From Peptococcaceae bacterium (GTDB lineage Bacteria > Bacillota > Desulfitobacteriia > Desulfitobacteriales > Syntrophobotulaceae): 64,000 nt of DNA. Below the pieces are notes generated by a model. It was not told the origin of the DNA and did no database searches. It saw only the letters and a program-made list of their open reading frames with translations. This document shows, piece after piece, positions 1 through 64,000 of this stretch. How positions within the stretch are numbered: the stretch's first letter is position 1; every line of letters begins with the position of its first letter. The translations under genes and the position numbers were made by a program. The stretch covers positions 1 through 64,000 of the forward strand of contig WRII01000006.1 in the NCBI GenBank assembly GCA_009782825.1, given 5' to 3'.

Positions 1-226
1 TATATCGTCTAAACTTAAGTCAGCCAGATGGGCAACAGAGGTAACTTCCAGAGATAAATTGTATTTGGAAAAATTGGGGATGAATCCGGAGGCGATTTGA
101 GTACAGGTTGCCCGACTTTTAGGTTGTGAATGGAGCCAGAACCGCTTTCATGCATTGGCGGTGAAGGCTGGGGATTTTTCATATAAGTATTGGTCAAGTT
201 TGTCCGTAAGTTTACTAACAAAATCC

Positions 227-424
227 TCAATCAGAAACATGTAAATACTCTTTCAAAGCTTGTTGCAACAATTGAGAGAATGGCGCATTTGCTTTTTCTG
301 CTTGATAATTAAGCCATGCCGGAATCGACAATGTTTTCTTTATTGCTCTTGTGTCATTTAATTTCCGGTACTCGTTTGTATCGACAGCATTGTACAAAAC
401 GATAGGATAAACTTGGACATCCAT
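227..424 (-). pseudogene. Internally deleted HicB-family antitoxin remnant
   Basis: The 65-residue product looks like a HicB-type antitoxin of a HicA/HicB toxin-antitoxin system. Its first 13 residues (MDVQVYPIVLYNA) match the usual HicB N-terminus. The next part, starting VDTNEYRKL and containing KKTLSIPAWLN and FSQLLQQALKEYL, matches the HicB C-terminal DNA-binding region. Family members are usually about 130 residues, so roughly 60-65 central residues, including most of the partial RNase-H-like fold, are missing without loss of frame. A good ribosome binding site (GGGAGGG) precedes the ATG at 424, so it may still be translated. No hicA is visible on either side. The family call comes from the C-terminal motif; the deletion is inferred from family length. 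Confidence 0.65.
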
Positions 425-534
425 ATGGGTTCCCTCCCTGGTATTCCCTTGTATTCATTTTAGCATGTTTTACAAAGGAAAACCTCCTGTGCTACATGTC
501 CCCGTGTTCTGTGGATTCTGCGGATTCTTTTCAT

Positions 535-1722
535 TCATTCAATTTTAAAAATACTTAGCCGTTTTTTGTCATAACGGATAAATCGATTGTGACATAAATC
601 ATATTGTTGAGGAATAAAAGATGGTTCATGGAACACAATTTCTCCATTCAAAGAAATTACTGCAACTCCTGCTTCCTTAGAGAAGGTATAAAAGCATTGA
701 GTCATTTGATGATAAAAAAGTTCCGCTCTACTTAGGTCAAGAGGAATTTGCAATGCGATTTTACATTTTTCTCCTTGGCCATCCGCATGAAACAAACGGA
801 TATCATCAGGAGCGTCTTTGACAGCATCCTCTTCATCATCACGACAAGGATTACACAAGACCGCAATCGTCTCATTGTCAACAAAACAAGCTGCCCGGTT
901 ATTATGTTCCCAGACCCCTATGGTTACATCTTTAATACGGTGGTTTGAGATAAAATCCTCTACATCATATAGATTTAAGCAATCAGCAGACCCCCATACC
1001 CAGCCAGCGCTTAACAACTTTGTCTTGTCGGGGGACATCATAAGCTTACCGTAAAAATAATCATATTCATTTGGCCAAAATAGTTTATTAGCCTCTTCAT
1101 AATTCTTGTAAAAATCAATGTGCTTTTTCTCCGCATCTTCCTCAATTAATGATTTATCCGCAGTTAAAACCTGTCTGGTAGTAAGATTCGCAATTTGAAT
1201 CTGGTTCCAATCCACGCCAAATATAAGATGCGGCTCGTCTTTTTCATTCTTAAACAACGCGATTGGATATCTGGAAATGTCGGCATGATATTCTTCCCGC
1301 CATAAATTAATAAGGGAGTGTTCTTTCCTGTTCAATACGAAACCATGTCTTTTATAATTATTGACAACAACAATGATGTTATCCAATGTGTAAATAGATG
1401 AATCAGCGGAAGGGTCAAAGCCTCCATCTGAATATTGGAGTCCTTTTCCAGGATTGGTTTCAAAAAGATCCTTATGTTCTTTGGTATGGAAATTATAAAG
1501 CAATACTTCTCCCTTATTGGTAAGTATGACAACCTCCCCTTCATTGAAAAAAGCTGCCGATTGGATATCATTTTCTAAATTAATTTGATCATCAAAAACC
1601 ATAACAAGGTTCAAAAAACCAACTCCTATCTTGATATCAAGACCCATAGATTCCCGGGTACCCCAAACACAATCGCAGACCGCGCTATCGCAATTCCCCG
1701 CACCCTCAGGAATTAGGATCAC
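535..1722 (-). CDS. Hypothetical protein, possible beta-propeller-like
   Basis: An open frame of 395 codons that I cannot assign to a named family. The sequence is rich in short beta-strand-like stretches with alternating hydrophobic residues, and several segments (for example LTNKGEVLLYNF near residue 70 and AVISLNGEIVFHEP near residue 360) recall blades of a WD40-like or PQQ-like propeller. There is no signal peptide and no membrane segment, so it is probably cytoplasmic. The start is unclear: the longest frame begins with a GTG at 1722 with no ribosome binding site, and ATG codons at 1647 and 1602 also lack one. It stands alone on the minus strand, upstream of the decayed hicB. It may be a genuine solitary gene or a domain cut from a larger one. 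Confidence 0.5.
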   Translation of the reverse strand: MILIPEGAGNCDSAVCDCVWGTRESMGLDIKIGVGFLNLVMVFDDQINLENDIQSAAFFNEGEVVILTNKGEVLLYNFHTKEHKDLFETNPGKGLQYSDGGFDPSADSSIYTLDNIIVVVNNYKRHGFVLNRKEHSLINLWREEYHADISRYPIALFKNEKDEPHLIFGVDWNQIQIANLTTRQVLTADKSLIEEDAEKKHIDFYKNYEEANKLFWPNEYDYFYGKLMMSPDKTKLLSAGWVWGSADCLNLYDVEDFISNHRIKDVTIGVWEHNNRAACFVDNETIAVLCNPCRDDEEDAVKDAPDDIRLFHADGQGEKCKIALQIPLDLSRAELFYHQMTQCFYTFSKEAGVAVISLNGEIVFHEPSFIPQQYDLCHNRFIRYDKKRLSIFKIE

Positions 1723-1827
1723 CGGGTGGCACTGCTTTCTGGCTTATCCGGCCCAATTCCTTTGATTGTATGAGTATCTCATCCAAAGTCTGGTTATATT
1801 ATAGCCTCTTTCGGTTTGGGGATCAAC

Positions 1828-1888
1828 GCCCAATTCTGAGGATTGCCCAATTCTGAGGATTGCCCAATTCTGAGGATTTGCCCAATTC
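1828..1888. repeat. Tandem 17-bp repeat with inverted partner
   Basis: The unit GCCCAATTCTGAGGATT occurs three times head to tail (1828-1844, 1845-1861, 1862-1878) and is followed by a partial fourth unit. The core ATTCTGAGGATT reappears inverted as AATCCTCAGAAT at 1925-1936, so a stem could form with any of the three units. The array fills most of the 349-bp gap between the unknown minus-strand gene and the VOC gene. It could be a multi-site protein-binding region or slippage debris; nothing else was recognised in this gap. Confidence 0.6.
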
Positions 1889-2071
1889 AAAACACAACAG
1901 TAAAACAAATGCAGTTGACGGAATAATCCTCAGAATGCTAGGATATAAAAAACACAGAGAAAGGAATAACCCGGGCCATGAAAGACACCGTGGACGACAT
2001 GAGCGTCCAAGAAACCTTTCATGGATATGGTTCTTATGAAGGCTATAACTTCCCAAGAAAGGCAGTCCATA

Positions 2072-2401
2072 ATGGCAAAAACCAATTGGAAATACCACCA
2101 TATTGGCATTCCCACCGAGAAAAGTATTCTCGGAGAACACTATTTAAAAGACTACAAACTCTATCATTATGGATTTGAAGAAAGCGAATTTGGGATAGAG
2201 TGGATGAGATATGAAAAGGAGTGCCCCTTACCGGAACTCGTGAAAACAAAGCCGCATCTGGCCTTTGAGGTTGATGATTTACAGGAAGCGCTCAAGGGAC
2301 GCAAAATACTCATCCAACCAAATACTCCTTCGGAAGGAAATAGGGTTGCTTTCATTGAAGAAGACGGTCTGCCAATAGAACTCATACAAATCACAGAGTA
2401 G
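2072..2401 (+). CDS. VOC (glyoxalase/bleomycin-resistance) superfamily protein
   Basis: A 109-residue single-domain protein of the vicinal oxygen chelate type. It starts with the typical first strand and metal-side residue (KYHHIGIPTEK), has the central PHLAFEVDDLQEAL segment where family members place the second half of the fold, and ends with a FIEEDGLPIELIQ strand carrying the usual metal-ligand glutamate. The start at 2072 is chosen because AAGAAAGG lies about 10 nt upstream; the frame is open further upstream but without support. The substrate cannot be told from sequence. It is followed after 18 nt by the C1 protease gene and is probably cotranscribed with it and the chagasin-like gene, although a functional link is not obvious. 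Confidence 0.75.
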   Translation: MAKTNWKYHHIGIPTEKSILGEHYLKDYKLYHYGFEESEFGIEWMRYEKECPLPELVKTKPHLAFEVDDLQEALKGRKILIQPNTPSEGNRVAFIEEDGLPIELIQITE

Positions 2402-2419
2402 AGCAGGGAGGAGAAAATC

Positions 2420-3406
2420 ATGTTATATAAAGATTTCCAAAGTTTTAACAAGGATTTTATAAAACACAAAGCTCGCTGGAAGTCCAAAGACAACAGAATC
2501 GGCCATTACCCGGAAAAGACACGCCGAGCCATGCTAGGGGCCCTCATTGATGAAAAAGCTCACACAGCCTACAAAGCCCAACTGGCTAAAAATCCCCTGG
2601 TGGAAGCGGCCCCAAAATTCACTCAGGAAGTTGATTGGCGGCAGGGTAACCACGTGTCCAGCGTCAAAGACCAATACGGGTGCGGTGCCTGCGCGTCCTT
2701 CTCCGTCACAGCTATGGTTGAATCAATGGTATCAATCGAGCGAGCCGGACTCAAAATTGATCTGTCCGAAGCAGATCTGCACTTTTGCTCAAGCCACGGC
2801 GCTACCTGTGCCGGCTGGTATGTTGAAGCGGCGCTCAAACAAGCTCAGACACGCGGCATCACCGAAGAAGAATGCTTTCCCTATGACAGTCTGCTCCAAA
2901 CCCCGCCTGGGCAAACTCTTCCCACAGTTGTTCCCCAATGCATCCTCTCTCCCGACCGGGATGCCAAAGCCGTCAAAATCAAAACCTCAGTCAAATTGAA
3001 CAGCATGACAGACCGCAAGAACCACCTGACCAATATTGGACCTTGTGTTGCCACCTTTCGCATCTACGAAGACTTCTTCTGGTATGGCGGCGACATCTAT
3101 CATCACGTTTCCGGCAGTTATGAGGGAAACCACGCCGTCCTTGTGATAGGATTCTCCGAACAAGGACGGTACTGGTTATGTAAGAACTCCTGGGGACCGG
3201 ATTGGGGAGACAGCGGGTATTTCAAAATCGCCTACAAAGACCGGGACACCTTATTTGACGATTATCCCTTCTATGGGGCCAAAAATGTGATCCTGCCACA
3301 AGAAGCGCCAGAAGGACAAAAAACTAAAAAAGGATTTTTCTTCAAACTCTTGCAGGTTCTCCTACGGTTTCTGCAGCGTCTGCCCTTTGTGAGAAAAAAA
3401 TCATGA
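2420..3406 (+). CDS. Papain-like C1 family cysteine peptidase
   Basis: A 328-residue bacterial papain-family protease. The oxyanion-hole glutamine and catalytic cysteine are seen in DQYGCGACASF (Q85, C91), the catalytic histidine in GNHAVLVIGF (H238) and the asparagine in CKNSWGPDWGDSGYF (N256), so the whole catalytic set is present. The tryptophan that follows the catalytic cysteine in papain is replaced by alanine (A92). There is no signal peptide; the 65 residues before the mature-type domain are short for a propeptide, which suggests a cytosolic enzyme. The C-terminus ends in a hydrophobic and basic helix (about 305-328) that could contact a membrane. A strong GGGAGGAG site precedes the ATG. 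The stop overlaps the start of the chagasin-like inhibitor by four bases. Confidence 0.9.
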   Translation: MLYKDFQSFNKDFIKHKARWKSKDNRIGHYPEKTRRAMLGALIDEKAHTAYKAQLAKNPLVEAAPKFTQEVDWRQGNHVSSVKDQYGCGACASFSVTAMVESMVSIERAGLKIDLSEADLHFCSSHGATCAGWYVEAALKQAQTRGITEEECFPYDSLLQTPPGQTLPTVVPQCILSPDRDAKAVKIKTSVKLNSMTDRKNHLTNIGPCVATFRIYEDFFWYGGDIYHHVSGSYEGNHAVLVIGFSEQGRYWLCKNSWGPDWGDSGYFKIAYKDRDTLFDDYPFYGAKNVILPQEAPEGQKTKKGFFFKLLQVLLRFLQRLPFVRKKS

Positions 3407-3708
3407 ATCCATATAATACAAGCAACACCATGACTGTTACCGTGGGAACAGAATTTGAACAGCTCCTTCAAGCCACCCCCTCGGCAGGATATAGATGGAC
3501 TATAAATAATCTCCCAGTAGAATTTGAATTTCTAGAAAAAACTCTCAAGACCTCCGCAAGAAACGCTCCGGGGGATATGGCGATGGTGGCTTTCAAGTTA
3601 AAGGCGCTCCGCGTTGGGGAGTATGTTATAGAGTTTATGTATAAACGTCCTTGGGAAAATCTCGGCAACACCTTTAAGTTAATTGTAAAAGTGTTGCCAA
3701 GATCATAG
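3403..3708 (+). CDS. Chagasin-like inhibitor of C1 cysteine peptidases (I42)
   Basis: A 101-residue protein with the hallmarks of chagasin/ICP inhibitors, which block papain-like proteases with three loops. The first loop motif (NPTTGY in the family) is TPSAGYRW at 25-32, and the third loop motif RPWE is present at 82-85 inside FMYKRPWEN. The middle loop, usually glycine-rich GAGG, is NAPGDMAM around 54-61 and is less well conserved. There is no export signal, matching the unexported protease. The ATGA overlap at 3403-3406 with the C1 peptidase gene means the two are translationally coupled. The most economical reading is a cognate protease and inhibitor pair, the inhibitor protecting the cell or setting the protease's activity threshold. 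Confidence 0.85.
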   Translation: MNPYNTSNTMTVTVGTEFEQLLQATPSAGYRWTINNLPVEFEFLEKTLKTSARNAPGDMAMVAFKLKALRVGEYVIEFMYKRPWENLGNTFKLIVKVLPRS

Positions 3709-3713
3709 TATAT

Positions 3714-4802
3714 TTATGACAGCACCGGCCGCACCCCACTCCGTCTCTTCGCCAGCTTATAGACAAACGCCAGCACCTCCGCCACTGCCTGATACAAATT
3801 AGCCGGCACCAACTCCCCCAAGTCCACCTGAGCGTAGAGAGCCCTCGCCAGTTCCTTATTCTCAAACATAGTAATATCATGTTCCCGGGCCACCTCCCGG
3901 ATGCGCCTGGCCATCAAGTCCTGCCCCTTCGCCACCACCTGGGGAGCGTCAAGAGCCCCCGGATCATATTTGAGCGCTACCGCCACATGAGCCGGGTTCG
4001 TAATTACCACATCAGCCGTCTTCAATTCCTCCATCATGCGTCGCTGAGCCATGGCCCTCTGTTTCTTCTTGATCTCCGCCTTGAGGTGAGGATCCCCCTC
4101 CGTCTGCTTGAACTCATCCTTAATTTCCTGCAAAGTCATGCGCAGTTCTTTCTCATATTCAAACCATTGATACAGAAAATCAATAAAAGCCACAAACAAA
4201 AAAGCCAGCCCCACCTTCCACGCCATATCAAAAATAATACCGCCCAAAGTTGCCGCCGCCTGCAGCACCGTCATATTATGCATAGCCGGAAACACCCGAA
4301 AATTATCCCTCACAACAGCATAGAGAAAATATCCGACAACGCCAAATTTCAACAAAGACTTAACCAGATTCATAACCGCTTTGAGACCAAACACCTTCTT
4401 AAGCCCCTTGGCGATATTGAATTTTTCCCACTTAAACTTAAGAGTCTTGGTTGTAAACAGCACCCCCACCTGAGCATAATTAATAAGCAGCCCCAAAACC
4501 ATAGCCGCCCCAAAGAGCGGCAGCAGCATCACAGCCGCCCGCCAAGTCAGAGACAACATGAGAGCGCTGATTTGAGCCGCCGTCCACTCCTCCGTAATCT
4601 GCATCGTCGACACAATGATCTCCGACATAGACATAATCATAGAAGGCAGCCAAAACCGCAAAATCATGACCAGTCCAATCAGCACCACAGCCGACGAAAT
4701 CTCCGGACTCTTGAGAACCTGGCCCTTTTTACGAGCATCCTTGCGCTTCTTGGGAGTCGCGGGAAATCGCTTCTCCCCTGCCGGTTCCGCTATTGCCGCC
4801 AC
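3714..4802 (-). CDS. flhB: Flagellar type III export gate protein FlhB
   Basis: A 362-residue FlhB/YscU-family protein of the flagellar export gate, controlling the switch from rod/hook to filament substrates. It has the N-terminal ATPKKRKDARKKGQV segment, four membrane spans within about 35-215, the cytoplasmic linker helix and the C-terminal cytoplasmic domain. The autocleavage site is NPAH (269-272) rather than the usual NPTH; the cleaved Asn-Pro bond is kept but threonine is alanine. The gene is last in a fliQ-fliR-flhB set and overlaps fliR by 13 bp. flhA, which normally follows, is absent; the chagasin gene converges from the other side after five bases. Confidence 0.95.
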   Translation of the reverse strand: MAAIAEPAGEKRFPATPKKRKDARKKGQVLKSPEISSAVVLIGLVMILRFWLPSMIMSMSEIIVSTMQITEEWTAAQISALMLSLTWRAAVMLLPLFGAAMVLGLLINYAQVGVLFTTKTLKFKWEKFNIAKGLKKVFGLKAVMNLVKSLLKFGVVGYFLYAVVRDNFRVFPAMHNMTVLQAAATLGGIIFDMAWKVGLAFLFVAFIDFLYQWFEYEKELRMTLQEIKDEFKQTEGDPHLKAEIKKKQRAMAQRRMMEELKTADVVITNPAHVAVALKYDPGALDAPQVVAKGQDLMARRIREVAREHDITMFENKELARALYAQVDLGELVPANLYQAVAEVLAFVYKLAKRRSGVRPVLS

Positions 4803-5569
4803 CCCCTAAACAACTCATCCAGCCAGCCAAAAGTCATCTCAATCACGCCCGCGACCTCGCCACCCAAAAGCGTAATGGTCAAGTAGAACATAATCAGCCC
4901 GAAAGTAATTTTCACAGGAAAAAACAAATTGAGCAGGTTAAGCTGAGGAACCACTTTAGCCAAAAGCCCTACCCCCACATTAGCGATCACTAATGATCCG
5001 TAAATAGGCATCGCCACTTGCAGAGATAAGAAGATCGTTTGCCCCAGAATTTTAATAAAAAACTCGCTGCTGTTCGGAATATGTATTGGATTGATCGGAA
5101 CAAAAGTATACGACTTAACCAGCGCGGCAATAACAAGGTGATGGGTATTTGTTGCCAAGAGAATCAAGCTCGTCATAATCATCAGAAAATTCCCGGCAAT
5201 AAAGCTGCGGTTGCCAAACAACGGGTCGACAGTACTCCCCATAATGAAACCCAGCTGAAAATCAATAAACTCCCCCGCCCCCAGCATCACAAAAGTAATA
5301 AGATTCAGAATAAAGCCAAAAGTCAACCCTATCAGCACTTCCTTGACTAAAACAGCCGCGTAGGCTAGCATCCCGTACGCCAGCGGCGTCACCGTCGGCG
5401 CCAAAACAGGATAGATAATCAGCGACAACCCCAAAGCCAGCCCCAGACGCACCATCACCGGAACCCCTCGCGCCCCAAAAACCGGCGTCAGCATAATCAT
5501 GCCGGCCCACCTGCAAAAAATCAATACAAAAATCAAAAGATTCCATTGCAGAGCGTCTAAAATCGGCAT
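4790..5569 (-). CDS. fliR: Flagellar type III export gate protein FliR
   Basis: A 259-residue, largely hydrophobic protein of the FliR/YscT family with about six membrane segments, part of the FliPQR export channel in the flagellar basal body. Recognisable features are the CRWAGMIMLTPVFGARGVP segment near the N-terminus, the GEFIDFQLGFIMGSTVDP loop and LGGEVAGVIEMTFGWLDELF at the C-terminus. The frame is open up to 5617, but the ATG at 5569 is preferred because AAAAGGAATG sits at a suitable distance before it. It lies between fliQ and flhB in the standard order. Confidence 0.93.
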   Translation of the reverse strand: MPILDALQWNLLIFVLIFCRWAGMIMLTPVFGARGVPVMVRLGLALGLSLIIYPVLAPTVTPLAYGMLAYAAVLVKEVLIGLTFGFILNLITFVMLGAGEFIDFQLGFIMGSTVDPLFGNRSFIAGNFLMIMTSLILLATNTHHLVIAALVKSYTFVPINPIHIPNSSEFFIKILGQTIFLSLQVAMPIYGSLVIANVGVGLLAKVVPQLNLLNLFFPVKITFGLIMFYLTITLLGGEVAGVIEMTFGWLDELFRGWRQ

Positions 5570-5603
5570 ACATCCATTCCTTTTTGGCAACACATAATCC
5601 AGA

Positions 5604-5876
5604 TTACTTTCGTGCATAGATCACAACATCGTTTATAAGATTGACAGCAAAAGCCATCAGCGTGTTGAGCATCCATGGCCCCATGATCAACATCACCAGG
5701 ACAACCACCAACACCTTAGGCACAAATGTCAGAGTCTGTTCCTGAATCTGTGTCATAGCCTGAAAAAGTCCAACCACAAGCCCCACAATCAAGCCGCCGC
5801 CCAGCATCGGCCCCGCAATCAGCACGGCAACCCCCAAGGCTTCCTTGGCAAAATTCATAACATCATTTTGCGACAT
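5604..5876 (-). CDS. fliQ: Flagellar type III export gate protein FliQ
   Basis: A 90-residue protein with two membrane helices and the FliQ-typical start (MSQNDVMNFAKEAL) and glycine-rich first helix (GPMLGGGLIVGLVVGLFQA) followed by TQIQEQTLTFVPK. FliQ forms the four-subunit part of the FliPQR channel. The ATG at 5876 is chosen because GAGGGAGC lies just before it. fliP, which usually precedes fliQ, is missing; instead the gene is preceded at 25 nt by copy 1 of the leader element described at 5902-6015, and further upstream lies the glycogen operon. Confidence 0.93.
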   Translation of the reverse strand: MSQNDVMNFAKEALGVAVLIAGPMLGGGLIVGLVVGLFQAMTQIQEQTLTFVPKVLVVVLVMLIMGPWMLNTLMAFAVNLINDVVIYARK

Positions 5877-5901
5877 GGTTGCTCCCTCGTTTTCTCCTAA
5901 T

Positions 5902-6015
5902 GCGGGCTTTGCCCGCAAGTGGTCAGTGATCAGTGGTTAGTGGTTAGTGGTTAGTGGTCAGTATTGGATTTTCTTGTTTTTTATTGACGCTTTGCGTCTG
6001 TAAGTTACTATAGGG
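5902..6015 (-). repeat. Leader repeat element, copy 1 (upstream of fliQ)
   Basis: Read on the minus strand the element runs: CCCCTATAGTAACTTA, hairpin GACGC-AAA-GCGTC, an A-rich spacer, an array of six heptamers (types TGACCAC, TAACCAC, TGATCAC), then hairpin GCGGGC-AAA-GCCCGC. It ends 25 nt before the fliQ start, and the sequence after the hairpin continues into the ribosome binding site. The same element occurs at 17308-17407 and 61668-61767, each time directly before a gene and facing it. This copy is 114 bp against 100 bp for the others; the difference is exactly two extra TAACCAC heptamers. The rest of the gap up to 6260 holds no gene that I can see. Confidence 0.85.
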
Positions 6016-6260
6016 GTACCGCCCACTCAGCCTCATCTCGTCATCACCATACTCGTTCCCCTATGTAGCCAAGCCTCTATAGTTTCAACGATTTAGCAGG
6101 ATCTATGTACACGAAACATATAAAATACTGTATGATTGTATTTAAGAACACAAAAAAAACCACAGCAAAAAACTTACACATCAGGTACGCCGTACGCGAA
6201 GATATCTACGATATGCCCCCATGCTTGGTTATGCGCAAAAATTGATTATGAGTATCTCCG

Positions 6261-7724
6261 TCACTCCAGCATCAACCCCTCATACAACTCCACATACTTG
6301 CCAGCCGAACTATCCCACAACACATCCGCCTTGCGCGCGTTCTTAAATAACCCCCGCCACGCCCTCTCATCCTGCCGATACACATAAACCGCCCGCCGGA
6401 CAGCATCCAGCATCTCATGAGCATTATAATTGGTAAAACTGAACCCATTCCCCTCACCCGTATGTTCATTATACGGACACACCGTATCCTTCAATCCCCC
6501 CGTCTCCCGCACAATAGGAATCGTCCCATAACGCATAGCAATCATCTGGGAAATGCCGCAAGGCTCAAAACGCGACGGCATCAGCAGCATATCCGACGCC
6601 GCATAAATCCGGTGCGCCAACTGGACATCATAGCCAACATACACAGCAAACTTACCCGGATACCGGGCCGCCATGATCGAGAAAAAATGTTCGTACTCCC
6701 ACTCCCCCGACCCCAGAATCACCATATGGACATCCTCACACATAATCTCCTCAAAGACATGCCGCACCAGATCCAGACCCTTCTGATCCACAAACCGGGT
6801 CACCATCCCCAACAAAGGAATCCGCTCCCCAGCACCTATCCCCTGATCCGGCATCCGCAGATCCGACATCCCCAATAACGCCTCCAGCCTCACCTTATTC
6901 TCCTCCTTCTGAGCCAAAGAAGAGCTGAACAGCGTAAAAATATGCGGATCCGCCTCCGGATTATACAGAGTCCCATCAATCCCATTAAGAATTCCACTCA
7001 GTTTAGACACATTATTCCGCAAAACCCCATCCAGATTTTCCCCAAAATAAGGATCCATAATCTCGCGGGCATAATTCGGACTCACCGTCGTCACACGGCC
7101 CGCATAGTAGATAGCCCCCTTCATCCAATTAACCGTCTCATGAAACTCCACCTTCTCCCACAGATCCTGATCCACAGACAACCCCACAACATCCCCCATC
7201 ACAGACCACGGGAACCTCCCCTGGTATTTGACATTATGGATGGTAAAAACCGTCTTCACCTCCGCGAAGAACGGATCATACTGATAACCATTATTCAGCA
7301 AAACAGGAATCAGCGCCGTCTGCCAGTCATGACAGTGAATCACGTCAGGTTTAAACCCCAGAACCGGCAGCGCGTCCAGCACCGCCCGGCAAAAGAACGC
7401 GTACCGCTCCGCCTCATCATAGAAGCCATAAAGCCCCTCCCGATGGAAATAATAATCATTTTCAAAAAAGTAATACATAACCCCTTCATGAATAAGAGAT
7501 AAAACACCGCAATACTGGCTGCGCCACGCCACAGCCACCTTCATCTCACACACCAACTCAGCCTTCTCCAACAAAGACTGGGCAATCGCACTATACTTAG
7601 GCAGAGCCACACGCACATCCATACCCTTTTGGCACAGCGCCTTAGGAAGGCTGCCCCCGATCTCCCCCAACCCGCCCGTTGTCACAAACGGCGCCGCTTC
7701 CGAAACCGTAAAAAGTACCTTCAT
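6261..7724 (-). CDS. glgA: Glycogen synthase GlgA
   Basis: A 487-residue GT5 glycosyltransferase that adds glucose from ADP-glucose to the non-reducing end of glycogen. It has the Rossmann-type N-terminus (MKVLFTVSEAAPF), the TTGGLGEIGGSLP loop, HCHDWQTALIPVLL, FTIHNVKYQG, the acceptor/donor region VTRFVDQKGLDL and the C-terminal PSRFEPCGISQMIAMRYG motif with the conserved glutamate. The usual lysine of the KTGGL motif (K15 in Escherichia coli) is threonine here. It is the last gene of glgB-glgP-glgC-glgD-glgA, all on the minus strand with short gaps, so one glycogen storage operon is likely. Confidence 0.95.
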   Translation of the reverse strand: MKVLFTVSEAAPFVTTGGLGEIGGSLPKALCQKGMDVRVALPKYSAIAQSLLEKAELVCEMKVAVAWRSQYCGVLSLIHEGVMYYFFENDYYFHREGLYGFYDEAERYAFFCRAVLDALPVLGFKPDVIHCHDWQTALIPVLLNNGYQYDPFFAEVKTVFTIHNVKYQGRFPWSVMGDVVGLSVDQDLWEKVEFHETVNWMKGAIYYAGRVTTVSPNYAREIMDPYFGENLDGVLRNNVSKLSGILNGIDGTLYNPEADPHIFTLFSSSLAQKEENKVRLEALLGMSDLRMPDQGIGAGERIPLLGMVTRFVDQKGLDLVRHVFEEIMCEDVHMVILGSGEWEYEHFFSIMAARYPGKFAVYVGYDVQLAHRIYAASDMLLMPSRFEPCGISQMIAMRYGTIPIVRETGGLKDTVCPYNEHTGEGNGFSFTNYNAHEMLDAVRRAVYVYRQDERAWRGLFKNARKADVLWDSSAGKYVELYEGLMLE

Positions 7725-7752
7725 GACCTATATCTCCATATCCTCTCAATTC

Positions 7753-8871
7753 TCATACGACCGCATTCTTTCCAATCACCACAGGCTCACCCGGATCCCC
7801 CTTTAGAATCACATTATCATTGACAATAACATGTTTATCCAGAATCACATTTTCCAACCGCGCATTTTTGCCGATCTGTGATCTCTGCATGATAACACAA
7901 TCCCTCACATGAGCCCCCTCCTCAATCCGCACACCCCTTGAAATGACACTGCCACTCACCGTCCCGTCAATCAAGCATCCACTGGCAATCAAACAATTAC
8001 TCACCGAAGCCGTCGTCCTATACTTCGTCGGCGGCGTATCCTTGATTTTCGTCAAAATAGGATTATCCGTATTGAAAAGCTCCGTATGAACACTCGGCTC
8101 CAACAGATCCATATTACTGCGGAAATAAGATTCAATCGAAGAAATCTTCCTGTAAAAACCCGTATGCTCAAAAACCCCCATACGAATATGCCGCTTATTA
8201 TCCGCTAAAAACTCAAACATATCCATATTCTCCACAAAAGGCGAGCTCGCCACAATCTCATCAAGCAACTCACATTTAATCACCAGCATCCCCAAATAGA
8301 CCATGCTGGGATCATGCTCCAACCCCTTTTTGTCGCCCCATCCCACAAGACCCTGTTCCGCCGTCATATCCAGATGGAGCATCGACTCCCAAGTCTCCTC
8401 CTCCGAGCCCATAGATTTCCCCACCAAAGTCACATCAAAATCACAATTCCGGTGATACGCCAACAGACGGCTCACATCGATATTCGCAATAAAATCCGCC
8501 TCAGAACACACAACATCCCTCTTCACACCCCTGCGCAAAAACTCCAGATTTTGCCGCAAATCCCGCAGCGGAAAATGGGACAGCCCCACACGCAGTCCCT
8601 CCGGACTGCCCGGCATAATAAACAACCCATCCGATTTCCGGTCCAACGACCATTCCTTGCCCGATCCCAAGTGATCCAGCAGCGGACGGTAATTATAAGG
8701 CGACACAATCCCCACCTTGCGGATTCCGGCATTCACCATACACGAAAGCATAAAATCCAACATCCTGTAGCGAGCCCCAAAAGGAACCGCCGCCATCGGC
8801 CGCGACCGTGTGATCGCGCGCAGGAGCCCCGAGCGGTTATTGCAGGAAATAAGCCCCATCGCTTGACTCAT
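7753..8871 (-). CDS. glgD: GlgD, ADP-glucose pyrophosphorylase regulatory subunit
   Basis: A 372-residue nucleotidyltransferase-like protein, the partner that Bacillota pair with GlgC. The N-terminus has MGLISCNNRSGLL in place of the GGxGxRL pyrophosphorylase loop, so the nucleotide site is degraded, as is typical of GlgD. The sugar-phosphate region (FGARYRMLDFMLS) is recognisable and the C-terminal 110 residues form left-handed beta-helix hexapeptides (IASGCLIDGTVSGSVISRGV). It presumably forms a hetero-oligomer with GlgC and tunes its activity. The ATG at 8871 follows a GGGGTGGG site and lies 23 bp after glgC. Confidence 0.92.
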   Translation of the reverse strand: MSQAMGLISCNNRSGLLRAITRSRPMAAVPFGARYRMLDFMLSCMVNAGIRKVGIVSPYNYRPLLDHLGSGKEWSLDRKSDGLFIMPGSPEGLRVGLSHFPLRDLRQNLEFLRRGVKRDVVCSEADFIANIDVSRLLAYHRNCDFDVTLVGKSMGSEEETWESMLHLDMTAEQGLVGWGDKKGLEHDPSMVYLGMLVIKCELLDEIVASSPFVENMDMFEFLADNKRHIRMGVFEHTGFYRKISSIESYFRSNMDLLEPSVHTELFNTDNPILTKIKDTPPTKYRTTASVSNCLIASGCLIDGTVSGSVISRGVRIEEGAHVRDCVIMQRSQIGKNARLENVILDKHVIVNDNVILKGDPGEPVVIGKNAVV

Positions 8872-8894
8872 AAAGCACCCACCCCTTCCCTATA

Positions 8895-10100
8895 TTATCG
8901 TCTTGCCGCAAAGATATTAGTTCCTCCCACAATCAGAGTATCCTCCGGCAAAACATAATTATCCTCAATCACAGTAATCCCCGATTGGTGAACTATGCCA
9001 CCCGTCTCAATCCCCACAGAACAATACGCCTTGACCTGGGCGCCCTCCCCCACAATCGTGCGGTTCACCCAAGCCTCCTTGCCAATCACACAATTCTCCA
9101 ACAAAATCGAATTCTCAATATGGGCCCCCTCATCCACATAGACCCCCTGAGCCAGAATCGAATTCTCCACCGTCCCCAGCACAACACAGCCATTGCTCAC
9201 CAAAGAATTACTCAACCGAGCCCCCGGGCCCACATACTGAGGCGGCAAAATCTCTTCATTCGAATACACGCGCGATTCCGAAGAAAATAAATCCAAGCTT
9301 GGACTATCCAGCAGCAGCTCCATATTCGCATCATAGTAACTCTCCACAGTCCCCACATCCTTCCAATATCCTTGGAACTTGTAGGCATAGAGCCGTTTCT
9401 TTTGAGACAGAAGCCGCGGAATAACATTCTTGCCAAAATCATTATCCGACTCCGGGTCAGCGTTATCCTCTTCCAACGCCTGCTGCAGCACAGGCCAGCT
9501 AAACATATACACCCCCATAGACGCCAGAGTGCTGTCCGGAACCTTGGGTTTTTCCGTAAACTTATGAATCTGCTCTTCCCCGGCCTCATCCGCCGACACA
9601 ATGCCGAACCGCGACGCCTCCTGAGGTGTTACATTGATCACCGAAATTGTCACATCCGCTTTCTTCTCCTTATGAAACTCCAACATGAGCCGATAATCCA
9701 TCCGATAAATGTGATCCCCCGAAATAATCAACACATACTCCGGATCATGATCCTTGATAAAATCCATATTCTGATAGACAGCATTCGCCGTCCCCTTATA
9801 CCAGTTGCCCCCCTCCTCGCTCATAAAAGGCGGCAAAATAGACAATCCCCCCGACAGAGAATCCAAATCCCAAGCCGTACCCAAGCTGACATAAGAATTG
9901 ATACGAAAAGGCTTATATTGAGTCAGCACCCCCACCGTTTCCATTCCTGAATTCGCGCAATTGCTCAGGCTAAAATCAATAATCCTGTATTTCCCGCCAA
10001 AAGACACAGCCGGCTTCGCCAAGTTGCGGGTCAAAGACCCCAGGCGGCTCCCTTGACCCCCCGCCAACAACATAGCAATGCACTCTTTTCGGTGTCCCAT
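8895..10100 (-). CDS. glgC: Glucose-1-phosphate adenylyltransferase GlgC
   Basis: A 401-residue enzyme that makes ADP-glucose from glucose-1-phosphate and ATP, the committed step of glycogen synthesis. The catalytic loop [16 protein letters not shown], the [20 protein letters not shown] segment, the [11 protein letters not shown] motif with the catalytic aspartate and the KFTEKP motif are all present. The C-terminal third is a left-handed beta-helix domain. It stands second to last before glgD in the operon. A 98-bp gap separates it from glgP upstream; this gap contains short AT-rich palindromic words but no clear promoter. Confidence 0.95.
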
Positions 10101-10198
10101 CGCTATTCCCTCCCCTCAGAATCGGAATCCGACAGTCGATATTCGAAAACCAAACCCTTTGAAATTCGAATTCCGAACCATCAGCCTCTCATCAGCCT

Positions 10199-12703
10199 CT
10201 ATCTCCCGGTAAGTGGATCCCCCGCTGCGGTGATCTCAGGTATTTCTATCTCCCGATACGGCACACGCCAGATACCGCTGCAATAATCCCGAATCGTCCG
10301 GTCACTGGAAAAAATCCCGGAACACGCAATATTCACAAGAGACGACTGCCGCCACCTCCTCTGATCCGCATACCACTCATGCAACCGGCTCGTCGCCTCC
10401 ACACAGGGCATAAAATCCTTGAGCACAAAGAAGTCATCATTGCCACGAAGCAGCGTATTCGTAATCCCCTGAAACGGCCTCATGTGCAAAGACAATCCAT
10501 TCTCCACCTGATCAACAACCCTCCCCAACCGCGGATGCTGTTCGTACTCCTCCCAGGCCGAATACCCCTGGCACGCATAATACTCCAAAACCTCCTCAGC
10601 CGTGAGACCAAAAATCACAATATTCTCCTCGCCCACCTCATTTCTGATTTCCACAGTCGCCCCATCCAGCGTGCCAAAAGTGATCGCGCCATTCATCATA
10701 AACTTCATATTCCCCGTCCCCGACGCCTCCTTGCTGGCCGTAGAAATCTGGACACTCACATCCGCCGCCGGGTACACCATCTCCGCCATAGACACATTGA
10801 AATTTTCCAAAAACACAATCTTGATCCGATCCCGAATCGCCGGATCACTGTTGACATGCTCCGCCACGGCATTGATCAGCTCAATAATATCCTTGGCAAA
10901 GATATATCCCGGCGCCGCCTTCCCCCCAAGAATAAACGTCTGAGGCGCAATTTCCAGATCCGGATTTTCCAGCAAACGATTATAAAGATCCAGAATCCTG
11001 AACACATTCAACAGCTGCCGTTTATAAGCATGAATACGCTTCACCTGGATATCAAAAACCGACTCCGGATCCACCACCACCCCCTGCCGCTCCTTAATAA
11101 ACCGGGCCAGCCGCTGCTTATTCGCCAGCTTCACCTTATGCATCTCCTGCAAAAACCCGGCATCCTCCCGGTAAGCCATAAGCTGGCGCAGTTCCGCCGT
11201 ATTGCCCCGCCACTTAGGCCCAATCGCTTCATCAATCAGATTCCCCAACCGTGGATTGGCCCCCGCCATAAAACGCCTGTGAGTCACCCCATTCGTCTTA
11301 TTATTGAACTTATACGGAAACAGCCGGTAATAACCCCCCAGCACCTTCTCCCGCAAAATCCGGGAATGCAGCTGTGCCACCCCATTGACAGAATAACTGC
11401 CCACAATCGCCAAATCCACCATACGCACCATATGTTCCTTCAAAATCCCCACCTGATGCAGAAGATCCCAATCCATCGGAAATTTCAGAGCCACCTCCTC
11501 GCAGAAACGCCGGTCAATCTCCTCCACAATCATATAAATCCGCGGCAGCAGATACTTGAAAATATCCACCGGCCACCTTTCCAAAGCCTCCGGCATAATC
11601 GTGTGATTGGTAAACGAAATCGTGTTCACCGTAATCTTCCACGCCTCTTCCCACCGCAAACCCTCCTCATCCATCAAGATACGCATCAGCTCAGGAATAC
11701 ACAGCACCGGATGTGTATCATTGATATGGATCGCCACATGTTTCGGCAGATTTTTCAGCGGTTTCTTATACGTCTCCTTATAATAACGAATAATCGACGC
11801 CAACCCCGCCGCCACAAAGAAATACTGCTGTTTCAGCCGCAGCTCCCGGCCCGCCCGATTGCTGTCCTCCGGGTACAAAATATAGGATATGGCCTCCACC
11901 TCAGACTTATAACTCACTGCTTTAGTAAAGTCCCCCGCGTTAAAAGACGCCAAGTCCAACGCATGAGACACCGGCTCCGCACTCCACAGCCTGAGATTAT
12001 TCTTGCCCGGCAAAGCCCCATAGCCCACCACCGGAATATCATAAGGAACCGCCCGGATACTCTCATAGTCCTCATGGAAAAAAACCATTCTCCCCTCAAT
12101 CGACTCCACACGCACATGCCCTTTAAACTTGACCAGCACCGCCTTTCCCGGCTTGCGCACCTCCCAGGGATAGCCATTTTTCAGCCAGTCATCCGCCACC
12201 TCCGCCTGCTTGCCATCCACAATCTTCTGTTCAAACAATCCATAGCGATAGCGGATCCCGTTACCATGGCCCGGCACCCCCAGAGACGCCATCGAATCCA
12301 GAAAGCACGCCGCCAAGCGCCCCAATCCTCCATTCCCCAGACCCGCGTCACTTTCCTGTTGAATGAGATCCTCCACCGAGATCCCCATTTCCGTTAACCC
12401 CTCTGACACTATGTCCAAAATACCCAAATTATGCAAATAACTCGGCATCAGCCGCCCCACCAGAAACTCCATAGAGAAGTAATACACCTGTTTTTCCGGC
12501 ATATCCGGCATATCCGGCTTATCCAGCAAACCCTTTTCCGTCACCTCCTTCCGAGTCAGCCTCGCAGCCAAAACACGTTCCTTCACCAGCTGAACCAGCG
12601 CATTATAATGTTCCCACGCCGTTCCCTCTCTCAGCTGTTTTCCCTCAATCTCCGCGAACTTTTCTCTATAGATCTTTTTGAAATCCTCTTTGTTTTTAAA
12701 CAT
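10199..12703 (-). CDS. glgP: Glycogen phosphorylase
   Basis: An 834-residue GT35 alpha-glucan phosphorylase that releases glucose-1-phosphate from glycogen. The PLP-binding lysine lies in KEASGTGNMKFMMNGAI near residue 680. Other landmarks are GNGGLGRLAACFLDS, the HINDTHPVLCIPELMRIL motif, KTNGVTHRRF and FDIQVKRIHAYKRQLLNV. Length is normal for bacterial phosphorylases. The start at 12703 (MFKNKEDFKK) follows GTAGGG. It sits between glgB and glgC, so synthesis and breakdown enzymes are co-expressed. The opposite strand is open for 672 codons here, but that frame has no recognisable product and is treated as a shadow. Confidence 0.96.
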   Translation of the reverse strand: MFKNKEDFKKIYREKFAEIEGKQLREGTAWEHYNALVQLVKERVLAARLTRKEVTEKGLLDKPDMPDMPEKQVYYFSMEFLVGRLMPSYLHNLGILDIVSEGLTEMGISVEDLIQQESDAGLGNGGLGRLAACFLDSMASLGVPGHGNGIRYRYGLFEQKIVDGKQAEVADDWLKNGYPWEVRKPGKAVLVKFKGHVRVESIEGRMVFFHEDYESIRAVPYDIPVVGYGALPGKNNLRLWSAEPVSHALDLASFNAGDFTKAVSYKSEVEAISYILYPEDSNRAGRELRLKQQYFFVAAGLASIIRYYKETYKKPLKNLPKHVAIHINDTHPVLCIPELMRILMDEEGLRWEEAWKITVNTISFTNHTIMPEALERWPVDIFKYLLPRIYMIVEEIDRRFCEEVALKFPMDWDLLHQVGILKEHMVRMVDLAIVGSYSVNGVAQLHSRILREKVLGGYYRLFPYKFNNKTNGVTHRRFMAGANPRLGNLIDEAIGPKWRGNTAELRQLMAYREDAGFLQEMHKVKLANKQRLARFIKERQGVVVDPESVFDIQVKRIHAYKRQLLNVFRILDLYNRLLENPDLEIAPQTFILGGKAAPGYIFAKDIIELINAVAEHVNSDPAIRDRIKIVFLENFNVSMAEMVYPAADVSVQISTASKEASGTGNMKFMMNGAITFGTLDGATVEIRNEVGEENIVIFGLTAEEVLEYYACQGYSAWEEYEQHPRLGRVVDQVENGLSLHMRPFQGITNTLLRGNDDFFVLKDFMPCVEATSRLHEWYADQRRWRQSSLVNIACSGIFSSDRTIRDYCSGIWRVPYREIEIPEITAAGDPLTGR

Positions 12704-12748
12704 AATACCCTACATACCCTCCACGCTCGACAGCTCGATTGTTTTTCA

Positions 12749-14758
12749 TCAAACTCTTCCCGGTCTCAAGAAAACACAAGCCAAAGGCGGTAAGCTCAAC
12801 ACCACCGACTCCTCGCAGGTGTTCCAAGGAATATGATCCACATAAAGAGCCTGGGTATTCACCCGATCCGATCCCCCAAAACGGGAGGCATCGCTGTTGA
12901 ACACCTCCTCAAAGAACCTTTCCTGGGACCGCACCCCCGTCATCTCCCGGCAAATCTCCTGATACACCGTTGGCACCCCAACACGGAAGCGGTCATAATA
13001 CGTCGGCGACATATTCAGCACCACAATCAGCAAATCATCAAAACGCTCAGCCCTCCTGACAAAACAATAAGCATTCTGTTCATTGTTCTCCTCATCAATC
13101 CACTCAAACCCCTCCGGATCCATATCCTTAACCCAAAGGGCCGTTTCAGACCTGTACAAGCGGTTCGCCTCTTGCACAAAGGCAGAAAACTTCCCATGTA
13201 TATCATATTCAATTAAGTGCCATTCCAAACTCTCATTATAATGCCACGCAGCAAATTGGGCCAACTCCGTCCCCATAAAAACAATCTTCTTCCCCGGATG
13301 AGCCAGCCAATAACAATACAGCGCGCGCAGTCCGGCAAATTTCTGTTCATAGCTCCCCGCCTGGTGTCCGATCAGCGATTTATGTCCATGGGCCAGCACC
13401 TCGTGGGAAAACGGCAGCACAAAATGTTCCGAAAACATATACATCGACGTAGACACAATCAGCCAATGATTCGAAGACCGCCAAGGAAAGTCCGCGGACA
13501 CATAGCGCAGAACATCACTGCGCCAGCCCAGATTCCAGACAAAATCAAACCCCAGCCCGCCTTCCTCCAGCGACTCCGTCATCTCTTGCCATCCCACAGT
13601 TTCCTGTGCCATAACCAGCGCTCCCGGGTATTTGCTGTGGACAACCTCATTGACTCCCTTGACAAAGTCAACCCCGCTTCGATCAATCTCCCGCCCCCCC
13701 TCCGGGGCAGCGCCATCCTTATACACAACCCGCGAAATATCCATACGTATTCCATCAATATGAAACATATCAAAAAAATATAAAGCATTGGAAATCAAGA
13801 AACTTCGCACCTCGCCTCGGGAAAAGTCAAAGCGCAAGCTTCCATAATCCTCCTGCCTCTCAGCCTCAAAGAGCCTGTCGCCATTAAAACGGCTCAGTCC
13901 GCGCTCATCCCCGCAAAAGCATGCCGGCACCCAATCCAGAATCACTCCCAATCCTGCCCGATGGCACGCATCCACAAAAGCCATAAAATCATGAGGCGTC
14001 CCATACCGGCTGCTGACAGCATAATATCCCGAAGTTTGATATCCCCAGGAAGCGTCAAAAAGATGCTCCATCACCGGCATCAGCTGGATATGAGTATATC
14101 CCAAGTCGCTCACATAATGAACCAGCTCCTGAGCCAAGTCACGGTATGTAGAGTACGACTGATCCTCGCGCCGTTTCCACGACCCCAAATGCACCTCATA
14201 GATCAGCATAGGCTGACGCCGGAATCTATCGTCCCCCATAGTGTCGCTCGGATCCTCCTTGAGAACCTCCCAGCCCGCCCCCTGCTGACTGTCCTCACCT
14301 TGGCTCTCACCCATGCCCTCCCGATCCTCATCCTGTTGACTCTCCCCCCGCCGATCAGCCATCCACTGGGCATCCTCCTGAGACCACTCAAATCCTTCCA
14401 GACGGTATGTCACCGAAGACGTTCCCGGAGGCTTCTCACGATAAAAAGCAAAAGGATCGGACTTCGCATAGACTCTGTTATCTTTCGTCGTAATCTGGTA
14501 CTTATACGCCTCATTCTCGCCCAAACCCTTGATAAAAAGCGTCCAAACCCCCGTAGATCCCTGAAGGCGCATGTTATGCGAATCCTCCCATTGGTTAAAG
14601 TCGCCCACAACCCGAACCCTTTTTGCCCCCGGAACCCACACCGCAAAAAACACCCCATCGTCAACAACATGAGCGCCAAAGCCTCTGTAGCACCCAAGCG
14701 CCCGTCCGTCAGAAAACGCCAAGGCATCCTTTTCCTGAAAAAACGTGTTAGGAGCCAT
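12749..14758 (-). CDS. glgB: GlgB-like branching enzyme with altered active site
   Basis: A 669-residue GH13 protein, first gene of the glycogen operon. It has an N-terminal CBM48 domain (about 20-120), a GH13 barrel and an all-beta C-terminal domain. The nucleophile aspartate (D340 in DGIRMD) and acid glutamate (E386 in AQETVGW) are present. The third catalytic residue, normally the first Asp of SHDEVVHG, is glutamate in SHEVLAHG (E453), and the VPGHF motif is VPACF (278-281). A long acidic and glutamine-rich insert lies at about 138-175. The start at 14758 is favoured by AAGGAG ten bases upstream; an ATG at 14764 is also possible. It is probably a branching enzyme, but the changed residues leave its activity uncertain. 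Confidence 0.85.
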   Translation of the reverse strand: MAPNTFFQEKDALAFSDGRALGCYRGFGAHVVDDGVFFAVWVPGAKRVRVVGDFNQWEDSHNMRLQGSTGVWTLFIKGLGENEAYKYQITTKDNRVYAKSDPFAFYREKPPGTSSVTYRLEGFEWSQEDAQWMADRRGESQQDEDREGMGESQGEDSQQGAGWEVLKEDPSDTMGDDRFRRQPMLIYEVHLGSWKRREDQSYSTYRDLAQELVHYVSDLGYTHIQLMPVMEHLFDASWGYQTSGYYAVSSRYGTPHDFMAFVDACHRAGLGVILDWVPACFCGDERGLSRFNGDRLFEAERQEDYGSLRFDFSRGEVRSFLISNALYFFDMFHIDGIRMDISRVVYKDGAAPEGGREIDRSGVDFVKGVNEVVHSKYPGALVMAQETVGWQEMTESLEEGGLGFDFVWNLGWRSDVLRYVSADFPWRSSNHWLIVSTSMYMFSEHFVLPFSHEVLAHGHKSLIGHQAGSYEQKFAGLRALYCYWLAHPGKKIVFMGTELAQFAAWHYNESLEWHLIEYDIHGKFSAFVQEANRLYRSETALWVKDMDPEGFEWIDEENNEQNAYCFVRRAERFDDLLIVVLNMSPTYYDRFRVGVPTVYQEICREMTGVRSQERFFEEVFNSDASRFGGSDRVNTQALYVDHIPWNTCEESVVLSLPPLACVFLRPGRV

Positions 14759-14900
14759 CTCCATCCCTCTCCTTGAATAGCAGAACTCTGATGCAAAACT
14801 CCCCCAACAAGGAAGCTGTTGCATAAATAGCTTGCTTCAATCTATAAATTTTATTTTATAAAATAGTATAACATAATTGTCCTGAATTTTATAATTGCCG

Positions 14901-14961
14901 ATTTCAACGGATTTCAACGGGGTGTTATCTCATCTATTCCTCATCTATTCCTCATCTATTC
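14901..14961. repeat. Short tandem repeats between glgB and hom
   Basis: The 316-bp divergent region 14759-15074 contains ATTTCAACGG twice in tandem (14901-14920) and CTCATCTATTC three times in tandem (14929-14961). Downstream, TTGACT at 14990 and TATAAT at 15008 look like promoter elements for hom, but their spacing (12 nt) is too short for a normal pair. No gene was seen here. Confidence 0.6.
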
Positions 14962-15074
14962 TTTTCAGTAAAAGATTAATTTGCGTACCTTGACTGAAGG
15001 CTGTTATTATAATAAGGCACACTACAGAAAAAGTTAATCCTTGAGAATTTAGCAGGACTAGGAGGTTTTTTTGC

Positions 15075-16391
15075 ATGAAGACACTCAATCTCGGCCTATT
15101 AGGATTAGGAACTGTGGGAGGCGGTGTGGCCAACATTGTCAATAATAACGCTCATGATATCGAGGCGCGTTCCGGAGTTCCTGTTTGTATAAAAAAGGCT
15201 TTGGTACGCGACATAGATATGGAAAAGGCACGCCATGATTTCGGCCTGTCCATGGTGGAGACGATTACGACAGATGTGGACGATATTCTGAACGACCCGG
15301 AGATCGACATTGTGGTCGAGGTTATGGGAGGCGTCGACATCGCCTATCAGTATATCCTGCGCGCGCTGCACAACAGAAAACATGTGGTAACGGCCAATAA
15401 GGATCTTTTGGCGGTTCACGGGACTGAGCTTTTTGCTCTGGCGGCTCAGAAAGGACTGGATCTGGGCTTTGAAGCCAGCGTGGCTGGGGGCATTCCCATT
15501 ATTGCGGCGTTGCAGCAGAATTTAGCCGCCAATCGCATCGAGTCGGTTCTGGGAATTATTAACGGGACCACCAATTATATTTTGTCCGCCATGACGAGCC
15601 AGAAACGGACTTTTCAGGAGGTTTTGGCGGAGGCTCAGGAACTTGGGTATGCGGAGGCCAATCCCGCCTCTGATGTTGGCGGCCTTGACGCGGCGCGCAA
15701 ACTGGCGATCATGTCTTCGCTGGCTTTTAACTGCCAGGTGGCTCTTGATGATGTCTATGTTGAGGGGATTGACAACATCACCCCTGAAGATATTGCCTAT
15801 GCCGCGGAACTCGACTGTGTGATCAAGCTTCTGGCCATTGCCGGCCGGTCCAGGCCGGGTGACGGCCGGCCGGAGGGCGTTACGGTCAAGGTTCACCCCA
15901 CCCTGCTTCCGGTAAATCATCCGCTGGCCAGTGTGGATGGTGTTTTCAACGCGGTTTATGTGGTAGGGGACGCAGTGGGCGAAACCATGTTTTATGGGCA
16001 GGGCGCAGGATCTTTACCTACGGGCAGCGCTATTGTTGCCGATATTATCCAGACCGCGCGCCGGATTATCACATCCACCACAGGGACGCTCTCTCCGCAG
16101 TATTACAACACGATTCCCATTGTGCCGTTGGATCAGCAGACCACAGGGTTCTATATCCGCTTGAAGGTGATAGATGAACCGCGGGTCTTTGCCAATTTGG
16201 CGCTGTTTTTCGCGGAAGCGGACATCAGCTTTGCCTCGATTATCCAAAAGCCCCGCCGCAATAACCGGGCTGAGGTTGTTTTTATCACCCACCCCTGCCA
16301 GGAGGGCCAGATGCGCAAAGCCTTGACAGCCTTAGAATCCTATCCTAAGCTGGAAAAGGTTTATAATATTATCCGCATTGAGAATGAGTAA
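15075..16391 (+). CDS. hom: Homoserine dehydrogenase
   Basis: A 438-residue NAD(P)-dependent homoserine dehydrogenase, converting aspartate semialdehyde to homoserine on the way to threonine and methionine. The Rossmann motif GLLGLGTVGGGVANIV opens the protein, followed by the VVTANKDLLAVHG and INGTTNYILSAM signatures and the catalytic-domain segment ELGYAEANPASDVGGLDAARKLAI. The last 80 residues form an ACT domain, which in this family gives threonine feedback inhibition. GGAGG lies nine bases before the ATG. The stop overlaps thrB. Its coding strand is G-rich, unlike other plus-strand genes of the window. Confidence 0.96.
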   Translation: MKTLNLGLLGLGTVGGGVANIVNNNAHDIEARSGVPVCIKKALVRDIDMEKARHDFGLSMVETITTDVDDILNDPEIDIVVEVMGGVDIAYQYILRALHNRKHVVTANKDLLAVHGTELFALAAQKGLDLGFEASVAGGIPIIAALQQNLAANRIESVLGIINGTTNYILSAMTSQKRTFQEVLAEAQELGYAEANPASDVGGLDAARKLAIMSSLAFNCQVALDDVYVEGIDNITPEDIAYAAELDCVIKLLAIAGRSRPGDGRPEGVTVKVHPTLLPVNHPLASVDGVFNAVYVVGDAVGETMFYGQGAGSLPTGSAIVADIIQTARRIITSTTGTLSPQYYNTIPIVPLDQQTTGFYIRLKVIDEPRVFANLALFFAEADISFASIIQKPRRNNRAEVVFITHPCQEGQMRKALTALESYPKLEKVYNIIRIENE

Positions 16392-17295
16392 TATGAGGTA
16401 CACCGTACGTGTTCCCGCCACATCAGCAAATTTGGGACCGGGGTTCGATTGTATGGGGTTGGCTCTTACGTTGTATAATACGTTTACAGCCAGCCCCAGC
16501 GATTCTTTAACGGTCACTCTGTCAGGAATGTACACGCACCACATCCCTGTGACATCCAACAACCTTTTATGGGATTCTATGTGCCGCTTATGGCAGGAAA
16601 TCGGTGAACCGGAGCAGCCCGTTGCTTTGGAGGCGCATAATCTGATTCCTCCTGCCCGAGGCTTGGGCAGCTCTTCAACGGCTGTGGTGGGAGGGCTTCT
16701 TCTGGCCAACGCTCTATCGGGGACTCCTCTCTCCCGCTCTGATTTGCTGGGCTTGGCCTGTATGATTGAGGGCCATCCGGACAATGTGACGCCGGCGTTT
16801 CTTGGTGGCGTCACATTGACAGTGCAGGACGACGATACGATCCTGCCTCGTGTTTTGGCGGCCAAGCCTGACTTCAAGGTGGTGGTGGTCATTCCGGATA
16901 TTTTGGTGGAAACGGAAAAAGCCCGGGCTATTTTGCCATCCATGGTTTCCCGCGAGGACTTGATATTCAACACCTCTCGGGCAGGCCTTCTTGTCAATGC
17001 TTTCATGAGCGGGGAGTATGAGCTGCTGGCCGTGGCCACAAAGGATCGCGTCCATCAAAACCAGCGCGCCGATTTGATACCGGGAATGGATCAGGCTCTG
17101 CAGATGGCTCTGGAGAACGGGGCTTATGGAGCTTTCCTGAGCGGTTCAGGACCGACACTGCTGGCGTTGTGCCCGGAACAGAAGTCGGCAGCCTGTGCCC
17201 GGGCTATGAAAGAGGCTCTGTGGGAAGCCCGTTTGATTTCAGAATCAGTGGCGGTGGATGTGGATGAGGTTGGTGCGCAATTCGTGAGCAGCTAA
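16384..17295 (+). CDS. thrB: Homoserine kinase
   Basis: A GHMP-family kinase of about 303 residues that phosphorylates homoserine. The N-terminal VRVPATSANLGPGFDCMG motif, the ATP-binding ARGLGSSSTAVVGGLLLAN loop and the C-terminal GAFLSGSGPTLLAL motif are all intact. I place the start at the ATG at 16384, which overlaps the hom stop; an ATG at 16393 and a TTG at 16378 are alternatives, none with a strong ribosome binding site, as expected for a translationally coupled gene. Together with hom it forms a threonine biosynthesis pair; thrC is not adjacent. Copy 2 of the leader element begins 13 bases after the stop. Confidence 0.95.
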   Translation: MSNMRYTVRVPATSANLGPGFDCMGLALTLYNTFTASPSDSLTVTLSGMYTHHIPVTSNNLLWDSMCRLWQEIGEPEQPVALEAHNLIPPARGLGSSSTAVVGGLLLANALSGTPLSRSDLLGLACMIEGHPDNVTPAFLGGVTLTVQDDDTILPRVLAAKPDFKVVVVIPDILVETEKARAILPSMVSREDLIFNTSRAGLLVNAFMSGEYELLAVATKDRVHQNQRADLIPGMDQALQMALENGAYGAFLSGSGPTLLALCPEQKSAACARAMKEALWEARLISESVAVDVDEVGAQFVSS

Positions 17296-17307
17296 ATCCC
17301 TTTAGGG

Positions 17308-17407
17308 GCCCTTAGTAACTTACAGACGCGAAGCGTCAACAAAAAACAAGAAAATCCAATACTGACCACTAACCACTGATCACTGACCACTTGCGGGCAA
17401 AGCCCGC
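17308..17407 (+). repeat. Leader repeat element, copy 2 (upstream of C39-like gene)
   Basis: A 100-bp copy of the element described at 5902-6015, now on the plus strand: CCCTTAGTAACTTA, hairpin GACGC-GAA-GCGTC, A-rich spacer, four heptamers (TGACCAC, TAACCAC, TGATCAC, TGACCAC) and hairpin GCGGGC-AAA-GCCCGC. It ends 20 nt before the TTG start of the next gene, with AGGAGGG in between. It therefore occupies the whole gap between thrB and that gene and would be transcribed into its leader. Confidence 0.85.
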
Positions 17408-17427
17408 ATGAACAGGAGGGACAACTG

Positions 17428-18234
17428 TTGCCGAAAATAGTTTCTATTCGCACACCATCACTACTGCAATTTGACGGCCCTGAAGAAAAGGCCCGGCCTG
17501 CAAATCCGCCATCCTTCCAGGCAAACCCCAAGATTCACTACGGCGCCAACCAGCAATGGTATACCGGAATCTTAGGGAGCTGGCAGCGGCTGGCGGGTTG
17601 CGGGCCGACCAATGCCGCCAGTTTGTTGTGGTACTTGGCTCGCACCCGGCCTGGCTGCGCCGGCTTGGCTCCGCAGCCGGCTGCGGAACAGACTCGGGAG
17701 GTCATGATTTCCCACATGAAAACAGTGTGGCCTTATGTGAAACCGGGAATGCACGGAGTGAACCGCACAGATCTGTTCCGAGACGGCGTACTCCGCTTTG
17801 CGGTCGACAGGGGAATCTCACTCGCTGCTGATACCCTGGATGTGCCGCCGGAAACAGGAGATAGGCCTGACAGCGCCCAAGCGGCGATTTTTTTACAAAA
17901 CGCGCTGGAGCGGGATCTGCCCATAGCTTTTTTAAATCTGAACAGCGGAAAGGAGACGCGGCTGGAGTCCTGGCATTGGATGACGATCACAGCGTTTGCC
18001 CCGGAGACGCTGACCGGCTGGTGCTACGACCAAGGAACGTGCCGGGAGTTTGATCTGGCGCTGTGGCTGGAGACAACCCTGCGAGGCGGAGGGTTTGTGG
18101 TCGTATATCCGCTCGAGGCGAAGGAGGCGGAAGGTGTATCGCCCAATAGTTCTACCCCCACCCCAGGATCCTGCCCAGTTGATAGACAGCAACCGCCACA
18201 ATCCAGGCAAAATACGTCTGATAAAAGATCATAA
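17428..18234 (+). CDS. Peptidase C39-like (papain-fold) family protein
   Basis: A 268-residue protein with the signature of C39-like papain-fold proteins. The putative catalytic cysteine is C58 in LAGCGPTNAASLLWYL, the histidine H183 in ESWHWMTITAF and the aspartate D201 in WCYDQGT. No signal peptide is seen, so it is probably cytoplasmic. The start is TTG, supported by AGGAGGG seven bases upstream. Residues after about 232 are low in complexity (Ser/Pro/Gln rich), and the last 83 bp overlap the 3' end of feoB on the other strand, so the tail may be a recent extension. Function is unknown; the gene stands alone behind the leader element. Confidence 0.7.
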   Translation: MPKIVSIRTPSLLQFDGPEEKARPANPPSFQANPKIHYGANQQWYTGILGSWQRLAGCGPTNAASLLWYLARTRPGCAGLAPQPAAEQTREVMISHMKTVWPYVKPGMHGVNRTDLFRDGVLRFAVDRGISLAADTLDVPPETGDRPDSAQAAIFLQNALERDLPIAFLNLNSGKETRLESWHWMTITAFAPETLTGWCYDQGTCREFDLALWLETTLRGGGFVVVYPLEAKEAEGVSPNSSTPTPGSCPVDRQQPPQSRQNTSDKRS

Positions 18235-20185
18235 AAACCGTCCCTTTTAGGCTGCCAAGTTCACGCTTGACTGTGGAAATCGCCGCAACACACGGCGTAT
18301 ATAAGAGCGTAAACACGAGAAAACTGAGCGCGCTAAGCGGCGAAAATAACGTGGGCAAACTCTCCCCCAGCTCAGCCCCGCCAGCGCCCGTCAGAATGGC
18401 CAACGAACTGATAACTGCTTCCTTAGCGGTAAAACCCGCAAGCAGCGAGGTCGAAATACGCCAATCCGAAAACCCCATCGGGATAAATGCGGCGCTGATA
18501 GAACGTCCGATCGCCGCCAGCATACTGTCCGCACCGTCCCCGTCAATAACAGGGTTTAATCGTATATCAAAAGAGGCTAAGAACCAAATCACTATCGTTG
18601 CCAGCAAGATAACCGTAAACGCCCGTTGAATAAAATCCCAGGCTTTATCCCACATAAGAAGCAGGACAGTTTTTATCGAAGGAAAGCGGTAATTCGGCAG
18701 TTCCATCACAAACGGAACCGGCGACCCTCCAAATATGGTTTTTTTCATGAGAAAGCCGGACAGAACCCCTAGAATGATGCCCATGACATAGAGCCCCATC
18801 ATGACAAAGGCTTGATGTTTCGGAAAAAAGACAGCAGTAAACAATACATAGATAGGAATTTTCCCGCCACAGCTCATAAAAGGCGTCAGAAAAATTGTCA
18901 TTTTTCTGTCCCGGTCACTGGCCAGCGTCCGTGTTGCCATAACCGCCGGAACCGTGCAGCCAAAACCCACCAGCAAAGGAACAAAGCTGCGTCCGGACAA
19001 TCCTATTTTGCGTAAGGGCTTGTCCATAACGAAGGCCACCCTGGCCATATAGCCGCTGTCCTCTAACAAGGACAGAAAGAAGAATAACGTTACAATAATT
19101 GGCAAAATAATGAGAACAGCCCCCACCCCGCCAATGATCCCCTTGACGATAAAGGATTGCATCACAGGGTTGAGCCCATAGGTTGTTAACAGGGCGTCAA
19201 CACCGTCGCTGAAAAATTCCAACCCCCACTCGCATAATTCACTTAACCCCTTGCCGATAACCTCGAATGTCAGCCAAAACACCGTGAACATAATGCCTAA
19301 AAATGTGGGGATGGCCCAGACTTTATGGGTTAACACCCCATCCAGCTTAACGCTGCGCCGGAACTCCCGGCTTTCCCCAATTTTGACCACACACGTATCA
19401 CATATATCCTCGATAAATTGATAACGCATATCCGCCAAAGCCGCTTCCCTGTCCGTATCCAAATCCTTTTCCATTTCTTTGACGGCATGTTCAACCATGT
19501 CTATTTCATTTTCTGTTAGTCCCAGACTGTCGCGGATCGGCTCATCACCCTCCACAAGTTTGGTCGCCGCAAAACGCATGGGAATGTTGAGCCTTTGGGC
19601 ATGGTCTTCGATGAGATGCGCGATGGCGTGTATAGCCCTGTGAACCGCACCGCAGCAAAAATCAGTCCGTTCAGGCAGCTTGACCTTCTCCACGGTTTCC
19701 AGTGCCCGCTGGACAAGCTCAGAAAGACCTTGTTTCTTTACCGCAGAAATCGGGATCACCGGAATCCCAAGTTCTTCCTCAAAGCGTTGAATATCTATGC
19801 TGCCCTTGTTCGCCTGCACCTCGTCCATCATATTCAGGGCTAATACCATAGGGATCTTCAGCTCAATAAGCTGCAACGTCAAATACAGATTGCGTTCGAT
19901 ATTAGTCGCATCAACAATATTTATGATTCCGTCCGGTTTGTGTTTTAACAAAAAATCGCGGGTCACAATTTCCTCGCTCGTATAGGGAGACAGAGAATAA
20001 ATGCCGGGCAAATCCACTATTACAGCCGAGGATATAGATGTGATGTCTCTATACCCTATAACAGAACCTATTTTTTGTTCAACTGTTACACCGGGAAAAT
20101 TTCCGACATGTTGATTTGAGCCTGTCAGCTGGTTAAATAGAGTGGTCTTGCCGCAATTTTGGTTGCCCACAAGCGCAAAGATCAT
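18152..20185 (-). CDS. feoB: Ferrous iron transporter FeoB
   Basis: A 677-residue Fe(II) uptake protein of the cytoplasmic membrane. The N-terminal G domain shows GNQNCGKTTLFN (G1), DLPGIYSLSPY (G3) and NMMD (G4), followed by a helical regulatory domain and two Gate-type membrane halves from about residue 280, including the LLVGFGCTVPAVMATRTL signature. The start codon at 20185 lies inside feoA, which overlaps it by 53 bp, a common arrangement. The operon order is lipoprotein, feoA, feoB. The 3' end runs into a convergent gene by 83 bp. Confidence 0.96.
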   Translation of the reverse strand: MIFALVGNQNCGKTTLFNQLTGSNQHVGNFPGVTVEQKIGSVIGYRDITSISSAVIVDLPGIYSLSPYTSEEIVTRDFLLKHKPDGIINIVDATNIERNLYLTLQLIELKIPMVLALNMMDEVQANKGSIDIQRFEEELGIPVIPISAVKKQGLSELVQRALETVEKVKLPERTDFCCGAVHRAIHAIAHLIEDHAQRLNIPMRFAATKLVEGDEPIRDSLGLTENEIDMVEHAVKEMEKDLDTDREAALADMRYQFIEDICDTCVVKIGESREFRRSVKLDGVLTHKVWAIPTFLGIMFTVFWLTFEVIGKGLSELCEWGLEFFSDGVDALLTTYGLNPVMQSFIVKGIIGGVGAVLIILPIIVTLFFFLSLLEDSGYMARVAFVMDKPLRKIGLSGRSFVPLLVGFGCTVPAVMATRTLASDRDRKMTIFLTPFMSCGGKIPIYVLFTAVFFPKHQAFVMMGLYVMGIILGVLSGFLMKKTIFGGSPVPFVMELPNYRFPSIKTVLLLMWDKAWDFIQRAFTVILLATIVIWFLASFDIRLNPVIDGDGADSMLAAIGRSISAAFIPMGFSDWRISTSLLAGFTAKEAVISSLAILTGAGGAELGESLPTLFSPLSALSFLVFTLLYTPCVAAISTVKRELGSLKGTVFMIFYQTYFAWIVAVAVYQLGRILGWG

Positions 20186-20411
20186 GCTGCAACTCCTCCA
20201 CTGTGATTTTTTCCGCGTCTTCCAAACGCAATGTCAACACATAACCTCGCAGCAGCAGTTCTATCGGATCGCCCATGGGTGCAACTTTTTTTACGGTTAT
20301 AACAGTCCGAGGTGTGATCCCCATTTCCAGCAACCGCCGCCTGAGGGCCTTTTCGCCGCCGACTGCCACCACACTGCCGCTTTGCCCTACTTTTAATTCT
20401 CTTAAAGTCAT
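20133..20411 (-). CDS. feoA: Ferrous iron transport protein FeoA
   Basis: A 92-residue SH3-like protein that supports FeoB. The typical layout is visible: MTLRELKVGQSGSVVAVGG, then RRRLLEMGITPRTVITVKKVAPMGDPIE and the closing LRGYVLTLRLEDAEKI. The ATG at 20411 shares four bases (ATGA) with the stop of the upstream lipoprotein gene, and the 3' end overlaps feoB by 53 bp, so the three genes appear translationally linked. Confidence 0.93.
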   Translation of the reverse strand: MTLRELKVGQSGSVVAVGGEKALRRRLLEMGITPRTVITVKKVAPMGDPIELLLRGYVLTLRLEDAEKITVEELQHDLCACGQPKLRQDHSI

Positions 20412-21454
20412 TTCAAACCTCGACTCAAGGCACATTCTTGAATAACCTTGCCTTGTTTAACATCAACAATTATAAACTTAACATAACCATATCCTTCACC
20501 GGGTATTTCTCCGTTGATTTGTTTGACAAGGCAAAATCGGTCATCATCAATCTGAGCGGCCGCAGTCCAAGTCCCCGGCTCCGCCGTTGGCAGAGAATGG
20601 TTTGATTTGAGTGCTTCAGTATATTTTTTCTGAATATTATATTCATAACTATGTTTTTCGGTGTCCTCATCTTCAATATAATATGGTTTATATCGCTCTT
20701 CTTCAGATAGAACCTTAGATACATCAGAATCTTTTGGTATTAATGTAACATCGTCATTTTCGAAATCCACTCTATACATATATTCGAATGGAAATATTTC
20801 TCTAAATTCTAGGGAGTCTCCTTCTTCCCCACTCGTTCTGGTCGAAAATATGGCATATTGTCCATTAGCCGCAAAAGATCCCCCTATGCTTATCAGATCT
20901 GTTGGCGCTTCATAAATATTATACCCTCGGCAATCAAGAGCTTTATCAGTTTTATTTTCTTTAATGTTATACCGAAAGGTTAACAACCCATCACTATTTC
21001 TTACATAAATATAATTAGAGTCAGCAAACATAATATTCCATGGATCAATTCCTGCTGAGATTGTTTCTAAAACACCTGCCGCTTCTTTTATGGAAATAAA
21101 CTTTGGCGGAGTTTCATGATTTTGTTTTTTGATTTTCTCTAAAATTTCTGCGCCTGATTTCTTGGGTCCATTCCCATTATCGGAAAATGGTTGTAAATAT
21201 TGCATATCATCAACGCGATACAAAAACCAACCGCGTGCGCCCGTTTTATAAACCGTTTCACCAAGTAAATTCATCATGTCTCCGTATGTCATTTCTTCTG
21301 TTATTTTTAATATGTCAGAAGAAGAAACATGCCTAACTTCAGCTTCCGCTGCAGATATAGGTGTTGATGCAGATGAGTTTTTTCTGTCGTTACTACACGC
21401 CAATAAATTGACGATAAAAACAATGCTGACTATTATGACAATAAGCTTTTTCAT
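20408..21454 (-). CDS. Lipoprotein coupled to feoAB
   Basis: A 348-residue predicted lipoprotein: basic start MKKL, hydrophobic stretch and lipobox LLACS with the lipidated cysteine at 20. The segment after it (ITEEMTYGDMMNLLGETV followed by GWFLYRVDD) resembles the small SmpA/OmlA-like fold found in many Gram-positive lipoproteins. The rest is not recognised. The ATG at 21454 has AGGAG 11 bases upstream. The stop overlaps the feoA start as ATGA, which ties its translation to the iron uptake genes. It might be an extracytoplasmic partner of Feo, or a sensor; this is inference from position only. Confidence 0.7.
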   Translation of the reverse strand: MKKLIVIIVSIVFIVNLLACSNDRKNSSASTPISAAEAEVRHVSSSDILKITEEMTYGDMMNLLGETVYKTGARGWFLYRVDDMQYLQPFSDNGNGPKKSGAEILEKIKKQNHETPPKFISIKEAAGVLETISAGIDPWNIMFADSNYIYVRNSDGLLTFRYNIKENKTDKALDCRGYNIYEAPTDLISIGGSFAANGQYAIFSTRTSGEEGDSLEFREIFPFEYMYRVDFENDDVTLIPKDSDVSKVLSEEERYKPYYIEDEDTEKHSYEYNIQKKYTEALKSNHSLPTAEPGTWTAAAQIDDDRFCLVKQINGEIPGEGYGYVKFIIVDVKQGKVIQECALSRGLK

Positions 21455-21621
21455 TCCTATAACAACTCCTAAAGCCATCATACTCATTATACTGTAATGT
21501 CCAAATAATAACAAGTCAATCCTGATTCTGTTGTATATCACATGATATAAGCGAGCACAGCTTTATGGCAATACAAAAACATATAGAAGACTGGAAGCGC
21601 GTTATTTCATAATTTCATAAC

Positions 21622-22746
21622 TTATTTCCTTACAGTCCCTAATTCGAAATCCAATTTTCTACATTCCACGCCATTGACAATCAGTGTAATTGAATGGGTT
21701 CCGGGATAATGCTTTCTTGTACTTACATCTGCAAAAGAGTGCTTTTTTATGTAAGGCTTTTTTTCATTTTCTTTTAATGAAACTTCCGAGATCTGAAAAA
21801 TTTTTCTGTTTCTTTTCCCATTGGATTTTACATAATCGATCCCATATTCCAGCCTTGCTTTTGTTGCTTCCTGTGCTGAAATCGTAAACGAAAAAGTGAT
21901 ATCCTCTCCAAGTGAAATAGATGCTGCCTCTAAAGCAAAGTCTGTAACATCTATAGAAGCAGCATCTTGAAATCCAAAAATAGCCAGAACCTCACGATTT
22001 CCTTTTTTAAGCAGTGTTCGGCATCCATGCTTGACGATCCAATTCGTGTGCTCATTTTTTCCGTACCAGTCTTTCGCGAGTTTCGCAACCAAATCCGGGT
22101 GTGTTTTGGAAATGTCATTTAGATTGTTGGCCACACTCCTGCGTACATGTGGTGATGGATCGGTTTTTAATTGCTCCAATATAGGCAGGATAGGTGTTGG
22201 ATCTTTTTTAAAACTGTTCAATGCCTGAGTCCATGGCAGCTGAGGACGGCAACCTTCACTGGAAAGCCTGCGGATGTGTTCATTTTCATGCTTGGACCAA
22301 GCGTACATTTGCGCCATCATGCGTTCTTCATGTTTGAGGATAAAGGGCCTTACGGCCCCTTCCGAAGAGGCATAGGGGGTATACCTCTCCAAGGCGCCTA
22401 TGGATAAATCCCAATTCATTTCATCCTGCCCGTAAAGCTCAACAAAAACGGGAAAAAAACAGCCATAAGCATCCAACCAACTGCCATAATTCATAACCAC
22501 TTTATCAATAATGCTCAGAGCTTCTCCATAATCTGACGGCAAGTATTTCCCTAAGTTCACGCTTATTTGGTAAACCCTGCCCTTAAACTCTAAGTCGTCC
22601 CATGTCTCGTCCATGGTCGACTTTAGAAACTCGTCAACCTGAAAGGCATTATAAACGGATTGAATATCCAGGGCCAGTTCGCGAAGGGATTCATGGTTAT
22701 ATCTGTCTTTCAATGCCTCCATGTATTTCTCCTTTACCGTTTTCAT
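21622..22746 (-). CDS. AlkC-like DNA alkylation repair glycosylase
   Basis: A 374-residue HEAT-repeat protein of the AlkC/AlkD group of DNA glycosylases, which remove bulky or cationic alkyl-purines without flipping the base. The helical repeats span about 1-245; the family-typical segment SSEGCRPQLPW with DPSPHVRRSVANNLNDISK is present. The C-terminal 120 residues are beta-rich (from ASIDVTDFALEAAS) and fit the immunoglobulin-like domain known from AlkC proteins. The gene follows the tubulin-like gene by 63 bp on the same strand, but looks like an independent repair function. Confidence 0.85.
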   Translation of the reverse strand: MKTVKEKYMEALKDRYNHESLRELALDIQSVYNAFQVDEFLKSTMDETWDDLEFKGRVYQISVNLGKYLPSDYGEALSIIDKVVMNYGSWLDAYGCFFPVFVELYGQDEMNWDLSIGALERYTPYASSEGAVRPFILKHEERMMAQMYAWSKHENEHIRRLSSEGCRPQLPWTQALNSFKKDPTPILPILEQLKTDPSPHVRRSVANNLNDISKTHPDLVAKLAKDWYGKNEHTNWIVKHGCRTLLKKGNREVLAIFGFQDAASIDVTDFALEAASISLGEDITFSFTISAQEATKARLEYGIDYVKSNGKRNRKIFQISEVSLKENEKKPYIKKHSFADVSTRKHYPGTHSITLIVNGVECRKLDFELGTVRK

Positions 22747-22809
22747 ACAGACCGATCTTTTTCAAAATGACATCTTCTCATATGATTTGCAAATTCTTCT
22801 CCACTACCC

Positions 22810-25800
22810 TCAAGAAGGAATTTGCTCACTCCCCAGCACATCCTCGCAAAACTGACGCTTTGAGAAGTCATTGACTCTTTCCGCCGCTTCAGCAAACCCT
22901 TTGCTAATCAACACCTTAATAACAACCTGTAAAAGCATCCGCAGATAATCATCTATAACAGACGGGTGATTCTCTTTGTAAAGACCAAAATTCCCGATAA
23001 ACAACTCAAGCTGGCTCTCAACAATCGTGATATATGTGCTATTCCGTTCATTTTCCGGACACAGAATCGCAATCTGTTCATACAGCGTTTCCAGTGTTGT
23101 TTCCAACAGCATAAGCCCTTGCTCAAGAATAAAATCATCCGGCGGCGTAGTCGCCTTAAATGCAGCCGCAATGCCAAAAATGCTCATTCTCCGGCTATCC
23201 TTGGAGAGTTCACGCAGAGTGAGGGCATTAATCCCCTTGTGCAGTGTTCCCTGCTCAAATTTAACAACATTATTTTTGCGGGCCGATTCCAGTTCGTTTT
23301 CAATGGCACTCAGTATTTTCTTAACAATGACAGGATTAAGTGTCAAAGCGTCAATAACCCGATAGAAGGTGTCACATGGAGCGCCGTTGGAGACCTCAAG
23401 GGGGATTTCTTTAATGCTGTCCTTGAGCCACAGACTGTATTTATAGGTGTCACCCGCCTTTTCATACCGGATACGCTCATACAGCAGCCCCAGTACAAGG
23501 GCTTTGTATATGGTTTTTTCCTGCTCTTTTTGCAGTTCATCATTCAGATCAGGCATTTCGGAAATAAGATGCCAGTGCTTATGAAGGTGCGGCGTAATAA
23601 CCGGCGTGGTAAGCGTGTCAGGCTCAATACGGCTAATCATATCAAAATACGCTTTGTTATACTCGCCCGCTTCCAACATAACCGTTTTGCTTTTTTGCGG
23701 TGGCGAAAATTTGAGCAAGTCATAAGGAAATAAGCCATAAATCGCGCTGTAAAACAAGATCCTTTCCACATCGATTTCGTCATCATCACTGGGAACACCG
23801 CCAAAGGAGAGCAGTTCAGAATTCACAAACCCTTCCCGTTCGGGATCGTCGATTAAATACAATCTTTTATTAAACGCACATGCGTGGATGGGAACAGGTT
23901 CCTCCCCCACAGGCCGGTTGATAAAAGGATCAGAAAGTTTTTTCGTCTCTGTAATCACTTTCTTAACATATTCAGTTATCAAGGTGCTTTCCTGAATGCC
24001 TTCTTCATATTCGGCCTCCACTTCCAACGCGCGGATAATATCCATCTTGATATCCGTGCTGTAAGCTTCCATAACAGAAGTCATAAAATGCCTCAAGATT
24101 TCATGGTCAAAGATGTCTTTGAAAAACGTGCTTGTCTTGACCTCCTGAGAAACCCCAAAGAGCCTGACCTGGGTGTATATCCTCATACAGAGATCGCCAG
24201 GCAAATGAAGAGCACTTCCGGTAAACTCCATTTTCTCATAAAACTTATCCAGGCATTTTTTTGATGTGCAGACATACCGAATGGCATTGCCTTTATTGAG
24301 CCGGTACTTTTCTTCCGAAGTCTTGATCTGACGCTCAATTTCACTGACATTGCCATCAAACGATTTATAGAACAACTCAAAAGACTTGCTGAGGTCGCGG
24401 ATATATTTCACGGCTGCTGTCAGCACCATGACATAGGGCGCCGTCACACGATAATCGGCAACGGTTCCCAGAAGAGACTCAAACTGTTCAATATAATCTC
24501 TTTTTTCGCCTTCATATCTTTTCCTTATGCGAGCCCAGAATCCCGCATCGTCAATTTTGCGCATAAAGTCGCCAATGTTCTCAATCACATCCGTATCAGG
24601 ATCATCAAACAACACATCAAAGCTCTTAAACGCCTTCTCAGCAAGCTCTTTTTTCTTTTCCGCCTCCGCCAGCTTTTTGAGCAGAGTTTGCAAAACCTGA
24701 TACAGGAAGTAACGGGCAGCATTCGGGTGCATAAACTCTTTGGTGTTGTCCCTTAGATAGGTTTCAATCTGAGTGGGAAGCCCGCCGACAGTGACATCTT
24801 CTCCATCATTAAACTTAAAGAGTTCATACGCGGCAACACGGCCAATGTCGCCCACGCGTCGAACCACAAGTTCTTTGTAGGACAGCAGATAGTTGTAGGC
24901 GTTTCTAAAGATATCCATGTCGATTTTCTCTCTGCCGCCGGTTGTCAGCGCATCCACCGCGCTCTGCGCCGTGTCGCGGCTGTTGTCTATCTCCGTCTGG
25001 CCGCTTCTGGAAATGCTCCGGACAAATTTTACAAGAGCGTCAATATACTCGTTCCATTTGCAGCTAATCTCCGTAAAGCCATCTTTGTCAAAACGATATG
25101 ACGCGTTGCGCGTAAACATGGCAAAAGCATTCCCGTTTTCAGCAGCAGCATCAACAGAACGGATATATTCCGTCGCCGGATCAATTTCAGCGACATTGTG
25201 CCCTTTGAGCCGGGCGCGATTGTTGTCTATGCTTTTTTTGTGATAATCCCGGTCAAAAACAGTCCAGTGATCCGATACGGTCTGCGTGGCCCATTTGAGC
25301 GCTATATATCTCAGGATATGATCCGACGGGTACACAAGTTCCGACGCGCCGGCCCCGGCATATCGGTTACGGCTCTGCCCGGACACCAGTGTTCGAATGG
25401 TATTGTCTTCGGAGGAATTGCTGCGCGTGTTCATGGGGCCGATTGACTGGGCGTAAATACATGTCGCCGCATGATCTAAATATTGCTCGGTGGAATTCAG
25501 TTTTTTTCCTTCAATATTCTGGGCGTCAAACATAAAGGTGAAATCCATGGGCAGCACGTCATATTCCTCAAACTGATTTGTCCCGGCTTTGGGAAACAGC
25601 AGGTGAACCTTATCCTGGTATCGCTGCGGCAGATTGCCATCGGCTTTAAGAATGAAGGCGTTTAACTCGCGCAGCACGGCATAAGCATTGGCTTTAAAAG
25701 CGTTGCGCATGGGTTCGGCGGTTACGGCGCCGTATAAAATCTCCGGCAGAATAAAGAAACCGCGCGTAATGCTGCCGGGAATTTGGATTTTTGTTTTTAG

Positions 25801-26298
25801 GAATTGTTTAATATACATAGATATCGGGAGAATAAGCCCTGATCCGGTACCTCCCGCCAATGTGCTGACAATAATAACGCGAAGAACCTGGGTGTTTCCT
25901 GAACTCTCCAGCTTGTAAAGATCATAGATCGCGCTGTCCAGGGGCTCTAAGCCCCCTCGTTTCATGGCGGTGACAAAGGCAAGGTGAGAAATCGCCCGCA
26001 CCTGCCCGGCGCCCTCACTGAGAGTTTTGCGGTACAAGTTGGGATTCACGGGAAATGAATTGTCCCTTGTGAATTCGTCAAGGTGCAAATAGTCGCCCAC
26101 AGTCATATTGGTCGATGTTTGCACAGTATGAATAAACGGGTTTTCCCTTTTGATCTTGCCCAATTCATTAACGTCGGTATCAAAGATCACAAAATTAATC
26201 CGCTCCCGCTGCCTTTCATCGGTAATCATTGCTGAGAGTTTGGCCGTGATTTTTGAGCCTATACCGCCAAGTCCAACAATTAAAGTCGGTGCTAACAT
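22810..26298 (-). CDS. Large tubulin/FtsZ-superfamily GTPase (Tubulin_2-like)
   Basis: A 1162-residue protein whose N-terminal third fits the divergent tubulin-like family. It begins with LIVGLGGIGSKITAKL (glycine loop at 9-14), has VIFDTDVNEL at the end of the second strand and the tubulin/FtsZ signature AGGTGSGL at 148-155, which contacts the nucleotide phosphates. The long remainder is mostly helical, with a charged, coiled-coil-like stretch around AEAEKKKELAEKAFKSF, and has no membrane span. The start at 26298 has a perfect AAAGGAGGAG. It lies 23 bp after the VWA membrane protein gene and is surely cotranscribed. Known relatives have been proposed to remodel membranes; the role here is unproven. 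FtsZ itself is about 350 residues, so this is not FtsZ. Confidence 0.85.
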   Translation of the reverse strand: MLAPTLIVGLGGIGSKITAKLSAMITDERQRERINFVIFDTDVNELGKIKRENPFIHTVQTSTNMTVGDYLHLDEFTRDNSFPVNPNLYRKTLSEGAGQVRAISHLAFVTAMKRGGLEPLDSAIYDLYKLESSGNTQVLRVIIVSTLAGGTGSGLILPISMYIKQFLKTKIQIPGSITRGFFILPEILYGAVTAEPMRNAFKANAYAVLRELNAFILKADGNLPQRYQDKVHLLFPKAGTNQFEEYDVLPMDFTFMFDAQNIEGKKLNSTEQYLDHAATCIYAQSIGPMNTRSNSSEDNTIRTLVSGQSRNRYAGAGASELVYPSDHILRYIALKWATQTVSDHWTVFDRDYHKKSIDNNRARLKGHNVAEIDPATEYIRSVDAAAENGNAFAMFTRNASYRFDKDGFTEISCKWNEYIDALVKFVRSISRSGQTEIDNSRDTAQSAVDALTTGGREKIDMDIFRNAYNYLLSYKELVVRRVGDIGRVAAYELFKFNDGEDVTVGGLPTQIETYLRDNTKEFMHPNAARYFLYQVLQTLLKKLAEAEKKKELAEKAFKSFDVLFDDPDTDVIENIGDFMRKIDDAGFWARIRKRYEGEKRDYIEQFESLLGTVADYRVTAPYVMVLTAAVKYIRDLSKSFELFYKSFDGNVSEIERQIKTSEEKYRLNKGNAIRYVCTSKKCLDKFYEKMEFTGSALHLPGDLCMRIYTQVRLFGVSQEVKTSTFFKDIFDHEILRHFMTSVMEAYSTDIKMDIIRALEVEAEYEEGIQESTLITEYVKKVITETKKLSDPFINRPVGEEPVPIHACAFNKRLYLIDDPEREGFVNSELLSFGGVPSDDDEIDVERILFYSAIYGLFPYDLLKFSPPQKSKTVMLEAGEYNKAYFDMISRIEPDTLTTPVITPHLHKHWHLISEMPDLNDELQKEQEKTIYKALVLGLLYERIRYEKAGDTYKYSLWLKDSIKEIPLEVSNGAPCDTFYRVIDALTLNPVIVKKILSAIENELESARKNNVVKFEQGTLHKGINALTLRELSKDSRRMSIFGIAAAFKATTPPDDFILEQGLMLLETTLETLYEQIAILCPENERNSTYITIVESQLELFIGNFGLYKENHPSVIDDYLRMLLQVVIKVLISKGFAEAAERVNDFSKRQFCEDVLGSEQIPS

Positions 26299-26321
26299 AT
26301 TTTCTCCTCCTTTGATGATCC

Positions 26322-28466
26322 TTATCTTCTTCGTTTCTTTCTCTTTGCAGAAAATGAGCATGTATGTGTTGTCGAAACCCCGCCACTGTAATAGACGGAT
26401 TTGATTCGGGCCTTGCAGCTCATCTCCTTTTTCCGGGTCGATCCTTCCGGCAGCGACTGGTCGTTAATAAAGAAGTCAACACTGCCCAGCCTGTCAGCCG
26501 CAAAGTCAGCGGTATTGCTAAGTTCCATCCGCTCGTTGCCCACAGCCCTTACCTTCAATGATGGCAGCGGCTTCCCATCTGCCGCGGCGATAATCGTGCC
26601 CGTTTCCGGACAGAGCGGCAGCCACTTTGTCTTGGGTATAATCTTAAACGAGCCGTATTTTGTGATTGTGTTTGAGTCTGTTTCAACTAAGATGGTCGGC
26701 TTATTCGACATGTATTTGGGGAACCGTTTCTTTCTTCCCCACAGCAGCCAATACAACAACACCCCCAACAGAAGCGCCAGCAGCGGCCAGATCTTCTTGA
26801 TCCAATTCAGCAGACGCTCCATAAATCCAATATCGTCTGTGATGTTGACCACAGCGCTGCCCGTGCCGGCATAAGGGTGTCCGTCATAGTCAAACTCGAC
26901 TGAGGCGGTTACCGCAATATCTCCGGTTGACGTTGCGTACTTGTCGCCGTCTTTCTGCTTAAGGAAAAATTCAAATGTGGAAATATCCGTTCCGCGTCTC
27001 ACATCGGCAATATCAATTTTTCCGTCAGTGGTAATCACGGGCATCGGCATGTTTTTCCACTGCTCTTCAGTCAGTAAGCGGCCCTCATCTTTGACAGTCA
27101 CAACAAATGCGCCGGTAGTGTCAAGGCCGGTTGCGGTAAAATCATCACTTGGCACGGCAATCTCAACATCCAATGGCATCATTAGGGAGATAACATTGCG
27201 CGTCACGGTGTTTTCGGCGGTATTAATGTCCAAAAAATGTGACGAAACGGTTACCGCCAACTCGCCGGTCTTCACGCTAAGGGTATCCCCCGATTTTATC
27301 GGAACCGACTGCCCGTTGTTTTGCGCCACCGCTTCATAATCCACTTTTCCCAGCAGCGAGGATTCAAAAAAGTCTCCGTCTTCATTGACAATCCCATACT
27401 GAATTTGATAGTCGCCCTCGGCAATATCTTGGGTGAAGACTTCTTCACCGTCTTGAAACAGTTTGATCTCAACATTAACCACCGGCTTGTAATAGACCTC
27501 AACTGTTTGCGCTCCAACAATATCCAAGCTGTACGCACCCTTTGGGATATCCCGGAATGTTGCAACAATGCCGGCAAGATTATGTGAAATGATAACCTTG
27601 GCATCTTTCGCATAATTCGTCGCGGCTGTTTCACTAAACCGGACATTAACCGCTTCGCTGAGGGTGTGGGCGCCATCCCCTTTTATGCCGTTAATTTTTA
27701 CATCGGTGCCCTGAGCAAAGACCAAAAGCTCCATCATTGGAATATCAAAAGAAAATTCGCGCTTGCCTTCATGGGTGAAATCAAGCTTGTTCCTGTTAAA
27801 AATCCGATTGCAGATGGATGTGATTTTCCCTAATATTTCATTGCTGTTTTTGGCGTGTTCAAAATAGATGTTCTTGCTTGGATCGGCTTTTATCTCTTCG
27901 GCATCATCCCCCATCGCCAGAAACATGATTTTCACATCGCTCTCACCGACATACTTCGCAAAGAACCCATTGACATCTATATTTGTGTTGGGGGATCCGT
28001 TCAGAATGTTGAATTCACCGTCCGTCAGAACCACCAGCCATTTTTCATCAGCATCTGAGTCCTTTAAATCCGCATAGGCTTTCGCAACGGCGTCATAGGG
28101 GGTTCCTGAAGAGCTGGTTACCGTGTCATGGATCTTGGCAACTCTTTTTTCTGCTGGTTCTGCACCGGATATGGTAATCTTGGCGGACGCGTTGGTACTG
28201 TTGGTGCTTGAAAAATCGCTCATATAATAAACACGCATCGTGTCTTTTTCTTCCAGCATCGCTGCGAAAACTTCCATAGCATATTTGGCCTGACCCCATC
28301 TGTCAAGATAGACGTTGTCCTCATTGACAATCATGCTTCTTGAATCGTCATAGACAACATGTATGGCTTTGCTGCGCTGATGGGTTGTATAGGCCTGTGT
28401 GTTGAAGGGCACAAAAACAACGCTTACTACACTCAAACATACAAACAAAGCAATTGCTTTTTTCAA
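26322..28466 (-). CDS. Secreted/membrane-anchored VWA-domain protein, partner of tubulin-like GTPase
   Basis: A 714-residue protein with a cleavable-type signal peptide (1-25), a von Willebrand A domain at about 33-225, beta-rich Ig-like segments (about 230-545), one membrane helix at 559-576 and a 138-residue cytoplasmic tail ending in KRKKRRR. The VWA metal site is complete: DDSRS at 40-44, T122 in SSGTP and D149 in LTDG. Topology therefore puts the VWA domain outside and a tail inside, where the tubulin-like partner would be. The start is TTG with AGGGGG upstream, 100 bp after a consensus promoter. The pairing of VWA and tubulin-like genes is known from several genomes by comparative analysis. 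Confidence 0.88.
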   Translation of the reverse strand: MKKAIALFVCLSVVSVVFVPFNTQAYTTHQRSKAIHVVYDDSRSMIVNEDNVYLDRWGQAKYAMEVFAAMLEEKDTMRVYYMSDFSSTNSTNASAKITISGAEPAEKRVAKIHDTVTSSSGTPYDAVAKAYADLKDSDADEKWLVVLTDGEFNILNGSPNTNIDVNGFFAKYVGESDVKIMFLAMGDDAEEIKADPSKNIYFEHAKNSNEILGKITSICNRIFNRNKLDFTHEGKREFSFDIPMMELLVFAQGTDVKINGIKGDGAHTLSEAVNVRFSETAATNYAKDAKVIISHNLAGIVATFRDIPKGAYSLDIVGAQTVEVYYKPVVNVEIKLFQDGEEVFTQDIAEGDYQIQYGIVNEDGDFFESSLLGKVDYEAVAQNNGQSVPIKSGDTLSVKTGELAVTVSSHFLDINTAENTVTRNVISLMMPLDVEIAVPSDDFTATGLDTTGAFVVTVKDEGRLLTEEQWKNMPMPVITTDGKIDIADVRRGTDISTFEFFLKQKDGDKYATSTGDIAVTASVEFDYDGHPYAGTGSAVVNITDDIGFMERLLNWIKKIWPLLALLLGVLLYWLLWGRKKRFPKYMSNKPTILVETDSNTITKYGSFKIIPKTKWLPLCPETGTIIAAADGKPLPSLKVRAVGNERMELSNTADFAADRLGSVDFFINDQSLPEGSTRKKEMSCKARIKSVYYSGGVSTTHTCSFSAKRKKRRR

Positions 28467-28577
28467 TGATATCCCCCTGCTCCGGTGGTTTTTTGGTAGT
28501 GTATGAAACTTATGAGTATGAAGCTTATGAAAATAAGGGCATGGCTATAACGGTATGAGATTTAGGAATTTTACTGT

Positions 28578-28607
28578 ATAATACACCGCATACAGAGGAA
28601 TTGTCAA
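28578..28607 (-). promoter_or_regulatory. Sigma-A type promoter of the VWA/tubulin operon
   Basis: On the minus strand TTGACA (28607-28602) and TATTAT (28583-28578) are separated by 18 bp. Transcription would start about 105 nt before the TTG start of the VWA gene. No terminator is evident between the tRNA gene and this promoter. Confidence 0.65.
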
Positions 28608-28667
28608 TCTTTTTCGACAAAATACAATAGGAGACTCTAAAAAAACGCTAAAAACAATAATAAAAAC

Positions 28668-28754
28668 TGGTGCGGTCGAGAGGACTTGAACCTCCACACC
28701 CTTGCGGGCACTAGAACCTGAATCTAGCGCGTCTGCCAGTTCCGCCACGACCGC
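28668..28754 (-). tRNA. tRNA-Leu (anticodon CAG)
   Basis: The minus strand folds as a class II tRNA with a seven-base acceptor stem (GCGGTCG pairing with CGACCGC), an anticodon arm CTAGA-TTCAGGT-TCTAG giving anticodon CAG, a long variable arm (TGCCCGCAAGGGT) as in leucine tRNAs, and a TTCAAGT T-loop. The 3' CCA is encoded. Confidence 0.96.
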
Positions 28755-28765
28755 ATGTGTTACCT

Positions 28766-28794
28766 ATTATAGTGATGTATGTTGCCTTTGTCAA
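28766..28794 (-). promoter_or_regulatory. Consensus promoter of tRNA-Leu
   Basis: TTGACA and TATAAT on the minus strand, spaced by exactly 17 bp, lie 11 bp before the mature tRNA end. Confidence 0.8.
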
Positions 28795-28813
28795 ACACCA
28801 TGTATACCCTAAA

Positions 28814-28859
28814 TATACCACTTTAATATGACTATCTATTGTCATATTAAAGTGGTATA
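28814..28859 (+). promoter_or_regulatory. Perfect inverted repeat, probable operator of the WYL regulator
   Basis: Two 19-bp arms (28814-28832 and 28841-28859) are exact inverted complements around an 8-nt centre. The inner part reads TATGAC-N8-GTCATA. It lies 19 bp upstream of the regulator start and between it and the divergent tRNA promoter. The same inner motif with the same spacing recurs before the GyrI-like gene (29797-29816), so it is probably the binding site of the regulator. Confidence 0.75.
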
Positions 28860-28878
28860 CTGAGCGTGGTGATAGAAC

Positions 28879-29790
28879 TTGAAAATAACCCGTCTGCTGG
28901 AAATCACAACAATCCTCCTCAACCGAAAAACGGTCACAGCCAAGGAACTGGCTGCGCGTTTCAACGTTTCCACACGCACGATTTACCGGGACATTGACGC
29001 ACTTTCCTTCGCCGGTGTGCCGGTTTATATGAACAAAGGCCATGGCGGCGGGATATCACTGCTTGAGGAGTATACGCTGAGCAGAACACTTTTATCCGAA
29101 AACGAAAGTGAAGGGCTGTTTCTTGCGCTTAAAACCATGAGCGTGACACGCTACCCGGAAATTGACATCATACTTGATAAAATCGGCTCGCTGTTTAAAA
29201 ACTGCCAAAATGGCGATTGGATCAGTATCAACTTCGCGGACTGGAGCTGCCATCCCAATGAAGGCAATAAGTTCAGTGATATCCGCGACGCCATCATAAA
29301 TAAAATCGTAATAGGCTTTGACTACATCAATGTGAGCGGCGATAAGAGCACCCGGTTTGCCGAGCCTGAAAAACTGATTTTCAATACGGGTACATGGTAT
29401 TTAATAGCATATTGCCTCAAAAGGGACATGCATCGGATCTTTCGCCTTTCCAGGATGAAAGACGTGCATCTGACGGACAGGCATTTTATAAAACGTGAAA
29501 CACCTCAGGAAGACTACAGGGGGATTCAGGGATATCCAACGCCGTTTACCGAGCTGAAGCTGCGTTTTACCGATAAAGTGCTTAACCGGCTGTATGATGA
29601 TTTTGATGAACACCTTATCCATAAAAACCCCGCCGGCAGCTATGATGTCACTGTGTCAATGCCTGAAAACGAATGGCTTTACGGGTACATCCTGTCTTTC
29701 GGGCATTATGTCGAAGTCATTGAGCCTGCTCATATCCGCAAGGTTATTGTGGACCGGATAAAGGAGACGCTAAAAAATTATAAAGTGTAA
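28879..29790 (+). CDS. YafY-type HTH/WYL transcriptional regulator
   Basis: A 303-residue regulator with an N-terminal DeoR-like winged helix (about 1-57; LAARFNVSTRTIYRDIDALSFAGVPVY) and a central WYL-type ligand domain (WYLIAYCLKRDMHRIFRLSRMKDV), ending in the C-terminal extension usual in this family. These proteins sense small ligands or nucleic acids. The start is TTG at 28879; no strong ribosome binding site is visible. A palindromic operator lies directly upstream and a second copy lies between this gene and the GyrI-like gene, which suggests autoregulation and control of that neighbour. Confidence 0.9.
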   Translation: MKITRLLEITTILLNRKTVTAKELAARFNVSTRTIYRDIDALSFAGVPVYMNKGHGGGISLLEEYTLSRTLLSENESEGLFLALKTMSVTRYPEIDIILDKIGSLFKNCQNGDWISINFADWSCHPNEGNKFSDIRDAIINKIVIGFDYINVSGDKSTRFAEPEKLIFNTGTWYLIAYCLKRDMHRIFRLSRMKDVHLTDRHFIKRETPQEDYRGIQGYPTPFTELKLRFTDKVLNRLYDDFDEHLIHKNPAGSYDVTVSMPENEWLYGYILSFGHYVEVIEPAHIRKVIVDRIKETLKNYKV

Positions 29791-29796
29791 TTCTAA

Positions 29797-29816
29797 TATG
29801 ACATACCGTTGTCAAA
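29797..29816 (+). promoter_or_regulatory. Second copy of the WYL regulator operator motif
   Basis: TATGAC, eight bases, then GTCAAA: this matches the core TATGAC-N8-GTCATA of the perfect palindrome at 28814-28859 with identical spacing. It lies 61 bp before the GyrI-like gene. Confidence 0.55.
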
Positions 29817-29876
29817 CATATGGAGTAAACTCATAGTAAATAAGCAGCCGGAAGGACTGCAAAAGGAGGGTTTATA

Positions 29877-30335
29877 ATGAAAATCGAATTGACACAACAG
29901 AAAGCGCAGCTTTCCATAGCGCTTAAAAAAAAGGCTACTATGGAGACCATGAAGACACTGATTGACGAAGGGTACGGCATGCTTAGCAGCTATCTGGCCG
30001 AGATTTCAAAGCAGATGGCAGGGCCGCCGTATATTGGTTACTTTAATTGCACCGATGATTTTAGCGAATTCGATATGGAAATGGGCTTTCCGGTTGCGGA
30101 GGAGCTTCCGGTCAAAGACGGGATTTATATGAGCAACACCTACGAGGGCAAAGTTGTGACCGGAACCTACAAGGGTTCTTATAGCGAACTTGAGCAGGCA
30201 TATGGGGAAATCTCCAAGTACCTCGAGGAAAACAAGCTGGAATCGGCAGGTGTGTACTACGACCACTATCTCAACGACCCGTCCGATACAGTGGAGGATG
30301 AACTGCTTACAAAGATTGTATTTGTGATTAAGTAG
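29877..30335 (+). CDS. GyrI-like (AraC effector-binding) small-molecule binding protein
   Basis: A 152-residue free-standing effector-binding domain of the GyrI/SHS2-duplicated type. It shows the usual two halves: a first with IDEGYGMLSSYLAEISKQ, then GPPYIGYF, then MEMGFPVAEELPVKDGIY and a second helix in GTYKGSYSELEQAYGEISKYLEENK ending with YYDHYLNDPSD. These proteins bind amphipathic or cationic drugs. AAAGGAGGG precedes the ATG. It follows the WYL regulator and shares its operator motif, so the two likely form a ligand-response pair. Confidence 0.85.
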   Translation: MKIELTQQKAQLSIALKKKATMETMKTLIDEGYGMLSSYLAEISKQMAGPPYIGYFNCTDDFSEFDMEMGFPVAEELPVKDGIYMSNTYEGKVVTGTYKGSYSELEQAYGEISKYLEENKLESAGVYYDHYLNDPSDTVEDELLTKIVFVIK

Positions 30336-30393
30336 CTGTGATAGAGGATCTGATATGACCATTGCCATAGATTTATTGCTGCAGGCTATTATT

Positions 30394-31179
30394 TCACACC
30401 AGTCGCCGTGCCGGTGACTCACCGGGCATGATCTGCCAGATCCCGACAGCCTCAAGCGGATTGCCGCAATGTCGACCCACCATTGCCAGGCAGGCAGCCT
30501 CAGTTTCAGCGATCTGCTCGCTGTGCGCGGCGTGCAGGTGTCCATGCAGCGACAGGGTTGCCTGAGTCGTTTCAATAAGCTTTCTCACATTGGCGTCACC
30601 GACCGGGCAACCCTGTTCGGTAGTTAGGCCGGCAGGCCAATCATGGGTGATGAGCACATCATACCTGCCTTGCTTGGCTGCCTCAAGTGTAATCGTCAGC
30701 TCTGCTTCAGTGTAATGGGCGGCCGTTCGCCCTTCTCGTTTCTGAACTTTCGAATTAAGGCCAGACATCTTTTGGCTCCAGATCCCCGACAAAAAACCAA
30801 CTCGAAGGCCAGCCGCTATCACAACACCTGCACGTCCCAAGTAGGTGACGTTATCTCCCCACCGGCCATTGTTGACCACCAGCCCGCCGTCGGCATCAAG
30901 TGCTGCGAAGGGTTCATGGTTGCCGGCAATAAAAAATAACGGCGCCGGGATGATAATTGTACCATCAAGCACATGCGGAAAATCACCAAGCTTGCGATAC
31001 TTCGACGGGCCGGGCACTTGTGTGATCTCCGCCTCACATCGCAGCGCCTCGGCGTCGCCCACCTGGAAGATGGCCGCCAAATCGCTCGAGACAATCCCTG
31101 CCTCAACACACGCCCACTCGACAAGTATCATAGCCTCTTGCCACTGCCCGTGAATGTCCCCCAATGCTGCGATAAACAT
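30394..31179 (-). CDS. Calcineurin-like metallophosphoesterase
   Basis: A 261-residue phosphoesterase with the full metal-binding set: GDIHG (7-11), QVGDAE, AGNHEP, LITHDWPAG and SLHGHLHAAH. The substrate is unknown. GGGGGAGG lies upstream of the ATG at 31179. Its composition, richer in GC with more CTG/GCC-type codons than the AT-rich lipoprotein next to it, and its proteobacterium-like wording hint at horizontal acquisition, but this is impressionistic. Confidence 0.85.
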   Translation of the reverse strand: MFIAALGDIHGQWQEAMILVEWACVEAGIVSSDLAAIFQVGDAEALRCEAEITQVPGPSKYRKLGDFPHVLDGTIIIPAPLFFIAGNHEPFAALDADGGLVVNNGRWGDNVTYLGRAGVVIAAGLRVGFLSGIWSQKMSGLNSKVQKREGRTAAHYTEAELTITLEAAKQGRYDVLITHDWPAGLTTEQGCPVGDANVRKLIETTQATLSLHGHLHAAHSEQIAETEAACLAMVGRHCGNPLEAVGIWQIMPGESPARRLV

Positions 31180-31209
31180 GATTTAAAGCCTCCCCCTCTG
31201 ATAACCACG

Positions 31210-32289
31210 TCATTCTTTTCTCTGCAGTTTTTGCGGGGCAGGCCCGGCTTCACCGCAGTGAACAGTCTTGGCCCAAGCGATAAATGAAGGAAGCATTTCG
31301 TCAAAGTCTGAGGGCACAGTGGAGAACTGAATAAACCAAAAGGCGTCTTCCCCCTTAATGACCACAGAAAAATATTGGGATTCAAGATCGGCAATCTGGC
31401 TCTCGCTAAACCCTAAATCATATGGATTACGATATCGATATCTCTTCTCCCCTCCCTTGCATATAAAGGAAGTGAGGCCCTCCGAATTTTCCACCGATGT
31501 TTCCCATCCGTAGGTATCTATCATCTTCTGAGCATAGTCGCCAACAGTTATCTTGTCCAGGCCTTTTTGAGAACTGAACCTCTCAAGCTGAACATCCAAA
31601 ATGATGAGTCCCAGCTCAAAACATTCGTATTCTTTATTGACATCTACGATTTTGTAATCATGATTGTTTTTAAGATCTTCAAGCATCAAATTCATATTAT
31701 TCTGGATATCCTTCAGATTTATATCGCTCTTGGTGCGTTCGAAGCCCGCAGGCAATTCAACAGACATCCCCTTGAGAAAGGTATAGGATGCAAGTGTAAA
31801 AGGCATAACCGTGAAAGTCTGCGCCCAGGAGATATAATCAGGAAGATTCTCGTCCAAGCTTCCGCTGCCGCTGAAATGCACAAGCCAAAAAGCATCAGAA
31901 CCTTTGAACACAACGGTCAGGAAATGGGACAGCTTGTTGTTAACTAACGACTCATACTTAATACATGTCAGGCCATCAATATTTTCCACTGTCGGCTTGG
32001 GCTTAGTCTTGGCGAAATCCTGCGCATAGGCGTCCAGCGATTGAGTGATGATTTTCTTGTTTTTGGCAAAGTCTTCCTTTTCAATCTTAACCTGGCGATG
32101 AGAGAAGCCTTGTTTTAAATAATGTGCTGTCATTTTCTCGTCTTCTCTTTCCTGGAATCCGGCAGGCAAGGTAATCGACATACCTTCCTTGTAAAAAGTG
32201 CTATCGTTCCCTGAAGTGCAACCCCCTGCCAGTGTCATACCCAAAAAGGCACAAAGAAGGAACCTCAATGGTAAAATGCGTTTTTTCAT
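31210..32289 (-). CDS. Lipoprotein with duplicated domain
   Basis: A 359-residue predicted lipoprotein (lipobox LAGGC, cysteine 24). The mature part contains two homologous halves. The first carries GMSITLPAGFQE and later VVFKGSDAFWLVHF with DYISWAQTF; the second carries GMSVELPAGFERT and later VVIKGEDAFWFIQF with SFIAWAKTV. Each repeat therefore has the same order of motifs over about 150 residues. No named family was recognised. The ATG at 32289 is chosen since it begins the signal peptide; a GTG at 32307 is in frame. It is probably anchored on the outer face of the membrane. Confidence 0.7.
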   Translation of the reverse strand: MKKRILPLRFLLCAFLGMTLAGGCTSGNDSTFYKEGMSITLPAGFQEREDEKMTAHYLKQGFSHRQVKIEKEDFAKNKKIITQSLDAYAQDFAKTKPKPTVENIDGLTCIKYESLVNNKLSHFLTVVFKGSDAFWLVHFSGSGSLDENLPDYISWAQTFTVMPFTLASYTFLKGMSVELPAGFERTKSDINLKDIQNNMNLMLEDLKNNHDYKIVDVNKEYECFELGLIILDVQLERFSSQKGLDKITVGDYAQKMIDTYGWETSVENSEGLTSFICKGGEKRYRYRNPYDLGFSESQIADLESQYFSVVIKGEDAFWFIQFSTVPSDFDEMLPSFIAWAKTVHCGEAGPAPQKLQRKE

Positions 32290-32333
32290 GACTATACATA
32301 TACCCACTTGTGCGCTACTCCCCCGAGATGACT

Positions 32334-33092
32334 CTAAGACTTATTCCGATTGTAAGAACTCATCTGTTTCTCCATAAGTTCATCTATATTGTTGCATAAC
32401 TTTTTCACTTTGTTAACTTCATGACAGTAATAATATATAGGTGTGGGCAAAGCGGTTTCATTCAGCTCGATGAGCAACAAATCCCCATCTGCGTCCTTCC
32501 AAAACTCACCCAGCACAAGATATTCCTGACCACATAAAACTTCAGACCGCAATTCATGACAATCAATAGAAATACCGTCTAAAGAAATAACCGATACCGT
32601 CTTGAAAAGCCCTTCTATATCTGGGGGCAGTGCATAGGATCCAGATTTGATTTCCATCTCTGACAAACCCGGCTCTATTGTATCGCCTTCCAAAAAAGCG
32701 TTTTTTAACGACTTAGCAAAGCGAGGATATACCGAAAAGAGTTGTGGGCATTGCGTTTTCAGCATTTCCAGCAATTCCTTCTCTTTTTTTCTTTGCTGTT
32801 TACAGAATTCATCCATCTCCTTCTCCCAGTTTTCCTGATAGTCGTTGGAGGTATGGACTGGAACCCCCTTATTCTGCAAATACTGCACTGCTCCTTTTTG
32901 GCTTTTCGAAATAGGACACCAGCGAGTAGTATCAGTACTTGGTTTGATGCGAAGATATTCGCCTCGGTTCAAAAACTCCTGAAGAAATGCATCGTGAGCC
33001 GCCCACCAGGCAGACCATTCTTCCGGTGACACTCGACAAGCCGCTAAGTCAATCATCATTTGTTGAAATTCGTCCTTCAGATCTTTGTTCAT
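32334..33092 (-). CDS. SMI1/KNR4 (SUKH)-like protein, possible orphan immunity protein
   Basis: A 252-residue cytoplasmic protein. The C-terminal part (YALPPDIEGLFKTV, then GDLLLIEL, then PIYYYCHEVNKVKKL) resembles SUKH/SMI1-KNR4 proteins, many of which are immunity proteins against contact-dependent or polymorphic toxins. The N-terminal half has several tryptophans (EEWSAWWAAHDAFL) and a charged helix. The match is by eye only. AGGGGGTGG precedes the ATG at 33092. No toxin gene is adjacent. It borders the decayed accessory region, in line with the mobility of such genes. Confidence 0.45.
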   Translation of the reverse strand: MNKDLKDEFQQMMIDLAACRVSPEEWSAWWAAHDAFLQEFLNRGEYLRIKPSTDTTRWCPISKSQKGAVQYLQNKGVPVHTSNDYQENWEKEMDEFCKQQRKKEKELLEMLKTQCPQLFSVYPRFAKSLKNAFLEGDTIEPGLSEMEIKSGSYALPPDIEGLFKTVSVISLDGISIDCHELRSEVLCGQEYLVLGEFWKDADGDLLLIELNETALPTPIYYYCHEVNKVKKLCNNIDELMEKQMSSYNRNKS

Positions 33093-33152
33093 AACCAATC
33101 CACCCCCTATCGCGTATTAGGCGACACCATTCAGAGCTTGTTTCAATCCGAA

Positions 33153-33350
33153 TCATAACACATCAAATGACGTTTTGCCACCCCACGACATCAAGACCAC
33201 ACGCTCCACCTCATGAGCCTGTAAGCCTGTAGACAAAAAAACGTCCCCATTCACAATCAACTTATCATGGAATCCCTGTCTGTTCAGCACATAGTCGGTT
33301 ACGGTCTGCGGTGCAATAAAACCATTACAGCCGGCCCCTCCGCCTAAAAG
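33153..33350 (-). pseudogene. Gene-end fragment resembling the rRNA methyltransferase 3' end (copy C)
   Basis: An open stretch without a proper start ends at a stop at 33153. Its last part encodes QAHEVERVVLMS, close to the C-terminal AHVECVVLM of the uracil methyltransferase at 40.4 kb. At the DNA level 33183-33208 matches 38060-38085 at 23 of 26 positions. The upstream part (from GGGAGCNGF to NGDVFLSTGL) is unrelated to that enzyme and unidentified. A shorter related piece (TGLQAHE) lies near 35.58 kb on the same strand. I read it as recombination debris. The rest of 33093-33402 holds nothing else recognisable. Confidence 0.5.
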
Positions 33351-33402
33351 TTACAAGTTAATTTTTTTACCTTCATACTCCATACCTTCATCATACTCCA
33401 TA

Positions 33403-33431
33403 TTGCTATCGTGCATACCATGCAGTATAAT
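33403..33431 (+). promoter_or_regulatory. Promoter with internal palindrome, relB-type antitoxin locus
   Basis: TTGCTA (33403-33408) and TATAAT (33426-33431) are 17 bp apart. The spacer holds the palindrome TGCAT-ACC-ATGCA (33412-33424), well placed for autorepression by the antitoxin. Confidence 0.65.
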
Positions 33432-33467
33432 GGATACACAAAACATTGGAAAAGGGGGCTCTCTTCC

Positions 33468-33740
33468 ATGAATAACAGTGCCAATGTCAGCATCAGGATA
33501 GATATGCAATTAAAAAAGCAAGCTGAAGAATTGTTTTTAGATCTGGGATTAAATATGACTTCTGCTGTGACAATGTTTCTGCGCCAAGCTGTGCGCAGCC
33601 AGGGGATCCCTTTTGAAATCTCGCGGGTTCCAAATGCGGAAACTATTGAGGCAATGCGTGAGGCAGAAAGCATTGCCCGTGATCCAAATGTGAAGGGTTA
33701 TAGCAATCTTGATGAATTGTTTAAGGCTTTGAAGTCATGA
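33468..33740 (+). CDS. RelB/DinJ-family antitoxin
   Basis: A 90-residue ribbon-helix-helix antitoxin. The N-terminal strand and helices (NVSIRIDMQLKKQAEELFLDLGLNMTSAVTMFLRQAV) are typical of DinJ, followed by PFEISRVPNAETIEAMREAE and a toxin-binding tail. AGGGGG precedes the ATG at 33468, with a palindrome-bearing promoter upstream. The stop overlaps the start of the truncated YafQ by four bases. With its toxin broken, this antitoxin is probably a relic, although it could still act on related toxins such as the one at 37.2 kb. Confidence 0.88.
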   Translation: MNNSANVSIRIDMQLKKQAEELFLDLGLNMTSAVTMFLRQAVRSQGIPFEISRVPNAETIEAMREAESIARDPNVKGYSNLDELFKALKS

Positions 33741-33931
33741 AGTATACTGTCAAACCAACCAATCGGTTTCTCAAGGATTATAAGTTGATGGAGAAACGCA
33801 ACTTGGATATGTCTTTACTTGATGATATCATCGTAATGCTTGCACAGGGTCTTCCACTGCCGGCAATGAATCGGGATCATGCACTGACCGGAAATTATGC
33901 GGGACATCGCGAATGTCACATTCAGCCCGAT
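33737..33931 (+). pseudogene. YafQ-family toxin, truncated
   Basis: The first 65 codons match YafQ mRNA interferases (YTVKPTNRFLKDYKLMEKR to HALTGNYAGHRECHIQPD). At exactly the point where intact toxins continue with WLLIYRI and the catalytic TRTGTHSDLF, the homology stops and unrelated sequence follows; the frame then runs on to 34189 without meaning. Compare the intact relative at 37166-37459. The catalytic C-terminus is absent, so this toxin should be inactive. Confidence 0.85.
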
Positions 33932-34070
33932 TCTGACCAACACCATACGATTCGCGCCTCCTCCTATGCTCAATCAACTCGTCGACAATATCGGCGGGAA
34001 CATTGCGGGATTTACTGTTCTCAAGAAAGACATGGGATTGATTGTTGTCAAAACTCCGCGAGTTCGCTGA
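33930..34070 (+). pseudogene. Unidentified C-terminal gene fragment joined to truncated yafQ
   Basis: Right at the break in yafQ a different frame opens and encodes 46 residues that look protein-like (ILTNTIRFAPPPMLNQLV, then GFTVLKKDMGLIVVKTP) before a stop at 34068-34070. It has no start signal of its own. It is probably the tail of another gene joined by deletion or insertion. I do not recognise the family. Confidence 0.35.
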
Positions 34071-34687
34071 AAGAAGCCGCTTCCAATAACGCCGGATTTG
34101 CTTTGGTCATTTGTAAATTCAAGAAATCCTTTTCCGGCAATACTTTCTTCAAATACCGCAATCCTTCTTGCAGATTATTCCTGCGGTAACCGACCACAGG
34201 ATCAGTTATCAGCTTAAACCCAAAGTCGGAATACAGTTTTATTGCCCTGTTCGCTATCGGATGGGTGTGAATATATATGGGGAATTCCGCGTTTTTTAAA
34301 ACCTCGCCGAAAAGGCCGCGTCCGACGCCGCATCCCTCATATTCGGGGAGTATAAAGAATCCCAAAACCGTATTGATTCTGCCGTAGGACTGCCAAATGC
34401 CGGAGGTCGCGACAGGCTTGTCGTTGTCATCAACGGCAAATGTGCAACGGCGAAAAAATTCATCCTCGCGAAGCGCGTAAACCTTATTGTAATAATGATT
34501 GATAAAAATCCATGTACTTGCCCTGCGCCCACATATATTTCCATAAAGGAAGCTCGTCACATCTGCAAAGCCGCACAGAAAATCCTTCCGGCAACAGACG
34601 GAAGGCATCCAGGTTTGGCTCGTCGCATTGCATAAAAAGGTTGTCAGAATTCGCGCCATCGATCATATCCTGTAACGTATTGGCCAT
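34048..34687 (-). pseudogene. GNAT acetyltransferase with a single-base frameshift
   Basis: The N-terminal part is read from the ATG at 34687 (MANTLQDMIDGANSDNLF to MWAQGKYMDF) and the rest, with the GNAT acetyl-CoA segment LPEYEGCGVGRGLFGEVL and SDFGFKLI, is in another frame ending at 34048. Removing one base from the run of five A at 34504-34508 (plus strand) would join them at MDFINHYYNKVYALREDE, where the sequence fits well. This may be a real mutation, a phase-variable run or a read error. The start lies two bases after an in-frame stop that could close the upstream gene. Confidence 0.75.
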
Positions 34688-34764
34688 AATTAGCCGCCCT
34701 TCAATTTCTTGACCGCCTCATCCTCGTCAACAACACAATACAAATGCCCGCCTTTAATATCCCG

Positions 34765-35403
34765 CTACTCGTCCTCATCACGGTTTTCCGTGCAGAGGTC
34801 ATCCATCCAGCCTTCATCATAAGTTGATCCATCACCTTTGTACGGCACAGCACGGGGCTTACCCATTTTATAGAGTTTGCATAACTTGGGGCCATAGCAG
34901 AAACTTTCGAAACGATACTTTTTGCTCACACCCCAGTTGTATTCAATCTCGACCGCCGACATTGTCGCCCACACGCATTGAAAACACTTCCCTTTATAGC
35001 TTGCAGCACTGAGCATTCTCGCGCCGCGCCATTTATAGGTTGCCATATCAGGCGGCTCCATGAGGTAAGGCGGTGGCTTTGTCTCGGATTGCTCTGCTCG
35101 GGTAACGGCTTTCAAGGCTCCGGCGCGGTAGTAGTCCGCATAGTCGTTGACATCATACTTTTTCGTCCATGCCGTTCCCTTGGCTTCATCGCCTATGCGA
35201 AAGCGGAGCTTTTGATACTGCGTTTCAGAAATAGCAACCGAAAATCTCCCCTTGAGGCCATTTGCCTCACCGTCAAGAAAAATATTGTATCCATTATGAT
35301 AATGGGTACGGTTATCCATCCTATATCGCCACACGGTCGTGCGAGGTTGAACAGAAAGAATCTTCCCTTGCCATTCGATTTTCTCTGGCTCATTAACCTT
35401 CAT
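34765..35403 (-). CDS. Hypothetical protein with C-terminal cysteine pairs
   Basis: A 212-residue protein of unknown family. It starts with a beta-rich region (IEWQGKILSVQPRTTVWRY), followed by a helix and a C-terminal half that contains CFQC and CYGPKLC, a possible zinc site. AGAGAGGAA precedes the ATG. The frame ends at a TAG (34765-34767); reading on in the same frame gives 24 sensible residues (GGHLYCVVDEDEAVKKL) to a TAA at 34690-34692, two bases before the acetyltransferase start. The TAG may thus be a premature stop that separated the natural C-terminus. Confidence 0.55.
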   Translation of the reverse strand: MKVNEPEKIEWQGKILSVQPRTTVWRYRMDNRTHYHNGYNIFLDGEANGLKGRFSVAISETQYQKLRFRIGDEAKGTAWTKKYDVNDYADYYRAGALKAVTRAEQSETKPPPYLMEPPDMATYKWRGARMLSAASYKGKCFQCVWATMSAVEIEYNWGVSKKYRFESFCYGPKLCKLYKMGKPRAVPYKGDGSTYDEGWMDDLCTENRDEDE

Positions 35404-35596
35404 TTCCGATTCCTCTCTTTTGCTTCCCCAAACACCATCATCCCCAAATCCCCATTTTGTAATCGGCCTGCGAACAAATTCCCATTCTCTGGCTCAATTA
35501 GCTCCACTCCTATTAATTCCGTCGAACATCGTTAATATTATTATACATACTTCCTTGATTTTGTCGACACATCATGAGCCTCATGAGCTTGTAAGC

Positions 35597-35636
35597 CTGT
35601 GACAATGTTTCTGCGCCAAGCTGTGCGCAGCCAGGG
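35597..35636. repeat. 40-bp exact duplicate of internal relB sequence
   Basis: This segment is identical over 40 bp to 33565-33604 inside the RelB-type antitoxin gene (codons around MFLRQAV). It has no coding context here. It directly adjoins the sequence encoding TGLQAHE on the minus strand, which also has a relative at about 33.2 kb. The gap 35404-35824 thus contains fragments of elements from the other side of the accessory block, plus a promoter for the AraC-type gene. Confidence 0.9.
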
Positions 35637-35683
35637 TATACTTTGGGAATTTACGCCCAAATTTGCGAAACATTATAGCCTCG

Positions 35684-35712
35684 TTGTTGTAAACAGGTGA
35701 CTGTGGTATAGT
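35684..35712 (+). promoter_or_regulatory. Promoter of the AraC-type regulator gene
   Basis: TTGTTG (35684-35689) and TATAGT (35707-35712) with 17-bp spacing, 112 bp before the chosen start codon. Confidence 0.5.
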
Positions 35713-35824
35713 TTCTTGGTAAAGGGGTTTTTGTAAAGTTGAAAACCCTGATAAAAGCTGTGCAAAGATTGCATGGTTTTTAGGATATGAAAATACTATC
35801 CTTTTATTGACGGGGGGTGAGTAT

Positions 35825-36778
35825 GTGGATTGGCGCGAGAAAATCCACCTTAACGAAAATGATGATTTTCATTCCAGTTTTGATTGTATACAAAAAATGA
35901 ACAACGCTATCGCCTATATTGAAAAACATCTTGACGACGAAATAGATTTTGGCAAGGCTGCACAAATTGCCTATTGTTCTGTTTATCATTTTCAAAGGTT
36001 CTTCTCGTTTATAGCCGAAATTCCGCTATCCGAGTATATCCGACGCAGGCGTTTGACACTAGCCGCTTTTGATCTTCAAAACAGCAATGCCAAAGTCATT
36101 GATGTCGCGCTCAAATACGGTTATGAATCGCCGGAGGCTTTTGCTCGTGCGTTCAAAAAGATGCATGGCATCGCTCCCACGACGGTGCGGCGGCAAAGGA
36201 CAGCTGAGGAATATCAACTGCATGGAACACAGTTGAAAGCTTATCCACGTATCACTTTCCATATTTCAATTAAAGGAGATGGGGATATGAATTACCGTAT
36301 TGAACAAAAAGAGGCCTTTGAAATGTTTGGTGTCGATACCGAAATGAGTACCATAAACAATCAAAACTTTATTTCTGTTCCTCAATTTTGGGAAACGTGC
36401 AGAGCCAACGGCTCTATGAACGAAATCAGGAAAATTGCTAATATTGATGAAAATACACCCTTACATGCGGCTATGTTTAACTGCACCGATACCTCTCATT
36501 CCTATATGATTGGCTACCTCACCCCAAAGAATGAACTTATAAACGATTTTACTGTTCTTGCTATCCCAGCCTCAACATGGGCGATTTTCCCAACGGAAGA
36601 ATTGAGCATGGCAGAAACCGTTCAACAAGCCTCCATCATGTGGAAACGTATTTTTACCGAATGGTTTGCCACATCCGGCTACGAGTTAACACCAAATGTT
36701 CCAGAATTTGAGTTGCACCATAACAAAGGTAACGATAAATTTGTAACCGAAATCTATATCCCAATAATGAAAAAATGA
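35825..36778 (+). CDS. AraC-family regulator with GyrI-like effector domain
   Basis: A 317-residue Rob-like regulator. The N-terminal 110 residues form an AraC double helix-turn-helix (AIAYIEKHLDDEIDFGKAAQIAYCSVYHFQRFFSFIAEIPLSEYI and VIDVALKYGYESPEAFARAFKKMHGIAPTTVR, given here as motifs). Residues from about 160 form an effector-binding domain (MNYRIEQKEAFEMFGVDTEM to FELHHNKGNDKFVTEIYIP) of the type that binds drugs or other amphipathic molecules. The start is GTG at 35825, preceded by GGGGGGTGA; the frame is open to a TTG at 35807. It stands alone; its target genes are not visible here. Confidence 0.9.
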   Translation: MDWREKIHLNENDDFHSSFDCIQKMNNAIAYIEKHLDDEIDFGKAAQIAYCSVYHFQRFFSFIAEIPLSEYIRRRRLTLAAFDLQNSNAKVIDVALKYGYESPEAFARAFKKMHGIAPTTVRRQRTAEEYQLHGTQLKAYPRITFHISIKGDGDMNYRIEQKEAFEMFGVDTEMSTINNQNFISVPQFWETCRANGSMNEIRKIANIDENTPLHAAMFNCTDTSHSYMIGYLTPKNELINDFTVLAIPASTWAIFPTEELSMAETVQQASIMWKRIFTEWFATSGYELTPNVPEFELHHNKGNDKFVTEIYIPIMKK

Positions 36779-36849
36779 TTCAACTCTCTCTGCCCCTGAC
36801 CTCAGAAGTCTGCTGTGACCCAACACATCAATCTTCCATTGGAAAATGA

Positions 36850-36999
36850 AATTCTTCACCGATAGCTTCTGGATTTCATCACGAAGACCGGATTTATATG
36901 GAAGTCGTTGTCGATGCTTACGGCCCCGAAGAACGAGCAATGGGATGGTACTACTATTTATCTGACAAGATTATGTTTGCGTTTACCGCAGAGTCATAG
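36850..36999 (+). pseudogene. Fragment of a small calcium-binding-like protein gene
   Basis: An open stretch ending at a TAG encodes HHEDRIYMEVVVDAYGP, then EERAMGWYYYL, a wording I associate with a family annotated as calcium-binding proteins in Clostridia. Only about 50 residues remain, with neither a start signal nor the expected C-terminus. It fills part of the 387-bp gap between the AraC-type gene and the YafQ toxin; the remainder of the gap contains nothing else that I recognise. Confidence 0.45.
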
Positions 37000-37165
37000 C
37001 CTTTCCAACTGCGCTGACTTCCGCTCTCATCAAATGAGTTCAGGTATAACAGCACCAGGGTCAAGTTCTTTATCTGTTCACGTAGTTTGTCATCGTATTT
37101 CATCGGCATCATTTTTCCTTTCGAATTCTGATTTCGGCGCGAAGTCGCGCAATGTTTCAAGTATT

Positions 37166-37459
37166 CTATTTCTGAAAAACATCGCTATGGGTACCCGTGC
37201 GGGTGGCCGTCAGAACCAGAGCATCATCGTCAATCCTATAAATTAACAGCCAGTCAGGTTGGATATGGCAGTCACGGTGTCCCGCCCAATTGCCAGTTAG
37301 AGGGTGGTCCTTATACTTTTCCGGGAGCTTCTTACGTTCCCGAAGTAATATAATGACTTCATCCAATAAATCCATATTGACACCGCGTTTAAACATACAC
37401 CGCAAATCTTTTTTAAATTGTATGGTCTGTTTTAGTTCAAGCATTTCCAATTCATCCAA
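37166..37459 (-). CDS. YafQ-family mRNA interferase toxin
   Basis: An intact 97-residue RelE-superfamily toxin: LKQTIQFKKDLRCMFKRGVNM, HPLTGNWAGHRDCHIQPDWLLIYRI and the catalytic C-terminal TRTGTHSDVF with its histidine. These toxins cut mRNA on the ribosome. The longest frame starts with TTG at 37459 preceded by GAGAGGG; the ATG at 37444 is the alternative and matches the usual family start. The antitoxin gene ends three bases upstream. It is the complete counterpart of the broken toxin at 33.7 kb. Confidence 0.92.
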   Translation of the reverse strand: MDELEMLELKQTIQFKKDLRCMFKRGVNMDLLDEVIILLRERKKLPEKYKDHPLTGNWAGHRDCHIQPDWLLIYRIDDDALVLTATRTGTHSDVFQK

Positions 37460-37462
37460 AGC

Positions 37463-37756
37463 TTAGCCCTCTCCGTCCTCGGCGAGGGCGTCGTCAAGCA
37501 TATCCTTAAAAGATGAATACGATTTTGACTGTACCTTTCCACGTATAATGTCGTCCGCTTCCTTCATTGCGGCGATGGTTTCGGTGTTGGGGATTTCCCG
37601 GCACAAGTCAAAAGGAAGCCCACAGAAGTCAATAGATTTGTAGAGAAACATATTGATTGCGTCGGAGAGGGATACGCCCATACTGTTATACAGGTTTTCG
37701 GCCTGCGCCTTTATTGCCGGTTCCGTCCGGACATTGATTACTGCTGTTTTAGCCAT
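37463..37756 (-). CDS. RelB/DinJ-family antitoxin
   Basis: A 97-residue ribbon-helix-helix antitoxin (AVINVRTEPAIKAQAENLYNSMG and SDAINMFLYKSI at the N-terminus, PFDLCREIPNTETIAAMKEAD in the middle) paired with the YafQ-type toxin directly downstream. AAAGGAG lies before the ATG at 37756. It should neutralise the toxin and repress the shared promoter through the palindrome in the promoter spacer. It is only distantly similar to the antitoxin at 33.5 kb, so the two loci are not a recent duplication. Confidence 0.92.
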   Translation of the reverse strand: MAKTAVINVRTEPAIKAQAENLYNSMGVSLSDAINMFLYKSIDFCGLPFDLCREIPNTETIAAMKEADDIIRGKVQSKSYSSFKDMLDDALAEDGEG

Positions 37757-37784
37757 AACGAAAACTCCTTTCAAAGTGGCTCTG

Positions 37785-37812
37785 ATAATAGTATAGCACA
37801 TTTGTGTGACAA
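37785..37812 (-). promoter_or_regulatory. Promoter with palindrome for the RelB/YafQ pair
   Basis: On the minus strand TTGTCA (37812-37807) and TATTAT (37790-37785) are 16 bp apart, with the small palindrome CACAAATGTG in the spacer, a likely antitoxin operator. Confidence 0.6.
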
Positions 37813-37895
37813 ATGAAACACGTAATTATTACTCACCATTACTCACTTTTTTATCTTTTCAATTCAACACCAAAAAGAATACTGCCTTCCCTTGA

Positions 37896-38085
37896 TCGAC
37901 ATGTTTCCTTTTACGAGCAAACCGTGGGTTAACAACTTCAAAACGCTCTTCGACACGTTTCCCTGAACATACAAACACAGAATCCGGCACTCATCCACCG
38001 GCTCTGATCCATTTCCATATCGCCCAAACCCCAGAAACCCAGCCTTTTCAGCCATCAACCCGCGACATCAAAACCACACACTCCA
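37896..38085 (-). repeat. Diverged copy of the rRNA methyltransferase 3' end and flank (copy A)
   Basis: Read on the minus strand, this segment encodes HVECVVLMSRVDG and a stop, matching the end of the uracil methyltransferase gene (AHVECVVLMVRVRG), and goes on with flanking sequence that also matches downstream of that gene (40224-40417). Shared landmarks in the flank are GGAAACATGTCGA-type words occurring twice about 57 bp apart in each copy, and GCTGAAA followed by GGCTGG after the stop. There is no methyltransferase upstream of this copy. It fills most of the 469-bp gap between the antitoxin and the next gene. Confidence 0.7.
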
Positions 38086-38094
38086 CATGCGGTG

Positions 38095-38156
38095 AGTTGA
38101 TGGAATTGATGTCAGCTCGTAAAAAATGGAGAAGATAAGTTGATAGAATGGATGTC
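38095..38156. repeat. Imperfect 19-bp direct repeat next to copy A
   Basis: AGTTGATGGAATTGATGTC at 38095-38113 recurs as AGTTGATAGAATGGATGTC at 38138-38156 (17 of 19 identical). The first copy abuts the methyltransferase-end remnant. It could mark an attachment or target site. Confidence 0.5.
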
Positions 38157-38176
38157 GTCTATTAAAATCAGTTTGG

Positions 38177-38209
38177 CGAGATTGTGGCGACACTGTCGCC
38201 ACAATCTCG
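38177..38209 (-). terminator. Strong 15-bp perfect hairpin downstream of the 38.2-kb gene
   Basis: Arms 38177-38191 and 38195-38209 are exact inverted complements with a 3-nt loop. The hairpin lies 16 bp after the stop of the minus-strand gene at 38226. No T-run follows on the minus strand, so it may terminate poorly, protect the mRNA end, or be a protein site. Confidence 0.5.
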
Positions 38210-38225
38210 AAATCTCTAAAATTGT

Positions 38226-38642
38226 TCAAGACGCACCTTGGGTCTCCAGCTCATTTTCGTAAGGCTCCAGCCCCATTTCCTCCCAAGTAACACCATAAGG
38301 AGCACCGCCCGAAGTATAACCAGCAATATAGTAAAATGTGTCGTTCTGCCAATCATCGTATTCCTCAATCAACCTTGACGCCTTTTTTTCCTCTCTCTTT
38401 ATTTGCAGCTGTTTAATACGAGCGGCCTCAGCCTTCAGGAGATTATCGACATAACCTGCCTGAAACTCGTACCCGATCTCTTGAAGCTCGCGAACAGCAC
38501 AAGTGGTGTCAACACGAAATTTCTTGCGATAAGCTCTGACCACCTTTGTTCCCTCATATGTTGGAAGCCAATTCCTCGCTCTTGCTATGCGTGATTCTTT
38601 TTTTAGCGTCCTTATCGGTGCTCGCTTCTTCTTCTTTGCCAT
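38226..38642 (-). CDS. Conserved hypothetical protein
   Basis: A 138-residue, basic and charged protein. The pattern RARNWLPTYEGTKVVRAYRKKFRVD with TCAVRELQEIG, a charged helix (RIKQLQIKREEKKASRL) and the end FYYIAGYTSGGAPYGVTWEEMG is one I recognise from uncharacterised proteins of Bacillota mobile regions, but no function is known to me. The start ATG at 38642 has GAGGG upstream. It lies alone between the methyltransferase-end remnant and the AbiE remnant. Confidence 0.65.
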   Translation of the reverse strand: MAKKKKRAPIRTLKKESRIARARNWLPTYEGTKVVRAYRKKFRVDTTCAVRELQEIGYEFQAGYVDNLLKAEAARIKQLQIKREEKKASRLIEEYDDWQNDTFYYIAGYTSGGAPYGVTWEEMGLEPYENELETQGAS

Positions 38643-38733
38643 TGCGTTCAACCCTCAGATAATTTATTCATCGCTTTGTCATTTTCAGAGCTAAAAACTC
38701 ATTGGGAGCGATTTTATTATGTTCAATCCGCTC

Positions 38734-38823
38734 TCAAACATTATAGCCTCCAATTATGCTCCTTACAGCCCCACCGTCCGAAGAACTCCCCTTCTTCAAC
38801 ACTGAAGCCGCAATATCCGCCAT
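38734..38823 (-). pseudogene. Truncated AbiEii nucleotidyltransferase toxin
   Basis: The ATG at 38823 overlaps the abiEi stop (TAATG), as in intact AbiE systems. The first residues MADIAASVLKK match the standard AbiEii start, but after about 11 codons the homology ends and a stop follows at codon 30. The whole catalytic nucleotidyltransferase domain is missing. Confidence 0.7.
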
Positions 38824-39416
38824 TACAGCCACACTCCTATCAAATCCTGCGCTTTTTTGTACACTCGGAGGTGCTGCGCATAAGAAGAAAGATTCCTAAT
38901 GTTTTTTCGCGGGTCCTTCAGATATGCCTGTATGGCTTTGCCAAACATTTCACTGTCCATCTTGCTTTTATGCCTCAAACAGTCACATATGACCCGCTCT
39001 CGGTCATATATTTTCATGTTGACGCCGTCCAAATTTTTCTCGGCAACACCGATATTCAAATATTTGTCATCCACATAGTAAGGTTTTATAAAAGGATATG
39101 TCAGATTGAACCGTGATTTCGAAATGTTGCGGCTGAATGCCATATTCCATTCCAGAGGAGTACGGTCGCTATAACCGTAATGAAACAAGGCTGTATCCAT
39201 GCACAAAATTGCCTCAGGAAACAATTTGGCGACCATAGCTGCCTCATTAGGTTCGTCCATCTTTGTAAGTTGATAGTAGCCGCGCTTCACACGCATAATA
39301 TCCCCGGATTCCAGCATTGATGACACTTCTTTGCGCGTAGCCCCGGCAGAATACAGATCGGCGGCTTTCGCATATCCTTTGTTTTTATCAAAAAGAAACT
39401 CAATGGTTTTATTCAT
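38823..39416 (-). CDS. AbiEi-type antitoxin (type IV)
   Basis: A 197-residue protein of the AbiEi antitoxin family, with an N-terminal winged helix (NKGYAKAADLYSAGATRKEVSSMLESGDIMRVKRGYY in family layout) and a C-terminal domain including DRERVICDCLRHKSKMDSEMF and DPRKNIRNLSSYAQHLRV. AbiEi represses its own operon and opposes the AbiEii nucleotidyltransferase; together they can abort phage infection. Here the toxin is only a 29-codon stub, so the system cannot work as a pair. No strong ribosome binding site is visible. Confidence 0.88.
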   Translation of the reverse strand: MNKTIEFLFDKNKGYAKAADLYSAGATRKEVSSMLESGDIMRVKRGYYQLTKMDEPNEAAMVAKLFPEAILCMDTALFHYGYSDRTPLEWNMAFSRNISKSRFNLTYPFIKPYYVDDKYLNIGVAEKNLDGVNMKIYDRERVICDCLRHKSKMDSEMFGKAIQAYLKDPRKNIRNLSSYAQHLRVYKKAQDLIGVWL

Positions 39417-39538
39417 ATCAATAAAATCCCCAAATAGATTTAATTGTGGATTTTATTGTACCGCACTGGTCGGCGAATGTCAAATAAAACTTCTTAACAA
39501 CACACCAGTTCAACATCCACAATTTTTATTTTTCCTTC

Positions 39539-40135
39539 TCATTCTTCTGAATTTATGGGATTTATATTATTAAGCTTGTAAAGAATTTCCGAGTATTTAG
39601 CATAATCCTCGTCACACAGCAATTCATACTTATCATTAGTATGTAATGTAGTATAAATCAGTTTTCCGCCAATTTGCTCCGACTTCATCAAATCAATAGC
39701 GGTTACCGTTTCACCGAAAGGCTCAATTTCCCATGGCACGGCTTCCGTCAAAACCTTCCTCCCAAGCGTAACGTGGGGTTTGTATTTGCGCCCATCCATT
39801 TCAAAACCACAAAGCGCCAATTTGTACTCAATCTCACGCTGTAGAAGAATTAGCGGTTTATGTCCATGTAATCCCGCATACCAGAGTGTCCCTCGCGAAA
39901 ATGTGCCGAGTCTATTTATTGTCGCCTCGAAAGAGCTAAATGTAACCGTTTCAAGAATTGTTTCTATTATATCGACTTTCTTTGGACTAATCTCTCCGAT
40001 AAACGCCAGCGTTAAATGCAGATTCTCCGGCAGACTAAAGTTGCCGCTCTCCGAGCGAGAACGCAGTTTATTCCGCAAGTCAAATAGACGAGAACGAGTG
40101 TTGTCATTGAAATTTATGGCGATAAATAGACGCAT
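39539..40135 (-). CDS. thpR: 2H phosphoesterase (RNA 2',3'-cyclic phosphodiesterase, ThpR-like)
   Basis: A 198-residue protein of the 2'-5' RNA ligase/LigT family. Both catalytic HxT motifs are present (HLTLAF and HVTLGR), with the family start MRLFIAINF. It acts on 2',3'-cyclic or 2'-5' RNA ends. The ATG at 40135 has GGGGAG upstream. A 21-bp sequence upstream (40181-40201) is identical to 35402-35422 around the start of the cysteine-pair protein gene. It borders the accessory block on the methyltransferase side. Confidence 0.9.
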   Translation of the reverse strand: MRLFIAINFNDNTRSRLFDLRNKLRSRSESGNFSLPENLHLTLAFIGEISPKKVDIIETILETVTFSSFEATINRLGTFSRGTLWYAGLHGHKPLILLQREIEYKLALCGFEMDGRKYKPHVTLGRKVLTEAVPWEIEPFGETVTAIDLMKSEQIGGKLIYTTLHTNDKYELLCDEDYAKYSEILYKLNNINPINSEE

Positions 40136-40223
40136 AGTTATCTCCCCATTATTCCGAACTGCGATTCTCGAATTTTTCAGATTTCCGATTCCTCTCTTTT
40201 GGCTTAGTGTCAAGAGATTCCAG

Positions 40224-40417
40224 TCGACATGTTTCCTCTTACATGCTTACCGTGAGTTGATGACGCCTTCAAAGCGCTCATCGACATGTTCCCATGAACG
40301 TCGGATCGTGCATTTCTACACCCATCCGACACACCGAACACTTTCCCCACACTCCCAAACCCTTGGTATTCCAGCCCTTTCAGCCTCTCACCCGCACCAT
40401 CAACACCACGCACTCCA
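40224..40417 (-). repeat. 3' end and flank of the methyltransferase gene (copy B, parent)
   Basis: The last codons of the methyltransferase gene and about 156 bp after it are the parent-like copy of the sequences at 37896-38085 and, in part, 33183-33208. The flank carries two CATGTCGA words, also found in copy A. The 244-bp gap between the methyltransferase and thpR contains no gene. Confidence 0.7.
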
Positions 40418-41735
40418 CATGCGCTGTCCAAGGAAACATATCTATAGGCTGCACATCAGTAATTTTGTAGCAAGAACCCGTCTCCTGCCCTTCTCCAGCA
40501 ACATGCATCAGCCGCCCCAAATCCCGTGCCAAAGTCGCCGGATCGCAGGAAACATAGAGAATTTTTTCAGGCCGAAAACAGAGAAGCCTCTCAATCACAA
40601 CAGAACTGAGGCCTGCCCGAGGCGGATCAACTATGACAACATCAGGCGGCTCCAAAACCATCTCCGTGTCCATCGCCATCAGAACATCCTCCACTTTCCC
40701 AGCGATAAAACAACTCTTGCTAATCCCATTGCGCCGGGCGTTCCTCTCCGCGTCCCGCACCGCTTGAACATTTTCCTCAATCCCCACCACCTGACCGGCA
40801 TCACAGGCCAGCCCAAGGCCAAGCAAACCCACACCAGAATAAAGATCCCAAACCTTTTCGTCCCCTTTTAGCCCGGCCATTCTTGCCACCACCCTCACAA
40901 GAGCCTGGATCTGCCTCGTAGTAACCTGCAGAAAAGACCCCAGTGAAACATCGAATACCAGCTCTCCCACAGGATAGGTAAGATAGCCCCCTCTCTGGCC
41001 ATGGAGAACATGGGGTCCTTGAACCCTCCTCTTACCCATCGCATCCTCACGTATCGTCACCGATAACCGTCCCGCACCCTTTGCGCCCTTGGCTCCTTGA
41101 GTGCCCTTGGCTCCTTGAGCGCCCTTGGCCCCCTGCGCCCCCTTTCCGTCACCCCCTGTCAGATCCCTTTTCAACCGTCTCACTGCCTCATTCATACCCT
41201 TTGACAACAGCAAACACTCCGTGAATTCCACCACCTCATGACTGCGCACCCCGTAAAACCCCAACCGAACCCCATCCCAATGCAAAACCGATTTATTACG
41301 GTAGCGCCAAGGCTCATCCAGCCCAATAACCGGTTTCACCACCACCGACTTCCCCTCCACCTTAGCAATGCGGATCAGAGCCTCCTCAATCCACCGTTTT
41401 TTCCAATACAGCGTATCCTCATACCTCATATGCTGCAAAACACACCCGCCGCAGCGGCCAAACACCGAACACCTCGGCCTCTGCCGGGTACATACATACC
41501 CCTTTGGATCAAACCCCTGGCCCTCTTGCCCAGCAAAGCCAGACACAACCTCCAGCACCTGCGCCCGCCAAAAGTTTTTCCGGCGCCGAACCACCCGCAC
41601 GCGTCCCGTTTCCCCCGGCAACAGCCCCGGCACAAAAACCACAGGCGTCTCAGAAGACCGCGCCACCCCCGATCCGTCCGTAGCCAGAGTCTGCGCCCGA
41701 ATTACCAGAATATCCTTATCGACCCCTGCATCCAT
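40380..41735 (-). CDS. 23S rRNA (uracil-5-)-methyltransferase, RlmD/RumA-like
   Basis: A 451-residue TrmA-family enzyme that methylates uracil C5 in 23S rRNA using S-adenosylmethionine. It has an N-terminal TRAM domain, the iron-sulphur cysteines (C-x7-C-x5-C-x2-C around CTRQRPRCSVFGRCGGC), PWRYRNKS, the SAM motif DLYSGVGLLGLGL, VDPPRAGL and the catalytic YVSCDPATLARDL. A collagen-like repeat (GAQGAKGAQGAKGTQGAKGA) interrupts it, encoded by three 18-nt units at 41083-41136. The ATG at 41735 follows TGGGGGA. The CPBP protease gene lies 31 bp upstream. Its 3' end is the site repeated in the accessory region. Confidence 0.92.
   Translation of the reverse strand: MDAGVDKDILVIRAQTLATDGSGVARSSETPVVFVPGLLPGETGRVRVVRRRKNFWRAQVLEVVSGFAGQEGQGFDPKGYVCTRQRPRCSVFGRCGGCVLQHMRYEDTLYWKKRWIEEALIRIAKVEGKSVVVKPVIGLDEPWRYRNKSVLHWDGVRLGFYGVRSHEVVEFTECLLLSKGMNEAVRRLKRDLTGGDGKGAQGAKGAQGAKGTQGAKGAKGAGRLSVTIREDAMGKRRVQGPHVLHGQRGGYLTYPVGELVFDVSLGSFLQVTTRQIQALVRVVARMAGLKGDEKVWDLYSGVGLLGLGLACDAGQVVGIEENVQAVRDAERNARRNGISKSCFIAGKVEDVLMAMDTEMVLEPPDVVIVDPPRAGLSSVVIERLLCFRPEKILYVSCDPATLARDLGRLMHVAGEGQETGSCYKITDVQPIDMFPWTAHVECVVLMVRVRG
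41083..41136. repeat. In-frame 18-nt tandem repeat in the methyltransferase gene
   Basis: Three units of type GCGCCCTTGGCTCCTTGA lie head to tail (41083-41100, 41101-41118, 41119-41136). On the coding strand they add Gly-Ala-Lys/Gln triplets between the substrate and SAM domains. Confidence 0.85.
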
Positions 41736-41766
41736 GGTTATCCCCCATGCTTCCAAATTGTACACT

Positions 41767-42477
41767 CTAATCTCCCTGCCACACAACCACAACCACCATA
41801 ACCAAGTTCCACACCCCATGGGCCACAATACCCGGCCACAAACTGCGCGTCTTTTCAAACAGCCATGTCAATCCCACCGCCGCAACCAGCAACGGCAGAA
41901 ATCTAAAAACATCCCCATGACTCGCCGCAAAAATCAGGGCGCCTAAAAAAACCGCCTGCAACGAACCGCAAGACCTTCGTATCGGCGGATAAAGCATGCC
42001 GCGAAACAACAATTCCTCCACCATGGGCATCAACACCACAGCGCACAAACCTATCATCACAATCTGGAAAGGATCCTGGGCGCCTTGTAGAACCCTCTCA
42101 ATGCTTTGCGGAGCCGGCTGGCCAAAAATCCACCCCACCAGCATCATCACCGCAGACACCAAGAAAGCCAGACCCAGACCCGCCCCCATCCCCACAAACA
42201 GGTACCGCAAGCGAAAACGCCCAACCCCCAGCTGAGCCCAAGATCCCTTCAGCAGAGCCAATCCGCCCCAGACCAGCCCTACACCCACCACAAATCTACC
42301 GCAATAAGCGAAGAAGTGAGCAAAAAAGACCCCATCCATCTCACCCTCAACCGCCATATCCAGCCACCCCAAAGGGATCTGTATTCCATAATACAAAAGA
42401 AGGACAAAAAATGCCTGCCACAGGTTCCAGCACGGCGCCTCCATTCCCTCTAGCTTTTGATCCGTGTCATCCCGCAC
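41767..42477 (-). CDS. CPBP family intramembrane metalloprotease
   Basis: A 236-residue membrane protein of the CAAX protease/bacteriocin-processing (Abi) family. The three motifs are present: EELLFRG with flanking PMVEE, the second-helix FAASHGDVFRF and HGVWNLVM near the end. About six to seven hydrophobic segments. The start is GTG with AGGGAGGGGG upstream. Such proteins often have roles in bacteriocin immunity or protein processing, but the target cannot be inferred. It precedes the methyltransferase gene by 31 bp, so they may share a transcript. Confidence 0.9.
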   Translation of the reverse strand: MRDDTDQKLEGMEAPCWNLWQAFFVLLLYYGIQIPLGWLDMAVEGEMDGVFFAHFFAYCGRFVVGVGLVWGGLALLKGSWAQLGVGRFRLRYLFVGMGAGLGLAFLVSAVMMLVGWIFGQPAPQSIERVLQGAQDPFQIVMIGLCAVVLMPMVEELLFRGMLYPPIRRSCGSLQAVFLGALIFAASHGDVFRFLPLLVAAVGLTWLFEKTRSLWPGIVAHGVWNLVMVVVVVWQGD

Positions 42478-42699
42478 CAGACCCCCTCCCTCTTCTGTTC
42501 ACTCCAAACCATTTTAGCACAAAGTATGAGGACATGGAAAATCCGGACAGCGCATAATATTTCCAATATAAGTAAACCATAGGGCAAGTCCCTTTTCAGT
42601 GACCCGCAGAGACTCCCGCGCCCTTCACTTTCAACATTAAAAGATTTTTTCTTCCGAAGAGGTGAAATTCTGACCACGTAGAATTAAAGTAGAATAGCA

Positions 42700-42745
42700 G
42701 TTGAAGTTGATATCCTTCAACAAATCTGGTATTGTAAAATATAAT
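42700..42745 (+). promoter_or_regulatory. Possible promoter and small palindrome upstream of P-loop gene
   Basis: A 7-bp stem (GTTGAAG at 42700-42706 with CTTCAAC at 42715-42721) overlaps a weak -35-like TTCAAC, and TATAAT lies at 42740-42745. This is the only regulatory-looking feature in the 300-bp gap 42478-42777. Confidence 0.4.
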
Positions 42746-42777
42746 ATTATTTTATCAAAACAGAAGGGGTGTTTACT

Positions 42778-43536
42778 ATGGAGCAGACAGCAAGTGCCTT
42801 CGAGACATTTTCCCCCGGCAGCCATCTCATCATTGGAGATGCCGGATCCGGCAAAACCCGACTGATGTGGGCTGCCTTACAAAGTAATTTCCTTGAAAGT
42901 GACGCCATAAATATTGTCCTCACAGACTCCCAGAAAAACGCCTGGTACCTGCCCTCCCAGAAACCCATCATCACACTGGATCCCTACTCCACAGACATCT
43001 CCTGGGCCTCCAACCCCACCCAATCCGGCATATATTATTGCGCCTGCGATTATATACCCCGAATCATTACATTCATGGAATGTCTATCCACATGGTCCAT
43101 CCAAAGCGAACATAAAAAAGAGTCCGTACGTCAACCCCTGCGGCTCTTCCTCGACTTCTCCTCCAAACACTGGCTCCTCCCCGAGTTCATTGAGCAAGTC
43201 TCCCGACTGCACTACATCAGCAGCACCCGGGCCGAAGACCACAACCACCCCATCGAACTCTGGACCTCTCAAGGCCTGTCCGCAAAAGTCCCCAAAAAAA
43301 TCCGCACCTTCTTCTCCGACTTTCATATCATCGTTCTCAATCCCGCACCCGCCGGTTGGGCTCAAGACATCACCACCTGGCTGGGAACCCCCAGCAGCGC
43401 TCCCAGTGCAGCCGCCGCCTGTCTCCAAAACGCCGACTTCCAAAAGCCTTCAGGATTCTATTACGCCACACAAGACGGCAGCCTCTCGCTTTACAGCAAT
43501 CAAATACAGATCCAGGACACAGCAGCTAAGGCTTAA
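42778..43536 (+). CDS. P-loop ATP/GTP-binding protein of unknown function
   Basis: A 252-residue protein with a clear Walker A motif near the N-terminus (IIGDAGSGKTRLMW) and a possible Walker B-type hydrophobic strand (FHIIVLNPAPAG) near residue 190. There is no signal peptide or membrane segment. The family is not recognised; the compact size and SPGSHLIIGDAGSGKT wording recall RecA/VirB4-like ATPases but this is weak. AAGGGG precedes the ATG at 42778. It converges with the MBL-fold gene, overlapping it by four bases. The coding strand is strongly C-rich, as expected for a long-resident gene on this strand. Confidence 0.65.
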   Translation: MEQTASAFETFSPGSHLIIGDAGSGKTRLMWAALQSNFLESDAINIVLTDSQKNAWYLPSQKPIITLDPYSTDISWASNPTQSGIYYCACDYIPRIITFMECLSTWSIQSEHKKESVRQPLRLFLDFSSKHWLLPEFIEQVSRLHYISSTRAEDHNHPIELWTSQGLSAKVPKKIRTFFSDFHIIVLNPAPAGWAQDITTWLGTPSSAPSAAAACLQNADFQKPSGFYYATQDGSLSLYSNQIQIQDTAAKA

Positions 43537-44234
43537 ACAGCACATTCGTCGCCCCGCTTCTTTATCGGAACAACATCCGTCAACCCTTGAATATCCGTAT
43601 AAAAAGACTCCGGCGGGTCAAACCTCTCTCCAAAATGCATAGGCGCCAACAGTTTCGGCCGAATAGCCGCCGCAAACTCTACCGCCCCACGGTAATACTC
43701 AATCTCCATCCTCGGATCCACAGGGAAAAAAGCCACATCAGGCTCGTGAATACAAGCGCCAATACCCTCCAAAATCCCCCTGAAATCAGCCTCCGCCTTA
43801 TGAATAAAAGCCGCATCCGCCTCATTCTTCCAGTCCCACAAATTAAAATCCCCCGCATGAAACAGAAGCTTATCATGCCACCAAATCGCAAAAGAGCACC
43901 CCTCGTCAGTGCTGCCAAAAGCATGAATCTGCGCCCCCGATATCACCAGCTTCTGCCCAGGCGAAATATAGTTAACACGAGCCGCCGCCGGGATACGACC
44001 CCGGCTTCTTTCTTCGATATCAGAAGACAGAATATATTTGATATTCGAATTCTTATGGCTCCACTCAAAAATATGAGACGAAAAATGATCCCCATGGGCA
44101 TGGGTCGCCAGCACAAGAACTCTCTCAAACCCCCTAAGGTCAGAAAGAGGCTCTTTTTCTGCGCAATCAATAATAAGCAGATCATTGCCCGCCAGCATTT
44201 CGAACCCACTATTCCCTAAATATCGTATCTGCAT
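43533..44234 (-). CDS. MBL-fold metallohydrolase
   Basis: A 233-residue metallo-beta-lactamase-fold protein of the UlaG-like group. The zinc motif THAHGDHF is at about 44-51, further ligands are likely in FHAGDFNLWDW and the closing histidine in APMHFGERF. The N-terminal MQIRYLGNSGFEM is typical. Substrate unknown. The gene lies 101 bp from comM and overlaps the P-loop gene at its 3' end. Confidence 0.88.
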   Translation of the reverse strand: MQIRYLGNSGFEMLAGNDLLIIDCAEKEPLSDLRGFERVLVLATHAHGDHFSSHIFEWSHKNSNIKYILSSDIEERSRGRIPAAARVNYISPGQKLVISGAQIHAFGSTDEGCSFAIWWHDKLLFHAGDFNLWDWKNEADAAFIHKAEADFRGILEGIGACIHEPDVAFFPVDPRMEIEYYRGAVEFAAAIRPKLLAPMHFGERFDPPESFYTDIQGLTDVVPIKKRGDECAV

Positions 44235-44261
44235 AGCCCCTCCTCTTTACAGCCCCTTACA

Positions 44262-44370
44262 CTCTCAACTTACAACAGCGTCCAACACCCTATAGGACAT
44301 TCTCGCTTCCCGCCTCTCACTACAGACTTCACCTCTCAACTTACACCAGCGTCCAACACCCTATAGGACA
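44262..44370. repeat. Direct repeat of the comM 3' end
   Basis: A 38-bp sequence at 44333-44370, which contains the last codons and stop of comM, is repeated at 44262-44299 with a single mismatch. The two are separated by 33 bp. The outer copy has no coding context, so the gene end looks duplicated, as after site-specific integration or slippage. Confidence 0.85.
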
Positions 44371-46003
44371 GCGCTTCCGCAATATGTTCCGGCCCGATAT
44401 CCTTTTTCTGCGCCAGATCCGCAATAGACCGGGCAACACGCAATACCCTATCATGTCCCCTGGCACTCAGTTTATTCCCCTCATATACCCGTTTCAACAA
44501 ACGCCGGCTCGGCTCGTCCAACCGACAGATCTTCCGCATCACAGCAGCACTCATACGCGCGTTAGTTAAAACCCCTTCAGCCAATCCAGCCTCCCGCAGC
44601 CGTTCCTGCTGACTGAGCCGGGCTGCGGCAACACGCCGCGCAATAACCGCCGACGGTTCCTCCACACTTGGCCCATGCAGCTCCTCATAGCCAAGAGACG
44701 ACACCTCAATATGAATATCAAAACGATCCAGCAACGGCCCGGAAATACGGCCGCGATACTGTCTGATCTGATTCGGTGAGCAGCAACAAGCGCGGCCAGA
44801 ATCCCCAAAATACCCACAAGGGCAAGGATTCATAGTCGCAATCAGGCTCAACCGCGCCGGAAAATCCGCCTTCCATTTTTGCCGGACAATATGAACCACC
44901 CCCTCCTCCAAAGGCTGACGCAGAGCCTCAAGAACCTCCCGCGAAAATTCCGGCATCTCATCCAGAAACAGCACCCCATGATCCGCCAGCGCCACTTCCC
45001 CCGGCAAAACCCTCTGCCCACCCCCCATCATCGCCGCCAACGTCGCCGTATGGTGAGGACTGCGAAAAGGTCTCTGTCGAATAAGAGGATCCCCCTGACC
45101 CCGCTTCTGACCCCGCTCCTGAAGCGGAACCGCCAACAACCCCGCCAAAGAATAAACCTGCGTAACCTGCAAACACTCCTCGCGGCACATCGGCGGCAAA
45201 ATCCCGGCAAAAGCCTTCGCCATCAAAGTCTTCCCCACTCCCGGCGGCCCAATCATCAGAGCATTATGCCCTCCCGCCGCCGCCACTTCCAAAGCCCGCT
45301 TCACCTGCTTATGCCCACGAACATGGCAAAAATCCGGTTCCCGTTCCCTTACCTGCTCCAACCCCTCCTGAACCCTTGGGTCACCCCCGGACTTTGCCTC
45401 CCCTTTTCCTCCCGAACCCAGCTGAGCAGACTCCCCTGCCTGCAACGGCACAGCACAGTCGATATCCTCCACCTGCACATTGTCACAGTTCAAAATCCCT
45501 GCCAATTCCGACAGCATAGTCACGCCGCAGCAGGGAACCTCCTCAATCAGTTGAGCCTCAGCCAGGTTCTCCTCCGCCACCACAAGAACCCTCACCCCTT
45601 CCTCTTTATTCCCCTGCTGCCGCAGCGCCAACGCCAGCGTCAGAATCCCTGTCACCGGGCGCACACGCCCTTCCAAAGACAACTCCCCTGACAGAACATA
45701 CCCCTCCAAATCCGCAGGCAGATGCCCCAACGCCGCCAAGATCCCCGTGGCAATAGCCAGATCCAGCCCCGACCCCTCCTTGCGCACATCCGCCGGCGCC
45801 AAATTCACAGTAATACGCTGCATCGGAAAAGAAAACCCACAATTACGAATCGCCGCACGCACACGCTCCCGCGCCTCCCGCACCGCCGCCGTAGGCAATC
45901 CCACAATTTCAAAAGCCGGCAACCCATTAGCAATATCCACTTCAACCCGCACAAAATGGGCCTTCAGGCCCTCCACACACATCCCCCAAACCGAAGCCAC
46001 CAT
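44336..46003 (-). CDS. comM: ComM/YifB-type AAA+ ATPase (Mg chelatase-like)
   Basis: A 555-residue YifB/ComM-family ATPase. The N-terminal Lon-type S5 domain (FEIVGLPTAAVREARERVRAAI, VNLAPADVRKEGSGLDLAIA) is followed by the AAA+ module with GPPGVGKTLMAKAFAGILP (Walker A), FLDEMPEFSREVLEALRQPLEE and the C-terminal LSARGHDRVLRVARSIADL. ComM helps branch migration during natural transformation in some bacteria. A glycine-rich insert (GSGGKGEAKSGGD) precedes the AAA+ module. It follows rnhB and yraN in the conserved order. Confidence 0.93.
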   Translation of the reverse strand: MVASVWGMCVEGLKAHFVRVEVDIANGLPAFEIVGLPTAAVREARERVRAAIRNCGFSFPMQRITVNLAPADVRKEGSGLDLAIATGILAALGHLPADLEGYVLSGELSLEGRVRPVTGILTLALALRQQGNKEEGVRVLVVAEENLAEAQLIEEVPCCGVTMLSELAGILNCDNVQVEDIDCAVPLQAGESAQLGSGGKGEAKSGGDPRVQEGLEQVREREPDFCHVRGHKQVKRALEVAAAGGHNALMIGPPGVGKTLMAKAFAGILPPMCREECLQVTQVYSLAGLLAVPLQERGQKRGQGDPLIRQRPFRSPHHTATLAAMMGGGQRVLPGEVALADHGVLFLDEMPEFSREVLEALRQPLEEGVVHIVRQKWKADFPARLSLIATMNPCPCGYFGDSGRACCCSPNQIRQYRGRISGPLLDRFDIHIEVSSLGYEELHGPSVEEPSAVIARRVAAARLSQQERLREAGLAEGVLTNARMSAAVMRKICRLDEPSRRLLKRVYEGNKLSARGHDRVLRVARSIADLAQKKDIGPEHIAEALSYRVLDAGVS

Positions 46004-46019
46004 GCTCTAAGGACTCCTT

Positions 46020-46382
46020 TCAAAAAGCCCCTTTGATCCAACGGATGTTAACATCATCAGGCTCATAAGTAATAGCCACCACATCAAACCGCATAGGCGG
46101 CCACTGATCATACTTCTTTTCACATAAATACCTTGCCGCCAAAGCCCTAAGCCTCTCACGCTTCACATGAGTGACACTCTCTTCAGCCGTCCCCATCTTC
46201 AAAGCACCATGGCGCGTACGCACCTCCACAAACACCAGCTCCTCGCCCTCCATGGCCACAATATCAATCTCACCGCGAGAGCAGCGATAGTTGCGCGCAA
46301 TAATATCGAAACCCGCATCCGTCAAATAATCAGCCGCCATATTCTCCCCCATGCGCCCTAACTCTTGCCGTTCCTTTGACAT
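46020..46382 (-). CDS. yraN: YraN/UPF0102 endonuclease-like protein
   Basis: A 120-residue protein of the UPF0102 family with a restriction-endonuclease-like core: GRMGENMAADYLTDAGFDIIARNYR followed by GEIDIVAMEGEELVFVEVRTR, the D-x(n)-E-V-K type site here being EVR. It lies between rnhB and comM as in most Clostridia and overlaps the rnhB 3' end by 53 bp. Confidence 0.92.
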   Translation of the reverse strand: MSKERQELGRMGENMAADYLTDAGFDIIARNYRCSRGEIDIVAMEGEELVFVEVRTRHGALKMGTAEESVTHVKRERLRALAARYLCEKKYDQWPPMRFDVVAITYEPDDVNIRWIKGAF

Positions 46383-47154
46383 CTATCACCCCATCCTTCC
46401 CATCAACCCCCATCAACCCCTTCACAGGAGCAAAACTCATCCGATGCAGTGGACAGGGACCCAAGCGCCGCAACGCTTCCCTATGTTCCTGTGTCCCATA
46501 CCCCTTATGCTTGTCAAAGCCATAGCCAGGATAAATCACACTGTACTCAGTCATGATACGATCCCTCGCCACCTTGGCCAAAATCGACGCCGCGGCAATA
46601 CTGGCACTCCGGGCATCCCCGCCAATAACAGCCTGTTGATAGGGCGTCTCCCACGTTTCCCCCGATATCATCAACTCTTTTGCAAATCGAGCCCTGTCCA
46701 AAGTATCCCGCCCATCAATAAGCAGAGCCTCCGGACGAGGCACAAGAGCGCAGACAGCCTGACACATGGCCTTGAGCGTCGCCTGAAGGATATTGAGAAC
46801 CTCAATGTCCCGTTCATCGACACTGGCCACAGACCACGCTATGGCCTGATCCTTGATCCCCACAGCCAACTTCTCCCGGCGCCTCGGCGTCAGTTTTTTG
46901 GAATCCTTCAGACCCGGAAGATCAAAGTCACAGGGCAAAATACAAGCTGCGGCAACCACCGGTCCGGCCCAAGGGCCACGCCCCACCTCATCAATGCCCG
47001 CAATCCTTGCATATCCCCGCTCCCAAAGAGCACACTCCAACCCCAAGAGTTTCTCCTCCGCGAAAATCCCAGAGGATTCCCTTGTTCTTGGAGACTCCAT
47101 CTTGCCTTTCAGGTCGTTCCCACCTTTTTCTGCTCTTTTTTGATTATTTTCCAT
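46330..47154 (-). CDS. rnhB: Ribonuclease HII
   Basis: A 274-residue (or 256 from the ATG at 47100) RNase HII that removes ribonucleotides from DNA. IAGIDEVGRGPWAGPVVAAA holds the first two acidic catalytic residues; LLIDGRDTL and ASILAKVARDR follow. The C-terminal 45 residues after PLHRMSFAPV exceed the usual length and are rich in Gly/Lys/Asp. No strong ribosome binding site marks the 47154 start; AAAGG lies close to the 47100 ATG. The first choice would overlap the small frame described at 47109-47270. Confidence 0.92.
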   Translation of the reverse strand: MENNQKRAEKGGNDLKGKMESPRTRESSGIFAEEKLLGLECALWERGYARIAGIDEVGRGPWAGPVVAAACILPCDFDLPGLKDSKKLTPRRREKLAVGIKDQAIAWSVASVDERDIEVLNILQATLKAMCQAVCALVPRPEALLIDGRDTLDRARFAKELMISGETWETPYQQAVIGGDARSASIAAASILAKVARDRIMTEYSVIYPGYGFDKHKGYGTQEHREALRRLGPCPLHRMSFAPVKGLMGVDGKDGVIDVKGTARVRAHGGEYGG

Positions 47155-47270
47155 TTCTTATGCTTTCTATTTCGACTATTTCGACCAATTTGGCAAAATA
47201 CCTTCTTGCCTTGGAATAGATCTTTTTCAAAAAACAAATAACATGCAAAAACCAAAAAAACCAACACCAT
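47109..47270 (-). CDS. Possible small membrane protein upstream of rnhB
   Basis: A 53-codon frame encoding one hydrophobic helix (VLVFLVFACYLFF) and a strongly basic tail (RNRKHKKWKIIKKEQKK). This is a plausible single-pass small protein, but its ribosome binding site (GGGGG) is too far upstream and the frame overlaps the longer rnhB start. Treat as tentative. Confidence 0.25.
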   Translation of the reverse strand: MVLVFLVFACYLFFEKDLFQGKKVFCQIGRNSRNRKHKKWKIIKKEQKKVGTT

Positions 47271-47305
47271 GATACACCATAACGCACCCCCTGAGAAATC
47301 AATGC

Positions 47306-47332
47306 AAAAAAGGATGCCGAAGCATCCTTTTT
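47306..47332 (-). terminator. Rho-independent terminator of the ncRNA
   Basis: A stem of AAAAAGGATGC against GCATCCTTTTT around a TTCG loop (minus strand), followed by a T-run. It can work in both directions. Confidence 0.85.
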
Positions 47333-47521
47333 GTCCAGTCTGTCGTATGAGGTCTGGTTTTCTGACCCCGCACAAAGCAGGTGGGCACCTGGACGTGTCT
47401 TTCCACCTTCTTCCAAAGAGACCCTGTCTCTAGGGAAGCCTGATGTACTCAAAACATCACTTCAGTTCCCTGTCAAGAAATAGGATCAAAACCTAGATCA
47501 TCACACGAGCAGAACAGATTC
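47333..47521 (-). ncRNA. ssrS: Structured non-coding RNA, 6S RNA candidate
   Basis: The 314-bp gap between panB and the rnhB frames carries signs of an independent RNA on the minus strand: TATAAT at 47533-47528, about 190 nt without coding content, and a strong terminator at 47332-47306. The two ends pair over 11 bp: TCGTGTGA (47508-47501) with TCATACGA (47350-47343) extended by CTG/CAG across a one-base bulge. Inside, hairpins form from GGGAA with TTCCC flanking GTGATG/CATCA, from GAGAC-AGG-GTCTC and from GGTC/GACC. Length, closing stem and long internal stem fit 6S RNA of Bacillota. The 6S name is my inference; the structured RNA itself is well supported. Confidence 0.6.
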
Positions 47522-47584
47522 ATCAGTATTATAACACGAACTTCTCAAAAAATCTCTTGGTAAGCTATGGAATTTTTCTCTCGA

Positions 47585-48424
47585 TCAACTCTCGATCAAC
47601 TCCCTCAATTCCTGAGCTATAACCGGATCCATCAAAAAACAATGCTTCTCCTCAGGAAACATGTGCGACTTAACCTCCTGATTATAGCACGCAAGAGCCT
47701 CAACAACCTTCTGACCCAAATCCGCATAGTTTTTAGAAAATTTTGGTTTAAACCGGTCAAACAACCCCAAGAGATCCTGCAGCACCAGCACCTGACCATC
47801 ACACCCTCTGCCGGCGCCAATCCCAATCGTCGGAATGTCAAGGCTCCGGGAAATGATCTCTCCCAAAACCTCCGGGATCGCTTCCAAAACAATCATAAAA
47901 GCCCCCGCCTCCTGCAGCGCCTTGGCATCCTCCAGCAACTCCAAAGACCTAGCCAGATCCTTGCCTTGAACCTTGAATCCGCCCAATTGCGCCGCACTTT
48001 GCGGCGTCAGCCCAATATGGCCCACCACCGGAACCCCGGCACGGCTGAGGGCACGCACCTGACGCACCTGTGTGCGCCCCCCCTCCAATTTAACCGCGTC
48101 AGCGCCGCCCTGCTGGATCAAGATCGCGGAATTCTCCAAGGTCTTTTTGACGCTGGTATAGCTTAAGTACGGCAGATCCGCCACAACAAAAGTTTCCCCG
48201 GCCCCTCGGCGCACCGGTTTGGTGTGATGCAGCATATCCTCCATAGTTACAGGCGCCGTAGACTCATACCCGAGCACCACCATCCCCAAGGAATCCCCCA
48301 CAAGAATACAGTCCACACCGGCCCGCTCAGCTGACTGCGCCATAGGATAATCGTAAGCTGTAACCATGCTGATTTTGATCTCATTCTGTTTCATGTCCCG
48401 GAAATCCACAACCGTTTTTTTCAT
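47585..48424 (-). CDS. panB: 3-methyl-2-oxobutanoate hydroxymethyltransferase
   Basis: A 279-residue PanB, making ketopantoate from 2-oxoisovalerate and methylene-tetrahydrofolate, the first step to pantothenate and CoA. The typical motifs are ISMVTAYDYPMAQSAERAGVD, ILVGDSLGMVVLGY (metal-binding Asp), ADLPYLSY, VKLEGG, VVGHIGLTPQSA and the catalytic-glutamate region MIVLEAIPE. The C-terminus is somewhat longer than minimal. panC and panD are not adjacent. Confidence 0.95.
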   Translation of the reverse strand: MKKTVVDFRDMKQNEIKISMVTAYDYPMAQSAERAGVDCILVGDSLGMVVLGYESTAPVTMEDMLHHTKPVRRGAGETFVVADLPYLSYTSVKKTLENSAILIQQGGADAVKLEGGRTQVRQVRALSRAGVPVVGHIGLTPQSAAQLGGFKVQGKDLARSLELLEDAKALQEAGAFMIVLEAIPEVLGEIISRSLDIPTIGIGAGRGCDGQVLVLQDLLGLFDRFKPKFSKNYADLGQKVVEALACYNQEVKSHMFPEEKHCFLMDPVIAQELRELIES

Positions 48425-48569
48425 ACAGCCCTCCCCTTAGGAACCCTCCTCGGAATCAACTTGGCATTTCAGAACAGTCCCTCATCAACGCATGTAATAG
48501 TTTAAAAATTTGAGCATAGTTTGTATTAGAGTTCAGACCTTATCCTCACTCTCCTAGGAGGTAATCAAA

Positions 48570-48935
48570 GTGAAAAGCATTGAATTTAAGATCTTAACCA
48601 AAGGCTTGGGTATCGCCATAATCGTCTCTTTTGCCCTCACCCTGATCCTCGGCATACTCTATTATCTCACATCTCTGCAGGAAAGCCTATTTCTGTCTCT
48701 GATGTGTACGGGCAGCGGCATCCTCATCGGCAGCGCCATTGCGGCCCGCCAAGCCCATTCCCGCGGCATCTTCTATGGCCTCGTCATCGGCTTGACCTTT
48801 TTCTTGGTTACCCTTTTGGTTCATTTCCTGCTCAATTCCTCCCCTCCCACCATCGGCAGCCTTGTGCCAAAATTCACCGTTTATGGGTTGAGTGGAATTC
48901 TGGGGAGCGTTTTCGGCGTCATGACGAAAAAATAA
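48570..48935 (+). CDS. TIGR04086-type small membrane protein
   Basis: A 121-residue protein with four predicted membrane helices (about 10-32, 38-58, 66-88 and 100-118) and glycine-rich helix faces (GSGILIGSAIAAR, SGILGSVFGVM). This layout matches the TIGR04086 family of Clostridia, of unknown function. The start is GTG with TAGGAGGT at the ideal distance. Confidence 0.8.
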   Translation: MKSIEFKILTKGLGIAIIVSFALTLILGILYYLTSLQESLFLSLMCTGSGILIGSAIAARQAHSRGIFYGLVIGLTFFLVTLLVHFLLNSSPPTIGSLVPKFTVYGLSGILGSVFGVMTKK

Positions 48936-48946
48936 CTTAGGGTGAC

Positions 48947-49099
48947 CTACAGCCAAGTACTCTCCAATGTTTCTGTTGAAGACGTTGAAAGTGGTGATTC
49001 CTCTTGTGTCTTGGTTTGTTCTGTACAAGCAAGTGTTACTGCTGCACTGATCATGACTATTCCCACCATACAAACCAGCCTAGCCATTGTGATTTTCAT
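48947..49099 (-). CDS. Small lipoprotein (50 residues)
   Basis: A short gene: MKITMARLVCMVGIVM is a signal peptide and VTLAC a lipobox with the cysteine at 25, followed by a polar Ser/Thr/Glu-rich tail of 25 residues ending STWL. AGGAGG lies eight bases before the ATG, preceded by a GATA tandem run. It lies 54 bp downstream of lgt on the same strand, which is apt because Lgt is the enzyme that lipidates such proteins. Function unknown. Confidence 0.75.
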   Translation of the reverse strand: MKITMARLVCMVGIVMISAAVTLACTEQTKTQEESPLSTSSTETLESTWL

Positions 49100-49153
49100 A
49101 GCAAAATCCTCCTATCTATCTATCTATCATTCCGTGGTCATCGCCCTATTTCT

Positions 49154-50116
49154 TCAGCCGGCCTCATCCTTTCCTCTGTCCTCATCCTTTCCTCCGGCCT
49201 TATCCTTTCCTCCTCTGTCCTCATCCTTTCCTCCGGCTTCATTCTTTCCTCCGACCTCATTTCTTTCGCCGGCCCTGTTCTTGCCTCCACCCCTCTTCTT
49301 GCCTTTGCTGAGAGGCCCCTTTCCATCCCCCTGAGTCCCAAACCCCAACCCTTGGGGCGCCTTACGGCGCAACACGAGGAACACCAGCGCCAGAACCGCC
49401 GCACCGACACACGTCCATTGAGCCGCCGACAACCCAGCCCAGTCAGGCGTATCTCCGCGGAGAAACTCCATCCCAAAACGGTTCATGCTGTACATAAGAA
49501 CATAGAACGAGAAAATGTACCCCGAAGGCCAGCGACGCAGCCGCAAGACCAGCAAAAGGGCAAAAATAATGACATCAATCTGCCCCTCCCAAATCTCCGC
49601 CGGCCACAAAGGTTGTCCGGGATACTCATAAGCCGCATTCGTTCCCGGCGGATAGAGAATCCCAAAATCCTCACCTGTCGGGCTTCCCAGGCCATCCCCG
49701 TTCAAAAGATTCGCACTGCGCCCCACAGCCTGTCCAAAAATCATAGCCGGGGCGCAGATATCAAGAATCTCCCATAAATTGATCTTTTTCCACCGACAGT
49801 ACAAGACCGCCACCAAGACCCCGCCAATCAACCCCCCTTGAATGGACAGACCGGCAACAGGAACCGAGATAATCTGATCTAAATGTTGACTATAATAATC
49901 CCAATTAAACACAAAAACATGCCAGAGCCGCGCTCCCACCAAACCTCCAAAGATCGAGTAAAGAGACACATCCACAACATGCTTCACCAAATCCTTGCGG
50001 CCCGCGCTTCGCGCCAAAAACACCGCTACTCCCAAGCTCAGAAAAAAAGCCAGTACCAAAACCGTACCATACCCGCGAATCGCAAAATCCCCGATTCTAA
50101 ACCATTCTTGATGCAT
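49154..50116 (-). CDS. lgt: Prolipoprotein diacylglyceryl transferase
   Basis: A 320-residue Lgt, which adds diacylglycerol to the lipobox cysteine. Seven membrane helices are expected; the GARLWHVF segment, GQAVGRSANLLNGDG (with conserved Arg and Asn) and MEFLRGD are recognisable. The HGGLIG motif is QGGLIG here. After about residue 265 there is a hydrophilic tail of roughly 50 residues built from GGKDEDRG/GGKDEAG-type units, encoded by a tandem repeat at about 49157-49300. The FtsA-like gene ends 14 bp upstream. Confidence 0.93.
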   Translation of the reverse strand: MHQEWFRIGDFAIRGYGTVLVLAFFLSLGVAVFLARSAGRKDLVKHVVDVSLYSIFGGLVGARLWHVFVFNWDYYSQHLDQIISVPVAGLSIQGGLIGGVLVAVLYCRWKKINLWEILDICAPAMIFGQAVGRSANLLNGDGLGSPTGEDFGILYPPGTNAAYEYPGQPLWPAEIWEGQIDVIIFALLLVLRLRRWPSGYIFSFYVLMYSMNRFGMEFLRGDTPDWAGLSAAQWTCVGAAVLALVFLVLRRKAPQGLGFGTQGDGKGPLSKGKKRGGGKNRAGERNEVGGKNEAGGKDEDRGGKDKAGGKDEDRGKDEAG

Positions 50117-50130
50117 CTATTTCACCCATT

Positions 50131-52305
50131 CTATTTCACCCATTCTATAAAAATTCTATCTCCTTCACGAATCTTTGACGTAAACCCAGCCGCCTGATCA
50201 TTGATTTCCAGCCGCAGGCTGGATCCCCCCGACACAGCGTGAGCATGAATATCCGGCACATAAGGAATAAGATCCGACAGAATAGGCCCCTCCACAAACC
50301 CCCGCACCGAAAGAGCCATTCCCTCATCAACAGGATCCATCTCCTTAAGCTCCGCGCCCTCAGAAAAGAACCTTGTCTGCTTCGGCTTCAGGCTGAACCT
50401 GCGATTATTTAAGTACATCGACATCGGTTCCGCCTTCAGATCAAGATCCCTGAGCAGCAAGTCCTCATAATGCACATCCACCCTGTCCCCGTCCATCACC
50501 GCTCTATCCGACATCACAATCTCACCATTAAGCAGCACATCCCGCCGAGGTCTAAAAACCTTCTCCTCGCCGTCCACATACACATGAACCGTGTTCGGAA
50601 CACACACACTCAGACCCTTTCTCTGTAAAAGATCCTCCAGCGTATCATTGGCAAAAGTCTCTATAATATCCCCATCAGCAATCCATCGATCCAACCCAAC
50701 CCATTGATCCCATTGCACCCCTTCCTCCCATACCTCCCATTCATTCACCTCATCACTTTCCATCCACTCCCCATTCAGGCGCACCCGGGGAACAAAAACC
50801 TCCTCCCGCCCATTATACCAAATTTTTTTAGGCTTGTTGAGAAAAATCACATCATGCAGTCGGATCTTCGCATCCGACCCATTCACCCCCGGCGAAAACT
50901 CAATCTCATCCCCCGGCGCAATCTTCTCCTCCAAACGCGCCTCCTGCCCATTCACAATCACCCGGGCATTTGTACCCATATCCCCCTTGATAATTTTCAT
51001 GTCCCCATTAAAAGTAAACACCAGCGCCGCCCCCGGCCGCCCCAAGAACAACCGAGGCTGAATCCCGGCCGCCAGCAAAGCCTCCGCCACAGACACCATC
51101 TGAAGCTCAAAGATAGAAATCATCACCCCATTAACCTTAACCGAATAATAACGCAGGGTCCGGCTCTCAAAATGTGCCATCCCAATCCCCAGAGCCGTAA
51201 TCACATCCGACCCCGTGACACTCTCATCCCCTTGAACCCTTTTCAAACGTTCGCGCATCTGAACACCCACACGTTCCACAGGAATCTGCAGCACACTCCC
51301 AAGAACCTCCGGCAAATTCTTCGCCACCCCTCCCCCCACCAAAATCACAGCCTGAGGCGGCGCCCCCCCGTTCAGCATCTGAATCTCTTTCGCAATCCGT
51401 TCACTCAGATCCGTCACCACAGGAGCAATCGTCCCCAAAAGCTGCTGCTGAGTCAGCGTCACCTTTTCGCCAAAGAAATTTTCCACAGTTTTTATCTTCC
51501 CATCCAAAGATCGCTTGAGTTCTTCCCCCACCGCAAAATCCAACAGATAGTCCGAACAGACAGCTTCCGTAATCTCATCTCCCGCCACAGGCACCATACC
51601 AAAAGCAAAAAACCCCCCATTTTTCGTCAAAGCAATATCCGACGTCCCGGCGCCCACATCCACCAACGCCAAATTAAGCCGGCGCATATCTGTCGGAATC
51701 GCCGCCATCCCCGCCGCAATAGGTTCCAGAGTCAGCCCCGCCAGCTCCAACCCCGCCAAGGTCAACACCGACATCAAACCATCTACAACCAGCCGGGGCA
51801 AAAAAGTCGCCACCACCCGGATATCCGCCCGCTTGCCCCGTTGCCCTATAATATTCTCCAGATCGAGACCGTCAAGCTCCTGTTGAATCGTGCTATATCC
51901 TACACAATAATAATTTTGATCCTGGGATCGGGCCTCCGATGAGACCACACGCATGGCGCGCTGAACCGCTTCCATCTCCAAAGACACCTGATCACTCTTT
52001 TCCCAAAGCAGGGGCAAGAGCTCCTCCCGAGTCGCATAGGATGTCTGGGTCAGCAGAGCCCGCCCCGCCGCCGCCACAGCTACCCGGTCGAGACACAGAG
52101 AGGTTTTTTCCTCCAGCTCCTGTTTGATCTTTCTGACCTCATGGGCCACTTTCTCCACATCATGAATCTGACCATCGTACATAGACCGCAGCTTATGTTC
52201 AGAACGGGCGGACGCCTGAATATGGTAAACATCCTCTTTTTTAGACATGACCAGGCCCATCACAACACGAGTCCCAATATCCAGCACGAAAATATAATCG
52301 TCCAC
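50131..52305 (-). CDS. Large FtsA/actin-like ATPase
   Basis: A 724-residue protein with an N-terminal actin-fold module of the FtsA/PilM type (about 1-380): VLDIGTRVVMGLVM (phosphate 1), the SHS2-like segment with QIHDVEKVAHEVRKIK, VDVGAGTSDIAL (phosphate 2) and AVILVGGGVAKNLPEVL (adenosine). The remaining 340 residues contain several small beta-grasp-like units (VIVNGQEARLEEKIAPGDEI, VYVDGEEKVFRP with MDGDRVDVHYED), absent from FtsA of about 420 residues. No C-terminal membrane helix of FtsA type is seen. The start is GTG at 52305 with AAAGGAGG upstream. It is followed closely by lgt. Role is unknown; it may organise a membrane-associated complex. Confidence 0.8.
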   Translation of the reverse strand: MDDYIFVLDIGTRVVMGLVMSKKEDVYHIQASARSEHKLRSMYDGQIHDVEKVAHEVRKIKQELEEKTSLCLDRVAVAAAGRALLTQTSYATREELLPLLWEKSDQVSLEMEAVQRAMRVVSSEARSQDQNYYCVGYSTIQQELDGLDLENIIGQRGKRADIRVVATFLPRLVVDGLMSVLTLAGLELAGLTLEPIAAGMAAIPTDMRRLNLALVDVGAGTSDIALTKNGGFFAFGMVPVAGDEITEAVCSDYLLDFAVGEELKRSLDGKIKTVENFFGEKVTLTQQQLLGTIAPVVTDLSERIAKEIQMLNGGAPPQAVILVGGGVAKNLPEVLGSVLQIPVERVGVQMRERLKRVQGDESVTGSDVITALGIGMAHFESRTLRYYSVKVNGVMISIFELQMVSVAEALLAAGIQPRLFLGRPGAALVFTFNGDMKIIKGDMGTNARVIVNGQEARLEEKIAPGDEIEFSPGVNGSDAKIRLHDVIFLNKPKKIWYNGREEVFVPRVRLNGEWMESDEVNEWEVWEEGVQWDQWVGLDRWIADGDIIETFANDTLEDLLQRKGLSVCVPNTVHVYVDGEEKVFRPRRDVLLNGEIVMSDRAVMDGDRVDVHYEDLLLRDLDLKAEPMSMYLNNRRFSLKPKQTRFFSEGAELKEMDPVDEGMALSVRGFVEGPILSDLIPYVPDIHAHAVSGGSSLRLEINDQAAGFTSKIREGDRIFIEWVK

Positions 52306-52463
52306 GGCAACCTCCTTTTGAGTTAACACTCAACAATGATTCTACTGCCAATAATACCATATATTATCATATAATCACAAACTCGTTGATTGACCGCCCT
52401 CCAAGGAGAGACAAGGAGAGCGTCGCCCAAAGAACAGGTGTTATGCATTTATGCATTCCGGAA

Positions 52464-54149
52464 CTACCCCTGCAGAATATACCAATCATCTCCAATACGC
52501 GCCGCCGCATATCCTTCGTTAAAGTCGTTGATCCAATCATATCGTGTTGACACAACTTCTTTGCCTTGGGTATCAATCATACCTATCCTTCCCTGCCGGG
52601 CAACACGGGCATACCCGTTCATGAATTCTACTTCGCCGCAATGGGACAAGAATGACGGGCTGCTTTCTCGTTCTCTAACAACGTTTTCTCCTTTTTCTCC
52701 CTTTTCTCTCACCCATTCAACAGTTTCCCTATGCCAGGCAACACCTTCGTACTCTAATTCCAGCGGAATCACCTCATGACCAGCGATATCCACGCAGCCC
52801 CATTTTCCATCCTTTTGGACCGCCGCCAGACCTTCCGAGACATAGTAGCTGACAGAGTCATACTCCAACGGGACAACCCAGACCCCACCGGCATCAATAT
52901 ATCCCCATTTTCCGTCTTTCTGAACAGCCGCTAACCCTTTGCTGCCTTCGCTGAATTCGCTGAAAGTGAAAACAAAATCATATTCCACGGGGAGAATAAT
53001 ATTGCCGTCGGCGTCTATGACGCCAAACTTGTTGCCTTTCCTAATCCTTTTGAGATTTTCGGCAATGACAGCTATATCATCATACTCTGTTGGAAGAACA
53101 CTTTGGCCACCGAAAAGGTCAAAGACGCCCCATTTCCCATTTTTCTGAACCAGAGCTATTTTGTCTTCATTATAGTGATAGGTATTCTCATACTCGAAGG
53201 GAACCACCACGTGACCCTCAGTGTCAATATATCCCCATTTACCATTTTTATAGACTGCCGCAAACCCATTTTCTGAAAACAGGGTCTTTAAGGGACCGTC
53301 TTCAGCCTTATAGTCTTCGAGGTTATCCTCATAGATCAGGGGAATCACTTCTTTGCCGGTAGTATCAATGTACCCATATTTGCGGGTGTGGCCATCATAG
53401 CGCTCCACGCGAGCCCGGCCTCCTGAAAACCTGTCCACCCAATCATACTCCAATTGCATAACCACATCGCCGGCAGTATCAATATATGCCCATTCTCCGA
53501 TCTCCTTCCGAACTAATGCCAGACCAGGCAGACTCTGGTTGAAATCATAGGCTTGGTTATATTCAAATGGAATTACACGATTTCCGGCAGTATCAATATA
53601 TCCGTATTTCCCTTCGCCGGACCTTGAAACATAAGCACGGTCTTCGAAAAAATTTCCCACAACATCGTAGTATCCGGAAATCTCCGCCAGAAGTCCCTCG
53701 CTATTAATAAGGCATATTTTCCCTTCTATACGATTCATACACAGAAAATCATTCTCCGGAGACACTCTTTGTATGAAATCATATTCTAGAGGAAAAACAA
53801 TCTTTCCTTTGGTATCAATGACCCCGCGCAATCTGCCGGCCGTCCCCACTGCCCCTTGTGATCCACCCTTCTCAACAGCCAGCCAGGTATAGCTGTTGTC
53901 TATAAAGGTCATATCGGTGTACATGGGGGCAACAACCTCATGACCGCTTGTGTCAATCAATCCCTTTTTGTGATCTCTTTCTACAATTGCCACGCCGTTA
54001 TGGAAGGTGTCTATCGCATCATACTTGGCCCGAAGTTTCACCACAGTTATATCCTTAGGCCAGAGAAAGATGCCAAGCACGGCCCCCGCTGCTGAGACCG
54101 CCAGAATCATTATGAGGAGAGTCATGATAGGTATTTTTCTTTTTTTCAT
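52464..54149 (-). CDS. Membrane-anchored WG-repeat protein
   Basis: A 561-residue protein with an uncleaved-type N-terminal membrane helix (about 7-30) and eleven WG-type beta repeats, each of the form KWGYIDTEGHVVVPFEY with modest variation (e.g. KYGYIDTAGNRVIPFEY, KWGYIDAGGVWVVPLEY). The repeats would lie outside the cell. WG-repeat proteins probably form ligand-binding beta structures, but no function is firmly known. It is divergent from the response regulator operon, with 136 bp in between. Confidence 0.88.
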   Translation of the reverse strand: MKKRKIPIMTLLIMILAVSAAGAVLGIFLWPKDITVVKLRAKYDAIDTFHNGVAIVERDHKKGLIDTSGHEVVAPMYTDMTFIDNSYTWLAVEKGGSQGAVGTAGRLRGVIDTKGKIVFPLEYDFIQRVSPENDFLCMNRIEGKICLINSEGLLAEISGYYDVVGNFFEDRAYVSRSGEGKYGYIDTAGNRVIPFEYNQAYDFNQSLPGLALVRKEIGEWAYIDTAGDVVMQLEYDWVDRFSGGRARVERYDGHTRKYGYIDTTGKEVIPLIYEDNLEDYKAEDGPLKTLFSENGFAAVYKNGKWGYIDTEGHVVVPFEYENTYHYNEDKIALVQKNGKWGVFDLFGGQSVLPTEYDDIAVIAENLKRIRKGNKFGVIDADGNIILPVEYDFVFTFSEFSEGSKGLAAVQKDGKWGYIDAGGVWVVPLEYDSVSYYVSEGLAAVQKDGKWGCVDIAGHEVIPLELEYEGVAWHRETVEWVREKGEKGENVVRERESSPSFLSHCGEVEFMNGYARVARQGRIGMIDTQGKEVVSTRYDWINDFNEGYAAARIGDDWYILQG

Positions 54150-54285
54150 GGGAGAAGACCGCCTTTTTGTGGGTTTAAATGGGTTTAAATAAAAACTGTT
54201 TTCATCTATAATGATAGTGAGGCTTTAATGATGTTGAGGCTTTTTGCATAAAACTATGTGAGAATTTTATTAAATGGAGTAGACC

Positions 54286-54951
54286 ATGACAAAAAACAGA
54301 ATCTTGGTGGTAGAGGATGATAAAGCGATCGCAGACGGTATCGCTATCAATTTGCAGTACTCAGGCTATGATTATGTTATGTTTGCCAATGGCCAGGAAG
54401 CTGCCGATTCTTTGGCGCAAGACCATTCCTATGACCTGGCTTTGCTGGACATCATGCTGCCTGGCATGAATGGTTTCGAACTTCTTGCCCCCATGAATCA
54501 GTATAACATACCTGTCATCTATTTGACTGCCAAAAGTGACGCCGCCTCTGAAATCAAGGGGCTGCGTGACGGTGCGGAGGACTATATCATTAAGCCCTTT
54601 GACGCTCTGACACTGCTTGTGCGCATTGAAAAGGTATTGGAACGCCGCGGCAAAATGAACCAGATTGTCTGGGTCGGAAACATTGAATTGGATCTGAGTA
54701 ACCTTACCGTCCGTAAAAATGGTGAAACCATCTCGCTCAAGCCCCTTGAATTTGAATTATTCTCTCTGCTGGCCAGGCATAAGAACCGGACATTATTGCG
54801 CGAAAAAATAATCCATGAAGTTTGGGGACCTGACTTTTATGGCGCTACCCATACCGTGGATGTGCATATTGCGAATTTACGCAAAAAGACCGGTCTTAGC
54901 GACAAGATCAAGACAGTCCCCAAATACGGCTACCGCTTGGAGGATCACTAA
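54286..54951 (+). CDS. OmpR/PhoB-type response regulator
   Basis: A 221-residue response regulator. The receiver has acidic residues D11/D12, phospho-acceptor D55 in LALLDIMLPG, T81 and K102 in IIKPFD. The C-terminal winged helix (about 125-220) includes ISLKPLEFELFSLLARHKNRTLLREKIIHEVWG and VHIANLRKK in standard PhoB layout. It is the first gene of an operon in which a lipoprotein gene separates it from the histidine kinase, an unusual but known arrangement for kinase-linked sensor lipoproteins. Confidence 0.95.
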   Translation: MTKNRILVVEDDKAIADGIAINLQYSGYDYVMFANGQEAADSLAQDHSYDLALLDIMLPGMNGFELLAPMNQYNIPVIYLTAKSDAASEIKGLRDGAEDYIIKPFDALTLLVRIEKVLERRGKMNQIVWVGNIELDLSNLTVRKNGETISLKPLEFELFSLLARHKNRTLLREKIIHEVWGPDFYGATHTVDVHIANLRKKTGLSDKIKTVPKYGYRLEDH

Positions 54952-54952
54952 A

Positions 54953-56521
54953 ATGGGATCTCTGCCAAACACAAAACAGGCTTTGTTGGTTCTCTTCATA
55001 TTAATGCTTGTGCTGGGATTTATGTCCTCCTGCCGCGAAACACCTAGCACATCTCTTCTCACAGGCCGCGGCGATCCCGCCCTGGAAGCAGCCATTGAAC
55101 GAGCATCCAACCCAACCCCTGTTCCTTATGAAGCCCCTGATCATCTGACTGAATCACTTGGCACTCACATCAACACGCATATCATAGTTGATGCGGATAT
55201 CAGTGTTCCCAATGCCAGTCAGTTTCCTGTGATCATAACCACAGATGACGAAATATCCCAGGAAACGTCAGACAAAATCATGGCCGCCCTGCTGGAGGGT
55301 ACAACATTGCATGAAGTCCCATCTACCAGCTCTACAAAAGAAGAAATCCACCAAATGATTATATCAAGTCAACTGGAATTTTTCGCCATAGCCAAAGCCA
55401 CAATGCCAAAGGAAATGACGCTGGCGGAATATTATGAGAAAAATCATTTGCCATTTATTAAAGCTTCTGAGAAGTCGTATATTTCCGCACCTGAAACTCT
55501 TGACTCCGCCGAGTTAATCCCTGCAGAGACTCAGTTTCATCCCCCCTCCCGCCATGAACAGAACACTTGGCCTGTTCCGGAGAAATCCTTTGGGAAACCG
55601 GCAGAACAGACAGATCTTGTGATCACAGGCGTGGCAGCGCTGCCGGATGGCTGGGAAGCAAATTTGATCTGTAATCAGAGAGGTTATGTATCGTTTCGTC
55701 CACGCGTTCCTATGAGTATCATGAACATCACGAGAGGGGGTTACGGACTTCCAATTATAGGCGGCGGAAATACGCAGCAACAGGCTGAGGATAAGGCGTT
55801 TGAAATCATAAGAAAATCAGGGCTTGACCATTTACAGCTCACGGGGCAGGAAGAAGGAAATATTGTGATCACCGAAGAGAGAAAAGCCACTGGCAGGCGC
55901 CCGTACTTCATGTTCTACTTCAAGAATGCTAGTGATGGGATTGCAGAGAATTTTGCCACTCCTTACACACCGCCTTTCCCTCTATTTCATCATACGCTAA
56001 ATCCAGAAGTATGTGAGTATTATTCAGAAACAGCAATTGTTACTGTTTCGGATAACAAGGTTGTCGATTTTGTCTGGTGGCGGCCGGTGAAAAAACTTGA
56101 AGCCAAAAGCCATAATGTTGATTTGCTTCCCTTTGAAGATGTTCTGGATATCTTCAGAAACCAGATTCCCGTGATTTATGACAATGTCTATACTCTGCGC
56201 CAAAGCCAAAACCCCAGTAATCTGCGTCAGAGACTACACCTTGTCATTCACCAGATCAAGCTGGGTATGATGCAAGTTCCGCGTTATGGACATGAAGGTG
56301 AGTATCTGATCATTCCGGTTTGGGATTTTTACGGGTATGATCTACGGGATTATGGCGGTTCAGATAACATGGAGACAAACAACTCCCATGATCCCGATGA
56401 TCTGTCTCTTGATTCTGTCCATTATCTTCTATTAGAATCTCAAGAAAACTCCCGATATATGAGCTATTTAACCATCAACGCTATTGACGGCAGTATTATC
56501 AATAGGGAATTAGGCTATTGA
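54953..56521 (+). CDS. DUF6034-like lipoprotein in a two-component operon
   Basis: A 522-residue lipoprotein with lipobox MSSC (cysteine 27). The remainder has the features of the DUF6034 family of Clostridia: a central NITRGGYGLPIIGGGN segment and a C-terminal part with YSETAIVTVSDNKVVDFVWWRP, ending SYLTINAIDGSIINRELGY. The ATG at 54953 sits one base after the response regulator stop, with GGAGG inside that gene. Genes of this family usually accompany two-component systems, so it may act as an extracytoplasmic sensor for the kinase downstream; this is inference from position. Confidence 0.7.
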   Translation: MGSLPNTKQALLVLFILMLVLGFMSSCRETPSTSLLTGRGDPALEAAIERASNPTPVPYEAPDHLTESLGTHINTHIIVDADISVPNASQFPVIITTDDEISQETSDKIMAALLEGTTLHEVPSTSSTKEEIHQMIISSQLEFFAIAKATMPKEMTLAEYYEKNHLPFIKASEKSYISAPETLDSAELIPAETQFHPPSRHEQNTWPVPEKSFGKPAEQTDLVITGVAALPDGWEANLICNQRGYVSFRPRVPMSIMNITRGGYGLPIIGGGNTQQQAEDKAFEIIRKSGLDHLQLTGQEEGNIVITEERKATGRRPYFMFYFKNASDGIAENFATPYTPPFPLFHHTLNPEVCEYYSETAIVTVSDNKVVDFVWWRPVKKLEAKSHNVDLLPFEDVLDIFRNQIPVIYDNVYTLRQSQNPSNLRQRLHLVIHQIKLGMMQVPRYGHEGEYLIIPVWDFYGYDLRDYGGSDNMETNNSHDPDDLSLDSVHYLLLESQENSRYMSYLTINAIDGSIINRELGY

Positions 56522-56553
56522 TGATGTAAAGGCATCTGCAAAGGGGCTGGATC

Positions 56554-57960
56554 ATGAAGTTATGGCATAGGATATCTGTTCTCTGCATCTGTATTCTGGG
56601 TGTTGTGTTGATTCTGTGCGGCGCCCTTCTCCTGTTCCAGGCTCAGGAGAATATATTGAATTTCAACATCTCACAGGTTCGGGCAGAGCAGAAGACTCTG
56701 GTGTCTTCTTTTACAGAGATGACCCAGTACTATATTCGGGATGAGATCAATCCTGTAGCCCAACAATCGGGGGTTAAATATTGTTTTACCAGCCTGGCCG
56801 ACGAGTCTTCTGTGTTGATTTCCTCTGGGGAAACCCTCTATTCTTCCATAGGGATCACTCCCGAAACACTCCTGCCTATTGATAGTGTTTATTTAGACAA
56901 TACAGAGAATGAACAGTTTCTCTTCCTCAATCCCGTCGAAGGACGGCACACGCTGATTGTCGGCAGCGGCGTGGCTCTGTACAATAACGCTTATCTCATT
57001 TATGTGGTCAAAGATATTACAGATGTTTATGACTCTCTGGATGTTATAAAATGGCGCTTCATCCTAATCTGCTCAATCGGCATCATCATTGGCGCCCTTC
57101 TTATCGTATGGCTTGTTCGCCGCACCTCCAAACCGCTCATGATGCTCAAAGATGTCACCCAGCACATTGCCGGCGGCGCCTATAATGAACGGGCCCAGGT
57201 ATGCTCTAAAGATGAAGTCGGCGAATTGGCGGAGAATTTTAATACCATGGCTGATGTCATCTTATCCCACATTACAGATTTGCAGAATACGGCTGATCGC
57301 CAGCAGATTTTTATTGGGGGTTTGACCCACGAGTTTAAGACACCCATGACTTCCATGATCCTTCATACTGATACACTGCTTTCCGCAAAGTTAAGCCAGG
57401 AAGACATGGAAAAATCTCTAACACATATCTATGCCCAATGCCGGTGGCTGGAGCGGTTGACCCAGAAGCTGCTTAAGCTCATTACGCTGCAGCATGAGAT
57501 ACAAACGCATCCCGAAAATGTACCCGAATTAATCGAGGACGTCCGAGAAAGCGCTGCCGAAACCCTGCGGGAACGTCAAACACCCTTGGTGACTCAATGT
57601 GACGCCACCTTCTTGGACATGGATTATGATCTGGTCAAATCCATGTTGATAAACTTGATAGACAATGCCTCTAAAGCCTCCGCTCCCGGACAAACACTCC
57701 GCCTGCAAGTCCATGACAATACCATTGAGGTGCAGGACTCTGGCCATGGCATTCCGGAAGACGAAGTGACTCTTGTCACTGACCCCTTCTACATGGCAGA
57801 CCGCTCACGCAGCAAACAAAAGGGCGGCAGCGGATTGGGACTGGCCTTGGTAAAATGTATTGCTGACGCTCATAACGCGCGGATGATCATAGAAAGCAAA
57901 GTGAATGTTGGCACAACGGTTAAGGTGATTTTTCCTGTGAAGATGACTCCTCCGGAATAG
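56554..57960 (+). CDS. Membrane sensor histidine kinase
   Basis: A 468-residue kinase. Two membrane helices (about 8-29 and 168-188) enclose an external sensor domain; a HAMP domain follows (about 188-242), then the phospho-acceptor H259 in GGLTHEFKTPMTSM, the N box LINLIDNASKAS and the G boxes VQDSGHGIPE and KGGSGLGLALVKCI. AAGGGGC lies before the ATG. It pairs with the response regulator two genes upstream. The signal is unknown. Confidence 0.95.
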   Translation: MKLWHRISVLCICILGVVLILCGALLLFQAQENILNFNISQVRAEQKTLVSSFTEMTQYYIRDEINPVAQQSGVKYCFTSLADESSVLISSGETLYSSIGITPETLLPIDSVYLDNTENEQFLFLNPVEGRHTLIVGSGVALYNNAYLIYVVKDITDVYDSLDVIKWRFILICSIGIIIGALLIVWLVRRTSKPLMMLKDVTQHIAGGAYNERAQVCSKDEVGELAENFNTMADVILSHITDLQNTADRQQIFIGGLTHEFKTPMTSMILHTDTLLSAKLSQEDMEKSLTHIYAQCRWLERLTQKLLKLITLQHEIQTHPENVPELIEDVRESAAETLRERQTPLVTQCDATFLDMDYDLVKSMLINLIDNASKASAPGQTLRLQVHDNTIEVQDSGHGIPEDEVTLVTDPFYMADRSRSKQKGGSGLGLALVKCIADAHNARMIIESKVNVGTTVKVIFPVKMTPPE

Positions 57961-58090
57961 GCGTGTCTCAGGGGCTGTAACCAAGAGCTGTTAAGAAAAT
58001 GTTGAGGTTTTGATGATGCTTCTCCCTGTCAATAATGCTAGAATAATGTCAAACACATAAAAGGAGAGAAGGAGAGAGGGGGATCTTCCA

Positions 58091-58939
58091 ATGACATTCA
58101 CCTTCCGCACTGTTTTGATAACTTTGCTTTTGGCAGGAGCTCTCGCGAGTTTTGTGGGGTGCACTGTAATCTCTGATCAGGAGGCAACATTGAATCTACC
58201 GACAGAATCAACGCCGGCGGAATCAACATCGTCGGAAATATCAAATGATATCTTCTTGTATCATGGTGATACTATTACGCCCAAACCCGGCATTCAAATC
58301 TATTCGCATTCTTTGAATGTAAATGATGCCTCAACACAGGAAAACTTTGACAATAGAAGGTATCACAACTATGAAGACAATAAATATTTAGGCAAAACAA
58401 CGGGAAGATTGGAAGGGTTTTTCAGCAACAATGACAATTCCGTGATTTGGGGAAGTGTTCAGAATGTAAAGAGAATTGCGACAAGCACAAAGATCAATGC
58501 GTTCCCCCGGGAAATAAGCGAAGACCAGAAAATCGATGGGTACCGGAGAACATTCAAAGTTGATTTAGACGGAAATGGAACATATGAGTATCTTTGTGTA
58601 AAAGAGAGCAATCAGCAGCCCATTGAAAAAGGTGAACTGCAAAATGTCACGGAATATGTGAATGAGATATACACACATAAATATGTGTTATCTATTGATT
58701 TGCTAAATGAAAAACAAGAGGTGATTACAAATTTAGTCACGTTTATACAATATGGGCCAGAGAGCCGTAAAGAACTGTCTCACTTAAAGATTGATATTAT
58801 GGATATTGACAGCGACGGTATTATGGAAATTCTGATAGATTGTTATGGCTATGAGCAAGGCGGAAATGTTGCTATTTACAAATTTGACGGGAAGCAAGTT
58901 TTTGGAGAGACAAATTATGAAACAAATAATTTACCTTAA
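58091..58939 (+). CDS. Lipoprotein with calcium-like DxDxDG motifs
   Basis: A 282-residue lipoprotein (lipobox FVGC, cysteine 24) followed by a Ser/Thr/Glu-rich linker. The C-terminal half contains DLDGNGTYEYLCV and DIDSDGIMEILIDC, calcium-binding-like loops of the dockerin/EF-hand or VCBS type. Family otherwise not identified. AGAAGGAGAG-type purine-rich sequence precedes it. It may belong to the two-component operon's regulon or to a CapA transcript; spacing is 130 bp from the kinase and 54 bp to capA. Confidence 0.65.
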   Translation: MTFTFRTVLITLLLAGALASFVGCTVISDQEATLNLPTESTPAESTSSEISNDIFLYHGDTITPKPGIQIYSHSLNVNDASTQENFDNRRYHNYEDNKYLGKTTGRLEGFFSNNDNSVIWGSVQNVKRIATSTKINAFPREISEDQKIDGYRRTFKVDLDGNGTYEYLCVKESNQQPIEKGELQNVTEYVNEIYTHKYVLSIDLLNEKQEVITNLVTFIQYGPESRKELSHLKIDIMDIDSDGIMEILIDCYGYEQGGNVAIYKFDGKQVFGETNYETNNLP

Positions 58940-58993
58940 TAAGCTGCCTTTATCATTTTCCTTAAATCTAGAACGGAAAAGGAGGATGCCACA

Positions 58994-60133
58994 ATGAACA
59001 CAAAACTCATCTTCTCTCAAAAAAAATCACTGATTATTAGACTGATATCCTTCAGCATTATCGCCTTATGCTTTTTTTCCTTACTACTTGGGGGATATGG
59101 CATACCAGCTGTTATGTCAGAACAGTTGCCAGAATTAGGGGCTAACCCGCCCAAATCACCCAGGACTCTGACAATCAGCGCTGTAGGGGATTGCGTCCTT
59201 GGGGCTGATGACCGCTATGTCAGCCAGAACGGATCCCTGACCTTTTTTGATATGGCCCACTATAAAGATACATCCTATTTCCTGTCTGGAGTTAAGGGAA
59301 TTCTAAGCAAGGCTGACGTGACCTTTGCCAACTTGGAAAATGTCCTCCTATCCTATGCTGATCCCCAAAACCAAGAACCCAAACCCGAACAAGGAAACAA
59401 GGGCTTTTGGTTTTACGGCTTGCCAAGCTATGTCACTATCCTGAAACAAGGCGGCATTGATATTGTCAATATCGCCAACAATCACAGCCATGATTATCAG
59501 GATGCAGGCTATACCGAAACAACGAATATTTTGACCAAGGCAGGGATTCCCTTTACAGGGTACGATGATCCGGCCCTTGTGACAAAAAACGGGATTCGAG
59601 TGGGCAGTGTGGGCCTGAATCTGCTCGGCAAAAATGAACGCGGTGTCGATATGACGCAATTTAAACAAGACGCTGCTGACCAAATTAAGCACCTGAAGTC
59701 TAAATCCGACATCATTGTGGTGCAGATTCATTGGGGTGACGAAGGAAGCAGCATGCCCAATTCAACCCAAGTGGATGTTGGACATTTCCTGATTGACGCG
59801 GGAGCGGATATTGTGCTTGGGCATCATCCCCATGTGTTGCAGCCGACAGAACTCTATAAAGACAGGTATATCGTCTACAGCCTTGGGAATTTTTGTTATG
59901 GCGGAATTCAATGGCCCGGTTATGACAGCGCCTTGACAGCGATTTGGCAGATAGAGATCTCCCTCGACACCAGAGGACATCTCACGCTGGCCGACCCTAA
60001 GGTGATTCCGTGCTCCATAACCGGCGACCTGACTTTTCAGACCAACGACTACCGGCCCATACCAATAACCGACGACCTTTTCGTGCAAAATGTACACGCA
60101 CGACTGGCTGTTATGACCATGGAAGAGCTGTAG
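58994..60133 (+). CDS. CapA-family (PGA synthesis) metallophosphatase-like protein
   Basis: A 379-residue CapA/PgsA-type protein with an N-terminal membrane anchor (about 17-40) and the external metallophosphatase-like domain: SAVGDCVLGADDRY, VTFANLENVL, NIANNHSHDY, VQIHWGDEGS and VLGHHPHVLQPTE, all in the family order. Members take part in poly-gamma-glutamate capsule formation or in other surface glycopeptide processing. No capB/capC is nearby, so a stand-alone role is likely. AAAGGAGG precedes the ATG. Confidence 0.9.
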   Translation: MNTKLIFSQKKSLIIRLISFSIIALCFFSLLLGGYGIPAVMSEQLPELGANPPKSPRTLTISAVGDCVLGADDRYVSQNGSLTFFDMAHYKDTSYFLSGVKGILSKADVTFANLENVLLSYADPQNQEPKPEQGNKGFWFYGLPSYVTILKQGGIDIVNIANNHSHDYQDAGYTETTNILTKAGIPFTGYDDPALVTKNGIRVGSVGLNLLGKNERGVDMTQFKQDAADQIKHLKSKSDIIVVQIHWGDEGSSMPNSTQVDVGHFLIDAGADIVLGHHPHVLQPTELYKDRYIVYSLGNFCYGGIQWPGYDSALTAIWQIEISLDTRGHLTLADPKVIPCSITGDLTFQTNDYRPIPITDDLFVQNVHARLAVMTMEEL

Positions 60134-60181
60134 ACGAAATAATGCGCGGACTGCAACGAAGAGAAACTAAATATAACCAAT

Positions 60182-60808
60182 TTAGTGACCCAGCTTCCGC
60201 CAAACACACTCCTTATCCAGGCACGTCACACGTCCATGGCCCGCCTCCGTCATCCAGGACACATACTGCCCTTCTTCCTCCACAGGCACAGTTAATGACA
60301 CATACACATATTCCCTGTACTCTTCAGTCTCAATTCTCCACCCGCGCCGGGCGCACCCATAGCGAAATTCGTCATAGAAGCTATAGGAAATCCGGAGAGA
60401 TACGCGCCAATGCTCAGCCATCTGATAAACATTCGCTCTCTCCAATGCCAACCGCGCCGTCCCTCCATACGCCCGGGACAACCCTCCCGTACCCAGCAAA
60501 ATACCACCAAAATATCTGACCACAATCATGTGCGCGTTCCAAATCCGCCGATGAACCAACGCCTCCAAAACCGGCCGTCCTCCCGTTCCCTGAGGTTCCC
60601 CATCGTCTGACGCCTTTTCCCCACGCGTCGTCCACAGACGGTAGGCATAAACATAATGCCGGGCTTTCGGATAGTCCCCCCGGACTTGCCGCATATTCTC
60701 TTCAACCTCCCGCACAGATTCCGCCGGACAGGCCACAGCAGTAAAAACAGACTTATCAAAAGTCTGCTCCACTATCACCGATTCGCTGAAAGAGAAAAAA
60801 CCTTCCAC
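60182..60808 (-). CDS. YigZ/IMPACT family protein
   Basis: A 208-residue protein of the UPF0029/IMPACT family. The signature includes KARHYVYAYRL, DDGEPQGTGGRPVLEAL and VVRYFGGILLGTGGLSRAYGGTA. The C-terminal 70 residues form the YigZ-type domain. Its cellular role in bacteria is unsettled. It is followed upstream (higher coordinates) by a lipoprotein gene on the same strand, 12 bp apart. Confidence 0.92.
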   Translation of the reverse strand: MEGFFSFSESVIVEQTFDKSVFTAVACPAESVREVEENMRQVRGDYPKARHYVYAYRLWTTRGEKASDDGEPQGTGGRPVLEALVHRRIWNAHMIVVRYFGGILLGTGGLSRAYGGTARLALERANVYQMAEHWRVSLRISYSFYDEFRYGCARRGWRIETEEYREYVYVSLTVPVEEEGQYVSWMTEAGHGRVTCLDKECVWRKLGH

Positions 60809-60820
60809 ACCGTGTACCCT

Positions 60821-61402
60821 CTATGTTCTCAGATGATAAGTCCCACTCTCTTGAATCAGTCTCTGAATATCTTGGAGAGAAATCTCACTCTGTTTTTTGT
60901 TGTAGTCCTTCATAACAATATTGCCCTCATCATATATCTTCTCAAACATATCCTTGCCAACAGTTATCCCAAAAAAATCACCTTCACAACATGTGACAGA
61001 AAAGAATCTCTTCTCTTTTTTCGAGTTCTCCCAATAAGGAGTGACAAAGAAAAGATGCAAATTCTCTTTGCGGTTATCATTTCTCAGTTTATATGTTTTA
61101 AGCAAATAGCCGCCTTGGGGCAGCCAATGGGACTCTCCGGTTATTGCAACTTTGTCTGTGTCACAAACCTCTCCAAGAGCAATCCCGAATAAAGACAGTG
61201 TATCTCCCTCTTTGAGGTACTGCACAGCTTCTTTAAACTCCTTAACATCCTCAGCATCGGCTTCTGCGGACTCCTGCTGGTGTATCCCTGAGCGCTCCGT
61301 GTTTGAACTCGAGCATCCTGTAACGATCGTGAAAACCGCCATTATGAGTAACATTGAAAAAGAAATCCCCAAAACCCATTTTCTTTTAAGGGCGTTCATC
61401 AT
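60821..61402 (-). CDS. Hypothetical lipoprotein
   Basis: A 193-residue lipoprotein with lipobox IVTGC (cysteine 30), an acidic linker and an unrecognised beta-rich domain (GYLLKTYKLRNDNRKENLHLF in outline, FFSVTCCEGDFFGITVG). GGAGGG precedes tandem ATG codons at 61402 and 61399. It resembles other small Clostridia lipoproteins but no family is assigned. The 382-bp gap up to the helicase holds copy 3 of the leader element and no gene. Confidence 0.6.
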   Translation of the reverse strand: MMNALKRKWVLGISFSMLLIMAVFTIVTGCSSSNTERSGIHQQESAEADAEDVKEFKEAVQYLKEGDTLSLFGIALGEVCDTDKVAITGESHWLPQGGYLLKTYKLRNDNRKENLHLFFVTPYWENSKKEKRFFSVTCCEGDFFGITVGKDMFEKIYDEGNIVMKDYNKKQSEISLQDIQRLIQESGTYHLRT

Positions 61403-61667
61403 TAATCCCTCCCCCTAAGGCACCTGTATAAACAGAGTTAATTTACATAAACCGATCTTCATCAAAATAACTTTATCACAAAAAAAACAAAATCTCAAGA
61501 AAGTTACATCTTCCCGGGCGCACCAATTAATTGTTGTAGCATAATATTCCAAAAACATATGATGCTTCTTGAGCCGGCCACACAGAGCAGGCGAACATTT
61601 AACGCGCTCGCGTCCCCATCCCCGTTTGCCTCCCCTCCTCACCTCTGATAAAATAAACCGCATACAG

Positions 61668-61767
61668 TCCCTTAGTAACTTATGGGCGCGAAGCGTCAAC
61701 AAAAAACAAGAAAATCCAATATTGACCACTAACCACTGATCACTGACCACTTGCGGGCGCAGCCCGC
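61668..61767 (+). repeat. Leader repeat element, copy 3 (upstream of the helicase)
   Basis: A 100-bp copy: TCCCTTAGTAACTTA, hairpin GGCGC-GAA-GCGTC, spacer, four heptamers and hairpin GCGGGC-GCA-GCCCGC, ending 17 nt before the helicase ATG. In the first stem the usual A-T pair is replaced by G-T, which still pairs in RNA. After the hairpin, GTTAGGAGACAAC matches ATTAGGAGAAAAC after copy 1, so the conserved element extends into the ribosome binding site. Confidence 0.85.
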
Positions 61768-61784
61768 GTTAGGAGACAACAGCC

Positions 61785-64000
61785 ATGCTCACCTACCAGG
61801 ACTATCAGCTTGACCCCTTCCAACAAGAGGCCATCGCCGCCATCGACCGCAACCATTCCGTCCTTGTCTCCGCACCCACCGGCACCGGCAAAACCCTGAT
61901 CGCCGACTACCTGGTCGACAAAGCCCTCCGGGACGGCGCCAAAATCATCTATACTGCACCCATAAAAGCCCTCAGCAACCAAAAATACCGGGACTTTTCC
62001 CAACGCTTCGGCCCCGACGCCGTTGGCATCATGACCGGAGACGTCGTTATCAATCCCCGGGCCTCGCTGCTCATTATGACCACCGAAGTCTTTCGCAACC
62101 AAGTCATCACCGGCGATCCCGCTCTGGCCGACATCTACTACGTCATCTTCGATGAAATCCATTGGCTCAACGACGAAGCCCGAGGCACCGTCTGGGAAGA
62201 ATCCATCATCCTCGCCCCCCCGCATATGCATCTTCTTGGCCTGAGCGCCACCATTGCCAACGCCAGCGAACTCAAAGACTGGATCAGTAACATCCGCCGT
62301 CAGGAAATCATCCTCATCGAAGAACCCAACCGTATTATCCCCCTGGAATACAAATACTTCACTAAACAAACCGGCTTCTGCACCTACCCCCGCCTCAAAA
62401 CCTACTATGACAACGCCACCAAAAACCTCACCCCACAAGACCTCCGCGAAACCCCTGCCCTCTTCGACCCCACCACCCACATCGACCTGATCACAACCAT
62501 CGAACACACCCACTTCCCCTGTCTCTATTTCGCTTTCAGCCGCCGCCAATGCAGCGAGAAAGCCGCCGAACTCGCCGCCATCCGCAATTACCTCAACAAA
62601 CCCCAACGCCGGAAAGTCCACGCCCAATTCATAGAGCAATTAGGCCCCGAACCCCAATGGTCCCCCTCCACCCGCCAACTGTACGCCACCTGCGCCAAAG
62701 GCATCGCCTACCACCACGCCGGTATGCTGCCCAGCCAAAAGCTCCTCGTCGAAACCCTCTTCCAAACCCGCATCATCTCCGTGCTCTACTGCACCGAAAC
62801 CTTCAGCGTCGGTATCAACTACCCCGTCCGGGCCGTTTGCTTCGATTCCCTGCGCAAATACGACGGACATACCTTCCGCACCCTCAAAAACCATGAATTC
62901 TTCCAAATGTCCGGCCGGGCCGGCCGCCGGGGCATCGATAAAAAAGGCTACTCCTTCGCCATCCCTGATCTCAACTACTGCTGGAAAAACCCCATCCCCC
63001 ACTTCCATATCCATCAGCTCGAACCCCTGACCAGCCAATTCCGCCTCACCTATAACACCGTTCTCAACCTGCTCGCCACCCTCACCCCCAAACAAATCAA
63101 AACCTACTTCCAAAAAAGCTTTGCCTCCCATGCCTACACACGCCTCCAGGCCGAAACCCAAAAACAAGCCGACGACCTCACCCGCCAACTCGATCATATT
63201 TACCACACCGCCTGCGACAAAATCAGCACTCTCTCCTGTCCCCACGAATACGCCCCCCAAGCCCAAGAACTTCAGCGTCTTCAACGCGCCCTCAAACGCC
63301 TGGACAATCGCAGCCGCCGCAAAGCTTACGGGCGCCGCCTCCAACGAAAAATCCAGCACCAAAAAGCCCTGCTCCCCGATCCCCCCAGTCCCTGCATCAA
63401 GCAAGACTACAGCATCTGCCGAGAATTGAACACGCACCGGCTCGCCCTCCTCAACGCTCAGGAAAGCTTGGAAAAGCGCCTGAATATTCCAGGTTCTGAG
63501 ACCTTCTATACACAATTTCTGAGCAAGGTAGAACACCTTAAACAACTCGGCTACATTACTCAAGGCTCGCTCGAACTCGCAAATCCCGAACTCGCAAATC
63601 CCGAACTCGCGAACCCCGAACTCGCGAACCTCGAACTCGCGGCACGAGGCAACTTGGCCCGGCAAATTTATGTGGAAGAGCTGTTCGTCACAGAGCTCAT
63701 CTTTTCCGGCCTGCCGGATCAGTTAGACAATCCGGCCCTGTGCGCCCTCATCTCCTGCATCGACTACGAAACCCGCAAGAACGACCACTTCACCCGCCTG
63801 CCCCAGAACCTCATCCCCTGGGATTCCATCCGGGACATCATCATCTTCCTGCAAAGCATCTGCGGCCCCGACGCCGTTCAATTCGACTCCCGCGTCGCCA
63901 TAGTTGCCCATGCTTGGAGCCAAGGTTCCACCCTGGCTCAGGTGCAAAAACTTTGCAATCTCGACGAAGGCGACATCATCAGCCTGTTCCGGCGAACCAT
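61785..64000 (+). CDS. Ski2-like DExH-box RNA helicase (runs off the window)
   Basis: At least 738 codons, open at the window edge. The N-terminal RecA domain has SAPTGTGKTLIADYL (motif I), TAPIKALSNQKYRDF (Ia), VIFDEIHWL (II, DEIH) and LLGLSATI (III); the second has FSRRQCSE, IAYHHAGMLPSQK, VLYCTETFSVGINYPVRAV and MSGRAGRRGID (VI). This is the Ski2/Mtr4 group, which unwinds RNA. An in-frame 15-nt tandem repeat encodes ELANP units at 63573-63642. AGGAG lies before the ATG, itself 17 nt after leader element copy 3. The coding strand is extremely poor in G. Confidence 0.92.
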   Translation, partial: MLTYQDYQLDPFQQEAIAAIDRNHSVLVSAPTGTGKTLIADYLVDKALRDGAKIIYTAPIKALSNQKYRDFSQRFGPDAVGIMTGDVVINPRASLLIMTTEVFRNQVITGDPALADIYYVIFDEIHWLNDEARGTVWEESIILAPPHMHLLGLSATIANASELKDWISNIRRQEIILIEEPNRIIPLEYKYFTKQTGFCTYPRLKTYYDNATKNLTPQDLRETPALFDPTTHIDLITTIEHTHFPCLYFAFSRRQCSEKAAELAAIRNYLNKPQRRKVHAQFIEQLGPEPQWSPSTRQLYATCAKGIAYHHAGMLPSQKLLVETLFQTRIISVLYCTETFSVGINYPVRAVCFDSLRKYDGHTFRTLKNHEFFQMSGRAGRRGIDKKGYSFAIPDLNYCWKNPIPHFHIHQLEPLTSQFRLTYNTVLNLLATLTPKQIKTYFQKSFASHAYTRLQAETQKQADDLTRQLDHIYHTACDKISTLSCPHEYAPQAQELQRLQRALKRLDNRSRRKAYGRRLQRKIQHQKALLPDPPSPCIKQDYSICRELNTHRLALLNAQESLEKRLNIPGSETFYTQFLSKVEHLKQLGYITQGSLELANPELANPELANPELANLELAARGNLARQIYVEELFVTELIFSGLPDQLDNPALCALISCIDYETRKNDHFTRLPQNLIPWDSIRDIIIFLQSICGPDAVQFDSRVAIVAHAWSQGSTLAQVQKLCNLDEGDIISLFRRT
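63573..63642. repeat. In-frame 15-nt tandem repeat in the helicase gene
   Basis: Units of type GAACTCGCAAATCCC occur four times plus a partial fifth, encoding ELANP-ELANP-ELANP-ELANL-ELA between the helicase core and the C-terminal domain. Unit 3 and 4 have drifted slightly. Confidence 0.88.

Follow-up and report, generated by a model that had tools for sequence, protein, structure and literature searches.

A dispersed, probably mobile DNA element with TTAG borders, two unlike end hairpins and a heptamer array in Peptococcaceae

Introduction

Why should three genes in one stretch of a Peptococcaceae genome be preceded by nearly the same hairpin-bearing sequence, each time close to the start codon and each time facing the gene? 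The preliminary description of the 64,000-nt stretch of DNA analysed here (the window) offered two answers: a mobile regulatory leader that always faces its gene, or a non-autonomous element that targets start regions. In this study, we followed the sequence through its own genome, a congener and more distant genomes. We conclude, with a probability of roughly 0.7, that it is a non-autonomous, dispersed mobile element of ~97-101 bp, which inserts at TTAG and depends on an enzyme that acts in trans on its two end hairpins. The element combines a high copy number, sharp TTAG borders and element-free sites with asymmetric hairpin ends that lack terminal inverted repeats and with heptamer arrays of variable length and sequence; it probably moves as hairpin-bearing single-stranded DNA. 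The family is new as far as the searches in this analysis show.

Results and Discussion

Three copies in the window

The three near-identical copies reported earlier at 5902-6015 (minus strand), 17308-17407 (plus) and 61668-61767 (plus) are indeed present; their refined bounds are given in Table 1. The two plus-strand copies, aligned from 17309 and 61669, are 94% identical over 99 nt, and the minus-strand copy (5897-6011) shares 89-94% identity with the other two over arms of 79 nt; both values are far beyond chance. The constant layout also stands: a left tip AGTAACTTA, a 5-bp hairpin, an A-rich spacer, heptamers and a GCGGGC hairpin follow each other in that order. All three copies face the gene behind them, and the ribosome binding site lies outside the hairpin. 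The right end is followed after 15 nt by TTG 17428 in copy 1, after 20 nt by the fliQ ATG 5876 in copy 2 and after 12 nt by ATG 61785 in copy 3; the 17-25 nt given previously had been counted from the hairpin. Two of the three gene names were borne out by Pfam, namely FliQ (PF01313, E 7.7e-30) after copy 2 and a Ski2/Mtr4-like helicase with DEAD and DSHCT domains after copy 3. For the product of the gene after copy 1, which had been named C39-like, Pfam gave nothing at E 0.001, so that this name is not supported. The window also contains a 6S RNA detected by Rfam (47328-47523, minus strand) and, at 28806-28867 between a tRNA and the next gene, a 30-bp inverted repeat with a 2-nt gap and 87% complementarity.

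Table 1. Element copies in the window and their parts; copies are bounded from TTAG to TTAG inclusive.
Feature	Position	Strand	Remarks
Element copy 1	17312..17412	+	left TTAG 17312-17315; degenerate right TTAG = TGAA 17409-17412
Hairpins, copy 1	within 17312..17412	+	left GACGC-GAA-GCGTC; right TGCGGGC-AAA-GCCCGCA; heptamers between
Heptamer array, copy 1	17361..17391	+	units of the form ACTNNNN
Element copy 2	5897..6011	-	left ATAG, right TTAG; two extra heptamers; upstream of fliQ
Heptamer array, copy 2	5918..5962	-	
Element copy 3	61672..61772	+	right end GCGTTAG runs on into GAG; upstream of DEAD/DSHCT helicase gene
Heptamer array, copy 3	61723..61751	+	

Element architecture

The left end consists of TTAG and TNNCTTA, followed by two bases, a 5-bp hairpin (GACGC-GAA-GCGTC), AAYAAAAAACAAGAAAATCCAATAC and then 7-base units of the form ACTNNNN. 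The right end has the form TGCGGGC-NNA-GCCCGC(A/G) before TTAG, with the consensus CTTGCGGGCNNAGCCCGC(A/G)TTAG. Hairpins are thus subterminal at both ends, the left one being weak or absent in some subtypes (GGAATTCGTAACGTC), and CTT is conserved 5' of both. The ends are asymmetric and the heptamer array between them is exchangeable; it could represent either slippage-prone filler or a repeated putative protein-binding site. Terminal inverted repeats are not present (left TAACTTACAGACGC, right complement TGCGGGCTTTGCCC), which separates the element from MITEs of DDE transposons.

The right stem was surveyed with the core of the element, not the stem, as the anchor. A candidate right end of the expected form was found in 81 of 110 copies in the genome of the window (G000, a 3.0-Mb MAG) and in 78 of 108 copies in its congener Peptococcaceae bacterium Nt197P3bin79 (G002), and the stem is paired in nearly all of them. 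Pair 5 is TA instead of GC in 34 of the 78 congener copies, with both sides changed, which indicates that the right stem is kept through double compensatory change. Its loops are almost all NNA (AAA, GTA, GCA, GAA, AGA). The C-GNA-G loop is unusually stable in DNA, which fits a role of the hairpin as DNA without proving one. A single DNA strand of the element folds into just the two end hairpins, with z-scores of -3.7 and -4.5 in two window copies and -0.6 in the third. Outside the window, copies were analysed within stretches of flanking sequence, here numbered L. At L105:3969 (+), L166:3969 (-), L214:9903 (-) and L190:7288 (+), the right hairpin is swapped for another, sometimes longer, hairpin.

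Borders and insertion at TTAG

Across 85 left and 91 right junctions, conservation extends through NTAG at the left border and TTAG at the right one and then drops at once to background; the first base of the left NTAG is T in 73% and A in 21%. The flanks contain no direct repeat longer than in shuffled pairings, and hence no long target duplication. Sites without the element were recovered as paralogues in one MAG or as distant orthologues (~72% DNA identity), not as strains of one species: the 136-bp left flank of the L091 copy is 98.5% identical in L099, where it continues with TTAG and other sequence, and its last 39 bp recur in the same manner in L121 and L163. On the other side, L164 has the right flank of one L127 copy immediately behind a TTAG. 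One TTAG is therefore found before insertion and two after it, and the data fit both a second TTAG carried by the element and one duplicated from the target. L091, L099, L121 and L163 also contain a second dispersed repeat that ends in ...GACAAGGAATAATGTCAAAGTTATTTAGTTACAGTCCC, in a shorter form in L121 and L163.

Copy number and spread

The genome of the window contains ~115-120 copies, with the core at 103 places (at most 3 mismatches) and the right end at 120 (at most 1 mismatch). The congener has 261 cores and 208 right ends; its heptamers differ, and its right stem carries compensatory changes. Elsewhere in the class, one right end was found in G001 and none in the other 80 genomes. When 398 genomes of the phylum were searched with a strict left-end pattern, no further genome with the family emerged, and the one match elsewhere was unrelated. 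Based on these two surveys, the family is essentially restricted to one genus within the phylum. The mean identity of 49 equal-length copies is 93%, and 8 of 1176 pairs are identical, which points to recent spread.

Two short strings also recur in these genomes. TTACAGTCCC, located between TTAG and (T)TA(G/A), occurs at 17 places in 641 kb of loci from the genome of the window (0.08 expected), e.g. in L119:212-240, L127, L161, L099 and L121, and in none of the fetched G001 and G002 loci. Circular permutation of the left tip TCCC-TTACAG yields this string, which could be a scar, a solo end or a separate micro-element. In the congener, the 25-base string TGATTTGGACTGGACGGAGTACTAG is repeated in L189, L204, L205, L206, L216 and L220, adjoining the element in one case.

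Related ends in other phyla

Right ends with CTT before and RTTAG after them (at most 2 mismatches) are also found in more distant MAGs, at 56 places in Phycisphaeraceae ARS65, 73 in Pirellulaceae, 7 in Proteobacteria HyVt-111 and 4 in Clostridiales Gx485_bin32. In the first two, they come after heptamers of other sequence (ACTTTCG, ACTTCAC). GCGGGC-GCCCGC palindromes are common, and the similarity across phyla could reflect convergence of GC-rich palindromes with a GAA-type loop, which would leave only the genus-level family as real. The strict left-end search of the phylum and the only loosely similar left ends of the planctomycete elements agree with this; against it, one Phycisphaeraceae MAG has 16 exact copies of the 24-base right end, CTT and RTTAG included, with heptamers in front, and TTAGTNCCTTACAGG is found at the left end of the elements from HyVt-111 and Clostridiales as well. 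Convergence, which concerns the cross-phylum claim alone, is a serious though not a leading possibility. Judged by their ends, the HyVt-111 and Clostridiales elements are likely homologous to the family and the planctomycete elements possibly so, and either misbinning of MAGs or convergence may lie behind the cross-phylum right ends.

These elements might even belong to a class of mobile DNA that spans phyla, defined by shared ends (TTAG-NNN-CTTAC... and CTTG-hairpin-RTTAG), an exchangeable ACTNNNN array and a mover that is neither a recognised Y1 nor a DDE enzyme. Such a class, from which orphan heptamer repeats like TAACTGA of giant sulfur bacteria might also derive, is a speculative extension and rather unlikely as it stands. 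Plasmid and phage collections yielded plain heptamer arrays only, e.g. 22 places on a Pseudoalteromonas plasmid, of which the one examined had neither hairpin nor TTAG borders, and the right end is absent from viral contigs. Larger forms were seen in two genomes. In G086, L336, L341 and L346 contain longer elements, in which two left ends inverted to each other (TTAGTACCTTACAGGCGC ... GCGCCTGTAAGGTACTAA) are followed by several GC-rich hairpins and, last, by the GCGGGC right end; in G085, an element of ~250 bp occurs in L350, L353 and L356, in which long internal hairpins lie between TTAGTACCTTGC and GGTTGCGGGC..GCCCGC.TTAG.

Orientation and distance to genes

Genes around the copies were called with a home-made hexamer model trained on the window, which makes the positions of starts and the calls of small genes approximate; the control consisted of the other TTAG sites between genes of these stretches (550 in the genome of the window, 612 in the congener). 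Relative to the gene at the 3' side, 55 copies face and 58 oppose it in the genome of the window (p=0.85), and 59 face and 49 oppose it in the congener (p=0.39). The orientation that the preliminary description called constant thus holds for three of three copies in the window and fails genome-wide. Three of three is compatible with luck at 55:58; the common orientation in the window is mostly luck and not the sign of a dedicated gene switch.

The position of the copies, in contrast, is not random and shows a preference for gene edges. An opposing gene ends on the 3' TTA of the element in 22 of 58 copies in the genome of the window (control 16/261, p=3e-9) and in 16 of 49 in the congener (control 23/277, p=2e-5). 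Compared with their orthologues, where these were found, such genes differ by no more than a few residues in where they end, so the stop codon is preserved upon insertion. In the genome of the window, 23 of 55 facing copies have the start at most 40 nt from their 3' end (control 35/289, p=1e-6), with TTAG being part of the Shine-Dalgarno sequence in 4 of these 23 and not in the other 19. The congener lacks this preference (8/59 versus 34/335, p=0.49), and copies that oppose a start at this distance of up to 40 nt show no enrichment in the genome of the window (8/52, p=0.2). The earlier text had named random orientation and random distance together as the mark of an ordinary dispersed repeat; the former was found and the latter was not. 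Its alternative of a non-autonomous element targeting start regions largely survives, as multi-copy insertion with defined ends and a defined target, with the preference for starts seen in one of the two genomes.

These distributions also bear on the proposal that the element is a regulatory leader, i.e. that it is transcribed and maintained for translational control of the gene behind it, exerted by an RNA hairpin or by heptamers that bind a protein. The excess of facing copies before starts favors this proposal, and heptamers elsewhere were interpreted similarly: those close before starts in Beggiatoaceae as post-transcriptional sites (PMC4679880), and those of Geobacter as regulatory elements (PMC2700814). 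However, the orientation of half of the copies is opposite to that of the next gene, and 22 end on a stop codon, a position that makes a leader function impossible for such opposing copies. The start preference is absent in the congener, the downstream genes are unrelated, and the ribosome binding site is not enclosed by the hairpin. RNA folds of the three leaders have z-scores of -3.0, -1.7 and -0.2, two of them hardly or not stabler than shuffles, and Rfam searches of the window and twelve related loci gave nothing relevant, with the element matching no family above gathering score. A mobile leader that always faces its gene therefore does not describe the nature of the element, with ratios of 55:58 and 59:49 and about a third of the opposing copies on stops. 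What survives is that near-start copies in the genome of the window face the start more often than they oppose it (23 versus 8, Fisher p=0.003). Of all the findings, a leader switch would explain only this excess; such a switch is unproven, unneeded for most copies and, as an account of the element, improbable.

Search for a mobilising enzyme

No mobilising enzyme was identified in the genomes that carry the element or related right ends. The four Y1 transposase genes in G000 have ends other than those of the element, and Y1 genes in G000, G015, G083 and G086 are without matching ends. G002, with its ~260 copies, has Y1 only as a 23-residue match, and G084 and G085 have none. A Y1 transposase was rejected as partner, as no Y1 gene examined has matching ends. 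The fetched loci held no larger copy with a gene between both ends, only damaged, solo or end-swapped copies. Reverse transcriptase was rejected as a universal partner, being absent from two of six genomes. An origin by reverse transcription, in which an enzyme supplied in trans would turn a structured RNA into DNA as in a SINE-like bacterial element, is very improbable, because fixed ends, a defined 3' hairpin, the lack of a transposase and reverse transcriptase genes in G000, G002 (partial), G084 and G085 are outweighed by their apparent absence from G083 and G086, which both carry related right ends, by copies that mostly have both complete ends and no 5' truncation, and by a precise TTAG on both sides that is untypical of target-primed insertion.

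Proposed mechanism

For the mobile element, we propose that an enzyme supplied in trans would recognise both end hairpins on one DNA strand, cut at TTAG at both ends and re-join the element 3' of TTAG in a new, probably single-stranded, target. The product would be [flank]TTAG-element-TTAG[flank], without a gene of the element's own. The terminal TTAG of the element reads CTAA on the opposite strand, so that a gene with CTAA at its stop codon gets its stop back after insertion there, and a Shine-Dalgarno sequence would stay intact if the element landed immediately in front of it. Insertions at both positions would be tolerated and so accumulate, and copies upstream of starts would join the 5' leader as a side effect. 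This shows how a TTAG-ending element can land on stop codons with the gene unharmed. A small, sharply bounded and recently active element that occurs more than 100 times in a genome also makes the search for the mobilising enzyme concrete.

Comparison with known systems

REP and REPIN sequences, which are moved by TnpA-REP (RAYT), resemble the element as high-copy intergenic hairpins, some of them in tandem, without a gene of their own (PMC3733652, PMC6006769). The element differs in lacking a GTAG/GTGG foot, its feet being CTTACA and CTT, and in having two unlike hairpins that always follow each other head to tail, separated by a spacer. A RAYT gene flanked by or linked to the repeat was not found.

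IS200/IS605-derived PATEs and IS608-type ends share with the element asymmetric ends and a subterminal hairpin at each end. IS608 inserts 3' of a fixed tetranucleotide that is kept in the left flank, without a longer target duplication (PMC5934647). The element likewise has a fixed tetranucleotide 5' of its left end, no longer target duplication and a short conserved word 5' of each hairpin foot; by this analogy, it may act like an IS608-type element. In contrast to TTAC/TCAA in IS608, it has TTAG at both ends, the guide code (TTAC-AAAG) has no obvious fit to TTAG and CTTA when compared by eye, and the heptamer array is internal to the element. Neither a linked nor a trans Y1 TnpA with the same ends was found in G000, G002 and G015 or in G083-G086, and for lack of a transposase with matching ends the element is not filed under IS200/IS605.

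The heptamers invite comparison with the TAACTGA direct repeats of Beggiatoaceae, Cyanobacteria and Bacteroidetes, as presented in the excerpted text of MacGregor 2015 (PMC4679880). Both are intergenic heptamer direct repeats with a patchy distribution across phyla, and the TAACTGA unit fits ACTNNNN. According to the same excerpt, TAACTGA repeats lie mostly close to start codons and face them, whereas the element is oriented randomly overall; their arrays mostly reach to 1 nt before the start, mostly without a ribosome binding site, and end hairpins or TTAG borders are not described in that text. The element was not counted among the TAACTGA repeats, given its other units, the hairpin before the start and its random orientation. 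In Geobacter metallireducens, heptanucleotide elements dispersed in 49 copies, each with four heptamers in tandem, were proposed to be regulatory (PMC2700814); their heptamer is another one, they also lie within genes, and the comparison with the element covers the heptamers. For heptamer repeats near start codons, hitherto read as regulatory networks, the element offers an explanation by mobile DNA.
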